From Liolophura sinensis (Eukaryota > Mollusca > Polyplacophora > Chitonida > Chitonidae): DNA of 64,000 bases. Positions 1 to 64,000 of this stretch are shown piece by piece (position 1 is the stretch's first letter; every line of letters begins with the position of its first letter). The notes beneath the pieces are model-generated. The model saw nothing but the letters and a program-made list of their open reading frames with translations. It searched no databases and had not been told where the DNA came from. The DNA lies in contig NC_088300.1 in NCBI RefSeq assembly GCF_032854445.1, forward strand, positions 58,812,984 through 58,876,983, in the 5' to 3' direction. Made by a program: the position numbers and the translations under genes.

Positions 1-3000
1 ACCTGTGTTGCAGTGCCGCACCCTAACTTGTACATCCTGATCAACCCTGTTAGGCTGACTGTCCACTACAACACAGTGCTCTGGGCCAATTACTTTTTCC
101 TCAACCTGGCCAAAGGGATTGTAAGTCTAAGCTGTCTACCTGATATTTGAAATGTGCTGGTATATAAAGAATGTGTGTCACTCTAATAACAAGCAAGACC
201 CTTACTGGTTGAGATGTTGATCAACATGTCCAGCAGGCTATAATGGCCGAGACCGGACATCATAAGATTTGTATGGCATTTAAGATGCAGTGTTTTCTCT
301 GAGCCTTGTTTCCTCCATATAGAAACCCTGAAAAGGGAGTGGTGAATGTTGATTTATAATTTCAAAGGTTTAACTGCCTGGTAATCAGTTAAGCATTGCT
401 AAAGGTGCATGAATTCTGTTTGACTCTTTGCAGGTTTAAATTCACTACTTATTACTGTTCTATTCTTATACCCTCTATTATCTTGTGACTACTTTAATAA
501 TCTTGCTTGTTCAACCAGATTTTTTGTGTTGATATATTAGCAGGATAATCCAGAATAACAAAATAACAGAATTGTGCTATTATGTTGTAATTGTTTATAT
601 TTCAGAAGCTAGATGAAGAGGACTCAGGCGGACCTCAAACCCATGTGGACATTAAAATGGAGGCTGTCATGCCGCGGGTAAACAGCCTTCTATTTTTTGT
701 GTAAGATTTAACAACAGAGAACCTGCCTATTTACCGCCCAAAATAATGTGAGCCAAAACTGTGCAGTCCAGTGTTCATTTCTGCGTTAGCTATGGTGTTT
801 TCTGGGTAAACTGGTAAAGTGTTACTTATTCATTACAAGAGAAAAGTGGTCAATTCATTGCTTGGTAAAGGTACCATGTTGCTGTATTTCTGAAACCTTT
901 TCGTATTTTTGCGAGGTGTTTATTCAAGCAAATTTGGAGTGAATTATTATGTGCAGACTGATTATACGTTATGTAAAGCCCTGAAGTTGACTGATCCAGC
1001 CAGTGTATTTTTGTTTCCAAAATCAAACATGCATAAATTGCACTGAAAGTTGCTCTTTCATGTGCAAAAAGGTTGAGGAATTAGGGTAAATGTATATGTA
1101 AATCTATTACCAGTGTCACAAGAGCTCAAAGTTAGTTGTCTATGTAGTTATTTAAGGGCATTACCAGACTAGTCTGCGGTATCTGAGGTCTGGAAAGAAT
1201 TTACTTAGTGGTACACATATTTATGATTGACTTACACACTCTCTGTTTGAAACTGAGCAATGCTGCGAAATACAATTTATGTTTTTGTAGAAACGTTGTA
1301 ATAGTACTGGTTTGATGTGTGTTCATACATGTAAGGTTGCATCATGTTGCTGTGGCCACCAGTGGGTTCTTGGTAACAGTAAGCTAGCACCAACACTCTT
1401 CTAACTGTTTGCGCAGTCTAATGTTACTTGAAGATTCATTGTCGCCACCAGTATGGCATGCATATCTGTACAGGTATGTCACATGTGGGAAACCTTGTCG
1501 TTAAACTGCCAAAGGTCAGTTGTTTTTTCTGAACATTCCATTTCCCTCTACTTATTAAAATGACCATTTTTGGGTAAGTGCAGATTTCTTGAGTATGTTA
1601 TGAAATGAATCAAACGAATAGATTGTGTAAAAGTAAACAGTTGGCATTTTCTGTTTCAGCTGATCATCCCTTCAGAGAATCGCGTGGCAGGACAGCTGGA
1701 TAGGCCCGACGCCCTTCAGGCACAAGTATCCCGATTGACTGCCACAAACTGCCGTGTGGAAAACAAGAGTTTGAGGACAGACTTAAAAAAATTGCTCAAT
1801 ACCTTTAATACTGCTTCTCTGTTTTCTCAGACGGATTTTCCCAACGATCAAAACAGCTTTGTGACCATTCCGCAGCAATTCTGTGATCATGCAGCCAATC
1901 AGGACAACCCATACATTGATCGCGCCACCAAGACACTGTTACGCGGGGAGTCTGTTGACGCAAACACACGCCTCCATGTTGGGACTCTTCTCCAGGACAA
2001 GGCTTTTGACATCTGGTCAGTTGCCATGGACCAGATATGGGTGGAGTTCACGGGGGTTCCCAGTTCCCCAGAGCGCCCCGTCCCCTGCCTCGAGTCCATC
2101 CCCCTGACTCTGTGGTTCTGTAATCCCCTGGCTATGAGGCAGGCTGGTGAGGGCCAGTCAGAAGCTAGGACACAAACCTCAGAGAGGCGTTCAGATGACC
2201 TTCACACCAGAAGGTCACCACTGCATAGGAAAGAGCATGGTGAGCTGGACAGGACTCGAGCTAGTAAAAAACTGCTCCGTCAACATTACACAGTGACGGA
2301 AGACGCGGATTATGTGATTGATCCCATGTACCATAGTCCTAACAGTTTGTTAGATTTTGACGATGACCCTGACATTAGGAACCATATCAGCTGTGGAAAT
2401 ATAGGGGATGCAACCAAAGACAGCAGTGGCCGGTCTCTCCAGTTAGCAGATTTCTATGTGCTGCTCAACTTTGGCGGGAAAGTACGTGCACAAATCAACC
2501 ATTATCAGTACTTGTTCATGATGCGCCTGCTGGACTCGTATGCTGACTTCCAGAAGCGCCTCATCAGCGACATGGAGCATCTAATGCCTGGCTCATCCTC
2601 CTCTACCACTAAGTTGTGTGCCTCCCTAGTGCTCCAGGAGGCAGAGTTGGCCATGGTGTGCCCAGCAGTGCCCCAGCCCTCTGTCACTCCCTCCAGTCTA
2701 ACATACAGCAGCCCACTCACCATGGTGGCTGGCCTGGCCCGTCTCGGGGAAAGCATGGATTCACGTCGGGGAACCGTGGAGCTTCAGGTGCCTAGCAGGG
2801 ATCTCACAGATGGTAAGGCAGTTTAAAAACACCACTGTTGTGTAGAACATTGCATTTGTCTGGCAGAAGTCATTACAGAATTATGGTGGCAAGAATTTCC
2901 ACTGAACATGATGCAGTCACTGTATGTTCATCAATGATGCCATTTCTGAATATTCCCGACCATAAAAATATGCATAAAATATAGGTATTGTTAAGAAATG

Positions 3001-6000
3001 TAAAATATGCCTTAAACATAAAAAAAAATTTCAAATTTCTTTTTTGACATATCTGTTTTCATTTTCCTTACAGCCAGCCATACTTTGTATTTTATAGTAC
3101 CTTATCATGTATGATTGAACAATAGGCAATAGGCACAAAAATATCATTGTGAACCATCCAGCTAACATTTACTTTCTTTCTACAACAGATTCTGGGTCAG
3201 CAACAAGTGCCACAGGTACTCACCAGCTAGGTACTAGTCCCTCCAGGTTGACCAGTACCTCGTCAGCAGGTCACGGCCCTGCTGGGCGTCTGGGCCCGGG
3301 TCACTCAGAGGGGAGCGCCCGCAGCAGCGACATGGGGTCTGAGTCAGGGGGCACTTGCCCAATGCCTCTGAGTGGAGAGTGTACAGGAAGACAGCGCCCT
3401 CCGTTCAAGAGAACCTCGTCAGCGGCTGAGGTAAAGAAGTCTCTGACGAGCGCTTGGACGGCTTTCTCTGACAAGTTAAAGTCCCGCAGTGACCTGTCTG
3501 ACGACTCCTCATCTGTGTATTCAGAGGATTACGACAGCATGTCCATCAACACCGAGATGTCCTCTGATGATGATTTCGAGTTCATGGGCCTAGAGGATGG
3601 TGCAGAAGCCCCGGCCTTTGAGCATCACGGGACGATTGGTCTGCCCCCAGAGGCACCGTCTGTCTCGGAGACCGCCAGCGTGACGACGGAAGATATGGCC
3701 ATGACGGGAGTGAGTCGGGATCTGCTGCTGGCAGAGAAAGCCAAGGAACATGTCAGTACACACCAGAATATTTCAAATTATTTGGGCTTGGGGCTTTTTG
3801 ATACATCTAGCATACAGTAGCAATATTAAGGAATCACTGTTTATCTCCCAGTCATTACATTTTACATACTTTAAATATTGGAGATGTCAAGATGGATTTG
3901 GACAGCTTGCTTCATTGTGAACAGTGTCATTGTCTTGCATTGCGATCAGTTGATGAATTAAGAGCTACAAAGTATATTTCTAAAATGTTTATAGACTTGT
4001 GAAAAAAAAACCTGGAAATTATTATCATGTTTCACTTGTCTTTAGTGTCTCCCTTCTGATGTATTATAGGTATCTGTGGTCGTGTTCAAGCTGACGTCTA
4101 CAGAAGTCTTGATACAGAGTCTGGGGCCAGACATCACAGTACGCAGCCAGTTTCAACATCTCGGAGTTCATGAAAGCGGCAACATTGTCTACGAGGATTT
4201 CTACAATCGCTTTTCAACTGCTGCAGGTAAATTGCAGTGACGATATTTTACATCAAGTTTATCATTTTTCAAGTGACACATTTTGCTTGGTTCTGATTGA
4301 TTTATCCACCTGATTTTGAGTTTTTAAGAGTTTTTTGTAAAGTTCGAATAATTTCTTAACACAGAAAGTTAAGTGCTGGCTGTATCATTTAATATCATTT
4401 TAAGCCCTTTATAGGGATTCAGAAAGTGCATTTTTACATTCCACACTTGCCACACGGCTTTAGCTTTTCTGGTATATTCATAATGGGTTGCCTTTAGAGC
4501 GCAGAAAGTCAGAATTTGACTCTGCATGAAAGTGATCTAATTTTTGCCTTGTGAAGTTTTGATGAATACGTTCAATTTCAGTGATGTTACAAACAGTTTT
4601 GTTTGGTACATTGATGTCTTTGCCATTGATTGCTTCTCCGGTCCCAGGTTATACATAAATGTTGTCCACACATTGAACAGTGTTGAAATCTAGTTGTGTG
4701 AAGAGTAAATAGATGCATATATAACCATGTTGTAGTAATTAGATGTACTATGAAGCATGTTTTAACCTACCTTTGCATAGGTTATGTGCCTGTGAGTGAG
4801 GAATATACTCCTCACCCCCCAATCTGCCTGAAGTACATGGCTGGCCCCGCGGTGGGGGAAGCTGGCTTTCTGGACCTCAGGTGTCAAGGGTTGGACCTTC
4901 ATTTCCTCATGTCCAGTGTTGGCCACCTTACTGACCTTATCGAGGACGAGATCCTACCCAAACCTATGCCCATGAGTATTCAGGTCATTGACTTAGGGAT
5001 ACACTTAAAGGTGGGTTCGTAACTTTTCTCAACAAGTTCTCTCCTAGTTTTAGTCTTCAGACTACATTTGAAGATGGACTCTTGTCTGTCTCAAAAGGTC
5101 TGATTCTCTCTTGAATATTCAGATTATGCTCTTAGGGCTAAACCTCAAGATCATTTCTAATGTTGGGCAAATTTATTGATTAATAGTCTTTAGATCAAGG
5201 TTTTGGGGCTATGACTTAAGACTGGCATTTTTATTTGTGCAAGTAGTTATGGCTCTGTAGTGGTTATGGACCTTAAGATTGAAGATTTTGGAAAATGCTT
5301 ACAGGTGTGTCAATAGGGGTTAATCATATCTTATTTTCATAAGTGTTCTGGTCAAGGACTTGAAGGTTGGTGATAGCCTGTGTGAACAGGTGTGATTCTG
5401 TACATGTTCAGCCTGATCTGTAAAAGGTATAGGCGGGCTCTTAACACTGTCAGAAAAGTGTTATTAAAACAAGTTCTATGTATTTATTTTTTTACTTTGC
5501 CCTGCAGGAGGACCGACCGCCAAGTAACTTTACAAACCCAGGAACTGTGCCAGTCAATGTACAAATAGCCCATCTGACAATAACAAGGGGAGATAATGGC
5601 ATCTTTCATATAAGAGGTAAGACTTTCACAACTGAGTTGTGTCCCCTTCTACAAATTGAAGCTTCTTGAGTGAACTATTTTCTTAGAATGTTTTTATGTT
5701 GAGTACTTGAAGCAAATTACTGCATGGGATTTTTATTTGAGAGTTGTAAGTAGTTTTAAATTTATATGGAAACATCTATTACTACAGCAGACCGATAAAT
5801 AAATGCCTCGGAAGGATTGCACACAATTATATGTGTCACTTGCACACGGGGTATGCTGTATGGTTATATTGTCAACTCTTGTCTGGTCCCAAGGTGTATA
5901 CTCTGTTTTCACTTCTTCTGGTGTTAAGCACCTTTTTCAATGGGCTTACAGGCTGAAATCTAGCTCTTGCTGGTTTGGCTGTGACTGAAAGGCAGGTACC

Positions 6001-8066
6001 TGGTGAGGAGCAGTTGGTTTACTCTGGGTTCATCAGTTTCCTCTGGATACCGCTATTTCAGTTTCCTCTGGGTACCAGTACGTCAGTTTACTCTGTGTAC
6101 TTCAGTTTTCTCTGGATGCCGGTACTTCAGTTTCCTCTGGGTACCAGAACGTCAGTTTACTCTGGGTACTTCAGCTTCCTCTGGATCCCGGTACTCGAGT
6201 TTCCTTTGGATACCGGTACTTCAGTTTCCTCTGGGTACCAGAACGTCAGTTTACTCTGGGTACTTCAGCTTCCTCTGGATCCCAGTACTTGAGTTTCCTT
6301 TGGATACCGGTACTTCAGTTTCCTCTGGGTATTTCAGTTTTCTCTAGGTACCAGTACTTCAGTTTACTCTGGGTACTGGTAGCTCAGTTTACTCTTGGTA
6401 CTTCAGTTTCTTCTGGGTACCAGTACTTCAGTTTCCTCTGGATACAGATACTTCAGTTTCCTCTGGATACGGATACTTCAGTTTCCTTTGGATACCGGTA
6501 CTTCAGTTTCCTCTGGGTACCAGTATTTCAGTTTCCTCTGGGTATTTCAGTTTCTTCTGGGTACCGGTACTTCAGTTTCCTCTGAGTAATTCAGTTTACT
6601 CTGGGTGCTGTTACTTCAGTTTCTTCTGGGTATTGGTACTTCAGTTTACTCTGGGTATTTCAGTTTCCTCTGGGTACCACTACTTCAGTTTCCTCTGGGT
6701 ATTTCAGTTTTTTCTGGGTACTTCAGTTTACTCTGGGTACCGGTATTTCATTTTACTCTGGGTATTTCAGTTTCCTCTGGGTACCTGTGCTTCAGTTTAC
6801 TCTGGGCATCAGTACTTTAGTTTACTCTGTGTATTGGTATTTCAGTTTCCTCTGGGTATTTGAGTTTTTTCAGGGTGATGGTATTTCAGTTTCCTTTGGG
6901 TACGGGTATTTCAGTTTACTCTGAGTATTTCGGTTGTGTAAACTTGGAACCTACTTCCAACATTCTGGTTTCCTGATGATCAAACGGAAAACGAACTGTG
7001 CTGTTCACTACCTTCTGGAAAAAAGAGTTCAACCGAAAATGTACGAACTGCACTTCGGCGGTTTCCAATGGCAATTCTCCTCCTAACACAGAAGACTTCA
7101 GGACTAGTTTTTGGGCAAAATCGAGTCGCTCACATCGGATGTTGGCGCTGACTTTATTTATAATTTGTCAACTTGAGGTACATATTAGAAATTTTTTATG
7201 GCATGCGCTTGCAAGGAAATGCATTCTCTTTTCAATGGTATTTGATTGATATTTAAATTTTCTTCTCCTATAAACACCAGTCAAATATGTGTGTACTCTC
7301 AGATTCTCTCCCTGTTATCTTCCTTTGAATCCACCACCTGCTATTACAGTAACACTGAATTAAAGTGTTATCTGCGGATGGTTGTGGGTTTACCCCAGGC
7401 TCTACCCAGTTTCCTCCCACCATAATGCTTGCCAACGTCATAGGTGAAATATTTTTCAGCACAGCGTAAAACACCAATCAATTAATTAAAATACTGTTCA
7501 TCATATTTGTTGCAGGTGAGCCGTTGCCTTGGATAACAGCGTCTAGTCACAGCTTGGCAGTGGCAGGGGACAAGCTGACGGCAGCACTGAACCAGATTCC
7601 AGACGTCTGCCTGAATGAGCGATTGTCTGGCAGATCAATCTCACCTATGGACTTTCCTTTGTCAGACAATAACTTTAAACTGCAAGTAGAGAGATTGACA
7701 CAGCAGAACCTGCAGCTTAATGAGCAGCTTAGCGCAGCACTGACGCAGCTAACGACACTGGAGGAGCTGAAGACAGAGAACCAAACCCTACGCACACAAA
7801 TGAAGAAAATAGCCAACCTGAATCCTAACAATGGCTGGCTGGATATGGAGAAGGGAGGTAGCTCTGTCAGCCAGTCACTTCAAGAGGAAAACAACAATCT
7901 TATTGAGAGAATATCCTACTTGGAGGATGAACTGAAAAACTCTTTGAAGGAGAAAGATTCTCTTGTTGCAACTTTACGACTGTTGCAGGAGGAATTATTG
8001 AGATCAGAGTCAAAGAGAAGTACGGGGAATGCGACATCTGCTCGACAACGGTCTCCACGACGATGA
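1..8066 (+). CDS. BLTP3: Bridge-like lipid transfer protein 3 (UHRF1BP1/UHRF1BP1L-like), 3' portion
   Basis: Eight exons join in frame: 1 (or 13)-120, 606-677, 1660-2812, 3189-3751, 4070-4226, 4781-5010, 5508-5616 and 7516-8066, giving 984 residues to the stop. The 5' part lies outside the window. The first residues (VPHPNLYILINPVRL then VLWANYFFLNLAKG) match the repeating beta-rich groove of the UHRF1BP1/SHIP164 family, followed by a MEAVMPRLIIPSENR segment. Exon 4 (3189-3751) is low complexity, with Ser/Asp/Glu-rich stretches that look disordered. The last exon encodes a coiled coil (about 7666-7990; VERLTQQNLQLNEQL and later LEDELKNSLKEKD). Known for the family: rod-like proteins that move phospholipids between membranes and act around endosomes and lysosomes. 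Family assignment is by recalled motifs and domain order; I cannot say whether it is closer to BLTP3A or BLTP3B. Position 13 is an alternative first exon border, because 'ttgcag' precedes it. Confidence 0.85.
893..1090 (+). repeat. Dispersed repeat copy, unclassified
   Basis: This stretch of the second intron shown is similar to the reverse complement of 58133-58340. Shared blocks include AGGTGTTTATTCAA, CTGAAAGTTGCTCTTTCAT and GTTGAGGA.TTAGGGTAA in the same order and spacing. No tRNA-like head or coding potential is visible, so the class is unknown. Confidence 0.65.
1345..1540 (+). repeat. Degenerate SINE-like fragment (family 2)
   Basis: Contains the core CCACCAGTATGGCATGCATATCTG, GTCACATGTGGGAAA and CTGCCAAAGGTCAG seen also near 24853, 25655 and 52095. 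It is degraded and lacks a clear tail. Confidence 0.4.
6000..6935 (+). repeat. Minisatellite array in a BLTP3 intron
   Basis: About 0.9 kb of tandem units built on TTCAGTTTCCTCTGGGTACC-type sequence. Unit lengths alternate between about 19 bp (with GGTATTTCAG) and about 25-27 bp (with GGTACCAGTACTTCAG). Open frames across it (repeating FLWVPVLQF-like peptides) are a by-product of the repeat, not genes. Confidence 0.9.
7371..7490 (+). mobile_element. SINE family 1, 3' half
   Basis: Starts with TCTGCGGATGGTTGTGGG, continues TTTCCTCCCACCATAATGC and ends GCGTAAAACACCAATCAA. It matches the 3' half of the full copy at 48696-48961. It lies only 25 bp upstream of the last BLTP3 exon. Confidence 0.75.
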
Positions 8067-10515
8067 TGGTTAAATCAACCTTAGATACTTAATTACCTGT
8101 AGTTTCCAAAGTGTCAAAGATTTATTCTGGTCAAATATCTTCACTTCGAAATAGGAAAGTATTCTTTTGTCATACAAGTCCTGTATGAAATAGGTGACCC
8201 GTATTAAATTTATCATTTCTTCAATAAGTGAATTGAGCCAAAGTATTGAGTCATGGATGAATATATCATTTATTTTTTTATACATTAGGTTTTAAACACT
8301 TGCATATTGACCACTTATGTGATATTCATGTATCCTTCTCATCCTTGGTATGTTCTGTTTTTTGATTGGTTGCTTTGACTGCACAAATTTTGCAATTGGT
8401 CTTCCCTGGTTTCATTATAATACTTAAGGTCTCGTTTTAACATAATTGGGGAGGTTGAATTCCATTATTTAGAACAATTCTGATGCAATAATTTCTACTT
8501 AGGTTATTATGTTTTTAATTTGTCCTTATATATTTCTTTTGGCAGATTTGATGTATAATTGTACTTATGTATTGAAATACTTCAATCACGGCCATGTTAA
8601 AAGCTGCGCTTTAACGTCAGCTGAGACTGTTATATAGACTATCTGGGGTATGTACTGTGTACAATAGTCTCACATGTGAGTGATGCATGTCCAGTGTTTG
8701 TATATGCTTGTGCAGAGGAGGTAAGCCCTAAGCCAGATCAGATCGAGCTCACACATACTTGTGATGTAATTTATGGTATTCTTAATTTCCCATCTTTGTC
8801 TCCGTTAGTGAGCTGTTAGTGAATTGTGCATTTACACGATATCTGTCTTAGAACTTTGTGACCTAGTCCCGGTTGTTCAGTAATGTATTAGGTAATACAG
8901 GTTATTAGTTATACAATGTATTCGAAATTTTAGCCAAACCTAGCAGCTGTGGAAGTTGTTCAGAGCCCAACTGTAACTGTAATGTACTCTATAGCACGGT
9001 TATTTTTGGGGTAGGTGCAAAATCGAAGACATGGTTTAACTGTTAAATCTCGTATTAAGGTTTTAGACAGTTTTGAACAACGAGGCCACTTGTCTCCGCT
9101 TGCCTGGCTTCATCTAGAGAGGATTTTCAGGCTGCATTTGACTATATTGATGTTTGCATTTTTCTCATTACTGATACGCTGTGGTTAAGATTGTTTGAAC
9201 ATATATTACATATAGGCCCAATGTGTCCGTGCCTGTGATAATCTTAAGCATTAATGGATGTTGTCAAATATACTTCTCTTACAGATTTTGCAAGGACAGG
9301 TGGGTAGACGCATTATGTTGCCTGCTTGAAATACTGAAAGCAGGAGTTAAACAGGACAGTGTAGAATGTAAGCAGCATTTCCTGTGGGAAAATTAAAAAA
9401 TGTATTGCTTACACGACTGATTCATTTATTACTCACCTGCCTAGAGCAGAATCTTTATATTAATGATTTCGCATATATTCAGCATCAAGTGGGATTTGTT
9501 GTCTACGTTTTCAGAATACTTTTTTTGATTGTATTATACTATGGAAGAATGTTGTCTTTTACACTTTATGTCCTTGCAAATTTTTCCTCTGTCATAGCAA
9601 ACACCAAAATTCTTCACTTGTTAAAAAAAGAAAAACCTTGTTATTTCTGTGATAATTGGCTTGTTGGTTCATTGTTAAACATTTAAACCCAAAAGGAACA
9701 AGTATGGGTAATACATATCTACATGTACTCTTCTGCAAGCGTTTGTAAGTGACTGTAATATACCTAAAATGTCGTCCCTGAACAAGTTGCTCATCTTTCC
9801 CATTTCGAAAGTTCTGTGACCATTAGAAAGTACTTTGAAGTTTGTTTACAAGGCAGAAAAATGAAGTAATATTTATGACAATTTTTTACCTCTGAAATTC
9901 CATCATTTGGGGTGAAATTTTAGGTTATTTACAGTTAATGCGTATAAACAAAAAGGTTTGTTTCTGTAATCAAATTAGTGCTGTTACCGGTCTGCTATAC
10001 ATTTTATGTACATTTTCTTCATTATTTTGTACGCAACATATGTTCACAAATGGGGCTGATTTGCAGGCAGCGATGTCAGTTGGAACGCATTCTGTAGATT
10101 ACCGTAACAGTCTACAAAATGCTTACTGATGTCCATTTTTTTCATGAAAAAGAACAAACTTAGCATATTACTTATATTTTATGTGGGGAAAAAAAATTCA
10201 CTTGAATGTTTGCTGAACTACATCATAGTTCAAGAAGTCATTTCACAGAAACTACTAATACTGGTATACCTGTCCTGTGAGAGATTGTTATATATGGAAA
10301 TCTTTCATAGAAATAAATTTTCTCATAATAAAAGATGTGCCACTGTTAAATCGTCAAGCTGAATCATAATATTGGTGTATAGAATCAAATTTGACATATT
10401 CTATTTTTGTCTTCAGATGTATATGAGGTTGAAATTAATGTCAACAAATTGATCTCTCATGTTAGGTGGGTATAGGCATAACTTGCCATGAAATAAATAC
10501 ATTGGTCTTGTGTGA
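8067..10515 (+). other. Probable long 3' UTR of the BLTP3-like gene
   Basis: AT-rich sequence after the TGA with no supported coding region. AATAAA-type signals occur at about 10312 and at 10492-10497; the latter is the last before the convergent SR gene. The extent of the UTR is inferred from these signals only. Confidence 0.45.
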
Positions 10516-10976
10516 GATTTGTCTTCTCTTTCTTGTGGTATTCAGTCCAGCTTTGTTATTCATTTTTATCATTGTTCGTTAAAGCCATTCAAGAATTTTT
10601 CACTATGGCAGTCAGTATTGTGGGTGGAGGTAAACCACTGACCTTTGACGATTTACTGACGAACTTTCCCATGTGAATTACAGATATGCACACCATATAG
10701 GAGGAACACAGTCTCCAAAAGTCATTACAATGTGCAACTTATGCACTTAATAATATCACTATGGACCCACAATTAACGAGTGATGTGAAATCTACCAATT
10801 CCCTGTCAAAGGCCGGTTTTGAACCCTGGCCTCGTGTGTTCTTGTCTGAATGGCAACTAAACACCAAACCACGGCTTGCTCCCCAACTTTGGTACACCAT
10901 ACATTAATAGAGAATGTCTCAGTTGATTTCAATTGCACTACCATTGGGGAGTCATGTTTACCACATATAAGGGCTA

Positions 10977-11096
10977 GGGGCCACTTGCACAAAGCGATCT
11001 TGGCCTACATTAACTGCAAGTACCATGGCTTCTAACAGGAGTTGCCATTGTAGTTACAATCCACTTAGGCTACGATCATTTTGTGCAAGCGGCCCC
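10977..11096. mobile_element. Foldback (MITE-like) element, 120 bp
   Basis: Terminal inverted repeats GGGGCCACTTGCACAAAGCG (left) and, on the other strand, GGGGCCGCTTGCACAAAATG. The inner halves also pair imperfectly (TTGGCCTACATTAACTGC against GTAGCCTAAGTGGATTG), so the whole element can fold into one hairpin. There is no coding capacity. Confidence 0.65.
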
Positions 11097-11393
11097 AGGG
11101 CTATCACATCACCCTTTAGCCAGTAATGAAGTTCCTGACTTAAATCCAGATCCAAAGCAGCGAAAGCTGGAATCATGCATGCAATCTCTTTGGTCATTGG
11201 TCACAAGGCATTGCAGAGGTGTCATAAAGCCAGGCATGGCAAGTCACAGACTCAGTGTCACTGGAAACAAAAATACTTGTATTCACTCACAAGTCCTATA
11301 ACTCACCGCTGGCATTCCAGTGATAATACACTACTCTGAATATGAAGGCATATAAAAAGTGGAAAAAATACTCTAGGCTTAAACCGTTAACAT

Positions 11394-11463
11394 TTTATTA
11401 GTTAACTGGAGTCACTTTGACTTGCACTTCAGTCCATTTACACAAAACTAGAGACCCTTTATT
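11394..11463 (-). terminator. Candidate polyadenylation signals of the SR splicing factor gene
   Basis: TTTATT on the plus strand (AATAAA on the minus strand) at 11394-11399 and 11458-11463. They lie about 0.7 kb downstream of the SR gene stop codon and before the convergent BLTP3-like 3' end. Confidence 0.4.
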
Positions 11464-11598
11464 ATTTGAAAAATACATGTGACATACAATGTGGCAGTTT
11501 GAGGAAGTGTGCTCTATGCAATTGCTGCATGATTTACTAAAAAATGGAAGTTGTGTATATTAGCCTCAGAGCAACATAACACTAAATATACATATGCA

Positions 11599-11603
<5 letters not shown>

Positions 11604-11641
<38 letters not shown>
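11604..11641. repeat. (TA)n microsatellite
   Basis: An uninterrupted TA run of about 38 bp within the probable 3' UTR of the SR gene. Confidence 0.9.
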
Positions 11642-11644
<3 letters not shown>

Positions 11645-12121
11645 AGTTAGACAGATCCAATTCTTAATCGATGACAATATGAAAATTAAAGTATGACATA
11701 AACAAAGCACCAAACTTACCATTACCGTATTATTATTTGACCATACGTCAACTAAAGCTATGCAAAATACCAGATAGTTAAATAACTGCGGAAGTTTTAC
11801 TCCTTTTTGTGACAGCAGAATACAATTAGCTGAGAAGCATATTTTACAAATACGTTTTCTGAGATCCATTCGACAGCTGTTAAGTTAGCTCAGTGTGTTG
11901 ACCATTACAAACACAGTGCTCAAATGACAATGAATCCTGCAATAAAATGAGTTTTCACTAGAGGCAGGAAGCTTTTTTTTAAAGAGACCATGTACAACAA
12001 CACCACCACCAGGTAATGATGGGAGACAAACTTTGTACAAACACACCCACTGTATACAGAAGTCGAGTTAAACCTCTATGATGCTAAACTGAACATTAAT
12101 GTGGTATTCACTTTCAACCAT

Positions 12122-15100
12122 TCACGAGGGACTACCAGAACGACTTCGACTTCGACTGCGACTCCGGGATGCAGACCGTGCTGGTGACGCATCATCATGA
12201 TTATCCTCATCTCCATTCAGTTTCTCGGAGCCGTCATGTGATCTCTCTGATGGAGGATTGCTGGCAGACCTACTTCTGGATCGACTTGGTGACTTAGATT
12301 TGGACTTTGATCGGCTTCGCGATTTGGACACACTTCTTGACTTTTCTCTGCTGCGGGAGGCCTTCTTCTTACTTTCCTCAGGGCTACGAGATCTGCGTCG
12401 GTCACGGCTGCGTGATCGATCCCGACGCGTTCTGCTTCGACTTCTAGTGCGTGTTCTGCGCTTACGCTCCCTTGATCGGGATCGGGACCTGGACCTGCTT
12501 AAGGAGATATGAAGGTCATGTCTATTTTCCACCAAATTTCCCTTCAAAATTCCCTTCTTCTTAGGTGACAAGATTTCATTCAACATACCTGAATTTCAAC
12601 TCCTTACTTATAAATAGCTAACCACTGAAAATTTCATAGCTAATAACTAATTTCTTAATCGTAAAAGTCAAAAATATCTTGATTTGTTAACTTTTTATCA
12701 CAAAATGAACATGAAACTTAGCAAGCTGTTTCAAATCTGTTTCAAACTGAAACAAACACAATGGGTCACTTCTTGAAACCAATGTAATTTTAGACCAATT
12801 CTCTTCATAAGTTGGTTTGCATGTGGTAATATCACTCCTACAGTTAGTACATGTACCTTCTCCTCTTCCTTGAGTAAGGGGATGGTGATCTGTACCGCCC
12901 AGTGCGGCTTGGTCTCCTGTAACCATAGTGGCTGTCATTAGGACAGTCCCTTGCCCAGTGACCCGCTCGATGACAGCGGTAGCACTCATCATAAGTTTGC
13001 AACTGAAACAAAGGACAGGTTCTGCATATCAGCCTCTGTGAAAGACGAAATATTTAACCAAGTAGGGTTTCACTGAATTATAACAGCACCCATTTCAGAC
13101 AACAATATCGAACATAAGAATTTGTGTGAGTGATGGCTTGTGATTGGATTAGAAACAAAAAAAAGACACAGTGAGAGACCCTACATTGTGTTCACTTGGA
13201 ACAGTAGGCCAAGAATTTGAGCCCAGCAGTAGAGATAACAAAGAAATTCTCTAAAAATTGCCTGTTATAAAATTTATCAGAATTATGAAAGTATATTCAT
13301 TTTTTCACTATTTCAATAGTGTTTAGTATCAAACTGAACAAGTTTCACTTTGATGACAAAAATCAGGTTTACGGATGGAGGAAACCACAGAGCTTTGACA
13401 ATACCAGAGTTTTTCAACATGTACCTGACAAAGATAATAGAGTTGCAGAATAAACTACATGAGGTATATACATGAGATACATATGTCTGAGGTCGATCAG
13501 CTGTGGCGAGATCTCACAGAATAAAAAGTTGTTTTAAGAATATAAAACTCACCAGAGGTCTCCTTGGATTCCCTTTAGCCCACTCCACAATAATAGCGGA
13601 GCCACATATTTCTCTGCCATTTTCATACTTTACTGCATCCTACAAATACATTATGACGTTATGAGAACTCTGAACATTTAGGTATATTACATATTTCATG
13701 GCCCAGTAATTTCCAGCTTTCAGACCAAAATAAAATTAAACAAATGTAACAAACATCCTCAGCTATAAGACAAATAGAAATAGATTAAACACTGATACTC
13801 TTTCAACTGCAAACCCATCTACATACTTTCTCACCTTTAAAATACAAAGGGTATAACACTGAATGATCTAAAATGTTCATAGCAAAAGAATTTCATGAAT
13901 GTGATTACCAACATATGTTTCAACTTAATGAAAGTGACAAGCAATCTGTGAAGATGTTTTCCTTCATGGTTCAAAACTTACGAAGTATGAAGAACTGAAG
14001 AAGTTCAGTGGTAACTATCTTGAAGTAAAACTGTTCACAAGATTTAGAAATTACTGGACCAATCAGCAGTTCTGATGTTAACAGAATAAGCCAGGATGAA
14101 CTGTAAATAGCATATTTACTGTGGTTACTTTGGACACTTTATACTTACATTAAACAGACTAATTCAAGGAGTCAAAAGCAAGTAGAAACAGACAACAGCA
14201 AGAGTTTTAAACGATTAATAACGTACTCTAAGGCATGAGAGCAAAGGCTGGCCGGTAACATGGAGCGAGTGGCCATGGCATGGAAGTGCGCTGTGGTTGG
14301 CCCATGGTGGTCACATGATCGGGATCAGGTGACGGACTGGCCAGGTAACGGTAATGGAACCGGGGAGGCTATGGCATGGTATTGTGGTCAGTGGTCATTG
14401 CTCATAAACAATGGTTCATGCTTTGGCTCGGGATGGAGTCAGGGTGACTTTGCCGTGGCAAGGGCTGCTATTTGTTTTATAAATTTAGGAACTTTAGTAT
14501 CAACATATCAGAAAATGTTGGCTTTACACAGATAAAAATACTACCATTCCAAATCATGAAATTTCAATGCCAAACAAAATTGGAAAGTGAAATTTATTAA
14601 AATACAGTACGTTATCTTTATCAACTGATCACAAAGAAATTCATGCTATGAATGTTAAACAAAGTCTATGTATACATTTAGATTACCAATATCATATGCA
14701 AACCAAAAAGGAAGATTTTAGCCATTAACCAGTTGATACCTCACCATGCTAAAAGAGATGAATAAACATACATATGTATATGCACATCAAATGTTCAGTA
14801 GCCTATAAACCGTGATGCTAAGCATTTTCCGCTCAAAATAGTAAAATGGCAGCTAACACTTCAGAATCATACCTCTGCATCGCGGCGATCTTCATAATCC
14901 ACAAAAGCATAGGCTATACGAAGAGAAAAAGGAAGGTGAAATATTTGATGGCTACATCATTTAAACTGCATAATTTCATGACACAATAACATTAGCTTTC
15001 TAATTACATGTGTATTACATACTATTATTTTTTTAGCATGATGGGTTGTTGTAAAAATCATCGTCAAAAGAAAAGGATTTTTAATTGCAACAACAAGTAT

Positions 15101-16438
15101 ACGAGAACAAATTCTGTGTTTGTCCGAAAATATTTATTTCAAATGAATTATATGCCAGGTTGCTGAATTTCAACACAAAGCAGATTGCTAGATTTAACCA
15201 AAAAATATCATGGGGACTGTCACAATGTCACTGTCACAAGACCAGGATGTGCTATTACTCCTTATCACCACATTTTCTTCCCAAGTTCTTAAGTGTATTC
15301 ATGCTGGAATGACATACACAGATAAACAATGGAAACTAAGCGCTCGTCTCAGACTGTAAGTTGAACCCCATGAATAGGACATAACCAAATATTCAACTTG
15401 CAGTCAGTGTACTCAGGCTAGGTTGAAATGTGCTCTTCGGTTACAGCAGTAGTTTATGTGTTACGGTCACTTATGTGTAGCCAACCCTTATCAAGTCTGG
15501 TCTTTGTATTCATTCTGTAAGACGGGTCAGAAGTTGGGGCTCACATGACCACCCTTTCATGCTGAAAACAAAATGGACGCCCAATGTTAAAGCACTGGGG
15601 AAAAGGTCACTTTTTGCCACTTCACTAGCCACCAGTAAGGCCTAGTTATACAAAATAGCATCAAGAAAGCCATGCAGAAATACTTAAGACTATCTGGAAA
15701 GCTGAAAATTATACAAATCCAACGTATGCAAGATCGCTGCCAGCCATTCAAAAATAGGCATTTTCCTATGCAATAACATTGGGAGGACCGTTTTCTTCAC
15801 TCAAGCCGTTTGTTACTTAGGCGATCACGTGGTCTCCAACTTTCGATCCATCTTACAGAATCCAGCCTATCATTCCGCTCTTTTGGCTGGCCTCTGATGC
15901 TTAATTGTGTTCCTGCTCACCTTTCAACACTGATAATTACCCTTACCATACCATCATGAGATGCTCATGTGGCTTTTTTTTTTTAAATTAAAATCCCATA
16001 CAGTACAACAACATTTCCCGAAGGTCTCCTTGACTCACCCATTTCAGCACCTGCAACAAACAGAAAGATACCTCAGGTATATATTCCATTTTCTTTTCTT
16101 CATTCCAATTTAACATGCATAGACTTCAAGAAACACAGAAATTAAAGGTGCTTTCGGAAACAAAAATCTTTCCAAAAACAGCATATCTGGTGGAGTAAAT
16201 AGCGATTCAACGAGATCGCTGACTAACTCGGTCAAGCAAGAAAGGTTAGCCGCCATTTTTTAAGGACGTTACTATCTAATTATGTTTATTGATGAAACAT
16301 GAAACAAGACCCACCATACTTAATTTCGCACCGCGCGAGATGACCATATCGCTCAAATATGTCCTCTAAGTCTCTGGTTCTAGTTGATTTACTCAGACGG
16401 CCGACAAAAAGCTGGCCCTCTGCGCCTCTTCTCGACAT
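12122..16438 (-). CDS. SR splicing factor: RRM, CCHC zinc knuckle, RS tail (SRSF7-like architecture)
   Basis: Six exons on the minus strand: 16438-16315, microexon 16050-16039, 14913-14873, 13639-13553, 13002-12857 and 12494-12122. They give 260 residues (256 if the microexon is skipped). One N-terminal RRM (about residues 9-84): RNP2 is LFVGRL and RNP1 is AYAFVDYED. Then a CX2CX4HX4C knuckle (CYRCHRAGHWARDC), a short basic linker, and a tail of RS/SR dipeptides ending SRSRSGSPS. Known for the family: nuclear proteins that bind exonic enhancers, are phosphorylated on RS dipeptides and recruit spliceosome parts; a single RRM with a knuckle is the SRSF7 (9G8) layout. The start ATG is the first in the exon. 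The acidic insert KLNGDEDNHDD inside the RS tail is unusual. Orthology to a specific vertebrate SRSF is not settled. Confidence 0.9.
14225..14480 (-). other. GC-richer block inside an SR gene intron, function unknown
   Basis: In the AT-rich intron between exons 14873-14913 and 13553-13639 lies about 250 bp of clearly higher GC, with repeated CCATGG/GGCCA motifs. The minus strand shows a possible acceptor (AACAAATAG then CAGCCCTTGCC) near 14468 and early stops in all frames. A poison cassette exon is possible but no clear donor is visible. Confidence 0.3.
16039..16050 (-). other. 12-nt in-frame microexon in the RRM
   Basis: On the minus strand a pyrimidine-rich tract ending TTGTTGCAG is followed by GTGCTGAAATGG and then the strong donor GTGAGT. 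The upstream exon ends in phase 1 (TAT G) and the downstream exon begins CC TAT. Skipping therefore gives Y-A-Y and inclusion gives Y-G-A-E-M-A-Y. Both products stay in frame, differing by four residues just before RNP1. Confidence 0.75.
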
Positions 16439-16776
16439 CTTCGTAGCGTGCGGGATCTAAATTTCAGATTGCCCGGATGAAGACAGCCCTTGTTATCTAT
16501 CGTAGTTTCGTATTAATATTTGGGCCAAATAATTTTAGATTTTCGGATTTTCAGAATTTTGTTTAAGTATATAATATTTAATATTTTGGCGCAAAACAAG
16601 TTAATAATTGCAACACATAATTTTGATTAACTGAATGTTGACTGCGGCTTTGCTATATTAACTTTTGGGGCATGCGCTGTTGGAGGGTCCACGTTACTGA
16701 TTCACCTGTCACTGCATTCTAATTTTCTTGAATTCTCTTGAATTTGATATTGCATATACGTGCCCAGCATAATAAC
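16439..16776. promoter_or_regulatory. Shared head-to-head promoter region of the SR factor and ARL1
   Basis: The two start codons are 338 bp apart and point away from each other. No TATA box is placed convincingly for either gene. The compact divergent layout of two broadly expressed genes suggests a bidirectional promoter; this is inferred from geometry. Confidence 0.5.
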
Positions 16777-19700
16777 ATGGGTAAGGCAAAGTTTTGGAAG
16801 ATCTGTGACCACTAGTATATTTGTGTGGACGTTTGTTCTTCCGATTGTATTTAGTGTAGTGTGTTGTTGTTGTTGTTGCTGTTTTCCAAAGCAGGTCATG
16901 ATTATTGGATTTCAGCAGTTCACGACGATGTCGGTGGTTTTCACGAATTCCTGGAGTTTTGCCCTTAGTGGTTTTGAAAGAAGCAAACGCCCAGAAATAT
17001 GCACTGGCTGTCTCATTATCATGCATGGTTCCTTATTGTGATGGAAGAGTGTAGGCAAAAATCTCTCTCACACGTAGTTCAATTAAATTAAACGTTGAGG
17101 TTTCAGCAATTTCAGATATTTACCTGCCTTTTAGTTTAGTCGTTGAATTCAAAAAACGCGGTAGGTCCATTCTGCAAGGTACTTTGTGGAACGAAGTTGA
17201 CCGTTAAATGCACCCCAAAACGACAGCACACGCCGATTTCTGTTGAGGATTGAAAGGAAAATGATGCTTTCAGTGACTCATACACATTTAAATTCATTTC
17301 AGACTAGTTGTTTGCAGAAAATCTGATGCTGACTTTTCTCTCTTCAAATAACACATCAGGTGCATTCAAAATCCAGATTGTATCCGAGGCCAAGGGCGGA
17401 AAACTTGGATAACAGCAGTTGCGCACATGATAGCTGCAAGCTTTGAATCTAATATTGGAATTAATTTTTCTTGCTCGACTGACTGAGCAAATGGTTTTTT
17501 GTATTCTACATCCATGAGGACTGGTGAAATCATCATTAAAGTTGTCATTTAAGACTGGTTGCATGGTTTTGACTTGTTGGGTTTATTATCTTTTGGCACG
17601 TGGTTCCGAGGTTTTAGTACACCCAACAAGCCAGAAAGAAATATTTCAACCCGTTAAGGGAAACCTGTCTTTGTAGCACAATGCATACTTTAGACTGGTG
17701 GATGGAAGAGTGCAGATTTGTATTTCTTAGGCTAAGCTGGGAAGAATGAAACAGATCAAGGTATTCTGCAACATGTAGATCTGCTCAGCAGGCTTTTTTG
17801 AAATTCTAACAGTTCTAAATATGTAATTCTGATTCTAGATGTATCATAGTCCACATAGAAGGTTATTGCACACAACTTCTTCAAACAAAACCCAACGCCA
17901 TCTTCAACAACTGTCACGAGTAGTTGTACATTGTATAATTGGAGTTGTTCACACTAAAAAAAATCCATCATATCAGAAATACTCCAATGAATTCTACATG
18001 TATTTAGACAATTTCTATGATAATGACCTTCTTCCCAAAATATGTTGTCATCAAGACTCTATTTCAGATAACTTTGAACACATGGATGGTACCATTCCTT
18101 AACATGACATATACATGCCAATTTTCCGGTATGATCAGAAGAGCAAACACATTGTTGCATGTTAAATTGTTAGTAGATATCATAGACAGCACCAGATTCA
18201 GTATTTCATGAAGCCAGCCTTTTGACTTGGCTTAACTACAGGGAAAAAGACTTGACAGTTTTTATTCTAATATTTGTAATATTTACTTGCTACATAAGCA
18301 TATACCAGAGCTCAATGTAGAAAGCCTCTTCTGTTTTGATAATCCTATGTGTAAATCTGTATTGTTTCAGGTGGCTTGATAAGCTACTTTTCACAGCTCT
18401 TCGGCACAAGAGAAAGGCGGATACTGATTTTGGGTTTGGATGGGGCTGGAAAAACAACTATTCTGTACAGGCTACAAGTCGGGGAAGTGGTCACAACCAT
18501 TCCAAGTAAATATTTTCTGTTTATACCGTTTTACACCACCGACTACCATTATTACCCAGAACTAGACAGTGTGTTAGGGTAATGCACAATGTCCCTTGTC
18601 AGTGCTAGAATGTTTAGTTTACCAACCCTCTTCAACAGCGGTTGTCATCACACATGGTAGAAAACCTTAGTAATTAATGGTAACCAAAGCCAGGATCAAT
18701 ACATGAGATCAACACTTTGAAAGTAATGGATGTGTGGACAAGTATGTGTGTGCTATTAGAAATTAATCTTAGAGTTTGCATTTTCCATGTTGGCTCAATG
18801 TTTGGAACTCATCTTGCTTAGGTTGGAGCCTCCATGGCCTAGTGGTTAACGTACTAGAGCAGTACAATGACACAGTAATGCTGGCCCCCATTGTATTAGT
18901 GAAATATTATTCAGTAAGGCGTAAAACTTTAGTCAAATAAATAAGTGAATAAATAATATTGCTTAGGTTAGGTAGGCCAGCAACTTTTGGTAACATTTGG
19001 TTTTAAATCATATCAATAAGTCCAAACCTCCAGGTCTCCTTGATCACATCTGTCTCTATTGTTCGCTGTGTTTAATGCTTATTTTTCTTTGTCCTTTCAG
19101 CCATTGGATTTAATGTCGAGACAGTAGTTCATAAAAATCTGAAATTCCAAGTCTGGGACTTAGGCGGACAGACAAGTATTAGGTTTGTATTCTTGTGTTC
19201 AGTTTTGTTGGATGTTCATCCATTCATGAATAGAGGCTTTCAATCTGCTGGGTCTTCCTCTCTGTTGGATCATTTCAATGATTTTCTACACCAGAGATCT
19301 ATTGCTGAGCACAGTCAGTGAAGCGAAATGGAGCATATAACGCTGGTCAATCAGTCAGACTATGAATGTAAATTTGTCATTTGTTATATAATGTGCACAT
19401 TAAAATTACAATTTACTACAATGTTAGACAAGTAAAGTATGCACTGTTATATACACAGTGTGATATGCATCTGTTTAATTCTCTCAAATTAGAGAGACCA
19501 TATAAAGACTGACCACTCTGCCTTTTTAGAGTGACAGTCATTAATTTGAGGTAGATTATTAACATTACAAGAATGTGGCTTATGAAGTATAATGTATGTC
19601 CTAATTGAACAATAATGCTATAATCTGCTAACTTTTTGACCTCATGGCTTTTGTGGTAATAATAATTTTTTGGTTTTTATTTTCACAGACCCTATTGGAG

Positions 19701-22406
19701 ATGTTACTATTCAAACACAGATGCTATTATTTATGTGGTTGACAGCATGGATAGAGATAGAATTGGCATTTCAAAATCCGAGTTGTTTGCTATGTTTGAG
19801 GTAAGTTATCAGTCTCAAAGGCATGCAGAATTATCATACTGTATTTGTATTTTATAAATATGGAATGAAGCAATCTTGTAATATTTCCTTGTTAAAATAA
19901 ATAATTTCAATTCATAATAATGTATTGGGGTCAGTTGTTCAAAAGTGTATTAAGTTTATTCCAGGCTTAAATGTTAATATAGAAAGAAAGTAACTCAAAA
20001 TCAAAGTCATATTATTAATCTGTATTTAGGTCACTATGTTGTAGATGTACAATCATGCAGTAAATAACGAAGTAAATAAAACAAAACATATAGGTGAAAA
20101 CAACAATACATACATACATAAATATATATATCAATTTGCTGTACAATTATTTAAAAATGTACAATTCTTTAGTAGCTTTAATGCCATGATTTTATTCTGG
20201 TGTATTGGGTTTGATAGCTAAAGCCTCTGTAATAAGTAAACCATTCCTGTGGTTAACTCTGTGAATTACAGTGGTGTTTCTTAGTAAAATATACAGGGAT
20301 GGCTTGATCTGCTTAGTGTCATGAAAACAATCATCAAGGATAAAGAAAGCACAGATTTGCTGAAAGTTTGAGCATTGCTCAATATGATTATGAATTTCAC
20401 TGTTGCTGTTGTTGATGTGTTTTGAAAGTCTTCGTAGCAAACATCACTCTGTTTTACGTATGTATCTATGCCTACAACCAGGAGAAGTGAATTGATACAC
20501 TACATAGCTTTGAGTTTCTAGTAAAACGTATACATAAAGACATAGGTCGGGAGTTATAAGTTTATAAGGAGTTTAATACATATAATCCTATGTATTCTTT
20601 ACTGTACATATTTCCTGATGACAGCACAAGCATAGCGAAATATAGATGAACATTATGACTTCAATATTCAGAGTTACTTTCTTTCTATTGTATGCAAAAC
20701 TGATCTGTGGAACAACTGGATTAAATGTTAATATCAGTCACATCCCAACACAAATTTAACGTTACTTTAGTCTGGACTAAAGTTAATGTCACGATTAAGC
20801 TCTAATACACTTTTGAACAACTCATCCCTAATTTCAGAAGTAATCAATGATGTATATTGTGAACATTAATTGACTTGCAGGAGCCCGAGCTGAAGAAGGC
20901 AGTATTAGTTATTTTGGCTAACAAACAGGATATAGAGGGTGCCATGACAGTGGCAGAAGTGGTTAATGCTTTAGGATTACAGGCTCTCAAGGACAAGAAA
21001 TACCAAATATTTAAGGCATCAGCAATCAAAGGATGGGGACTGGACGAGTCTATGGAATGGTAAGTCATGGCTATTGTTTTTGGGTTGGTTTTGTTTGTTT
21101 TTTTGTCTGAAGATTTGGGTTCTCATGACATTCGGAAGGGGAGACAATTCTTTGGATCTGTTGGTGTACAACAACCTTTACCTGGGTAGAGGTTATCAAC
21201 ATACACCTCTCCCTCCATATAACACACTTCATTACAAGACGATCACAGATGTGTCCCCCAAGCTTTTCCAAGATATACCTGTACATACATTCAAATGTTT
21301 CGGATTATGTATCTCCTTTGCACCTTTATTGCCGATGTGGTGTTAAGCCATAATCATTCATTCATTCTTTTGCACCTTGAGGCTTGGTTACCGTGTAATT
21401 ATTCGATGACATACCATGATATTAGACTGATTAGGCATACACAACATCCAGCATCAGAGTACACATGTACCTATTCCTATATTTTATGCGTCAGTACAGA
21501 CTACCAGCCTTCATTATTATACAATGTATTATACTTATAACACGATCATCAGAATTGTGTTGTAATGAGGGGAAGGTGCATTCCAAAGTTTTAATATGAA
21601 TGCATGAAAGTACTTTTGTTATTAAGTGAAGAGGAAGGGCTATTTAGAAAATCCCTAAGTTTATTTCCCAGGTCAACAGGCCTGTGTATATGTTGTTATG
21701 GTAGTTCCAGTCAGCTTTTAATAGTAGCTTGTGTTCATGTTTTGGAATGGGATCATGAAGCATTGACCGTGACGTAGCCTCTTCCCAGTTTCATCATTTG
21801 GTGTTGCAGAATATTGATAAACATGTGTAGAAAAGTTCCCAAGCTGCATACTTTTATCTGTCTTTAATTTGATACTCCACACTCTGTAGTTATGCTTCTG
21901 AACAACAAAACAGCGCATAAACATTGTTCTATATCTTAATGATTATCTTGTGTGGAATGATAAATTCATATTAGAAAAGACAGTTAAATCCTTCCATTCT
22001 CATCAGTATCCAAATATGTGACATACATGTACTCACATAACAGATCTTTAGCCTCAAACCAAAAAAGGGGCAGGGTGGTATTTTTCCAAAAGGGTCAATT
22101 TTTAGCACGAATAAAGGGCACTATTTTCTGTTTCCTTCTTCCGGATTCCTTATCTTTAAATAAATGAATGTGATTCATAAATATTTGACAAGCTGATCTG
22201 TTAGCGTCTCACCTTGGGTCTGTGACATTTGTCATTCCCACTAAATACAGTTTGTACACATTAAATATTTTATCTGGATAAATGTACAGGATATGTACAC
22301 CTTTTATTCCTAAAACAATGTTAAAATCTTGAGTACTGCTGTAAGCCTTAAAATATATTTACTTGTTTTTTGTAGGTTATCAAATGCTCTTGCCCAGCAG
22401 AAGTGA
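16777..22406 (+). CDS. ARL1: ADP-ribosylation factor-like protein 1 (ARL1)
   Basis: Six coding exons: 16777-16780 (ATG G), 18371-18505, 19101-19182, 19689-19800, 20881-21059 and 22376-22406. They give 180 residues, the usual ARL1 length. Gly2 follows the start Met ([13 protein letters not shown]) as a myristoylation site. G1 is GLDGAGKT, switch 1 carries TIPTIGFNVET, G3 is WDLGGQ (Gln for hydrolysis), G4 is NKQD and the G5 region is SAIK. All are intact. Known for the family: a GTPase of the trans-Golgi that recruits GRIP-domain golgins and arfaptins. The four-base first exon is chosen because ATG G followed by GTAAGG joins in phase to GT GGC TTG, giving the conserved MGG start. Introns are 82-1906 bp within the body, preceded by a first intron of 1590 bp. 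It diverges from the SR gene. Confidence 0.93.
18825..18957 (+). mobile_element. SINE family 1, internally deleted copy
   Basis: Head GGAGCCTCCATGGCCTAGTGG with an A-box-like stretch, then a jump to ATGCTGGCCCCCATTGTATTAGTGAAATATT and the tail GGCGTAAAACTTTAGTCAAATAAATAA. The central part of the full-length element is missing. It lies in the ARL1 intron between exons 2 and 3. Confidence 0.65.
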
Positions 22407-24090
22407 AAACAGCAGTGCAGCATTATTGGGGCCTATAGTGTTGTGCCCTTAACATTCATGTGACCTGCAGCAATCATGTTGCCCTCAAGGTCAGCTGTGT
22501 AGTTCTTGTAGAACACACCGATTGACTTGATGACAGAGGTGTGATGATTGAACAATGACTTTTGTGAGAGAAGTTAAGAATTCCCATTTACCAGCCTGAC
22601 CAGTGGATGCAGATCACGAGGAGCATGTAGAAAATGTCACTGGCCCTTCGTGGAGGGTAGAATTGAGGTTGTCTGGTAGCTGCATCCATATAAATGACTT
22701 TCTGGAGATCCGTCTTATGAAAGAATGAAAACTGGATAACTATGTACATATAAATTGTAAATTAATATATATATATAAATATATATACGTTTTTTAGAGG
22801 GAACTGTCTGTAGAAGGTTGAAGTAAGTTTTGACTGTCATTTACTTTGTAAATTAGTTATAGCATATTTGATTCATACGTGAGGGGGATTAGTCGGCTGT
22901 GTTATGGCATAACTACAAAGAAAGACAGAATACTATCAGCATTTCTTCGGAGTTTTTGAAAAGCCTGGAAATAGAAATCATCTATTCCAGACCTTGAAAA
23001 GCGTGACTTGTGTAGTTGGGCGTGGAAAGCGTTGAAATTAAGGACCATCTTGACACACATATGCTATGGACTGATCTGTACCAGAGGCAGACTACAGAAC
23101 CATTTTGATCCCAGACTGTATGTACATGTAGTATGCTGGCTATCTCGTGAAGAAATTTGATTTCCAACATTTTTTTTATGCACTACTGTGTTTATGAGAA
23201 AGTTCAGCTTATTAGATCATTTTTCTTTGCTGGAAGGTTTTTTAGCTGTAGACTTCATTCCAAATAGCCAAGAAAATGTGAATTTGGGGTCTGGAAAAGA
23301 GACAGTTTACGAGTGGGAGTTTCAGATTTCCATGGTCACAGGATTTAGCCTAATAAAGCATACAGAATGGGGTGGACAAAAAATGGATGATCAAAAATTT
23401 ATTTCCTTCATTAACTCGCAGGATGTTATAGGCATACATGTACAACTGGTTTCATCTTGTATAAACTGTCCTGTGATGCTGACTAGTTTGCACTATAAAG
23501 AACATTGATGCCCAAGCCACTCCTCTGAGATTTCCATGCGTGTAGTCCTCTGGCATGTGTGGTGCCCATCTTGCTTTGTGCCACTGAGGCCCGCTGGATG
23601 ACTTCCTGAGCCTGTGGAAACGCTAGGTACCATGGTTATACACCAACAGGACTTAGACACACCAGTTATTATCCTATACAGACTGAGCTGAGAGGGAATC
23701 CTCATGTTGGACCATTGCTCTGGGGGTAACTGACCGGACAGATTTGCATGTAATCGTCTTTTTGTAATTTACGTATTAATTACTAACATATATTCCACAA
23801 GCTTACATCTTTTCAAGATTGTATTTTACTTTTAATAAGTTATTGTTGATTATATTGTTTCGCCCTTCGTTACCATTAGTATGTCTGTGTTTGTTTTTTC
23901 TGCATGTTTTTTTCTTTCATTTTCGTTTTCGTCATGTCATCTACCGTTTTCTATTTCTGTTGAAACAAAACTACATCTGTCTACATTGAACCATAGTATT
24001 GATGTACATATATGGTATTTCTTATCCATGTGAGTGTTTCACATTACATGTAATATATGAACTCTGAAAAGGTGGAAATAAATAAATCAA
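22407..24090 (+). other. 3' UTR of ARL1
   Basis: No supported coding region follows the TGA. Overlapping AATAAA signals at 24077-24082 and 24081-24086 precede a change to repeat-rich intergenic DNA, so the message probably ends near 24.1 kb. The 106-residue open frame at 23188-23508 has no recognisable domain and lies inside this UTR. Confidence 0.6.
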
Positions 24091-24690
24091 CTTGTATATT
24101 TATGTGGTTTCTTGTAATCTGTTTTCACTGAAGCATTACAAGTATCAGATACCAGTCATTGGTTGGAGCAGTGCAAGGGCACTATTGTCTTTGCCTTTCA
24201 CAAGGTGAGGATAAACCACACTCATCATACACTAACACACATCTGTGGCCAAGTCCTTGGTTTACACTACACTCAAGAACCTTTTCCCCACCTGTATACA
24301 TGTTCTGTGGGAATGAGGATTTTTGTTGGGGGAAACCACCCAGAGCAAAGAGGAAACCAATGCACCTCTTCAAACGGATAGATGGAATCTGCATTGTGGT
24401 TTGTCAAGGAATTTTTCACTTGTTTGTGGTCTGAGTGGAGTGGTTTGTGTAGGTTAGAAATCAAAGGCCCTCCCATAATCATTGAGCTCTTGGTAGTTAG
24501 ACCAGAGCACAGTCTGTAAGTGGTCAATGATGTTTATTTTTGTAGTCTTGCATCAGTTCGCTGTACCGGTATATACCACTGGCCTTCACCAATACATGGA
24601 AGTTAGCAAGTAACTGCATAGTGGTATAATCTGAGCACTCCGATTTTCATCCACCCTTAATAATAGCCTCCATTGTATAAGGTGAGAAAG

Positions 24691-24990
24691 AGACCGGACC
24701 GTGCTCTAGTGGTCGCTGGGACATAGAAATGCGGGTTCAAAAACGGACAGGTAATTATAGATTCAACCGTTCTCACTGATTATAAAGCTTTGGTCACAAA
24801 CATCGCTATACCACGCTCGTGTGGCCATTAGTGTTCGTTGAAGCTACTTGTCTCCCACCAGTAATTGAATGCATATCTGTATGTCACATGCTGGGAAAAG
24901 TTCGTTAGTAACTGCATGAAGGGCGGTCAGTGATATGAAACTGACAGTCATCGTCTTACTGAGTATGGCATTAAGCAACAATCAAAGAAT
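24691..24990 (+). mobile_element. SINE family 2 copy
   Basis: The head CCGTGCTCTAGTGGTCGC and GCGGGTTCAAAAACGG resemble pol III A and B boxes. Then come CGCTCGTGTGGCC, a CCCACCAGTAATTGAATGC core and the tail GAGTATGGCATTAAGCAACA ending ATCAAAGAAT. The tail resembles that of SINE family 1. Confidence 0.55.
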
Positions 24991-25107
24991 AACCTTAAGC
25001 GAGAACATCTTGAGTCGAATAGAACATTGTCCACTCGCGTTGGATATGGTTAAGGTACTTGTATCTGAGAAGCATTCAACACAGGGTAGGTTGACATAGG
25101 CATTTGT

Positions 25108-25113
25108 TTTATT
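25108..25113 (-). terminator. Candidate polyadenylation signal of the Kazal-like gene
   Basis: AATAAA on the minus strand, about 86 bp beyond the TAG stop codon. Confidence 0.45.
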
Positions 25114-25198
25114 GATGAACTGAGTAGACCGGTATTTGAACTTCCTTCAGGCACGGAAACGTCATATAGGCGTGGTACGTTATCCATAGCGCCTTGCG

Positions 25199-26829
25199 CT
25201 AACAGAAGCAGTCCGCGGCATTAGTGACTGTAGTGGCACATGACAACTCGAACGTGGTTGCTCCTCTGAAATAAACACAACTCTCATATTTTAATAGAAA
25301 GTAGATATTCAAAGTGCTTACAAATTAAGAAATCAATATCGCGATAACACTTGTTTGATGTGATACACATAAACTGTAGCCTGCTGAAGTAACTCTCCTT
25401 CATGCCATGCAGCTGTGATATTCTCGTAACAAATCTGTTCACGCCTCACACAAAAAGGCGCATAACAGTCACATGAAATTGTTTGATCTCATGATATAAA
25501 TTTAAGCATGTTTTCCAATACTATCAAAGCACTGTGGTGGAGATCTGGGACCTTAAACCATTGAGTTACCGCTTTCGGTAACTATATATTAACCCCTGTC
25601 TGTAACCGCTCGTGTGGCCGTTTGCACTAACATTCGTTGGAGACCACTTAGTTTCCATCACTATATGGTGTGCATATGTGTACGTCACATGTGAGAAAGT
25701 TCCTCAGGAAAGTGCCAAAGTTGGGTGGTTTTCCACGGGAGCTCCGATTACCCCTACCTCTACAAATAGACTTAGTATGGCGATAAACAGTAATCAGATA
25801 TTATATATAAATATTTAAATATTAGATTCTATGCGTAGAAACAGACATTCTCATGTACCAACCTTCAAACAAAATTGATGTTCCGGGTCAATAATCGCAA
25901 AGCCATGCAAACATATGTTAAACATATGTGACATTTCTTTTTCCTTTGATACAGGGCCATCTTAAATATTGCTAGGTAAAATGGTATTTGTGATTTACCT
26001 ACCCACAGCTATTGAATTCACATTCGTTGTTATAGTGTTTCCAGATTTTGTCAGCGCCCTGTGCGCAAATTGGGGAGTAGATGGCTAGGCAAGCGACTTC
26101 ACCACACCCTTCTGAACTCACCAAAGAGATTAACACTAAAATTGGAGACAGTAATAATTCAACCTTTAGAATACAACATCCCTGCACTCTATTCTAGAAG
26201 CTTAAAGATACCGAACACTGTGAGAAAGGAGCAAGATATAAACCACTAGAAACTGAGGGAAGGTGTAAGATATAATCCACCAGAAACTGTTGGGAAGAAA
26301 CAAGATACAAACCACCTGAAACTGTTGGGAAGATGCAAGATACAAACTACCCGAAATTGGGGCAAAGAGCGAGATATAAACCACCCGAAACTGTGGGGAA
26401 GAGCTAGATATAAACCACCCAGATCTGTGCGGAAATTATAAAGGTTATTCAATCTACAAACCACCAACTACTAAGGGAAAGGAGCAAGATATAAACCAAC
26501 AGAAACTGAGCAAAAAATTGATAAACCACATGACTCTGTGGGGAAGTTATGGACAAGGATAAACTCATGGTTTCAAGTATACACTGTACATCGGATGTGC
26601 TTCCCTTTCAATGTTTGCCTCTAATGATATTCTCAAAACGTGCACACAAAAGAATTACATATGCAAATTAAATTACTTATCGTAGAAAGTTGCTATTGAG
26701 TTAATGTTGTAAAGACATACAGACCTTACATAGTACACAACTTCACGGCCTAAAGCATGGTATGTGGTTACTCAAACAAGCTTACTTACCGGAGGCAAAA
26801 AGAACGCAAACAGCTCTTTTGAGCATCAT
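25199..26829 (-). CDS. Small secreted Kazal-like protein
   Basis: Three exons on the minus strand: 26829-26790, 26135-26003 and 25265-25199, joining in phases 1 and 2 to 79 residues. Residues 1-22 form a signal peptide (MMLKRAVCVLFASVLISLVS, joined exactly across intron 1). The mature part holds eight cysteines: C-x4-C-x7-C-x14-C-x4-C, then an exon-3 tail with C, C and a final C-F-C region. The stretch CLAIYSPIC followed by HYNNEC is the Kazal signature (Cys, aromatic, second Cys seven residues on, then Tyr-Asn-x-x-Cys). Known for the family: extracellular serine-protease inhibitors or binding modules. The spacing between Cys 3 and 4 is four longer than the classical domain, and two extra cysteines are present, so inhibitory activity is uncertain. 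A TATA box precedes it, and a polyadenylation signal lies at 25108-25113. The gene is split, so no single ORF shows it. Confidence 0.72.
25570..25800 (+). mobile_element. SINE family 2 copy inside a Kazal-gene intron
   Basis: CCGCTCGTGTGGCC, then TCCATCACTATATGGTGTGC, CACATGTGAGAAAGTTCC and the tail TAGTATGGCGATAAACAGTA ending ATCAGAT. It shares the same blocks in the same order with 24691-24990. Confidence 0.55.
26235..26545. repeat. Minisatellite in intron 1 of the Kazal-like gene
   Basis: About seven imperfect units of about 40 bp containing AAGATATAAACCACCCGAAA and CTGTGGGGAAGAGC-type blocks. Open frames across it on the minus strand are repeat artefacts. Confidence 0.8.
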
Positions 26830-26866
26830 TTTGACGATTATCCAAGGCGTGAGTCGCTAATCCTGC

Positions 26867-26876
26867 CTATATATAG
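26867..26876 (-). promoter_or_regulatory. TATA box of the Kazal-like gene
   Basis: CTATATATAG on the minus strand, about 38 bp upstream of the start ATG. A start site 25-30 bp downstream would give a very short leader. This is inferred from consensus and position. Confidence 0.5.
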
Positions 26877-28587
26877 TTAGAAGCCAAACTTAAGAGGATA
26901 TTTAATATGCAAGCGAGGTATCTGACATCCACTAAGCGTCAGCTGCACAGAACGTTAAAACCGTTCAGTAAAAAACCAATCAGCTATTTTGGGAGTCATT
27001 GAGCTAGACCAAATATTTACATTGTGCGCCAGACTGATTTTGTTGACGTTAAGTTCGCGTCACCTGCAGATATGATGAAATATAGACCTACACCCGTACA
27101 TTTCTAAGCCTACACATGTAAAGTGTAAACGTGGAGCTTCGATGGTCGGTGTCGGAAAGTTGCTGTTGAAAATTACATTAAAGCATGAATTATCATCATT
27201 TGCAGTGAAAACCACGAACCTTTATTAAACCACTGCAATAACTTTGCATCTTCAGGAGTTCCAGAAGATAGGCATAGTTGTCTCATATTTTTTAACTCTA
27301 ATTACCGCTTGCTTTCTGCTGTCAGAAGACAGCAGTAAAGTACGTGACATACATGTAGAGTACGCTGGCGTTACCCTACAACCTTTAGCTCTGATGTACT
27401 ACAGATTTAGTAATCTATTGATTTTAATTTGTAATAGACACGGAATCAAGAGTTGGGGGTTGGGGTGGGGTAGGGTGGTAGTGTGTGTGGGGGGGGGGGG
27501 GTTAATGAGTAACGAGCCAGGCTCTAGTTTTTGTCTGAATGCTGTAGTCTTTTTATATTATACTGATACTGAAGATCTCATCAAAGTGACGATCCATTAA
27601 CTTCTGCTGTAATTAATTCCAACCTCACTCTAAGGATATTTTAGCCTTATTCCCTGGTGATTTGGTTAAGGTTGCCTGAAATGAGATACAATTGAAGTCA
27701 GAAGTCAGATGACACGTAGAACTGCAGCCTATGTTCAAAGAAAAAAATTTCATTAGGAGTTCTTCAAAGAGTATGTCAGATTAAGGACCATTAATTACTG
27801 TTGAGGGAAATGGTTCTAATGATTTTTTGAATTTTTTAAATGAACAAAATAAATTTTACACATTAAACTTTATAGTGTTTTTATTTTTGCCCCATTCTTA
27901 CCAGTGATGTGACATCAGATGTTTGCCAGACTGCCTTCTGTATTCAAAAGGCATAGTCATATAGAAATATAAATGCATCACCGAATAGACGTTAAACCTA
28001 TTTCAAGTCAAGCACATGTATGTGACGTCACTGTTAACACATTTTGTTCCAACAGGCCACCTTCAAACCCTGTGCTACTTTTCCAAGCAAATAACTCGGT
28101 GTTATAATTCTAAAATATAAATCAAACTAGGACAGTGTTCAATGATCTTTTATCTGACGTATATATGGACTTCATGACTTCAGGTGTTTTGTTGGCCTTT
28201 AATATTGTTATATTGTTGTATATTGACAATAGCACGTGTTTGATCAAATTGCATGTTAATGTGCAGGTCTGTTAACTTTTGATAAAAGGGCAGCATATCA
28301 CGGTGTAAACAGTGTACCTGTACTCATATGTGAACTACTTCAGCTTGGGTGACGAGAATGACCGTATGTTAGTCCAGCGAAAAGGCTTAAGGAAAATGTG
28401 GGTAAAATCATTTGTCATGCAGCATTATTCTTATAACCTTCCGTGGAAGACATCGCAAGAGATGGGAGTTCATTCCCGGCTTTTATTCCCGACCTTTATT
28501 CTAGGACATGTAATTTGTGGATTCTCCGGCTCCTACCGTTCGTGTATGCATGGGCTCTATATGACAAAAAAGTTGAAACCGCTGGTG

Positions 28588-28690
28588 TGACCGTTTGCAG
28601 ACATCGTCTTCCAGCAATATGATGTGCACATCTGTACCTGGCCTCATCGGTTTCCTTGACCCATAAAAATGACCGCTATTAAATAAGCGG
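28588..28690 (+). mobile_element. SINE family 2 fragment
   Basis: GACCGTTTGCAGACATCG followed by TCCAGCAATATGATGTGC and ACATCTGTACCTGG parallels the core of the copies near 25600 and 52095. The ends are not resolved. Confidence 0.4.
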
Positions 28691-29540
28691 GAATTGTTTT
28701 TATATTAGTTGATACTCGAGTAGCTCAGCTAACCGTATTCATATTTTTATGATAACATTTTTTGTACATATTTAATATAAAGCCTTCTCTTTGATGTCCA
28801 CCATCACAAAATAGGCGAGATCAATGTTAGGAGCCCTATGAAATTCCTATGAATTAAAGTGAAGACATTGCAGGTAGTTAGTTATAATTATGTTGCGCAA
28901 AAATGCACATGAATTTAATTATCCATTGTTGATAAATCCGGTTTTCCTGATAGAATGCACTTGATGACATATATTCGATGTACTTATTATTTGGTGGATA
29001 TTTAATGTGAACATGAGTGAGAAGAGGAAATTAGAAGATTACAAGATAAGGCTGGAAAACAGACATTCTAATATAGAATCCTCTTGGCCTTGGTCTTAAA
29101 TTCTTACTGTCTGGGTTTATAAATGTTTTTGTATCTCTGATCTGATTACTATTCCTATGGTTATTTTCTCATTAAATTATATACTGCATGAGTTTGGCTG
29201 AGGATTTTGTGTTCCGGGTCACTGGTACTTTTATCCGGTTCTGCTTACCCTGAGACGGGAAAGATGTGAAGCTTACTAGTCCAGACGGGAAATCGAAAAT
29301 TTGGCGTTCCTCTATCATGGTACAGTAACCCGTAATGCCTTAGCAGCTTGGTAAGACCTTTCGTTAAGACGGTTCATTGCGTGACCGCTGTCTACAAACT
29401 TTATTGAAGTTTAAAAACATATATACTGCGGTGTTTTTAAAGCCGACAGTAGCCAATTTTACTGTAGCGTTAATTCTGTCAGCTGAACAGCCTTGCGCTA
29501 AAGGTGAGGGTATAAGTTTTTACCATTTAAGCATTTACTT

Positions 29541-29629
29541 TCTCCCGCCATATAGTGCGGGCCGCCGTCGTATAATGAAATATTCTTGTGTACGGCGTAA
29601 GCCACCAATGAAATAAATACATAAATAAG
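29541..29629 (+). mobile_element. SINE family 1, 3' fragment
   Basis: TCTCCCGCCATATAGTGC, GGCCGCCGTCGTATAATGAA and the tail TACGGCGTAAGCCACCAATG with AAATAAATA repeats. Confidence 0.7.
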
Positions 29630-29710
29630 TTTAAGCATTTACACTATAACGGTTTTAGCCTGTATTCTGTAGCCTCGTATTAACCTAATATAAAGATTTT
29701 TTCAGGCTAT

Positions 29711-29820
29711 ATGGTTTTGGGTTTTCCCTGGATTCTGCCCGGTTTCCTCCCACCATGATGCTGGTCGCCGTCGTATACGTGAAATATTCTTGAGTAAAAC
29801 ACCAGTCAAATATATAAATA
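29711..29820 (+). mobile_element. SINE family 1, 3' half
   Basis: TGGTTTTGGGTTTTCCCTGG, GGTTTCCTCCCACCATGATG and the tail TTGAGTAAAACACCAGTCAA. It is a second truncated copy close to the one at 29541-29629. Confidence 0.7.
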
Positions 29821-31588
29821 CTTTAAACTAGGCGATCCATGACATAATTATTGCCGGACTGTGCGCAACATGCGGGGTATCATTTTGCTCATACACCCAT
29901 TTAAGATCATGATCAATCCGGCTTGTTAAATGGCACAAATCAAAATGAGGCTTTGGAAGGCGATTAATTCATCTGTGTTAACATCCTAAACGTATGAGAG
30001 AAGGTATATTTGAATCCATACCCTGTTATTTCTGATGTCACACCGAGAAACGAAATATGGTTAGTAGCATCTGAAGTTCATAAATGTAGAGAGAAGTATG
30101 CCACTATGTTGGAAGTCTGTATTCAGTCCAGTGTTAAATAACTGTAGACTAATCGATACTGAGGAATGATGACAGATAATTTGTCGCCTGCAAATCACGA
30201 TCAGTATAATGAGATGTAGTCGTGTGGGCGTCTTTTCAAAATTGTTCCGATGCAGCACAACAAGACTTTAATGCATAGAATGCCTCATTGGCGTAGTTTC
30301 GTAAACGCGCCAGCTCGAGAATGTGGAAATGCGACAACGCAACAGTTCAGCTTAAAATGTCATGTTGCGGCTATGGCGCAGTGTGCATAACGCGCCAGAG
30401 CTACATTTCACATGCTCTTTAAATATTGCCTTCCGGTATGCCTGCATATAAATCAGGAATCTGCTGGTGATCTAAACATCCCCGAGGCCTGGTCCCTTTG
30501 CATTGTTCTCATGATAATGATTTTGTTTATTATTAAAATGTGGAAGGCAACGCAGCATTTTGAAATATTCCAGACCAGAGACATCTAATAAATGACAGTT
30601 AACATTACTGCGTTTTAACCCAGTTGTGTTTAAAACCATGGCGCCATGGGGTGTGTGAGTTACAAAAACTGTTGGAATGAAATTCTAACTGAGCATATCG
30701 CCGGTTAGTTATATATGACCATTTGTCAATTATGATATTGTCGTCGCTGCCCTAAATTTTTGCTCTCCATGCTGTAGCTCTTTGTATTCTCTGCTCTCAG
30801 ACTCATAGGGCTATCGTGCGACACCAGGATATTTTCTTGTAAAAATGTCGTAATCATGTTACGCATATCAAGAACTACAAAGCAACAGAACGACATAAAC
30901 GGTGGGCTGCTGACGGTCCACTGACCGTCATGGGCTACCATGCTCAACCAATGTTGAGGTTTGACATGAAACTGGTGTCATCACTTCGTATTAACCCTTT
31001 TTACCGAAATTTATAATTTTAGGATAAGCCATAAATACACAATATAACAAAATAAACAAAGTAAAATAAAAAAAAGCAATGGAACAAGGGAAAACAAAAC
31101 CTAACACGTCATCATGTAAACAATGCTTATGTTCAAATAAATTATGTTCGAATACATCTATGTGAGATCAGGGGAGATTAACATTGCTTACATTGTACAC
31201 ATTGTCGTATTGTCGATACGTACCTAACTGACTGTCATACCAGCAGACGGTTTTGTTTTGTTATCATAAAGACGGAACTCTTATTATTGAATTTACACTT
31301 ATACCACCCATGCACGGGCCTTTTGCTAGTCTAATGTCGAAGACAGAAAAAAGGTAGATACATACGCAGAGGGTTTGCAGGTTTACCGGTTGGCTACTGA
31401 GGAGCTGTATAGGTGACTACAGCATTAAAAACGCCTCAACATTTATGCTGTAAATCTTAGGTTCCCAAAACATTTTCTCAAGACAAATCCGTCAGGATAC
31501 AAGAATTTTATCTAGTCACCACAGAAGCAGTTAATAAGGGTAACGTCATGGTAGTTTCCAATCGGTTGGCTGCTGCATGATATATAGG

Positions 31589-32841
31589 CTATCCAATAAT
31601 ACAATCACATTTGGTGAAACCATTAAAGATTACTAAGTGTTCATGCTTATTGCCTTTAACCCGAAATCGGAGGTCTTTGCTTCTCTTTGTATACTTAAAG
31701 AGACGACTAGCAAAGCTCCATGTTTCAAAAAACGATTTTCGAATGTTCCCACCGAGAAACATGTAGACAATAAAGTTAACGGCGGAATTAACTATGACAA
31801 GGGTTCCAGAAATAGTCAGCATTGTAGAATACAGATAATGTTCCTTCTTGTTAAAGCCGTAGGAAGGAACCACCTTAACCAGCAAGTTACTAACAATTCC
31901 TGGAATGGTACAGACGATGAAAATGGCGGATATTATAAGAAGCAGACGAGTGAGTTGGTATTCTTCCTGTTGATTGGTCATGATAGTCTGTCGGTATCGG
32001 GCAGCTGTTCTGAGAGAAACGATTATTGCCAGGTTACAAATAAATCAGTGGTAAAATTGTTGTTAAAATCTGACCAGCCAGTCCGTAGTAAGTGTAAAAC
32101 AAAGGCATCGATCGAGAGAATTCACTAAGTATAGCCATTAGTAATGCTTTACCAGACGACCCAGTTTCGGAATGGAGCATGTTAGACCGAAAATGGTAGG
32201 GGAAAAGAATATAAATAGCGAAATATAAAGCCCTACCACAACCCTTCAATGATACCGATAAAGAAAAATTCATTTTATCTGGAAGCAGACATCTTCTTAA
32301 CAGCGACATAGCCAAAGGTTTCGACTGGAGAAAACAGAGCAGCTCTAATACGTCCTCTCAGTAATGGATTGAATTACTGAACTTGTAACTCTGAAAACAG
32401 ACAGTACAGAGGACACAATCAGTACGAAGTGTCAGTTACAGGTAAACCGATCAGGTATACTTCGATAGTGTCCCTGAGCTTCTGGTTAAGTAACGTTGTA
32501 AGAGAGAGCATATTGCCAACAATGCAGAGAAAGGAAATGATTGGGGTAATCGCGAAATAGCATATCATTTGTAGATCCCGCATCTATAAGATTAACCGGT
32601 GTGTCCGGATTTGTCCAATTACTATCCGTGCCACCAGTATCCCAATCTGCATGCATGGAAGAACAGATCGAGATCAGACGCATTACTCCAGACACTTCCA
32701 AAGGTAAGTTTCTCTGGCTTCACAGATTTATATGGGTCGATGTGGGTTTGGGTTTGTCCTAATACGTTGAACACCTGTCACTGTCCATGATCAGAACCCC
32801 AGCCAGCAATATTATCCTAAATGCCTGCTCGACTAGCATGT
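31589..32841 (-). pseudogene. Broken rhodopsin-like GPCR, paralogue A of the cluster
   Basis: The minus strand carries, in order but in different frames, sequence matching intact paralogue B. There is an N-terminal piece (about 32486-32841; SNWTNPDTPVNLIDAGS), a TM4-TM5 piece (32034-32315; GSSGKALLMAILSEFSRS then YTYYGLAGQILTTILPL) and a TM6-TM7 piece with cytoplasmic tail (31589-31981; MTNQQEEYQLTRLLLIIS onward). Much of TM1-TM3 is unrecognisable or lost and frames shift between the pieces, so no functional receptor can be made. The TM6-TM7 part is nearly identical to B at nucleotide level while the rest has diverged. A possible non-coding first exon with the donor CAG/GTAAGA lies at about 33943-34005. 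Ligand class is unknown. Confidence 0.82.
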
Positions 32842-33090
32842 TTTTGATCCGCACCAATCTCTTATGAATGTGGTCTAAATAAACAGAACTTTTGCCATTC
32901 ATTACGATGAAAGGAAGTTTAAACAAGCGACAAGTTTCAAAACTTTCTTTATCAAAATAACTGTGAAGCGGAACAAAACAAACCCGGTTGAAAAGGGAAA
33001 GATTAAAACTGGTTTAATAGTGTAATTTTTTATTGAAAGGTGATGTTGATATAACATGTGTTCTGACTTATAATCAGTTCAAAATATAGT

Positions 33091-33358
33091 TTTATTTATT
33101 TATTTGCTTGGTGTTTTACGCCGTACTCAAGAATATTTCATTTAACCGGCGGCGGCGGCCAGCATTATGGTGGGAGGAAACCGGGCAGAGCCCTGGGTGA
33201 ACCCACGACCACCCGCACGTTGTTGACAGACCTTCCCACGTACGGCTGAAGGGGAAGCCAGCATGAGCTGGACTTGAACTCACAGCGGCCGCTTTGGTGA
33301 GAGACTCCTGGGTCATTACGCTGCGCTAGCGCGCTAACCGACTTAGCCACGGAGGCCC
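33091..33358 (-). mobile_element. SINE family 1, near full length
   Basis: Read on the minus strand: head GGGCCTCCGTGGCTAAGTCG with A box, B-box-like GAGTTCAAGTCCAGCTC, body GTGGGAAGGTCTGTCAACAA and the tail GAGTACGGCGTAAAACACCA ending in AAATAAATAAA. It is inserted upstream of GPCR paralogue A. Confidence 0.85.
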
Positions 33359-33942
33359 AAAAAATACTTCTAGAAAGCCGCTTAATGAGGAAAAAGATCT
33401 TTTTGGCTTTTTTTTAAAATTAGGTTTTAACATAATTATTAACAATATTCTGGTCAGATCAGGTCGCCTGACCTGTGTGAATTAACCTTCACCATTTTCT
33501 TGTGAGTGGACGGTCATAAAGGACATACAGTTACCTTGTGAATGTGTATTACAAAAGGCTTTCACCTTACACAAGGGTCCTGGATTATCGAGCGTTTTAA
33601 TGTTAGTGTGACTATGGTATGTTCGAATCCAGTCTACGCCTCCCAACCTTGCATTTTATTACTACTTACATATCTATTATCATGGATGGTAATGTATTAG
33701 TTTCTTCTGCCTTAAATATCACCCCTATTAATAAATATAATCTTCAGTGCTAAGTAAACATCAATCAGGTAAATTTATGGATAATTTTTCTTTGTTGTTA
33801 TGAAAAAAAATTTCGGAATTTCTATAGCAAATGTCCTAGCAAATAATCTCCTTTAAGCTCGGTTTACAGTTTATGTTCTATAAAAACAAAAACAGAAAAC
33901 AAATTTCTCTAAACAATTAAGTTTATATAGTCGTTCTTACCT

Positions 33943-34005
33943 GACTGCGCCTTAGCGAACTCCTTGGTGAATGTTGCTGATGTGGGTAACTCGGATGATT
34001 CTCTT
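33943..34005 (-). other. Possible non-coding 5' exon of GPCR locus A
   Basis: The minus strand shows a compact stretch ending GGCGCAGTCAG with the donor GTAAGA. It lies about 1.1 kb upstream of the broken receptor. The assignment rests on the splice consensus alone. Confidence 0.25.
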
Positions 34006-35751
34006 TAAACAAAGCAGAGCAATATAAAGCGACGTTTATAAAAATACATCTAGATCTATTCTATTGGCCCATAACGGTATGACAAACAGGGAGTTAAAAC
34101 TGCCGTCTCTATGGCAATCGTGACGTTTAGTTAAAATAGGCCCTAAAAACCATGTTATTTCACTGTTTCATATTTGAATGGATCAGATCATTCAATACGC
34201 CTGATAATCATATGAGAACGCTTTGTTAGTTCCAGGAAGAGGTCAAATTCACTCGTTTGTCAACGATAAAGCTTAAAATGCATGTGAAAAACCCGTCTTT
34301 GTCATGGATTAAGGATAGATTTTGGTAATAGCAAATTAGGAATTTATCAAATTTTGAATTCCAGTTATTAATGGATGGCATTGCACAGTGTAATCGGTGA
34401 TAACGATAACTTTACTTCAAAATACTTAAAGACGTCGCAATCTAACACTATCATATGTCAAACTGACAGGTACAGGTGTTGTATTCTGCATTTTGTTAAA
34501 AATCTTGTCATCTCTCATCATGTTATACAACTTGCAAACAACCCTTTGGCGGCTTAACATATATTAAGGTGCTGGCAATTACATTTTACAGCGTTTAACC
34601 TGTTGTATCATTTTAAAGTTTGGAATATGTTAACATCTGAGGCATTATTGATGGAGTAAAGATATGCTTGCTGTTAGCCAGATGAATTTTAATTTAGATC
34701 TATTTAAAGACCAATATTAAAGCGATCAATATTTGAAGAAAAACTCGATCTCCCATTGATTACTGGGTATTGACCCGCTGTCAGACAAATTTCAGACAAA
34801 CACTCTTTCTGTTAAACTCAGATCACGAAACTCCTCATCTAAAATAAGATTTGTATTACTTTCGGATTAGAGTCATTATTACTGAACACAAGGGGATAGG
34901 AGTTCTATGGAGACAGATACATCCTAGTGGCTTGGTTGCGTGTACTGCGCGTTGCTCTCGTGATATGACTTAATTGATACATCACGCATGGGGCATTTGG
35001 AAACAAGGTGAAGAGCTCTTCAAGTTTGGATGGCCGGATACCGTTTTTAGCATACAAAATTAAGTCCTAAATTAATGCATATGTCTAGCCTGTACACTTT
35101 CAGCACGATTCGTCTTAAAGGAGTCTTATATATCATCCCATTCTATTTCGCTCTTTATTTCTTATGACCTCATTTTGTACAAGTCATAATGCCAACGGAA
35201 CTTTCTCTTCGGTAAACTTTAAAATTGTCACAAACACTTCAAGTCCCCTTAGTCCTCTGTTAACGGAACCCTGGTGGCAATAAGCAATGGAACCTTGGTG
35301 ACAATAAACAATGCCACCTTGGTGACAATAAACAATGGAAACCTTGGTGGTAATAAACGGTCAACAGTGCCCGTGTTGCGTCGTTCATTAGTAGTCTTAC
35401 TGGAAGGCCTTTGGAGATCACTTATCTTCCAGCAATCTGAATATGGCATAAGCTCGGCAGGTAAATATCGGTGAGTCACAGGTGAGAAGTTGGTTAAGGT
35501 TTACACTCGGCACGCCAATTTGGTCCTCTCATGAAGATGATGGCTGCGTAGTTATCAGTGAAATATTCAATAGTCTGCTTCTAAAGTGACAGCAGGCAAC
35601 TCGGAGCTTATGAGTGATAAAATACCGATGAACACATTGTTGTTTCTGCTCTAGCTGAAATTAACCTTTAGGGTTCTTTCTCTTCTCTGCTTTCTAAATC
35701 TTGTGTATATAAGGCTAGTTATAGTATCGGATTACCTAATTCCCCTTATAG

Positions 35752-35824
35752 TATTGCATAGATCAGCTATAAACTTAACTGTCTGTCTGCATAGATCAGC
35801 TATAAACTTAACTGTCTGTCTACA
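35752..35824. repeat. Perfect 36-37 bp tandem duplication
   Basis: The unit GCATAGATCAGCTATAAACT followed by TAACTGTCTGTCT occurs twice back to back with no visible mismatch, so the duplication is recent. Confidence 0.85.
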
Positions 35825-35930
35825 GCATCATATCCCGTAAAAGTTACCTGTAATAACTTCCCATACTGGGTTTGCCAGGTATACATTTTAAACTGTTTCT
35901 AAATTTACCACATAACACAGACCTCGTTAC

Positions 35931-36009
35931 CGACACACCGCTGACGTATACGTGAAAGATTCTTGAATACGGCCTAAAACACCAATCAAATCAAAAAATA
36001 AATAAATAT
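35931..36009 (+). mobile_element. SINE family 1, 3' fragment
   Basis: GACGTATACGTGAAAGATTC and the tail TTGAATACGGCCTAAAACAC ending AATAAATAAATA. Confidence 0.6.
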
Positions 36010-37543
36010 AGTCGTACTGTAATAATCATGAATCATGTGGAATAATGTCCTGATGTCTGACTGTAATGCTTAACAACCGTAAGAATAAATGCCCAGCGAG
36101 AGCATACACTTGTATTTTTTCTAAATCTGGTCAAGTAACCGTGGTTGACGTTCTCTGTTGACCATAGATACTTCGTTGTACTCACTTGTTCAAATTTAAG
36201 TTTGTTCTACGAAATCGATCGCTGGCACACCAATCACCTCGGCCACGCAGGCCTTCAGTACGACTGTTGGATTATTACAATAAGACTACAGAAATTCCCA
36301 TATGTTTACCAATTAGGCTAGGACAATGGTGTTGCAGAATGGTTTCATCAGTGGCATGTGGACGAGCTCTTCTTGACAAGATTGGAAAATGAGGGCAGGC
36401 ACCTCCCTTGCGTGATCATATATATTTAAACGACATTTTCTGTCTGAAATGATATTAATGACAGTGTTAGCGTTAAAGGTGTACTTATTTCATGATTTGT
36501 TTTGTTGTTTTATAACGCCATAATAAAGAATTATTTGCTTATGTACCATGGCAGCCAATCTTACAGGTGGAGGGAACCTGGAGTAAATCGTCTTCAGTGA
36601 GTTCCTGGCAAACTCTCCCCACGTGTTACATATGTCATATTGATGTGATTAAGTACAAGTAAAATAACTACTAGGTCATCATCCCTTTATGGTTGTGTTT
36701 GAGCTGATGACATTATCGAGTTTGAACGTTTGTTTCTGTCGACAGATAGTGTATCCCGCTTCTCTCTTTGCGATTGTCGCTCAGCACTAGAGGAATACGC
36801 CATGTACTGTTTACTGTTCTGTGTCTGATGTCTTCTGCATGCTGCGCCAGTGATGCAACAGTACGAATATGCCTATAGGTTATAAATCTATAAATGATAA
36901 TTCATTTAGTACGCTATCATTTTCAGCCAAGTATGCATTGTGGATGTCGGAATGTCATTAATAATGAAATAATTGAGCAACTGAAGTTCATTCATTTGAG
37001 ACATCAGGTCAGAAGAAGGGGCCGGTTCTACAAAGCCGTCGCTGCACTCTGTCGTTCTGTAGGCAACATATAGCAACACAACAACCCATTATTTTGTTAT
37101 CAGTTTAATACTGATTCTTCATGCACAACCACACACAATTACATTAGCTCGAACTTTGAAAACACGGCATACGGATGGGAGCTTAACACAACACACACGT
37201 CTGAACATGTCACCCATTCTGACACAGCACCATTATGAACCAATATAGTGTGTGCACTGTTAAAACAGGAGCGCGTCGTGTAATAGACCGTTCAAATAAG
37301 TCCACGTTAGTCTACTAATAAGTGAATAATAATAACAACAGGATAGTACCTTTAGAAGTAACTGTAAATAATAAATTCTCACAAGCTTCCGCTGGCAGCG
37401 TTTATCAGCTTAATATGACGAAGAACATTACTATTGTTATCATTAGACAGGTATTGGTCCAATGACAACGAGAACATACGTATATGTAACACAGCAACGA
37501 CTTTTACACGTTGCAGTAATGCACATAAAGACACCATGTCCGA

Positions 37544-38860
37544 TTATTTGATCTGTACGCTGACTGTGCAAACAGCAGAATCAGTGGTATCCGCTTCCCT
37601 TTTTGTGAACTTAACCAGATGACGGGCAAATCCCCAAGTTTCAAAAAACGATTTACGAAAATTCTCACCAAGAAACATGTAGACAATAAAGTTAACGGCG
37701 GAATTAACTATGACAAGGGTTCCAGAAATAGTCAGCATTGTAGAATACAGATAATGTTCCTTCTTGTTAAAGCCGTAGGAAGGAACCACCTTAACCAGCA
37801 AGTTACTAACAATTCCCGGAATGGTACAGACGATGAAAATGGCGGATATTGCAAGGAGAAGACGAGTGAGTTTATACTCTTCCTGTTGATTGGTCATGAT
37901 AGTATTTCGGTATCTGGCTGATGTTCTGAGAGAAATAATTATTGCAACGTTACACACAAAGACAATAACCAACGGTAAAATTGCCGTGAAAATCTGACCA
38001 GCCAGTCCGTAGTAAGTGTAGAACAAAGGCACCGATCGAGAGAATTCACTAGGCATCATGACCACTAACGGTTTACCAGACGACCCGACTTCTGAGAGGA
38101 ACACATTAAACCGAAAAAGATTAGGGATATAGAAAATAATTAGGCCGATATATATCAAGCATACAACCGTCCAAGGATACCTACTAAGACAAATTTGCTG
38201 AACTTTAAAGGGAAACGTAATGGCAAAACATCTTTCCAACGATAAAACAATTGTTAAGAAAGCGGATATCCTAGTTAAAAGGAGTTTACCGAACAGCTCT
38301 GCCGGAGAAAACAGTGCCACCCTCATGCGTCCTCCCACCCAAGGATTAAATTCATCCAAGATTCTTTGTACTGAAATCAGAGCGGATAGCGTCAGCACGA
38401 GGATGTCGGCCATGGATAAGCTGATCAAGTACACTCTAATGGCGTCCCTTGGTTTCTGGTTGAATAGTGTTCGCAAAGACAGAATATTTCCGACAAGTCC
38501 TAGGCTGGTAAGAACGGGGACGATCACAAGCGAGGATATCGTCTGTATAGACTGCGATGTCTCTTTAGAAACAGACCCTGTATCTATTATATTGACCAGT
38601 CCGTTACCATCCGCCGCGATGCCTGCTATATCAGCCGTCCCGTTGCCAGAAATGTTCGCTGGCATGTCCACATACCTGCCAGAACAGTTGACCCCAAGGT
38701 CAGACGTATTGCTCCAGACAAGCCCAACGGTACAAGCGCCTGCCTTCATAGATTCACTTAAGTCATTTGCTTCCTGGATTTGTTCAAATACAGTTGGATT
38801 CCCATTAATCAGTAGAGCACCAGCCTGCAGCATTACCCAAAATGTCTGCCCGAACAGCAT
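37544..38860 (-). CDS. Rhodopsin-like (class A) GPCR, paralogue B, intact
   Basis: A single open frame of 438 residues. Residues 1-105 are extracellular, with a hydrophobic start, two cysteines (C43, C58) and N-glycosylation sequons (NTS, NCS, NIS, NGT). The seven membrane segments are at about 107-130, 142-167, 187-212, 229-250, 285-310, 332-355 and 372-397. D152 is the TM2 acidic residue. The DRY position is E209-R210-C211. NPxxY is changed to N390-F-I-V-Y394. I see no cysteine at the top of TM3 or in loop 2, so the usual disulphide appears absent. Known: class A receptors of this general build are often peptide receptors in lophotrochozoans. The ligand is not inferable here. An acceptor (TATTTTCAG) at about 38901 suggests that upstream non-coding exons exist, perhaps near 39780. 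The intact frame supports a working gene. Confidence 0.85.
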   Translation of the reverse strand: MLFGQTFWVMLQAGALLINGNPTVFEQIQEANDLSESMKAGACTVGLVWSNTSDLGVNCSGRYVDMPANISGNGTADIAGIAADGNGLVNIIDTGSVSKETSQSIQTISSLVIVPVLTSLGLVGNILSLRTLFNQKPRDAIRVYLISLSMADILVLTLSALISVQRILDEFNPWVGGRMRVALFSPAELFGKLLLTRISAFLTIVLSLERCFAITFPFKVQQICLSRYPWTVVCLIYIGLIIFYIPNLFRFNVFLSEVGSSGKPLVVMMPSEFSRSVPLFYTYYGLAGQIFTAILPLVIVFVCNVAIIISLRTSARYRNTIMTNQQEEYKLTRLLLAISAIFIVCTIPGIVSNLLVKVVPSYGFNKKEHYLYSTMLTISGTLVIVNSAVNFIVYMFLGENFRKSFFETWGFARHLVKFTKREADTTDSAVCTVSVQIK

Positions 38861-39120
38861 GATTATGTTTCGGGGTTTTTGCCCAACAAATAAGACCTGA
38901 AAATAGGCGTGTAAATCAGTTATGTCGGCTGTCTTGATAAATTTTATCGTAAATCAGATTATTTGCATTTTGACACCAATGTACTGAATAGCAGTAACGT
39001 TTATCATGATGTTTTGCACCAAACAACATGCACGTTAGACCCTGACTTAAGTAACTGTAAACTGCATTTTACTCATCACGAAAATTTTCCTTTTTTGAAG
39101 TCTATAGGTGAAGGAAGCCA

Positions 39121-39260
39121 GGGCCCAGTTTCACAAAGCGGCGTACGACATTTTTGTATCGTACATTTGTCGTATATGGTATTTCGTATATCAGTATTGT
39201 CGTAACATTGTCCTATATGTGTGATTATCGTACACGTACATCATCTTTGTGAAAATGGAC
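39121..39260. mobile_element. Foldback (MITE-like) element, about 140 bp
   Basis: The left end GGGCCCAGTTTCACAAAGCG pairs with the right end, which reads AGTCCATTTTCACAAAGATG on the other strand. The interior is rich in self-complementary GTACGA/TCGTAC motifs. The ends resemble those at 10977 (CACAAAGCG), suggesting related elements. Confidence 0.55.
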
Positions 39261-41347
39261 TTCATGTTCATTGGTGTAGGAAACCTGGCCTTCAGGTTTA
39301 TAGGTATAGGAAAGAACCCGGCAGAGCACAGGGAAAAAAAAGCGCACGTAGATGTACTCGATCCTGGCAAATTTCCCAACATAAAAACATTGTAAAACCA
39401 GCCACAGATGGCTGCAAACAGGCGACGTTACTGGTGAAAGAGCCAGAGGTCAGAACGTTGGTTCCGTGCATTTACTGAGGAAATGACAATCCTAGAGCTG
39501 AGAATTCCCGTTGGCTTTATGTGATTTGCCCATTGTTTTAAATTATTGAGTATCCTGATGATTAATAGTATAATCAGAAATCTGCTGAGATACTTCAGAT
39601 TCTTTCTTGAATATGTGCTCAGATCATTTGGAAGCGGACTTTGGTATTCGGTTTTTCAAAAAGTCTAAATGGTTAAACGCACTGTAGTATGTCACTGAAT
39701 GAGTTGAAAAATAACATATACAATATATAATATAGAATTGAACACTTGGAATGAAAAAATAATGAGGCATTTCTTACCTTTTTACACCAGGTTGCCTTTT
39801 TCAGATACTGCCACTATTCTTAACTGGTGTCTTGCAAAAGATCGCATGAGCATATGAAGGCATTTTTAACTCAAAAGACCGAAACGCCTTTGAAGGCTTG
39901 TGCTTTGTGCCCTGCAGCAAGCATCTGTATAAGAAAATCTCAAATTTAAAAAGCTAGAGAATAATACACCCTACACGTCAAAGGCGAGGTGTCAGAAATG
40001 ATGACGGAAAGGCGTAAGGATGTGGTCGATCGTCTGTTAAGCATCAGCTAATTACCCGCTACGTCTCCTGCTGAACAATAGGTGAATGTGCACAAATAAC
40101 AAACCCTTATAAATTCTTTAATCAACTCTTCTTGACTTATTGCCATTTTCATATCTCGTACTAATTAACCCCCATTCTCGAACTGCATTGAAAAAAAAAT
40201 CCCAAAATTCAAAAGTATCACGAATAATAGATCCTACACGAGTTCACGTGTTGCACATGACGACCAACTGGAGTTGGCATTTTGTTCGACGTCAATGGCC
40301 TTTAAATTACCTGTGGTTTTTCTGACGGGGCGCGAGATGGACGTGGACAAGCAACAAAACAATATGCTATCTTTTATTAAACTCTTATCCACGATTCATC
40401 GTATCCAAAGTGGAAAACTTATCTTCACGGAAAATATTTTTTCTCCAAAATCTTAAAAAAAAAATAACCGCAAGAAAAAACATATGTCAGCTTTGTTATA
40501 GACAGTACATTATATTTTCCCAATAAAACACTATAATTTCCATGTGTTATTCCCCTTTTGTTCGGTGATTTAAAATTTTGTGCCATAAATATACCACGGA
40601 ACACAGTTTTTAATTGATTAAAATATATTTTAAGGCAAAGAAAAACAAAAAGCTTAAATGAAAGTTTAAAAGACCTTTATATTTCGCAGACTCCCACTCT
40701 AACCTTCACGTAGGAGTCCATGAACGCTTCTTATCGCTAATTGTCACTAAAGCCTTGAGAACAGCGGTTGCCGGGAAAATTTATGCCCAAGGCGGGTATT
40801 AGCGCCAATGACAAACAATATCTCGCCATCAGATCTACAGGTAATTAAGGCCCGTTGACCACGAACATGCGAACTCTAGCTGGTCGTCATCTGTAATCTC
40901 CAACAAAGCAGATATAAAGGTTTATCGCACATATAGAAATACCGGAAATGAATATTTTTCATCATTGAAAAGATAGAATTTTGTTGGAGAAAGCTTAATA
41001 CAGGAGCTTTTAATGAAGGCCATTGGTTAGAAAAGAAATACACACAAATATCGGAAATGAATGTTACTCACCGCTCAAAAGAGAAGATTTTATATTGGAG
41101 AAGTCAGTCAGAAATTTTAACTTTTACTGAAGGCATATTTGGACTGTTGCGGTGTAGGTCAACTGCCGGAAATTGTCAAAATTTTACATAGTAAGCAGAA
41201 CATAGACTTTTATTGGACAAAATTAAAGGAAGTACATCATTAAAGTTGCGTAAACAAGGGAAGAAGGGAATGTAGAAATTATCAAACTACAGAGAGGCGA
41301 CTGTGACGAAATGTATAGGCGAAGGGAACATTAACAGTTGCATTCAT

Positions 41348-41596
41348 TTATTTATTTATTTATTTATTTGATTGGTGTTTTACGCCGTACTCAAGAATAT
41401 TTCACTTATACGACGGCGGCCAGCATTATGGTGGGTGGAGCCCGGGGGAAACCCACGACCATCCGCAGGTTGCTGGCAGACCTTCCCACGTACGGCCGGA
41501 GAGGAAGCCAGCTTGAGCTGGACTTGAATTCACAGCGGCCGCATTGGTGAGAGACTCCTGGGTCATTACGCTGCGCTAGTGCGCTAACCAACTGAG
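41348..41596 (-). mobile_element. SINE family 1, slightly 5'-truncated, with perfect 13-bp target duplication
   Basis: Flanked by CAGTTGCATTCAT at 41335-41347 and 41597-41609. On the minus strand the copy begins within the tRNA-like head (CTCAGTTGGTTAGCGC) and ends in the tail GAGTACGGCGTAAAACACCA with TAAATAAATAAA. Confidence 0.92.
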
Positions 41597-41617
41597 CAGT
41601 TGCATTCATGTGTTGTT

Positions 41618-41965
41618 ACGTTGGACCGGATGTGAAGCCGAGAACTCCTGGTTTATTTAACAGTTACATTGATAGTGCCTTTCACTGTGTTGTCACGTTG
41701 GATCGGATGTGAAGCCGAGAACCACCAGGTTTTTCATCAGGTACATTGATAGCGCCTTTCCGGTGTTGTAACGTTGGATTGGATGTGAAGCCGAGAACCA
41801 CCAGGTTTTTTATCAGTTACATTGATAGCGCCTTTCCGGTGTTGTTACGTTGGATCAGATGTGTTGAAAAGGGCCAACCGTTTTTTTTTTTACCTGGGTA
41901 CATTGAGAGCGCCTTTCTGGTACTGTTACGTGAGATATGATGTGAAGTCGAGAGCCACAGATTTG
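41618..41965 (+). repeat. 76-bp tandem repeat, about 4.5 copies
   Basis: Units start ACGTTGGATCGGATGTGAAG and carry CCGAGAACCACCAGG, ACATTGATAGCGCC and TTTCCGGTGTTGT. They begin at about 41618, 41695, 41770, 41847 and 41928. The array directly follows the SINE target duplication. Confidence 0.88.
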
Positions 41966-42079
41966 TTGGATGTGATATGAATAGGTGAATGCACATCAAC
42001 GAATGTATTTATGGATCCATAGGCCTATGTATATGCATTCTTAATGATAAAATGTAGCAGTCTAATGTGTGTTAAGTAG

Positions 42080-42325
42080 CAAAAACCCTATATGAGGTAG
42101 AGAGGTAGCGAAGCAAGATAGGGAGGCAGCGAGGTGAGTCATTTTGCTACCTCGCTGCCTTGCCACTTCGGCATCCGACGAAAAAAATTAGGAACTGAGT
42201 GAATCTCACACTGCGAACGAAGCGAGGCAGCGAGCTAGATAAGCGATGCATCGAGGTAGAGAGGTAGCAAGGCAGCTTCGCTTCTTCGCTGCCTCGTTTA
42301 CCTACTTCGCTGCCCTGCCACCTCA
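42080..42325. repeat. Inverted clusters of GCTACCTCGCTGCC-type motifs (first block)
   Basis: Runs such as GAGGCAGCGAGG and AGAGGTAGCAAGGCAGC alternate with their complements (GCTACCTCGCTGCC, TTCGCTGCCTCG). The block can therefore form several stem-loops. Confidence 0.75.
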
Positions 42326-42471
42326 AACGCACACAGTCAGGGACTTAGTGAATTTCTCACTGCTTATCATTGTTGAGGGCCAGTCGTTATTTTCGTTGTC
42401 TTATTAAGTATTACTTTAACCAGCACGGCTACGTCATTCAAATTTCAGCATCCGAGCAGGTTATGACTCAA

Positions 42472-42701
42472 AAGCCTCTCTCCAATGCGGTCCCTGTGAG
42501 TTCAAAACTAGCTGAAGACTAGCTCTGACCGGCTTTCACTCTGGCTTCCACCCCAGTCGTACACAGGGATGTCTGTCAGGTTGGTCGTAGGATTTCCGAG
42601 GGCTCTGTCTGGTATCCTCCCACCATAATGTTGGCAACCCTCGTATAAGTGAAATATTTTTGAGTACGGCGTAAAGCAACAAATCAGTAAATAAATAAAT
42701 A
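42472..42701 (+). mobile_element. SINE family 1, 5'-truncated
   Basis: Begins near CTCCAATGCGGTCCCTGTGAG, carries GTATCCTCCCACCATAATG and ends GAGTACGGCGTAAAGCAACA with AAATAAATAAAT. It lies between the two inverted motif clusters. Confidence 0.8.
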
Positions 42702-42809
42702 ACTTTTTTTTAAATAAAGAATAACACAAATTTCAGACTCCTACCACCAGTCAGTCATGAAATAAATATGGCGTAGTCAAGATTTATGGGATGAACATTG
42801 ATGGATGCT

Positions 42810-43015
42810 CCCCACATCGCTGCCTCGTTACCTCCCTGTTTCGCTCCTTCGCCCTTTGCAAAGGTCGGGATAGCGAGGAATCGAGGTAGCAAGGTATCGA
42901 GACAAGGCAGCGAGTGAGATTATGTTAACCTCGCTACCTCGCTGTCTCGCATCGATACCTCTCGATACATCGATACCTATTAGAAAGGTCAAGGTAGCAA
43001 GGTAGTAAGATGTCC
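42810..43015. repeat. Inverted clusters of GCTACCTCGCTGCC-type motifs (second block)
   Basis: The same vocabulary as 42080-42325 (CGCTGCCTCGTTACC, GAGGTAGCAAGG, CTCGCTACCTCGCTG), again on both strands, plus CATCGATACCT repeats. Confidence 0.75.
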
Positions 43016-43409
43016 TCTGTCGGCTTCCACAGTTATGTAAACATTTATATACGAACGGAGAATAAAAGCCTAACTGAGGAAAACTGAAAAGAGGCCGGGT
43101 TTCTGTTACGTGCGAGATATTTGTCGATTATGACAGCGTCATGGCTTTGGTTTTAATCTCCACGCTGTAGTCCTTCACATTCTATCCGGTTTGTTTTCTC
43201 ATCCTTTAACTTTACTTATGTCGTAAAAGAGAAGTACTCGAAGATGACTTTAACGTCAGACAAATAACCAAAGCTCTAAATCCATACGCGAAAATGTGAA
43301 GTCTGCCAGCCTAAATTCAACATACACAGAGTATACTTTTAACATTTTCTATGTTTTTAAGGTGTGACGACTTCGTCTAGATTGTAACCAAAATAAACTG
43401 CGGCGGTGT

Positions 43410-43631
43410 TGGATTACCAAAGTGTTGACCCAAATTTAGTAACGTTGGAACATGTAAAGCACAAGCTTTCGCTAGTAAGTGACGAAGGTAACATATACAC
43501 TACCAGCGAGAGCTTGTGCTTCACGTATTCCAACGTCATCAAGGCACTATCGACATTGTATATTTTTATTGTAAGATATAAAGACTAATATACGACTACC
43601 CACAAATTCCGGTTAATTCTTTGGTAATCCA
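43410..43631. mobile_element. MITE with 13-bp terminal inverted repeats
   Basis: TGGATTACCAAAG (43410-43422) and CTTTGGTAATCCA (43619-43631) are exact inverted repeats. Inside, AACGTTGGAACATG with AGCACAAGCTTTCGC pairs with a downstream inverted copy (43511-43546), forming an arm of about 36 bp around a 23-bp loop. No open frame of note. Confidence 0.8.
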
Positions 43632-43890
43632 TGATGTTGAGCTTAAGCAGGCTAAGAAGAGACAAAACAGTGGATCGGATTCATACTCACGAAATCCTTG
43701 ATTAAACGGCTAATGAAAAATGTTTATCCTTGGGTAATTCTCGATCAGTTTAGACTCGCCTCTGACAGAAGGCAAACCTGGACCGATATGGTATTATCTT
43801 AATAACTATGCCAGAAATTACATTTCTCATACTAAACCCAAACAGCCAGTGCCGAATTGGAGATTTCAATTAAACATAGCCCGTCAGTAC

Positions 43891-44029
43891 ATGGGAAGGA
43901 CTGCCAACAACATCCGGATTATCTTGGGTTTCAACGGCCTCTTCCCGATTTCCTCCCGCCTCCTCCCACGTATAAGGGCAATATTCTTGAGTATGGCGTA
44001 AAACACTAATCAAAGACATAAACAAATCA
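43891..44029 (+). mobile_element. SINE family 1, degraded copy
   Basis: ATGGGAAGGACTGCCAACAA, TTTCCTCCCGCC and the tail GAGTATGGCGTAAAACACTA ending ATCAAAG. A short part of the middle is duplicated or rearranged. Confidence 0.65.
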
Positions 44030-44490
44030 AACATAGCCTTTCTGTGTGAGAAACAATGTTAGCATGAGTATGAATAAATTGATAGAAAGACTATCAAAGA
44101 CTAATGTGCACTGACTACTCTATTTATTTCTCTATTTATGTGTGAGAAAACAGTACATCGATTGTCTTTTACAGAATACAATATCAAAACTAGCACAACA
44201 TATAACTGCTTTCTTGCACTGCTTTCTTGCACTGAATTGAATCAAGGGCCATTCCATAATCACATCACTCTCTCAACAGATTCCTAAATGCCAACGCATA
44301 TGCATGTTTGTACTCCTTTAATCGCATGTGATTCTCTGATCAGACCCTTCCCCAGAGTGTCTTCGGCATGATATTTAAGTGACACAGCATTATAAAGATG
44401 ACGTTAGTTACAAATGAATGGTTGGTGTTCTTGACGTTATTTCTATTAACCATGTACTTTACGCATCATTCAACAACAGTCGCCCTCGCC

Positions 44491-44737
44491 CTGTTAGCAC
44501 GCCAGCGCGGCACAATGACCCAGGAGCTTCTCACCAATGCGACCGCTGTGAGTTCTAGTCCAGCTCATGCTGGCTTGCTCTCCGGAAGTATGTGGGAAGA
44601 TCTGCCAAAAACCTGTGGATGGTCGTGTGGTGCCACGGGTTCTGCCCTGTTTCCTCCCACCATACTGTTGACGTGCAATTATAAGTGAAATAATCTTTAG
44701 TACGGCGTAAAACACCAATCAAAGAAATAAATATAAG
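44491..44737 (+). mobile_element. SINE family 1, near full length but degraded
   Basis: CACAATGACCCAGGAGCTTC, TGTGAGTTCTAGTCCAGCTC (B-box region), GTGGGAAGATCTGCC, TTTCCTCCCACCATACTG and the tail AGTACGGCGTAAAACACCAA with AAATAAATA. Confidence 0.8.
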
Positions 44738-44913
44738 TGGGATAAGGGTCTCGGACAGTATTGGTAACGCCATATATATACACTATTTCGTACATAGTGA
44801 AGAGGGTAGTTAAAAAGGTAAGAAATTTGTAATCAAACATATAGGGAAAGACATACAGGGGTATACTAGCATGACTAGCTGGTTATATCCAGCCCATGCG
44901 CTTAAAACCCTTG

Positions 44914-46222
44914 TCAAGGCCTTGTATCAAGACTATCAGTAGACTGTGTTAAATCTGAGTCACTCTGCATATGACTTCGCAGGCACCGGGCGAATCCCCA
45001 AGTTTGGAAAAATGCTTTCCGGAAATTTTGACTAAAAAACATATATATGATGAAGTTGACGCCAGAGTTTACAACAATTAGGCTACCGTCAATGCCATTA
45101 ATGGTACTGTATAGGTAATGATCCGATGCATTAAAACCGTACGTTGGTACTAATTTGGCGACTATGTAACTGACCGATCCAGGGATGACACAAGCCAAAA
45201 AAATAGCTGAGATAGCAAGGAGAAGACGTGTGACTTTGTAGTCCTCACTCTGACCGGCCACTATCTCCTTCCGGAATTGGGCAGATGTTCTCAGTGAAAT
45301 AACAGTGATCAAATTACACAGAAGGACAATAAACATTGGAACAATTCGAGTTATTATCTGACCAATCATTCCATAAAAAGTGTAAAAAGGTTTGGCAAAT
45401 TTACTAGGTGTTATAACAACAAAATCCTCACCGAACGATCCGTTCTCCATTATCGATATATCATAGCAGAACAGGTTGACAAAGAAGAAAGCAGTTAGGA
45501 ACAAGTACATCAGAGCCACTACTTTCCACGGGTGACGGTTGAGAAATATGCCTTTGACCGTAAAAGGTAGTTTAACAGCAATAGTTCTTTCTACCGATAA
45601 AATAATCGTTAGAAAAGCAGTTGCTCGCGTAACAATCATGTAAGCAAAAACGTCCAAAGGCAGAAAACGAATGGCTGTTATTTTTGCTGCTAATGTACGA
45701 TTGAACTTCTCAAGCACTTTGTTTACTGACACTATTGCCGACAGAAGCAATACTAGAATATCGGTTATTGAAAGGACAGATGAGATACACTTTGATAGCG
45801 TTCCTGGGTTTCTGGTTGAGTAAAGTTCTTAAAGAGAGAATGTTCCCTATGAAACCTAGAACGGTAAAGCTAGGGATGAATACGAAAGTGACAAAAGTAA
45901 TAAAAGACTGATACGTTTCTTTGCTGATCAGTCCTGTATCTATTAGACTGTTTGGATTGTCTACATCCGTTACGGCGTCAAGCTCTGATGTCGTCACATT
46001 ACAGGACATGTTCGTTGGCATATCGGTGTCACTGATTGAACAGTTAAGACCAAGATCAGATACATTGCTCCAGGGAAGACCAACAGTGCAGTTCTCCAGC
46101 TCCACAGACAGACACATATCAATTTTTGTTGGAGATTGTCCAAACACAGCCGAATGTCTCCTAGGGTTGGAAAGTAGAATTGCAACGAGCAGCATTGTCT
46201 GAAATCCCTTCTTGAAGACCAT
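44914..46222 (-). pseudogene. Rhodopsin-like GPCR, paralogue C, with one frameshift
   Basis: Two overlapping minus-strand frames make one receptor related to paralogue B. 46222-45710 gives the signal-like start, an extracellular part with the conserved CTVG..WSN.SDLG.NC motif, and TM1 up to KPRNAIKVYLI. 45750-44914 gives TM2 to the C terminus. The frame changes at about 45775-45780, where four bases (TGTC) stand in place of one codon compared with B, so one extra base explains it. Elsewhere the copy is well kept: E-R-T at the DRY position, VNSGVNFIIY in TM7 and NFRKAFF after it. A possible acceptor (TTTGCCCAG) lies just upstream of the start, and a possible 5' exon near 47407-47490 ends AAG/GTAAAA. 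It is either a young pseudogene or an intact gene with a base error in the assembly. Confidence 0.75.
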
Positions 46223-46614
46223 GGTTACTTCCGGATTTGGTGGTCGTCACGGTGCCTGGGCAAATGAAACTAAGTCTATCAAATGTTTCACATGTTTTTT
46301 TTTTTTTTGTTTTTTTTTGTTTTTTGTTTGTCTTATTGCTATTATGAGTTTGCATAAATCTTTATGACGAATTTTTAGTTCTGTGATGTACTGCATTCAC
46401 TACAACAACTAAAGTTGCAGTTAAAACACAGCTGAACATGTGAGTCTAATGTGTAATACAACGCAATAAAAAAAATGTAACCTCCTATTAAAAAAATACA
46501 TATTTAGCATAGTAACTAAAGTTTTATTGCAATGATGTATCCGAAATTTTAAAAACCAGAAATTTAATTTCAGACCTTTCTCCGGCTTTTCTTTATTTAT
46601 TTATTAGAGTAAGA

Positions 46615-46788
46615 TTTATTTATTTATTTAGTTATTTGACTGGTGTTTTAAGCCGTTCTCAAAAATATTTTACTTAGACGACGACGGCCAGCATTATGGT
46701 GGGAGGAAACCGTATTGGTGAGAGGCTCCTGGGTCTGCCTCCTGGGTCGCTGCGGTAGCGCGCTCACCAACTGAGCCACGGGGGCCCC
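46615..46788 (-). mobile_element. SINE family 1, internally deleted
   Basis: On the minus strand, GGGGCCCCCGTGGCTCAGTTGG is followed closely by the 3' body GGTTTCCTCCCACCATAATG and a tail with AAACACCAGTCAAATAA. The middle (GTTCAAGTCC to CTGCGGATGG) is missing. Confidence 0.78.
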
Positions 46789-47789
46789 TAGAGAGTGCGA
46801 TTTAAACATCTGACTTAACAATAGTTCACTCGTAAAGAAAACCTGGCAGAACCCAGAGAAATCCACAAACCCTTTTCCAATATACATGACAAACGGCCGG
46901 ACTTCAAGCTGTAACCAAACCAGCAGAAGTTATATTCGAGCACGTGACCTCATGGTCAAAAATCTGTGCATACACTATGACGCTACAGGGTCTTAAGAAT
47001 ACTAGTGGAAACAACGTTCTGTGGAGTAAAAAGCGTAATGTCAGGCACGTCCACAGAATCTCTTGCAATGATACGTTGTCCTAAACATTGTCAGATTTGT
47101 TTTCTACACTGTGCGAAAAGTGTTAACCAAAGGGTTAAAGCCGAATGATAACATTATAGCAACAAAGTCAGTCGATACGGGGATAATGGCTTAGATATGA
47201 ATTCGTACTTTAACTAACAATTTTTCTTGAGGATAACTGTGGTCGACTTGTTTTTTTGCAAATAATCATTTTTCAGACTTAAACATATTCTATTTCACCG
47301 TTGCATTTACATTTGAAAGTTAAAGTCACTTAAATATAATATGGATACAGAGTGTGTTAAATAACTAAACAGCGTAGTAACAACTTTTTAGAATTGAGCT
47401 TTTTACCTTAAGTCAGTCTTTCCTTTCGGCTTGTTTTCTTCACGTTGGCAAGACGCTGTCGGAAAAAGCGGCACTCCTCGAGATGGTAAGTCTTGATATA
47501 CTACTTGATATCTCATCTCCTTTGCCCCCAGTGGCCAACCCAGCAAAGTCAGCTTTCTCTTCGACCAATCACATTTCCTTATAGTAATCTTAATATTAAA
47601 TTGCCTTCAGCATACCACATTGCGCAGCAAGGGGCAGTAACATTAAAGTGCGGGATGACTGAAAGTGTAATGATGATACATTCTCTTGATGGACTCTTGT
47701 TCCGGATAAATTATATGTGCTGAAAGGGAAAACGTCAACACCATGGCGTCATGAAACTACTTCCCTACATCCAAATAAATAGAAGCCAA

Positions 47790-48362
47790 CGCTTTTGGCA
47801 GAATCAGCTTTCTTTTGCTGCTTTATAGGACCTATGATTTTTTATGGCAGTGTCCTTGTGTTCGGTCGTGTACAAAATGGTTGATGTCGTTTTTTCTTTT
47901 TGTTTCCCATATTTATCTTTTACAGCCCATCGCTTCTGGAATTTTGTCCTTGGTATGACAAAGTGCTACAGTTTTCCGCTGTTGATTAGGCTAACGCTTA
48001 TACATTGATACTTCCTCCTTCTACATGGTTGTTTGTTGGAAGCACTCCACTTTCCTGCGCTATTAACCGGCACGCCGTCATATAAACCAAAAAGCTTTTG
48101 ACAGGATCTACTTTCTTTTCATGCTTTACAGATCTATGAATCCCTGTGCAAAATGGTTGATGATTTTTTCCTGTTTCAAATATTTTTCTATCACATTCCA
48201 TGGTTTCTGGAATTTTGTCCTTTGCGTGACAAGGGGTACATTTTCCCTCTGTTCGTTAGGCTATGCTTATATATGGACAAATCCTCTCCCCGCATGATTG
48301 TCAAAGCCGGTTGTATACCCCAGGCATTTTCTTCCATTAATAACCGGCACACCGTCATATAA
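47790..48362 (+). repeat. Diverged tandem duplication, unit about 285 bp
   Basis: Both halves hold, in order, TACAAAATGG/GCAAAATGGTTGATG, TCTGGAATTTTGTCCTT, a GTTAGGCTA-like block, and ACCGGCACGCCGTCATATAA / ACCGGCACACCGTCATATAA. Confidence 0.78.
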
Positions 48363-48695
48363 GTAAGTATAAGCCTGCCAGATATAAACACTCCTAATCA
48401 CCACCCTGTAAATTGTTTTAATTTACTTGATGTACAGGGAAATAAACGAGAGAGGCGGGAGATCGGTCTTCACTTCATTTATTTACACCGCCGAGAGTGA
48501 TAAACTTTGACAATTAAAAGAACATTTCAGAGGTTGACTTGGTCGTGCGCAATCAGCCACATTGGTACCACGGGCATTTCCATCCTCACAAAGCTTGCCT
48601 CTGCCATTTGTCCGCTGCTCATAATTAATCCGCGCACGTCACATCAGCACATTATATCCACCACGAACTCTTTGAGTAAAGTCCTCTTAGCAATG

Positions 48696-48961
48696 GGGGC
48701 CTCCGTGGCTCAGTTGGTTAGCGCGATACCGCATCGTAATGACCCAGTAGTCTCTCACCAATGCAGTCGATATGAGTTCAAGTCCAGCTCATGCTGGCTT
48801 CCTCTTCGGCCGTATGTGGGAAGGTCTGTCAGCAACCTGCGGATGGTCGTGGGTTTCCCCCGGGCTCTGCCCGGTTTCCGCCCACCATAATGCTGGCCGC
48901 CGTCGTATAAGTGAAATATTCTTGAGTACGGCGTAAAACACCAATCAAAAAAAAAAAAAAA
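48696..48961 (+). mobile_element. SINE family 1, full-length reference copy with perfect 11-bp target duplication
   Basis: Flanked by TCTTAGCAATG at 48685-48695 and 48962-48972. The head GGGGCCTCCGTGGCTCAGTTGG carries a pol III A box (TGGCTCAGTTGG). A B-box-like GAGTTCAAGTCC lies about 80 bp in, farther than in a normal tRNA. The body runs through GGAAGGTCTGTCAGCAACC, GGATGGTCGTGGGTTTCC, CCCACCATAATGCTGGCC, and the tail is GAGTACGGCGTAAAACACCA plus poly-A. It has the layout of a tRNA-derived SINE with a conserved central domain; I do not assign it to a named superfamily. Confidence 0.93.
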
Positions 48962-49251
48962 TCTTAGCAATGTGCCAGAGAACATTGGCCCCATATTCGT
49001 TCGGATGCACATACATAGGACTTCATGAACTTTATGGCTCCGATACACCCTGTGCTGTTGTTATCATTTGTATTTTTAAATGCTTTTGTGGGTTCAGTCG
49101 TAGGGTTTTTACCGCCTATCTTCCGATTTCCCAATATCCAACCCAACCACCCCACACCTCGTATAATGAAGTGTTTCTTAATGGTGTTTGTTTGTCTATA
49201 ATATTAGAATTTAAATCGACATTATTGTTAATCCCATCGTGTTTTACTTTC

Positions 49252-49467
49252 CCAGGAGTCTCTCACCAATGCGGTCGCTGTGAGTTCAAGTCCAGCTCAT
49301 GCTGGCTCCCTCTCCGGGAAGGTCTGCCAGCAACCTGCGGATGGTCGTGGGTTTCCCCCAGGCTGTTCCCGGTTTCCACCCACCATAATGCTGGCCGCCG
49401 TCGTATAAATGAAATATTCTTGAGTACGGCGTAAAACACCAATCAAATAAATAAATAAATGAATAAA
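49252..49467 (+). mobile_element. SINE family 1, 5'-truncated, with perfect 12-bp target duplication
   Basis: Flanked by TGTTTTACTTTC at 49240-49251 and 49468-49479. The copy starts at CCAGGAGTCTCTCACCAATG inside the head and ends in AATAAATAAATGAATAAA. Confidence 0.92.
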
Positions 49468-50225
49468 TGTTTTACTTTCTAACTGTCATATTTTCTGTGC
49501 TATCTTGGCCGTTAGTTCCACACCCAAGAAACTAATTTCGTTACCTCCATATCCATGTGTGCACTTTTAACTTGTAGAAGGAAACAATACCAAATCGGTG
49601 CTGTAAACTGATAATTTCTTGACCCAAAACTTTATTGAAACTACCATACGCTTGAACTGAGATCATTTTGGCTATGATATCAAATCCTTTCAGTGGAGAA
49701 ATCTCTTACACCTTGTAACAAATATATTTTACAGTCTGTTCATTCCATGGGCTTAATGGGACACATAGAACTTACTTGTCAGCTAGTATAGCAGAAAGTG
49801 GATAATAGAGCTGGTACGAGACCAAAAACTCGCCACTAGTTCAAGTCAGTATGATCTAGAGACCTAAGCATCCAAAAAAAAAAACATAAGATATCAAACT
49901 TTCTTCTTGTTCAACGTGTCTCAATAAATACATATAGTAATACATCCTGACTGGAAAAGAAAATTAATTCTAACCACGAATAACCAACCCTAATTGACAT
50001 TCACTACTACATCTAGGTGTAATGCCTACATAGGACGTGTCTAAAATATGCATGTCACCCCTGAGAAGGAAGCTCTAAGGGTGAAGTACGACATTCGTAC
50101 ATCACTCATCATGGCAAGACCCATCTCTAAAACAACCCAAAACACCAGTCATCAGTTTCCAGTGATGCACAGAGGTCATTCGATATTCTAGGCATGACAT
50201 CCTAATGAAATTTCAAACTCATAGT

Positions 50226-50447
50226 ACCCCGATAGCACACTTGGTAGAGCGTCCGCTTCGGGAGCGGTAGATTCAGGGTCAATCCTGGATCGAGTCACAC
50301 CTAAGTTGGGGATAGTGCAACTACTGGTTGACCCCTATCAGTATAATGGCTCGGGCAAGCGGCTAACTCGCATTCGGTAAGGCATCTCAGTGAAGCAGCA
50401 CTAGAGCTGTGGAAATCCGTCCTACAACAAGGAGACATGCTACAGTG
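50226..50447 (+). mobile_element. tRNA-derived SINE of a third family
   Basis: The head has an A box (TAGCACACTTGG) and a stem-loop GTCCGC-TTCGGGA-GCGG, with CGG where the anticodon of tRNA-Pro would be. A weak B box (GGGTCAATCC) follows. The body reads GACCCCTATCAGTATAATGG then GGCTAACTCGCATTCGG. No acceptor stem can be closed, so it is not a working tRNA gene. The 3' end is uncertain. Confidence 0.6.
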
Positions 50448-50640
50448 AGTATTCTTGATTATCACACAAAACTAATGTCGACATATTGAAATACCAATAT
50501 GAAGACTTTGCCTTTTGTCGGAGTATACTTACTACTCTACCATATACCAACAATTATATTCGTATTTTGGTTTCCACATCAATATAGCTTACAGTAGGCG
50601 ATTTTTGCAAGGTTAAGTGCCATTGGAAGACAAAGCAGTG

Positions 50641-50678
50641 GTGGGCTGGTGGTGGGGGGTGGGGGTGGGGGGGGGGGC
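50641..50678 (+). repeat. Poly-G / G-rich tract
   Basis: GGTGGTGGGGGGTGGGGGTG followed by a run of eleven G. Four G-blocks are close enough to form a G-quadruplex; this is inferred from sequence only. Confidence 0.7.
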
Positions 50679-52079
50679 GTATGATATCAGTCCACGAAGC
50701 AAATCGGATTTACAAGCTTATAGCGAAGAATAGATCTTCGATACTAAGCAATACTGATCAGTAGCTCGTTACTAGGAGTCCTGTGGGAAATAAAAAAATC
50801 CTGAGTTGAAGAACGCAAGACAGAAATGCATCTTTCATAATTTGGTAGCATGCTGTATGCACATGCTGAAAAGTTGATGCGGAACGCAGCAAACCTTTTT
50901 GTCCGTTTTTGTCAGCAGAACATATCTAACATTAGGATCTTCTGACAAAAACCATTGGAGGACTATGGCCGTGTATATAATTATAATCAGCCAATCCCTA
51001 ATCGTATCACAATATCCCGTGAGTGCAAATGAACACTTGACGCATATACTGAAGTCTGCATTGTAAGAAAAACTAGTGCCGAAAGTTGTTTATACTTGCT
51101 AGCTCCCTCAGTTAGACCTATAATACATACTTATCTCGATGAATTTCCCTTGTTCTTGGCTTCCACGCTATTTAGCTATCTATATACTTCATGGCCTACC
51201 TGTAGGTTCATATAACCCCGCGCTCAATAACCCTCCTAAAATATTGTACGCATATCTTTGTCATTCGTTTTCTAGCTGCAGGAACCGTTGCTCATAATTA
51301 TTTTGACCCTTAAGTACATTCTTGTATATATGAAAGTAATAATAAGTGTTTGGCCGCATTCTGTATAGTGGACTATCTTTGAAAAGTTTCAGTGGACCGT
51401 TTTCAGTATTCTGGATGTGGCATGCATATACGGTTATGTATACACAATTCTCCAGCAACCGAGAATCTGGAATATTTACACGTGTGTGTTATTCGCCATT
51501 TTATAAGTGCTCCATACAAATACACTAAAACTTAATGTTAACTGATAAGTTAATTTTGACAGAAACTATGTAGTCTGAGCAGTAGATTGTTTTGTTAAAT
51601 ATAACACATACATTCTATTAATTCAACATAAAGATTCTGTCAGACTAACAGGATATTATGTTGAATATATATGGCAGAATGTTGTTTTTTAATAACAGAA
51701 TACATCCTAGCATCACTCCAACAGACTTTCTGTTAAAATTAACACATTAAATTTGTGTTAAAATTAATTTAAACTATCACTCAATATCTCAATAACTCGA
51801 ACATTTTCTCATTATTTGGTACAAACCCTGCCAATATCTGAACACGCGAAAGAGCAACATTGTGTGAAGATCACTGAGTTAAAACGATTAAAATATCTGT
51901 CACATACGTAGTATTCAACGTAAGTTTGGTAGTGTGAGCAGCTGACGGGTTCTGACTGACACCTCCTATGTCTTGAACCTCTCAACCGCGGGGACAGGAA
52001 TTTAACCGGTTTAACTGCTCGTGGGGTGTATGGTGACAATAGGGTTAAGCCTTCGACGGTGGCCAAACCTTCGTTGAAG

Positions 52080-52250
52080 ATCACTCGTCTTCCACCATTG
52101 CGCATGGTACGTGCATATCTGACGGTCAGTGTAACTGGCCAAAGGTCGGTGGTTTATATGCACTGGCACACCGACTTCCTCCACCAATAATAATGACCCC
52201 ATCGTGTAAATGAGACATTCCTGAGTATGACGTTTCACAACAATCAAATC
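52080..52250 (+). mobile_element. SINE family 2 copy, degraded
   Basis: TTCCACCATTGCGCATGG, GCATATCTGACGG, AACTGGCCAAAGGTCGG, TTCCTCCACCAATAATAATG and the tail GAGTATGACGTTTCACAACA ending ATCAAATCAG. It joins a family 2 core to a tail like that of family 1. Confidence 0.55.
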
Positions 52251-52799
52251 AGACTAAAATCACTCACTTGGATAAAATGCACTAATATACTATAATGTGT
52301 TGACAACCACGACACATAAAAGTCTAATGCAACAAGTGGAGATGCTTAGAGCTGAAGGCATCATGGCGTAGTAGACGTCTATATAAGTACCAACATTAGA
52401 AAAGAAAGTAGCGAGTAATACAGCATACGTGTGTCAAAGGTGAAGTCAAAAGTGACGTGCAACAAATTAGAACCGTACGAAGAAACTCCTATTCTACAAC
52501 TGCATTCACGAAAAAAATCCAATCTTAGCAAATTGCGAATAATGTTTATATATTTCATTTTTCACTTACATCCTGGGGATCAGTTTTATTACTGGTGAAA
52601 ACCGGAGTAGCTTGGGTAAATTACCGCCGGTGTATGGCAACTAACTGACAAAGCTCACCATGTATAGCTTATAGGCTTGTAAGCCGTAGTGGGGAACGAC
52701 AAGTCGTCTTCAAAGAACGAATTAAGAATGCGCCAAACGAACTAGGTCGAGCACTTGTTGTCACCAAGACCCTAAGAACAATGAGAGCGGGTGAAATCT

Positions 52800-52879
52800 A
52801 CAAATTCCCGGTCCAAGTCTGGGATTCGAACCTCCACCTGATGTGCTTAGTGGTTACTCACTGAGCCACGTCCCGCGTG
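52800..52879 (-). mobile_element. tRNA-like SINE head
   Basis: On the minus strand GGGACGTGGCTCAGTGAG contains an A box and GGTTCGAATCCC (52821-52832 on the plus strand) is a perfect B box, spaced as in a tRNA. The cloverleaf arms do not pair fully, so a SINE head or tRNA relic is more likely than a tRNA gene. Confidence 0.55.
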
Positions 52880-54504
52880 CACGTGAATAATGCATCCTGT
52901 ACGAGATAGCGTGATTTCCTTCTTAAACGATTTCACATTTTGCTGAAAACTTTTCAAGTGGTCGTGTCAATGCTACAAACATGTTATTGAAGGAATTAGC
53001 GTGGTTTGCAAAGCAAGATGAAATGTTGTAATTGTCGAACTCGCAACAGGAGATGGCATGTTGTCATTCTTCAATCGGCTTGAATTACCTCTATCTTAAT
53101 TCCTGATTACCCGTGGCTTTTCTGTTCGGGTGCTAGATGGATGTGGAAAACAGCAAAGCAACGTATGTTCTTTGATCAAATATATCTAGTCGCATACTAA
53201 TAAACTCCCATTCTAGAACTGCAGTAAGAATAAAGGCACTTATATGTGTTTGGGATTCGTTGCCTACGATGTCAAGAACGTGTCAGTGAATATAAAGGGA
53301 AAGTTGAAAATACCATTCAGTTGTATGGAGTTAACTGGGTAAGTATATCTAGGTGCCTTTTGCTATTGTATATGTAGCCACTAACACAAAGTATGACAAA
53401 TGACTGATCATGATTCAATGCTTCAAAAAGTGAAAAAAAGATTAATCGCGTGTAGCTATTGCATGCTAAATCTTACAACGCAAGTGTCATGTATCTGTAT
53501 AAATTTGAACTCTTCCGCCACGCATTCCACGTTTAACATCCTGGTCGGGTAAGGCCATGAAAGCTCCAATCTTAATAAGTGATACCATATACATACTTCT
53601 CGCTTCTATTATCCTCCGGATCAGTCCGCTGTTTTCAGTCGGTCGCTTCATCGTACGATCTCATTGGAATGAAACTATATTTTTCCAAAACACGCCGGAA
53701 ATGAAAATCTCGCAAGGACACCAGTTATCGGCCAATCAAATTTCTGGCATTGACAATTTGAAAATGACAGAAAAACAAGCAATAAAATTACCCCCCAAGG
53801 AAACAACGAGTATTTGCTTCCGCCCTCCTCCCTGCTTCAAGAAATCTCACGCGTGAACTTTAGTGCTTGTCTTCTTACTCTGATTCAAATATTTTTAGGC
53901 CATAATTACTAAGAATAGCGTTGAAGTAACGAACTGATAGTCCAGGTACGATATTCTGTGGTCAGTGTAGGACTATGATATGGAGGAACATGCATGTAAT
54001 ACTATGCAGGATATTAATTTATTAAGGCTGTGAAATGTTAACCATTTCCAAGGTATTAACTGACACCATAACCGTATACACCTCGGTTGTCATTTCCGTG
54101 AGTACGGAAAATTCTTTTCTTTCGCATTAGCGACTCGTTCCATCTGTACAACATGAGTGCAATGTATTCCGTTTTCACACGAAACGATATCACAAAGGCA
54201 GGAATGAACAAATGGATATGTAGGCCTATAGCTTGACTTTAGACGGGTAAGGTTCCTCAATGGCCCAAGTGTAAAATTTTGCATTTGTTGTGTGTGTTGA
54301 GGTAGAAGGTGGGTACGTTTTGGAAGGATGGGGGATTGGATTGGGCTTAGTTACATGTTGTACCGACCTATTGGGTTGTACATGCAGACAGGCAACAGCT
54401 TTAATCGCATGAATATATACAGGCCTTGTTTTATACCAGTAGCAGGTGAGCTAATATATTATGGACGCTGATTAACAGGATCTACAGACCTGTGCCGTAT
54501 CAAT

Positions 54505-55135
54505 AATTTGTGAGCTTGCACTGATACTGGATCAGTTGTCCATGTTGACACAATATTGAGCCGGTATTTACTGGGCTCACAAGGCTCAGAGGTGCTGAAT
54601 AAGCCCTCAGTGGCTGTGAAATGTTGTACCAGTACTTGCTGAGCTCACACGGATGTTGAATAAGTTCTGGATAGATATACAATGTTGTACCAGTGCTTGG
54701 TGAGCTCGCTTAGATGCTGAATAAGCTCTCGGTGTCTATGCAATGTTGTACCAGTGCTTCCTGAGCTCGCACAGATGTTGAGTAAGTTCTCGGTTGCTAT
54801 ACAATGTCGTTTCAGTGCTAGTTGAACTCACACGGTTGAATACATTCTCGGTTGCTATACTGTGTTGTACCAGTGCTTGCTGAGCTCGTCCGGATGCTGA
54901 TCAAGCTGATCAGTGGGTATACAATGTTGTACCGGAACTTGCTGAGCTCACACGGATGTTGAATAAGTTGCCAGTGGCTGTACAATTTTGTAGCAGTAGG
55001 CTACTTGCTGAGCTAAAGCGGATGTTTAATAAGCTGTCAGTGACGACAGTGTGGCAGTACCAACCCTTGGTGAGCTCAGATATCATGGATGCTGGTTAAG
55101 CTGTTCATAGCTGCACAAACTGTGCTGTACATCAC
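54505..55135 (+). repeat. 61-bp minisatellite, about ten copies
   Basis: Units read GTTGTACCAGTGCTTGCTGA, GCTCACACGGATGTTGAAT, AAGTTCTCGGTTGCTATAC. The best-kept neighbours start near 54690 and 54750, exactly 61 bp apart. Outer copies are degraded. Confidence 0.88.
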
Positions 55136-56366
55136 TTCGATGCTGAATATTACGTAAATCAAAAGTGCATACGACAAATCTCTCGAGGTTAAATAATCTG
55201 TATGTTGTTTGTTTCACCCGCAAACTGGCTCAGTTCAGCATGCTATCCGATTAATTACCTAAGGTAGATCTACGTCTTAATACAAACTGACATCTGTGTT
55301 CCAATGCGCGTTTCATTTCCACGGCAGAAGAACGAAGTTTATTCAGTTTTTCACTAATAAAGCCTCCCTGTTGAGTTGCTGTCAGAGCACTTCAACTCAG
55401 CCCTTACCATACCGGAAACTGCATCATGCACGTTATGTATTGGAATCAGCGTCAATAAATTTCTACTGGGTACAAAAGGTCATCATGCAGAGTGAATTAT
55501 TAAGATATTATGCAGAAATCTCACTGAATTATGTTTATTTTCTATATATCACGCCAGGAGAGATGAAAAGAAATATTGGAAAGTTTATAATCGGTGAATG
55601 TACAGATACTTTTTCCAAAAGCCTTAATAAGTTCAAAGTAGGCCTATGTGTGTCAATCGACGTCCATTATTTTTCAGTAAAGAATGTGTGTGTAATCATT
55701 TCCAGAGTATAAAAACATCCGCACACAAAACTGTATCTTTTGAATGTGCATTTCTCAATTCACCAAACCCTTATCCTTAACTATTTATTCTATTTTACAC
55801 AAACGTCTTCAAACTATTCACCCTTTTCCTTTATCAAACTTTCCTGGGGGATAACTCGTGCCTCATCAAAAATTTCCTTCACGAAACTACGCCCCGAAAA
55901 CCCCAGATTCCACGGCTGATCTTCCTCTGTCAAAACCTTTCCTCAGCAGGCCATTAATTCCTTTGCCTCAACACTGCCTTCCGTCACCAATGCCTTCCCT
56001 CATCAGTGCCTCTCCTCGATCTCCACTGCCTTCCCTCACCAAAGTCTTCCCTCACCAATGACTTTCTTCACAAAGGCGCCCTCTCTAACCGATCCCTTCC
56101 CACAGCTGGAATAAAACCCCAACTGGAATAAAGTTACAAGGGACGGCACGTGTTAAATTTACACGTGGTTACGTGCGACCATTTGCCACATTTACACTGT
56201 CTTCGTTACTGTGGTTTTAATCTCCATGTTGCAGTCTTATAGGACTGGCTTCCCAGGGCAGTTATCTTAGGTCTACACCCAAGACTCAGTTGGGCCAATA
56301 GGCTATCTTCTCCTGCATGCACTAGGTTATTTCAATTTTTAGAAGTTAACGTAAGATTTTTGTGAA

Positions 56367-56600
56367 ATACTTTATTGCCCATTTAACATTCTTGACGCAG
56401 ACTTAGAGCACTAAGAGTTAGTATTATTAAAACTGCGTCCACAAGGAAATAGGGTGGCTGATCGCAACCATATTTGACCGTTGATACTTTAATGCCCATT
56501 TAACATTCTTGATGCGGATTTAAGCACTAAAAGTTAATATTGTTAATACTGCGTCCACGGGAAAATATGGTGCCTGATCGCATCCATGTTTGACCGCGAC
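56367..56600 (+). repeat. Tandem duplication, unit about 115 bp
   Basis: Both units contain TTTAACATTCTTGA, AGCACTAA.AGTTA.TATT, ACTGCGTCCAC and TGATCGCA.CCAT.TTTGACCG in the same order. Confidence 0.82.
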
Positions 56601-57507
56601 CTTCGCACCCTTCGCATCTTCCGCGGGGCCACGAAAATCGCGTTCAGTTTTGGTAAAACCATGCTCGGTTCGGTTTTTGTTGGTGGTCATTATCTGCCAC
56701 CACACTAACTTATAAATTCATGTATTTCAGATAGTGTTTTTTTGTTTTTGTTTTTTTTGTTTGTTTGTGTTTGGGTTTTTTTTTTAAACATATGAGGAAA
56801 ATATATATTGTGGTCTGTCATCTCTGTGAAATTACGTTTCAAAAAGGCAAGGTACTAGTGCCTGCGTAAACGGAAGTTTACATGACGAGTACTGTTGACC
56901 ACATGGCTGACGTGTTGAAATGTGGAAGAGACAAATCACCAATGTTCGAACTGATGCAATTTTTCCATGTCTGATACTGTGTGGAAGAGCCTGGCATCTC
57001 GCTGATCACAACCAAGCTGTCCTGGTAAGTATTTTGTCTTGCGGTTGTTAGTTATCCGTGGTAAGTAAGGCTTTTCATGTGGTCTCTGTTGAATGTTGTT
57101 GTTGCATCGCTTGTACTTACGCTAACAGTAACAGGCAGTACTATTTATAGTGTTTCTGTGTTATGCATGGTGTTACCGTCCATCTCTAAACGGTTGCCGT
57201 GTTGGAGACACATATTTAAGGCTGCTGGACAGAATGTCAGGGCCATATACTGCTTCCTAATTTTGGTACCCTTCTAGAAAATACCTTGGGAGACACTTAC
57301 GAAATGATTTAGAAGTTGAGTGATTAACATCACACATTTTCTACATTCTTACATCGTGTCAAGCATGGCATTGACAACGATGTTAACCCCCGAAAGACTC
57401 CTTTTGTTGAGTTGGCATAGCGTCGTTAGAGTCTCGACACTTACAATATTAATTTTGTAATTGTTGTTGAACAAGTCTTGCACAAATAAAAGACAACAAT
57501 CTAAAGC

Positions 57508-57779
57508 CCTGCTTTCTGCACCCACTGCACCGCCACCATATATCCCTACTAGATTTTTAAGAGATTTATTATAGCCTTGAAGGCTTCCCTGGTGTACGTT
57601 CCTCGGCAGATATTGCCATGTTGAACAGCTACACACACATCCTGCTTCATAGTGGAGTAGTGGGAAGATGGCGGCATTCACCAAGGAGCGTATACTGTGG
57701 GAGCCTTCATGGCTATAATAAATCTGTTCTAAATCGAGTAGGGAGGTATAGTGGTGGTGTGGTAGGTGCGGACATCAGG
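57508..57779. repeat. Inverted duplication upstream of SIL1, arms about 99 bp
   Basis: 57508-57606 and the reverse complement of 57681-57779 align without gaps at about three quarters identity, around a spacer of about 74 bp. Each arm reads, on opposite strands, an open frame containing PR-V-GSL-GYNKS. The plus-strand arm is followed by a donor (CAG/GTAAAC at 57779). Confidence 0.72.
57664..57675 (+). promoter_or_regulatory. TISU/YY1-type element, possible SIL1 5' exon
   Basis: GAAGATGGCGGC fits the known TISU consensus (SAASATGGCGGC), a combined YY1 site and short-leader start context. A donor CAG/GTAAAC follows about 100 bp downstream, and the next acceptor is that of the first SIL1 coding exon. 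If spliced so, the ATG here opens only a 16-codon upstream frame. The link to SIL1 is inferred. Confidence 0.35.
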
Positions 57780-57904
57780 TAAACATCTTGTATATGGGGT
57801 GAAAAATAAAAAACTAAACATATTAACCAATGTAGTATTTGTTTGTTTATTTTATGTTGTTTTTTCTTCCAAGTTAGAAGAACGATAAAGAAAAAAAATA
57901 ACAG

Positions 57905-58500
57905 CAACAAAAGCAATAAAAATCAAGCTAGGACAGAAGTTAAAATTTCACTTATGACAGACATTTAGTGATAGTCCCAGAGTGTTTGAACTCTGGTATG
58001 AAAATAAGAAACGTGATAAATTACTCTTGCAGATATAAAAAAAAGCATAATCTCTACTACTCTCAAACCACAGTAATGTCCTTCTTTTGTGATTTATCAA
58101 GTTGCTGCATTATGTTAAATAGTTGATTTTAGATTACCCTAAGTCCTCAACTTTTTCCCATATGAAAGAGCAACTTTCAGTTCAGTTTTTGCATATTTTT
58201 AATTGATTTTGGAGACAAAACAACTTTGGTTGGGTTGGCCAATTCCATGGCTTCACGAAAAGTATAATTTTATCAGTCCACACAGAATAATGCCTTCAAA
58301 ATGTGTTTGAATAAACACCTTGCAAACATGCGAAAAGTTTGAAGAATTACGGTAATTATGTGGCGTTTATTGTAGGGAGAAAATTGATAGCAACAAATTT
58401 AAGGTAGGTCAGAACTTAAAATTTCAAATTACATCGTGGTACTCCCAAAATGTTATGTGTAAAAATATGAAACATGATAAATTGCTGTTGTAGATATCGG
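57905..58500 (+). repeat. Diverged direct duplication around a dispersed repeat
   Basis: 57905-58030 and 58390-58500 share AGTTAAAATTTCA/ACTTAAAATTTCA, a CTCCCA/GTCCCAGA block, GAAAC.TGATAAATT.CT and AGATAT. Between them lies 58133-58340, whose reverse complement matches 893-1090 in the BLTP3 gene. Confidence 0.6.
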
Positions 58501-58658
58501 CCAGTTAACTGTCAAAAAACTGTAAAGCACCTGTAATAAGTTACAACTAATCAGTTATCACAACTGAGGAGGTATAGACAGTAAGTTATCAAGGTTTTCA
58601 AGTAATGTTTTTATTTTATTTAGGTATAGTATTCAGAACTTATCAACTTTGGACTATA

Positions 58659-61600
58659 ATGGTAAACACCATGAAGATTTTCCTCACAGTGACACTTGTA
58701 ATGTTCAGTGTTCTGTTCTACAAGATCTGCGTGGAGAGTGCCACATCCCCTTCAACTAACAATGGGGCTTTGACTGTGGTGCCAGACCAAGACAGTGGTG
58801 ATGAAGGTATTTGCTTTGTGTTTTGTGAGCTCACTTATTTACTTAGTTCATTTTGTATAAAACTTTGCCAACAGCAAGACTGTTGAATAGCAGCAGAACA
58901 TTTACCATGCTGAATGCTAATGTGTTTCAGTATGGTATGTGAAGTCGTGAGGCGCATACAGTTTACCGTTGTAAAACTCTTTGCTGTGAAGTTGCTGAAT
59001 TTGCGAACCTCATCATGTAAGATGTACAGTACACGTGGAAAATATGTAAATTCTGTTTTACCATGCTCATTTATGTGCTCCTCAAATTTTATATTGAATG
59101 AATGAATGATAATAGCTTAACCCCACGTCGGATTTATATTGATAAATACATTACTCTTGTTAGCATGTCTTATGGCTATGTGTCCATATTTTGCTGGAAT
59201 GTAGATACAACTGTCTTCTGTCTTTCAATCAAGCCTGCATTTCAATGCCATTTGGTAATTTTCCAGATGATGGAGTGACTGTGAGTGAAGAATTATCAGA
59301 AATCGAATACAGTGATGAAGTGTTCTATCCAACTAAAGACTGGCAGAAGGTCAAGAAAGGTAAGCACTTTATTTAACAGCTTTTCAGAAGCCAAAGTTTT
59401 AAGACGTGATATTGGCTCATGATAACATCTTGAGCTTGCAAGTTGACATGAAGTATCACGACTTTTAACATTGTGACAAGTATACCCATGAGTATACCAG
59501 AAGTCAGTGATTCAGCAGTTAACAAGAAGACATGGAAAAACTTCTTGTAACATCTTTTGAAAACAACTTCCCCACTTATGAGGCGAAAATGACTAACTAG
59601 CAGTTCACCTAACGCTCAGCCATTGTCCCAAGCCAGACCCGGACCCTTTTTTTTCCATTGTGTGAGTCATCATATCGATTTTGGTTTGAACAGCAGCAAA
59701 GCATACATGATAAAACAAAGTGCATTAGCTGATGTACCAGTATTATTTCAAGAAACATTGTTAATAGTGCTTTTCATTGTGATAATTTTTAAATACCAAC
59801 CTGTTGCTTAGATATACATGTACAACCTGATATATTGAAAAACTTCTCGATGAAAGATCAGACCGTTTAACTTGTTTTTTATTTTCCTCGTCTGCAGTTC
59901 ACCCACCTGATGGCAGGGAACTGCACAGATGGTTCATAAACACACAGATTCACGCATTTGTTCCTTTGTGTTTATAGGTCAAGCTGTTCCATCTGGCCTT
60001 CATGTAAGACTAAACCTAGAAACCGGTGAGAAGGAGGCCAAGCTGATGGAGGGGGATGATGGGATGAAGTACTGGAAAGAAGGGGACAGGCAAGGTCAGT
60101 GCCAGGTTGTAGTACATCAGTATGTGTTTACCTGCATGGTTAGTGTGCCAGTTAGTGTGCCAGCATTGTGCATTGACCCAGGAACCTCTCACCAGTTGAT
60201 GTTATTGTTGTCAGTGCAAGCCTAACTCGTGCTGGCTTCCCTCTCTGGTAGTGCGTGGGAAGGTCCGGCAACAACCTGCGGATGGTCGTGGGTTTCCCCC
60301 CCACACTCTACATTGTTTCCCATCAGAAGCAGCTAAGCTGTTTTTGATATTGTGACCTGAATGGTGAGAGTTGAATTGGGGCGAGAACTCATCAGCTGAT
60401 TGAACCAGCAAAGACCGAACAGCCTGTTTGAGCCCAGGCCAAATTTAGACCAGTTAACATTGCTGTTGTTAACATTGGAACTATTGCTTTGATATCACAC
60501 TTAACATTATCTTTCTTTTTTCTGATAACCTGAATTGAAGGTATTTTGGTGTAAAAATTGTGATGTAAATTAGACCATGAATGTTATGACAGCTCAAAAC
60601 AATCCATTTGGTTTACCCCCTCTTTTAACAGTAAAACCACCGAACATGTAATAAATTTTCATTTGAGAGTTGCATGTATTTAACATAAAGAATGTTTTAA
60701 TGATGTGTATTTAAACAGGTATGGTCAATCCTAAAAACAAGTTTTTTTCAAGAGATGAGCTGAAGCAAGCCCTAAAGGATTTCAAAGCTGAGGCTGTTGA
60801 TGAGGAAACTACAAAGGTAAGTCATTAGCAGTTGGGCACTGAGTATATGTTAAATTTGCTGACTCTGAATAAAGTTTATGACTGGTTGCCATTGTATTGT
60901 TGCCATGGTAACAGTGACAGAATGATGTGGTAGGAAAACCTGAAAATAATTTCATGTATTTGTGTTCATTTATCATATGTGATATCAGTTCATGCCAATG
61001 ATCCACTGTTGTGATACTGATGTATTATAGACTTAACCTTCGGATTTGGATTTATATATCTAGAAAAGGCTGTGACATGTCTGGGGTTCGAGATAATTTT
61101 AAAAGTTGCTTATGAAAGTGAGGGAGTCGGGGAGTATGGTATCTTTTATCCTGTGTTAACAGCTGATAACTACACGAGTATGATAAAAGTGGGGAGGGAA
61201 GTATATTCATGGTGAATTTTAAGTGATTTTAAATGATTGCAGGTATCTTGCACCAGCACCAGTCCAAGCGCTTAAATCATGTCTATCAGAGGATATAGTA
61301 TGTGAAATATGTGAATGAATTGCTATATGGTTGTTCTTCATTTTAACTTTATTTAAGAGGCGAGAAGAAAGTGTGAAGAAAAAGTTCAGGAAGTATGAGG
61401 ACCTGAAGAAGGATTTGGCATCCATGAACATGGACATTAAAACTGACGGTGAAATTATAACAACTTTGGTGGAGAGGTTGAAGCAGGCTAACACAGAGAT
61501 AAAGGAAAAACGTAACACCTTAACAAACCTGGAATTTTATCTGCATCAGGTTGGTAGTTTGGTCGACATTTATTTATTGATTGTCATAAGTGGTGATTGC

Positions 61601-64000
61601 CCAGAGGAAAGCACTGCACCTCACCGAGGGCCTGGTGACATATCACAAGTATTGCATTTGCCACTCACGTTCTTTGTTTATGGGAAGATAACTTGATGAT
61701 GTAGCCCATTACTGGGTGATGTAGCCCATTACTGGGTGATATAGCCCATCGCTCAGTGATATAGCCCATTACTAGGTGATGTAGCCCATTGCTTGATGAT
61801 GTAGCCCATTGCTTGATGATGTAGCCCATTGCTGGGAGATGTAGCCCATTGCTGGGAGATGTAGCCCATTACTGGATGTAGCCCATTGCTCGGTGATGTA
61901 GCCCATTGCTCGGTGATGTAGCCCATTGCTGGGAGATGTAGCCCATTGCTCAATGTTGTAGCCCATTGCTCGATGATGTAGCCCATTACTGGGCGATGCA
62001 GCCCATTGCTTGGTGATATAGCCCATTGCCTGGTGATGTAGCCCATTACTGTGTGATGTTGGTGATTATTCGGTTAGGTAGCAAATTAATTGCTGGGAGA
62101 TGTAGCCCATTACTGGATGTAGCCCATTGCTCGGTGATGTAGCACATTACTCGCTGATGTAGCCCATTGCTGGGAGATGTAGCCCATTGCTCGATGATGT
62201 AGCCCATTGCTCGATGATGTAGCCCATGACTGGGTGATGCAGCCCATTGCTTGGTGATATAGCCCATAGCTTGGTGATGTAACCCATTGCCTGGTGATGT
62301 AGCCCATTACTGGATGATGTAGCCCATTGCTGGGTGATATAGCCCATCGCTCGGTGATGTAGCCCATTACTAGGTGATATAGTCCATTGCTTGATGATGT
62401 AGCCCATTGCTTGATGATGTAGCCCATTGCTGGGAGATGTAGCCCATTGCTGGAAGATGTAGCCCATTACTGGATGTAGCCCACTGCTCGGTGATGTAGC
62501 ACATTACTCGGTGATGTAGCCCATTGCTGGGAGATGTAGCCCATTGCTCAATGTTGTAGCCTATTGCTCGATGATGTAGCCCATTACTGGGCGATGCAGC
62601 CCATTGCTTGGTGATATAGCCCATTGCCTGGTGATGTAGCCCATTACTGTGTGATGTTGCCGATTATTCGGTTAGGTAGCAAATTGCTGGAAGATGTAGC
62701 CCATTGAATTACCATTGAGTTACTCTCACAAAGACAACATCTATAGAGCACTATGGCCATTTTGGGTGATTGGTGGTGGAGCTGTCTGTAGTGTCACACT
62801 TCGGATAGACATCTGCGTTAGTATTGTTTCCTTTTGTGGTCACTTTATTCCTCATAAGCCACTTTATTCACATGAACGAAATAAAAAATAAAGACATATG
62901 TTACATGTGTATATATACACACATATTACAGTGTATTAATAACATGTTAACCTTGGTATTCTCTAAAGTGATAATATAAATATTATAGAACCTATCTTTT
63001 GAATTCGTACATGTTTTTGCTCTTGTAATGTGCAGTGATGTTGATATTTTGTTCTGCAGATTGACAACGCTGTGATGTTTTGTGACATGGGAGGTATGGC
63101 ACCTCTAGTTAGACTTCTCAATCACACTCACAAGGACCTGAGGGCAGAGGCAGCTTTTGTGTTAGGCTCTGCTACACAGAGGTGAGTCTGGAATTGTACC
63201 TCTCAGTTAGTTGAGGGATTACCACAGAAAAGCCCTTGTGATTAGTGGCCCTCACTTTATTAGTGAGGGCCCTTCCTAGCCAAAGGGTTAAATATGGTAA
63301 CCCTGTTCTGTGTATTGCATGTATTGCAAAGTAGTCACGACATGTGTCTAATGTAACATCCATTGTAAAATATAGTGAAGAGATACATCAGACAGCACCA
63401 TGGTACTTAGCATTGGTGTAGTGTTGTAGCATTTTTATGTTTTATTTATTTATTTATTTGATTGGTGTTTTACGGCGTACTCAAGAATATTTTACTTATA
63501 CGACGGCAACCAGCATTATGGTGGGTGGAAACCGGGCAGAGCCCGGTGGAAACCCATGACTATCCACAGGTTGCTGGCAGACCTTCCCATGTACAGCCAG
63601 ACTAAGTTAGTATTTAACTTAGCCTCAAGACAATTTCCCAGCATGCAACATGAATGCATCTGCATTGCCTCTCTATTGTCCTTAGAGTCATGTACAGTTT
63701 ACAAATTCACTGAATTATAACATAGTTTTCTTGCTTTGTAACTGTACAAGTAGAAAAGCAGTCCTCATCTGTTGGTGTGCTCTGTTGACAGTAATCCGAA
63801 GGTACAAGTTCAGGCTGTGGAGACTGGTTCCTTGCCCCAGCTCATCAGGCTGCTGTCAACTGATGAAGACATGACTGTCAGAAAACGTGTTCTTTTCTCC
63901 ATATCGTCTCTAATACGACAGTTCCCATTTGCGCAGCAGAAGTTCCTGCAGCTCGGAGGGCTAGCTGCTTTGTCACAACTTTTCTCTGAGAAAGGCACGG
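58659..64000 (+). CDS. SIL1: SIL1, ER nucleotide-exchange factor for BiP (5' portion)
   Basis: Seven exons in frame: 58624-58806 (start ATG 58659), 59267-59359, 59978-60094, 60719-60816, 61358-61549, 63060-63181 and 63792 to the window end. They give about 326 residues, open at 64000. Residues 1-30 look like a signal peptide (MKIFLTVTLVMFSVLFYKIC). An acidic stretch leads into the family hallmark FYPTKDWQKVKKGQAVPSGL and HVRLNLETGEKEAKL. Then a helical region (61358-61549) precedes armadillo-like repeats: AFVLGSATQSNPKVQVQAVE and LIRQFPFAQQKFLQLGG. Known: SIL1 grips the ATPase lobe of HSPA5/BiP in the ER lumen and speeds ADP release. The second ATG (residue 5) starts the hydrophobic run directly and is an alternative start. 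The intron before 63060 contains a 1-kb minisatellite. The C-terminal part is outside the window. Confidence 0.93.
60150..60322 (+). mobile_element. SINE family 1 fragment in a SIL1 intron
   Basis: TTGACCCAGGAACCTCTCACC, CTAACTCGTGCTGGCTTCCC, GTGGGAAGGTCCGGCAACAA and GGATGGTCGTGGGTTTCC. The 3' tail is absent. Confidence 0.72.
61690..62705 (+). repeat. 20-bp minisatellite with higher-order duplication in a SIL1 intron
   Basis: About 48 copies of GATGTAGCCCATTGCTCGGT with variants at the last six positions. A stretch starting at 61738 recurs about 598 bp later at 62336 with the same order of variants. A non-repeat insert (TTATTCGGTTAGGTAGCAAA) ends both halves. The minus-strand open frames (MGYITKQWA-type repeats) are repeat artefacts, since 20 bp units give a 20-residue period in any open frame. 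Confidence 0.93.
63441..63600 (-). mobile_element. SINE family 1, 5'-truncated
   Basis: On the minus strand: TGGGAAGGTCTGCCAGCAAC, GGTTTCCACCCACCATAATG and the tail GAGTACGCCGTAAAACACCA with AAATAAATAAATA. It lies in the SIL1 intron before the last exon shown. Confidence 0.85.

Follow-up and report, generated by a model that had tools for sequence, protein, structure and literature searches.

A 12-nt candidate microexon sharing its acceptor with candidate premature-stop exons in an SR-protein gene of Liolophura sinensis

How, if at all, is a 12-nt exon-like unit in the first intron of an SR-protein gene used? The unit lies in a stretch of Liolophura sinensis DNA of 64,000 nucleotides, the whole of which was analysed (hereafter, the window), and a sequence-only reading had taken it for a plain microexon whose alternative use would give one gene two RNA-binding versions of its protein. 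The gene occupies 16438-12122 of the minus strand in five exons, to which the proposed 12-nt exon would be added:

16315..16438, minus strand: first coding exon, 124 nt, ending in phase 1 (TAT G/GTGGGT), with donor ATG/GTGGGT at 8.3 bits
16051..16073, minus strand: pyrimidine tract and AG-free zone before acceptor 16050; the last upstream AG is about 21 nt away, within CTGAG
16039..16050, minus strand: 12-nt microexon candidate GTGCTGAAATGG, which would add G-A-E-M; acceptor 12.7 bits, donor TGG/GTGAGT 9.1 bits
14873..14913, minus strand: 41-nt exon in which the RNP1 strand begins (AYAFVDYEDRRDAE)
13553..13639, minus strand: 87-nt exon with the remainder of the RRM
12857..13002, minus strand: 146-nt exon carrying the CCHC zinc knuckle
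12122..12494, minus strand: last coding exon, with the RS domain and the stop codon

The predicted protein has one N-terminal RRM, one CCHC knuckle and an RS tail, and thus carries both the N-terminal RRM and the C-terminal RS-rich tail by which the SR family is defined. Matches to Pfam RRM_1 (48.9 bits for the form that skips the 12 nt and 51.9 bits for the form that includes them; cut-off 20.7) and zf-CCHC (a single stretch, above the Pfam cut-off), together with a tail of 150 residues that is 59% R+S and contains 49 RS/SR dipeptides, bear out the SR identity first read from the sequence. A search of the protein against NCBIfam returned general RRM families only, every one below its cut-off. 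Neither two protein scans nor a profile scan of viral and genome contig collections, all non-eukaryotic, gave an orthologue; the profile scan, built on a degenerate alignment, matched two RRMs of 27–28% identity in viral contigs.

The gene looks like those of RS2Z proteins, with 46% identity to Arabidopsis RS2Z33 over 106 residues that include the knuckle (a pairwise comparison with a provisional copy of the RS2Z33 sequence). We do not assign it to RS2Z, since that class is defined by two knuckles and a single zf-CCHC stretch was found. According to the extract of Richardson et al. 2011 (PMC3173450) on which we draw, the presence of RS2Z in animals was then left open, an amphioxus SR protein with one zinc finger, Br125053, was placed beside RS2Z with weak support, and more sequences were wanted to decide whether RS2Z is ancient and was lost in bony vertebrates. 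Because sequences of this kind are called for in that extract, an invertebrate SR gene that joins an SRSF4/5/6- or RS2Z-like RRM to one knuckle provides a new test case for RS2Z ancestry, and the gene itself may outweigh the exon in importance.

The surroundings of the gene are as follows. Its start (16438, minus strand) stands head to head with the predicted start of an ARL1-like gene (16777, plus strand, ATGG/GTAAGG), the two being 338 nt apart (16439-16776), an arrangement that suggests a common two-way promoter; of the ARL1-like coding sequence, just 4 bases would lie in the first coding exon. Elsewhere in the window, 1609-2823 (plus strand) matches Pfam BLTP3A/B (bridge-like lipid transfer protein) at 134.5 bits, and long minisatellites occupy 6017-6935 (period 25/69, about 39 copies of the 25-nt unit) and 61697-62706 (period 20, about 51 copies). 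A HEAT-repeat coding stretch at 63754-63999 continues past the window end; judging by eye, we take it to resemble SIL1. The Rfam search gave no family at gathering score, and no tRNA was found. Comparison of 16500-12000 with the window by blastn (E up to 1e-3) revealed no second copy, and hence no sign that the 12-nt exon is a repeat with another copy here.

On the minus strand the unit reads TATCTTTCTGTTTGTTGCAG, then GTGCTGAAATGG (16050-16039), then GTGAGT, so that it falls within the 3–30 nt of a microexon and is bordered by canonical AG and GT. Intron 1 is 1.4 kb long, of which 264 nt lie upstream of the unit, and the CTGAG ahead of acceptor 16050 is a possible branch point. Translation of both splice forms agrees with the sequence-only reading in its coordinates, its frame, the peptide GAEM and the placement of the 12 nt just before RNP1, between exons that join in frame with or without them. 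The included form has 260 aa (...CEIKY-GAEM-AYAFVDYED...) and the skipped form 256 aa (...CEIKY-AYAFVDYED...), and in both the reading frame stays open to one common stop, ending at 12122.

Splice sites were scored with approximate generic matrices. In the generic matrix, acceptor 16050 reaches 12.7 bits against 2.9 to 11.2 for the gene's four homology-supported acceptors, and donor 16038 reaches 9.1 bits against 4.7 to 11.0 for its four homology-supported donors; the neighbouring ARL1-like gene has four acceptors at 3.2 to 11.9 bits and three donors at 3.5 to 11.6 bits. The two sites sum to 21.8 bits, a value that no other pair of 3–30 nt equals on either strand of the 64 kb (generic matrix). 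When five matrices were compared, the fifth built solely on sites of the window (7 donors, 8 acceptors), the pair ranked first of 12,649 AG-GT pairs (3–30 nt) in four and 17th in the local-only one. Among 2000 first-order randomisations of intron 1, 3 contained an equally good pair and 1 contained one that preserved the frame; random 64-kb strands contained 0.067 such pairs on average (120 trials). The 12-nt candidate exon exceeds chance expectation. Given these ranks and counts, the unit is very probably under selection, although this does not imply splicing as proposed.

It might nonetheless be absent from mature mRNA, as a decoy, a stepping stone of recursive splicing or a coincidence, the intron being 1.4 kb long. 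Its start, AG/GT, could serve as a recursive site, its rank in the local-only matrix is lower, and random 64-kb strands sometimes contain a better pair (23.7 bits for the best of the 120 strands, exceeding the real 21.8). The frame-preserving count in random introns speaks against such a coincidence. Recursive splicing of the unit makes a weak candidate as well: after a first recursive step the regenerated donor, ATG/GTGCTG, has 2.3 bits to set against the 9.1 of GTGAGT, so that inclusion would prevail. We consider it improbable that the mature mRNA lacks the unit.

The picture of a plain exon proved incomplete in another respect. Acceptor 16050 precedes three donors that reach 9.1 bits or more, at 16038 (9.1), 15946 (9.2) and 15920 (11.6); the two stronger ones had been overlooked, and either would make an exon with a premature stop:

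15921..16050, minus strand: candidate 130-nt poison exon from acceptor 16050 to donor AAG/GTGAGC (11.6 bits), with an in-frame TAA that ends 62 nt before the exon end
15947..16050, minus strand: candidate 104-nt exon from acceptor 16050 to donor ATG/GTAAGG (9.2 bits), with the identical TAA, followed by 36 nt of exon

The 130- and 104-nt exons (lengths 1 and 2 mod 3) shift the frame and translate to GAEMGESRRPSGNVVVLYGILI-stop, and three further coding introns lie beyond the exon junction that follows the TAA. Both forms therefore show the layout of a poison exon, namely an exon-like pair of sites, an in-frame premature stop and junctions downstream. Among 121,331 pairs of 31–300 nt, the 130-nt pair ranks 1, 4, 1, 2 and 109 in the five matrices and the 104-nt pair 5, 9, 6, 11 and 163; rank 109 comes from the local-only matrix, as does rank 17 of the 12-nt pair. 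A cluster of three donors scoring 9.1 bits or better inside 118 nt is seen a single time on the minus strand and nowhere on the plus strand. None of 120 random strands has one; random strands are poorer in donors of this strength (mean 19.3) than the real strands (34 and 28). With donors at their average density, 0.04–0.07 such triples would be expected on a 64-kb strand; at the local density, the 4.1 kb of the gene region would be expected to hold 0.14.

Strong decoy donors are, however, common in this gene: its 4.1 kb contain 7 donors of at least 9.1 bits where 1.8 are expected, and only one of the seven, 13552, belongs to an exon known by homology. Other strong donors without explanation in the gene stand at 14744, 13834 and 12588. 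The body of the 130-nt form contains an 11-A run and has an intron-like look, and no unusual RNA fold was detected in 15880-16100 (z 0.81). Our main reading is that acceptor 16050 would start a regulated exon with competing 5′ splice sites, of which the near one would code for GAEM and the far ones would be unproductive; the count of strong donors in the gene region lowered its probability to about 0.36.

Intron 2 of the SR gene contains two further arrangements of sites. As an alternative donor, 14744 (9.7 bits) would lengthen the 41-nt exon to 169 nt by adding 14872-14745, with an immediate in-frame stop. At 14748-14745 lies TTTTAG/CATG/GTGAGG, a 4-nt exon-like pair that would shift the frame and is the second-best pair of 3–30 nt (18.5 bits, generic matrix).

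The protein itself accommodates the unit in either state. Against SRSF6 (PDB 9r53), the skipped form aligns without a gap at the loop and scores 67.5 bits, the included form 60.5; against Arabidopsis RS2Z33 (the provisional copy), the skipped form is gapless within the RRM and scores 91.7 bits, the included form 86.3. SRSF1, SRSF3, SRSF7, PfSR1 and a plant-type SR34 chain are fitted better by the included form. PDB sequences over threshold number 89 for the skipped form and 141 for the included form. Among the 44 that appear in both top-60 lists, 37 favour inclusion and 7 favour skipping (SRSF6, RALY, RBM14, two hnRNP C, RBM4B and hnRNP Q), in a sample whose members are non-independent, whose multi-RRM chains sum scores and from which 16 sequences per list, absent from the other, fall out. 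As both loops occur in solved RRMs, both lengths appear plausible and the fit of the protein cannot decide between them.

The sequence-only reading had described the loop as SRSF4-type on skipping and as lengthened on inclusion. Skipping does give the loop length of SRSF6 with no gap, but the label has to be restricted to the RRM, since a zinc knuckle is present here and is not known from SRSF4. Inclusion does add four residues, yet the resulting loop is not oddly over-long, as the RRM_1 score rises by 3 bits and most of the shared PDB matches favour it.

That rise would also suit constitutive use, in which the 12-nt exon enters all or nearly all mRNAs, the beta2-beta3 loop is four residues longer throughout and the far donors are decoys. 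The unit has the gene's best acceptor and a good donor. Of 7949 micro-exons of at most 51 nt in human brain, 6469 are constitutive, with splice sites stronger than those of alternative ones (PMC4317164, in extract); MPC1 has a constitutive exon of 4 nt in human cells (PMC9929638, in extract). The numbers of constitutive micro-exons nevertheless drop steeply as size falls (PMC4317164, in extract). It is the skipped form whose RRM aligns gaplessly to SRSF6, the closest solved RRM, and to the plant RS2Z protein, and the extra donors would have to be coincidence. On balance, constitutive inclusion seems doubtful.

A plain cassette microexon would instead yield both the skipped and the included protein, and these would differ in RNA binding. 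Both frames are open, both loop lengths are seen in solved RRMs, the shorter one is gapless against SRSF6, and TGCATG (RBFOX-type) motifs lie upstream (16119-16114) and downstream (15676-15671) of the unit. This motif is at chance level in the window, where it is not enriched (56 occurrences, a count that 20 of 100 shuffles reached, against 48.0 expected), and frequent skipping is disfavoured by the strong sites. Very weak 3′ sites are typical of fly eMIC exons, as are long AG exclusion zones (PMC8797185, in extract); the 12-nt unit, with its strong 3′ site and near AG, has neither. We therefore find a plain cassette unlikely. The sequence-only interpretation finds partial support; the strong sites lean against its alternative use, sitting better with published micro-exons of the constitutive class than with alternative ones (PMC4317164, in extract), and the evidence leans towards efficient use of acceptor 16050 over neural cassette use.

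Returning to competing donors behind acceptor 16050, splicing would begin with removal of the 264-nt upstream intron, joining exon 1 to the acceptor, after which U1 would pick either the near donor 16038 or the far donors 15946/15920. Choice of the near donor would add Gly-Ala-Glu-Met to the loop before RNP1. Choice of a far donor would interrupt the RRM with a stop codon and direct the mRNA to nonsense-mediated decay, so that far-donor use would act as the gene's poison exon for autoregulation, and skipping of the whole unit would give the short-loop protein. What the sequence shows is the arrangement of sites, the frames and the stop; the use of each site, the splicing order, decay, autoregulation and any change in RNA binding are inferred. 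Unproductive splicing would be expected here, since it affects all human SR genes and arose repeatedly at non-homologous positions (PMC4379411, in extract); in mammals, the first intron of SRSF4 holds poison exons (same extract). If the competing donors are real, the twist would be that the near one keeps the message coding.

In its boldest form, which we think quite unlikely, this arrangement would make one acceptor in an animal RS2Z-like SR gene a three-way switch: skipping for a short loop, the near donor for a long loop with possibly altered RNA choice, and the far donors for no protein. Poison exons and microexons are already known kinds; such a switch, if true, would let a single exon start tune both the amount of product and its RNA-binding loop. 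We found no case of a microexon within an SR-protein RRM in the open-licence literature.

Last, we compared the gene and its candidate exons with known systems. Like SRSF7 (9G8), the protein combines an RRM, one CCHC knuckle and an RS domain, but its RRM matches SRSF7 at 47.0 bits against 67.5 for SRSF6, and the loop residues of SRSF7 differ. With plant RS2Z and amphioxus Br125053 it shares an SRSF4/5/6-like RRM with a CCHC knuckle and an RS tail behind it; unlike plant RS2Z it has one knuckle instead of two, in a kinship judged pairwise. The 12-nt unit resembles mammalian constitutive micro-exons (PMC4317164; MPC1, PMC9929638; both in extract) in being very short, with a strong acceptor and donor and a short upstream intron (264 nt), and differs from them in sitting in an RRM, with extra donors after it and inclusion that is predicted only. 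It recalls eMIC (SRRM4-type) neural microexons in a length divisible by three and, weakly by itself, in a UGC near the 3′ site (TTGCAG, 16056-16051, where TGC abuts AG), whereas its strong 3′ site (12.7 bits) with the last AG about 21 nt upstream is unlike those of fly eMIC microexons (PMC8797185, in extract). The candidate poison exons follow the cassettes of SRSF4, SRSF5 and SRSF6 in layout, with an intron-internal exon, an in-frame stop and several coding introns downstream, and depart from them in an acceptor that could also serve a 12-nt in-frame coding exon.
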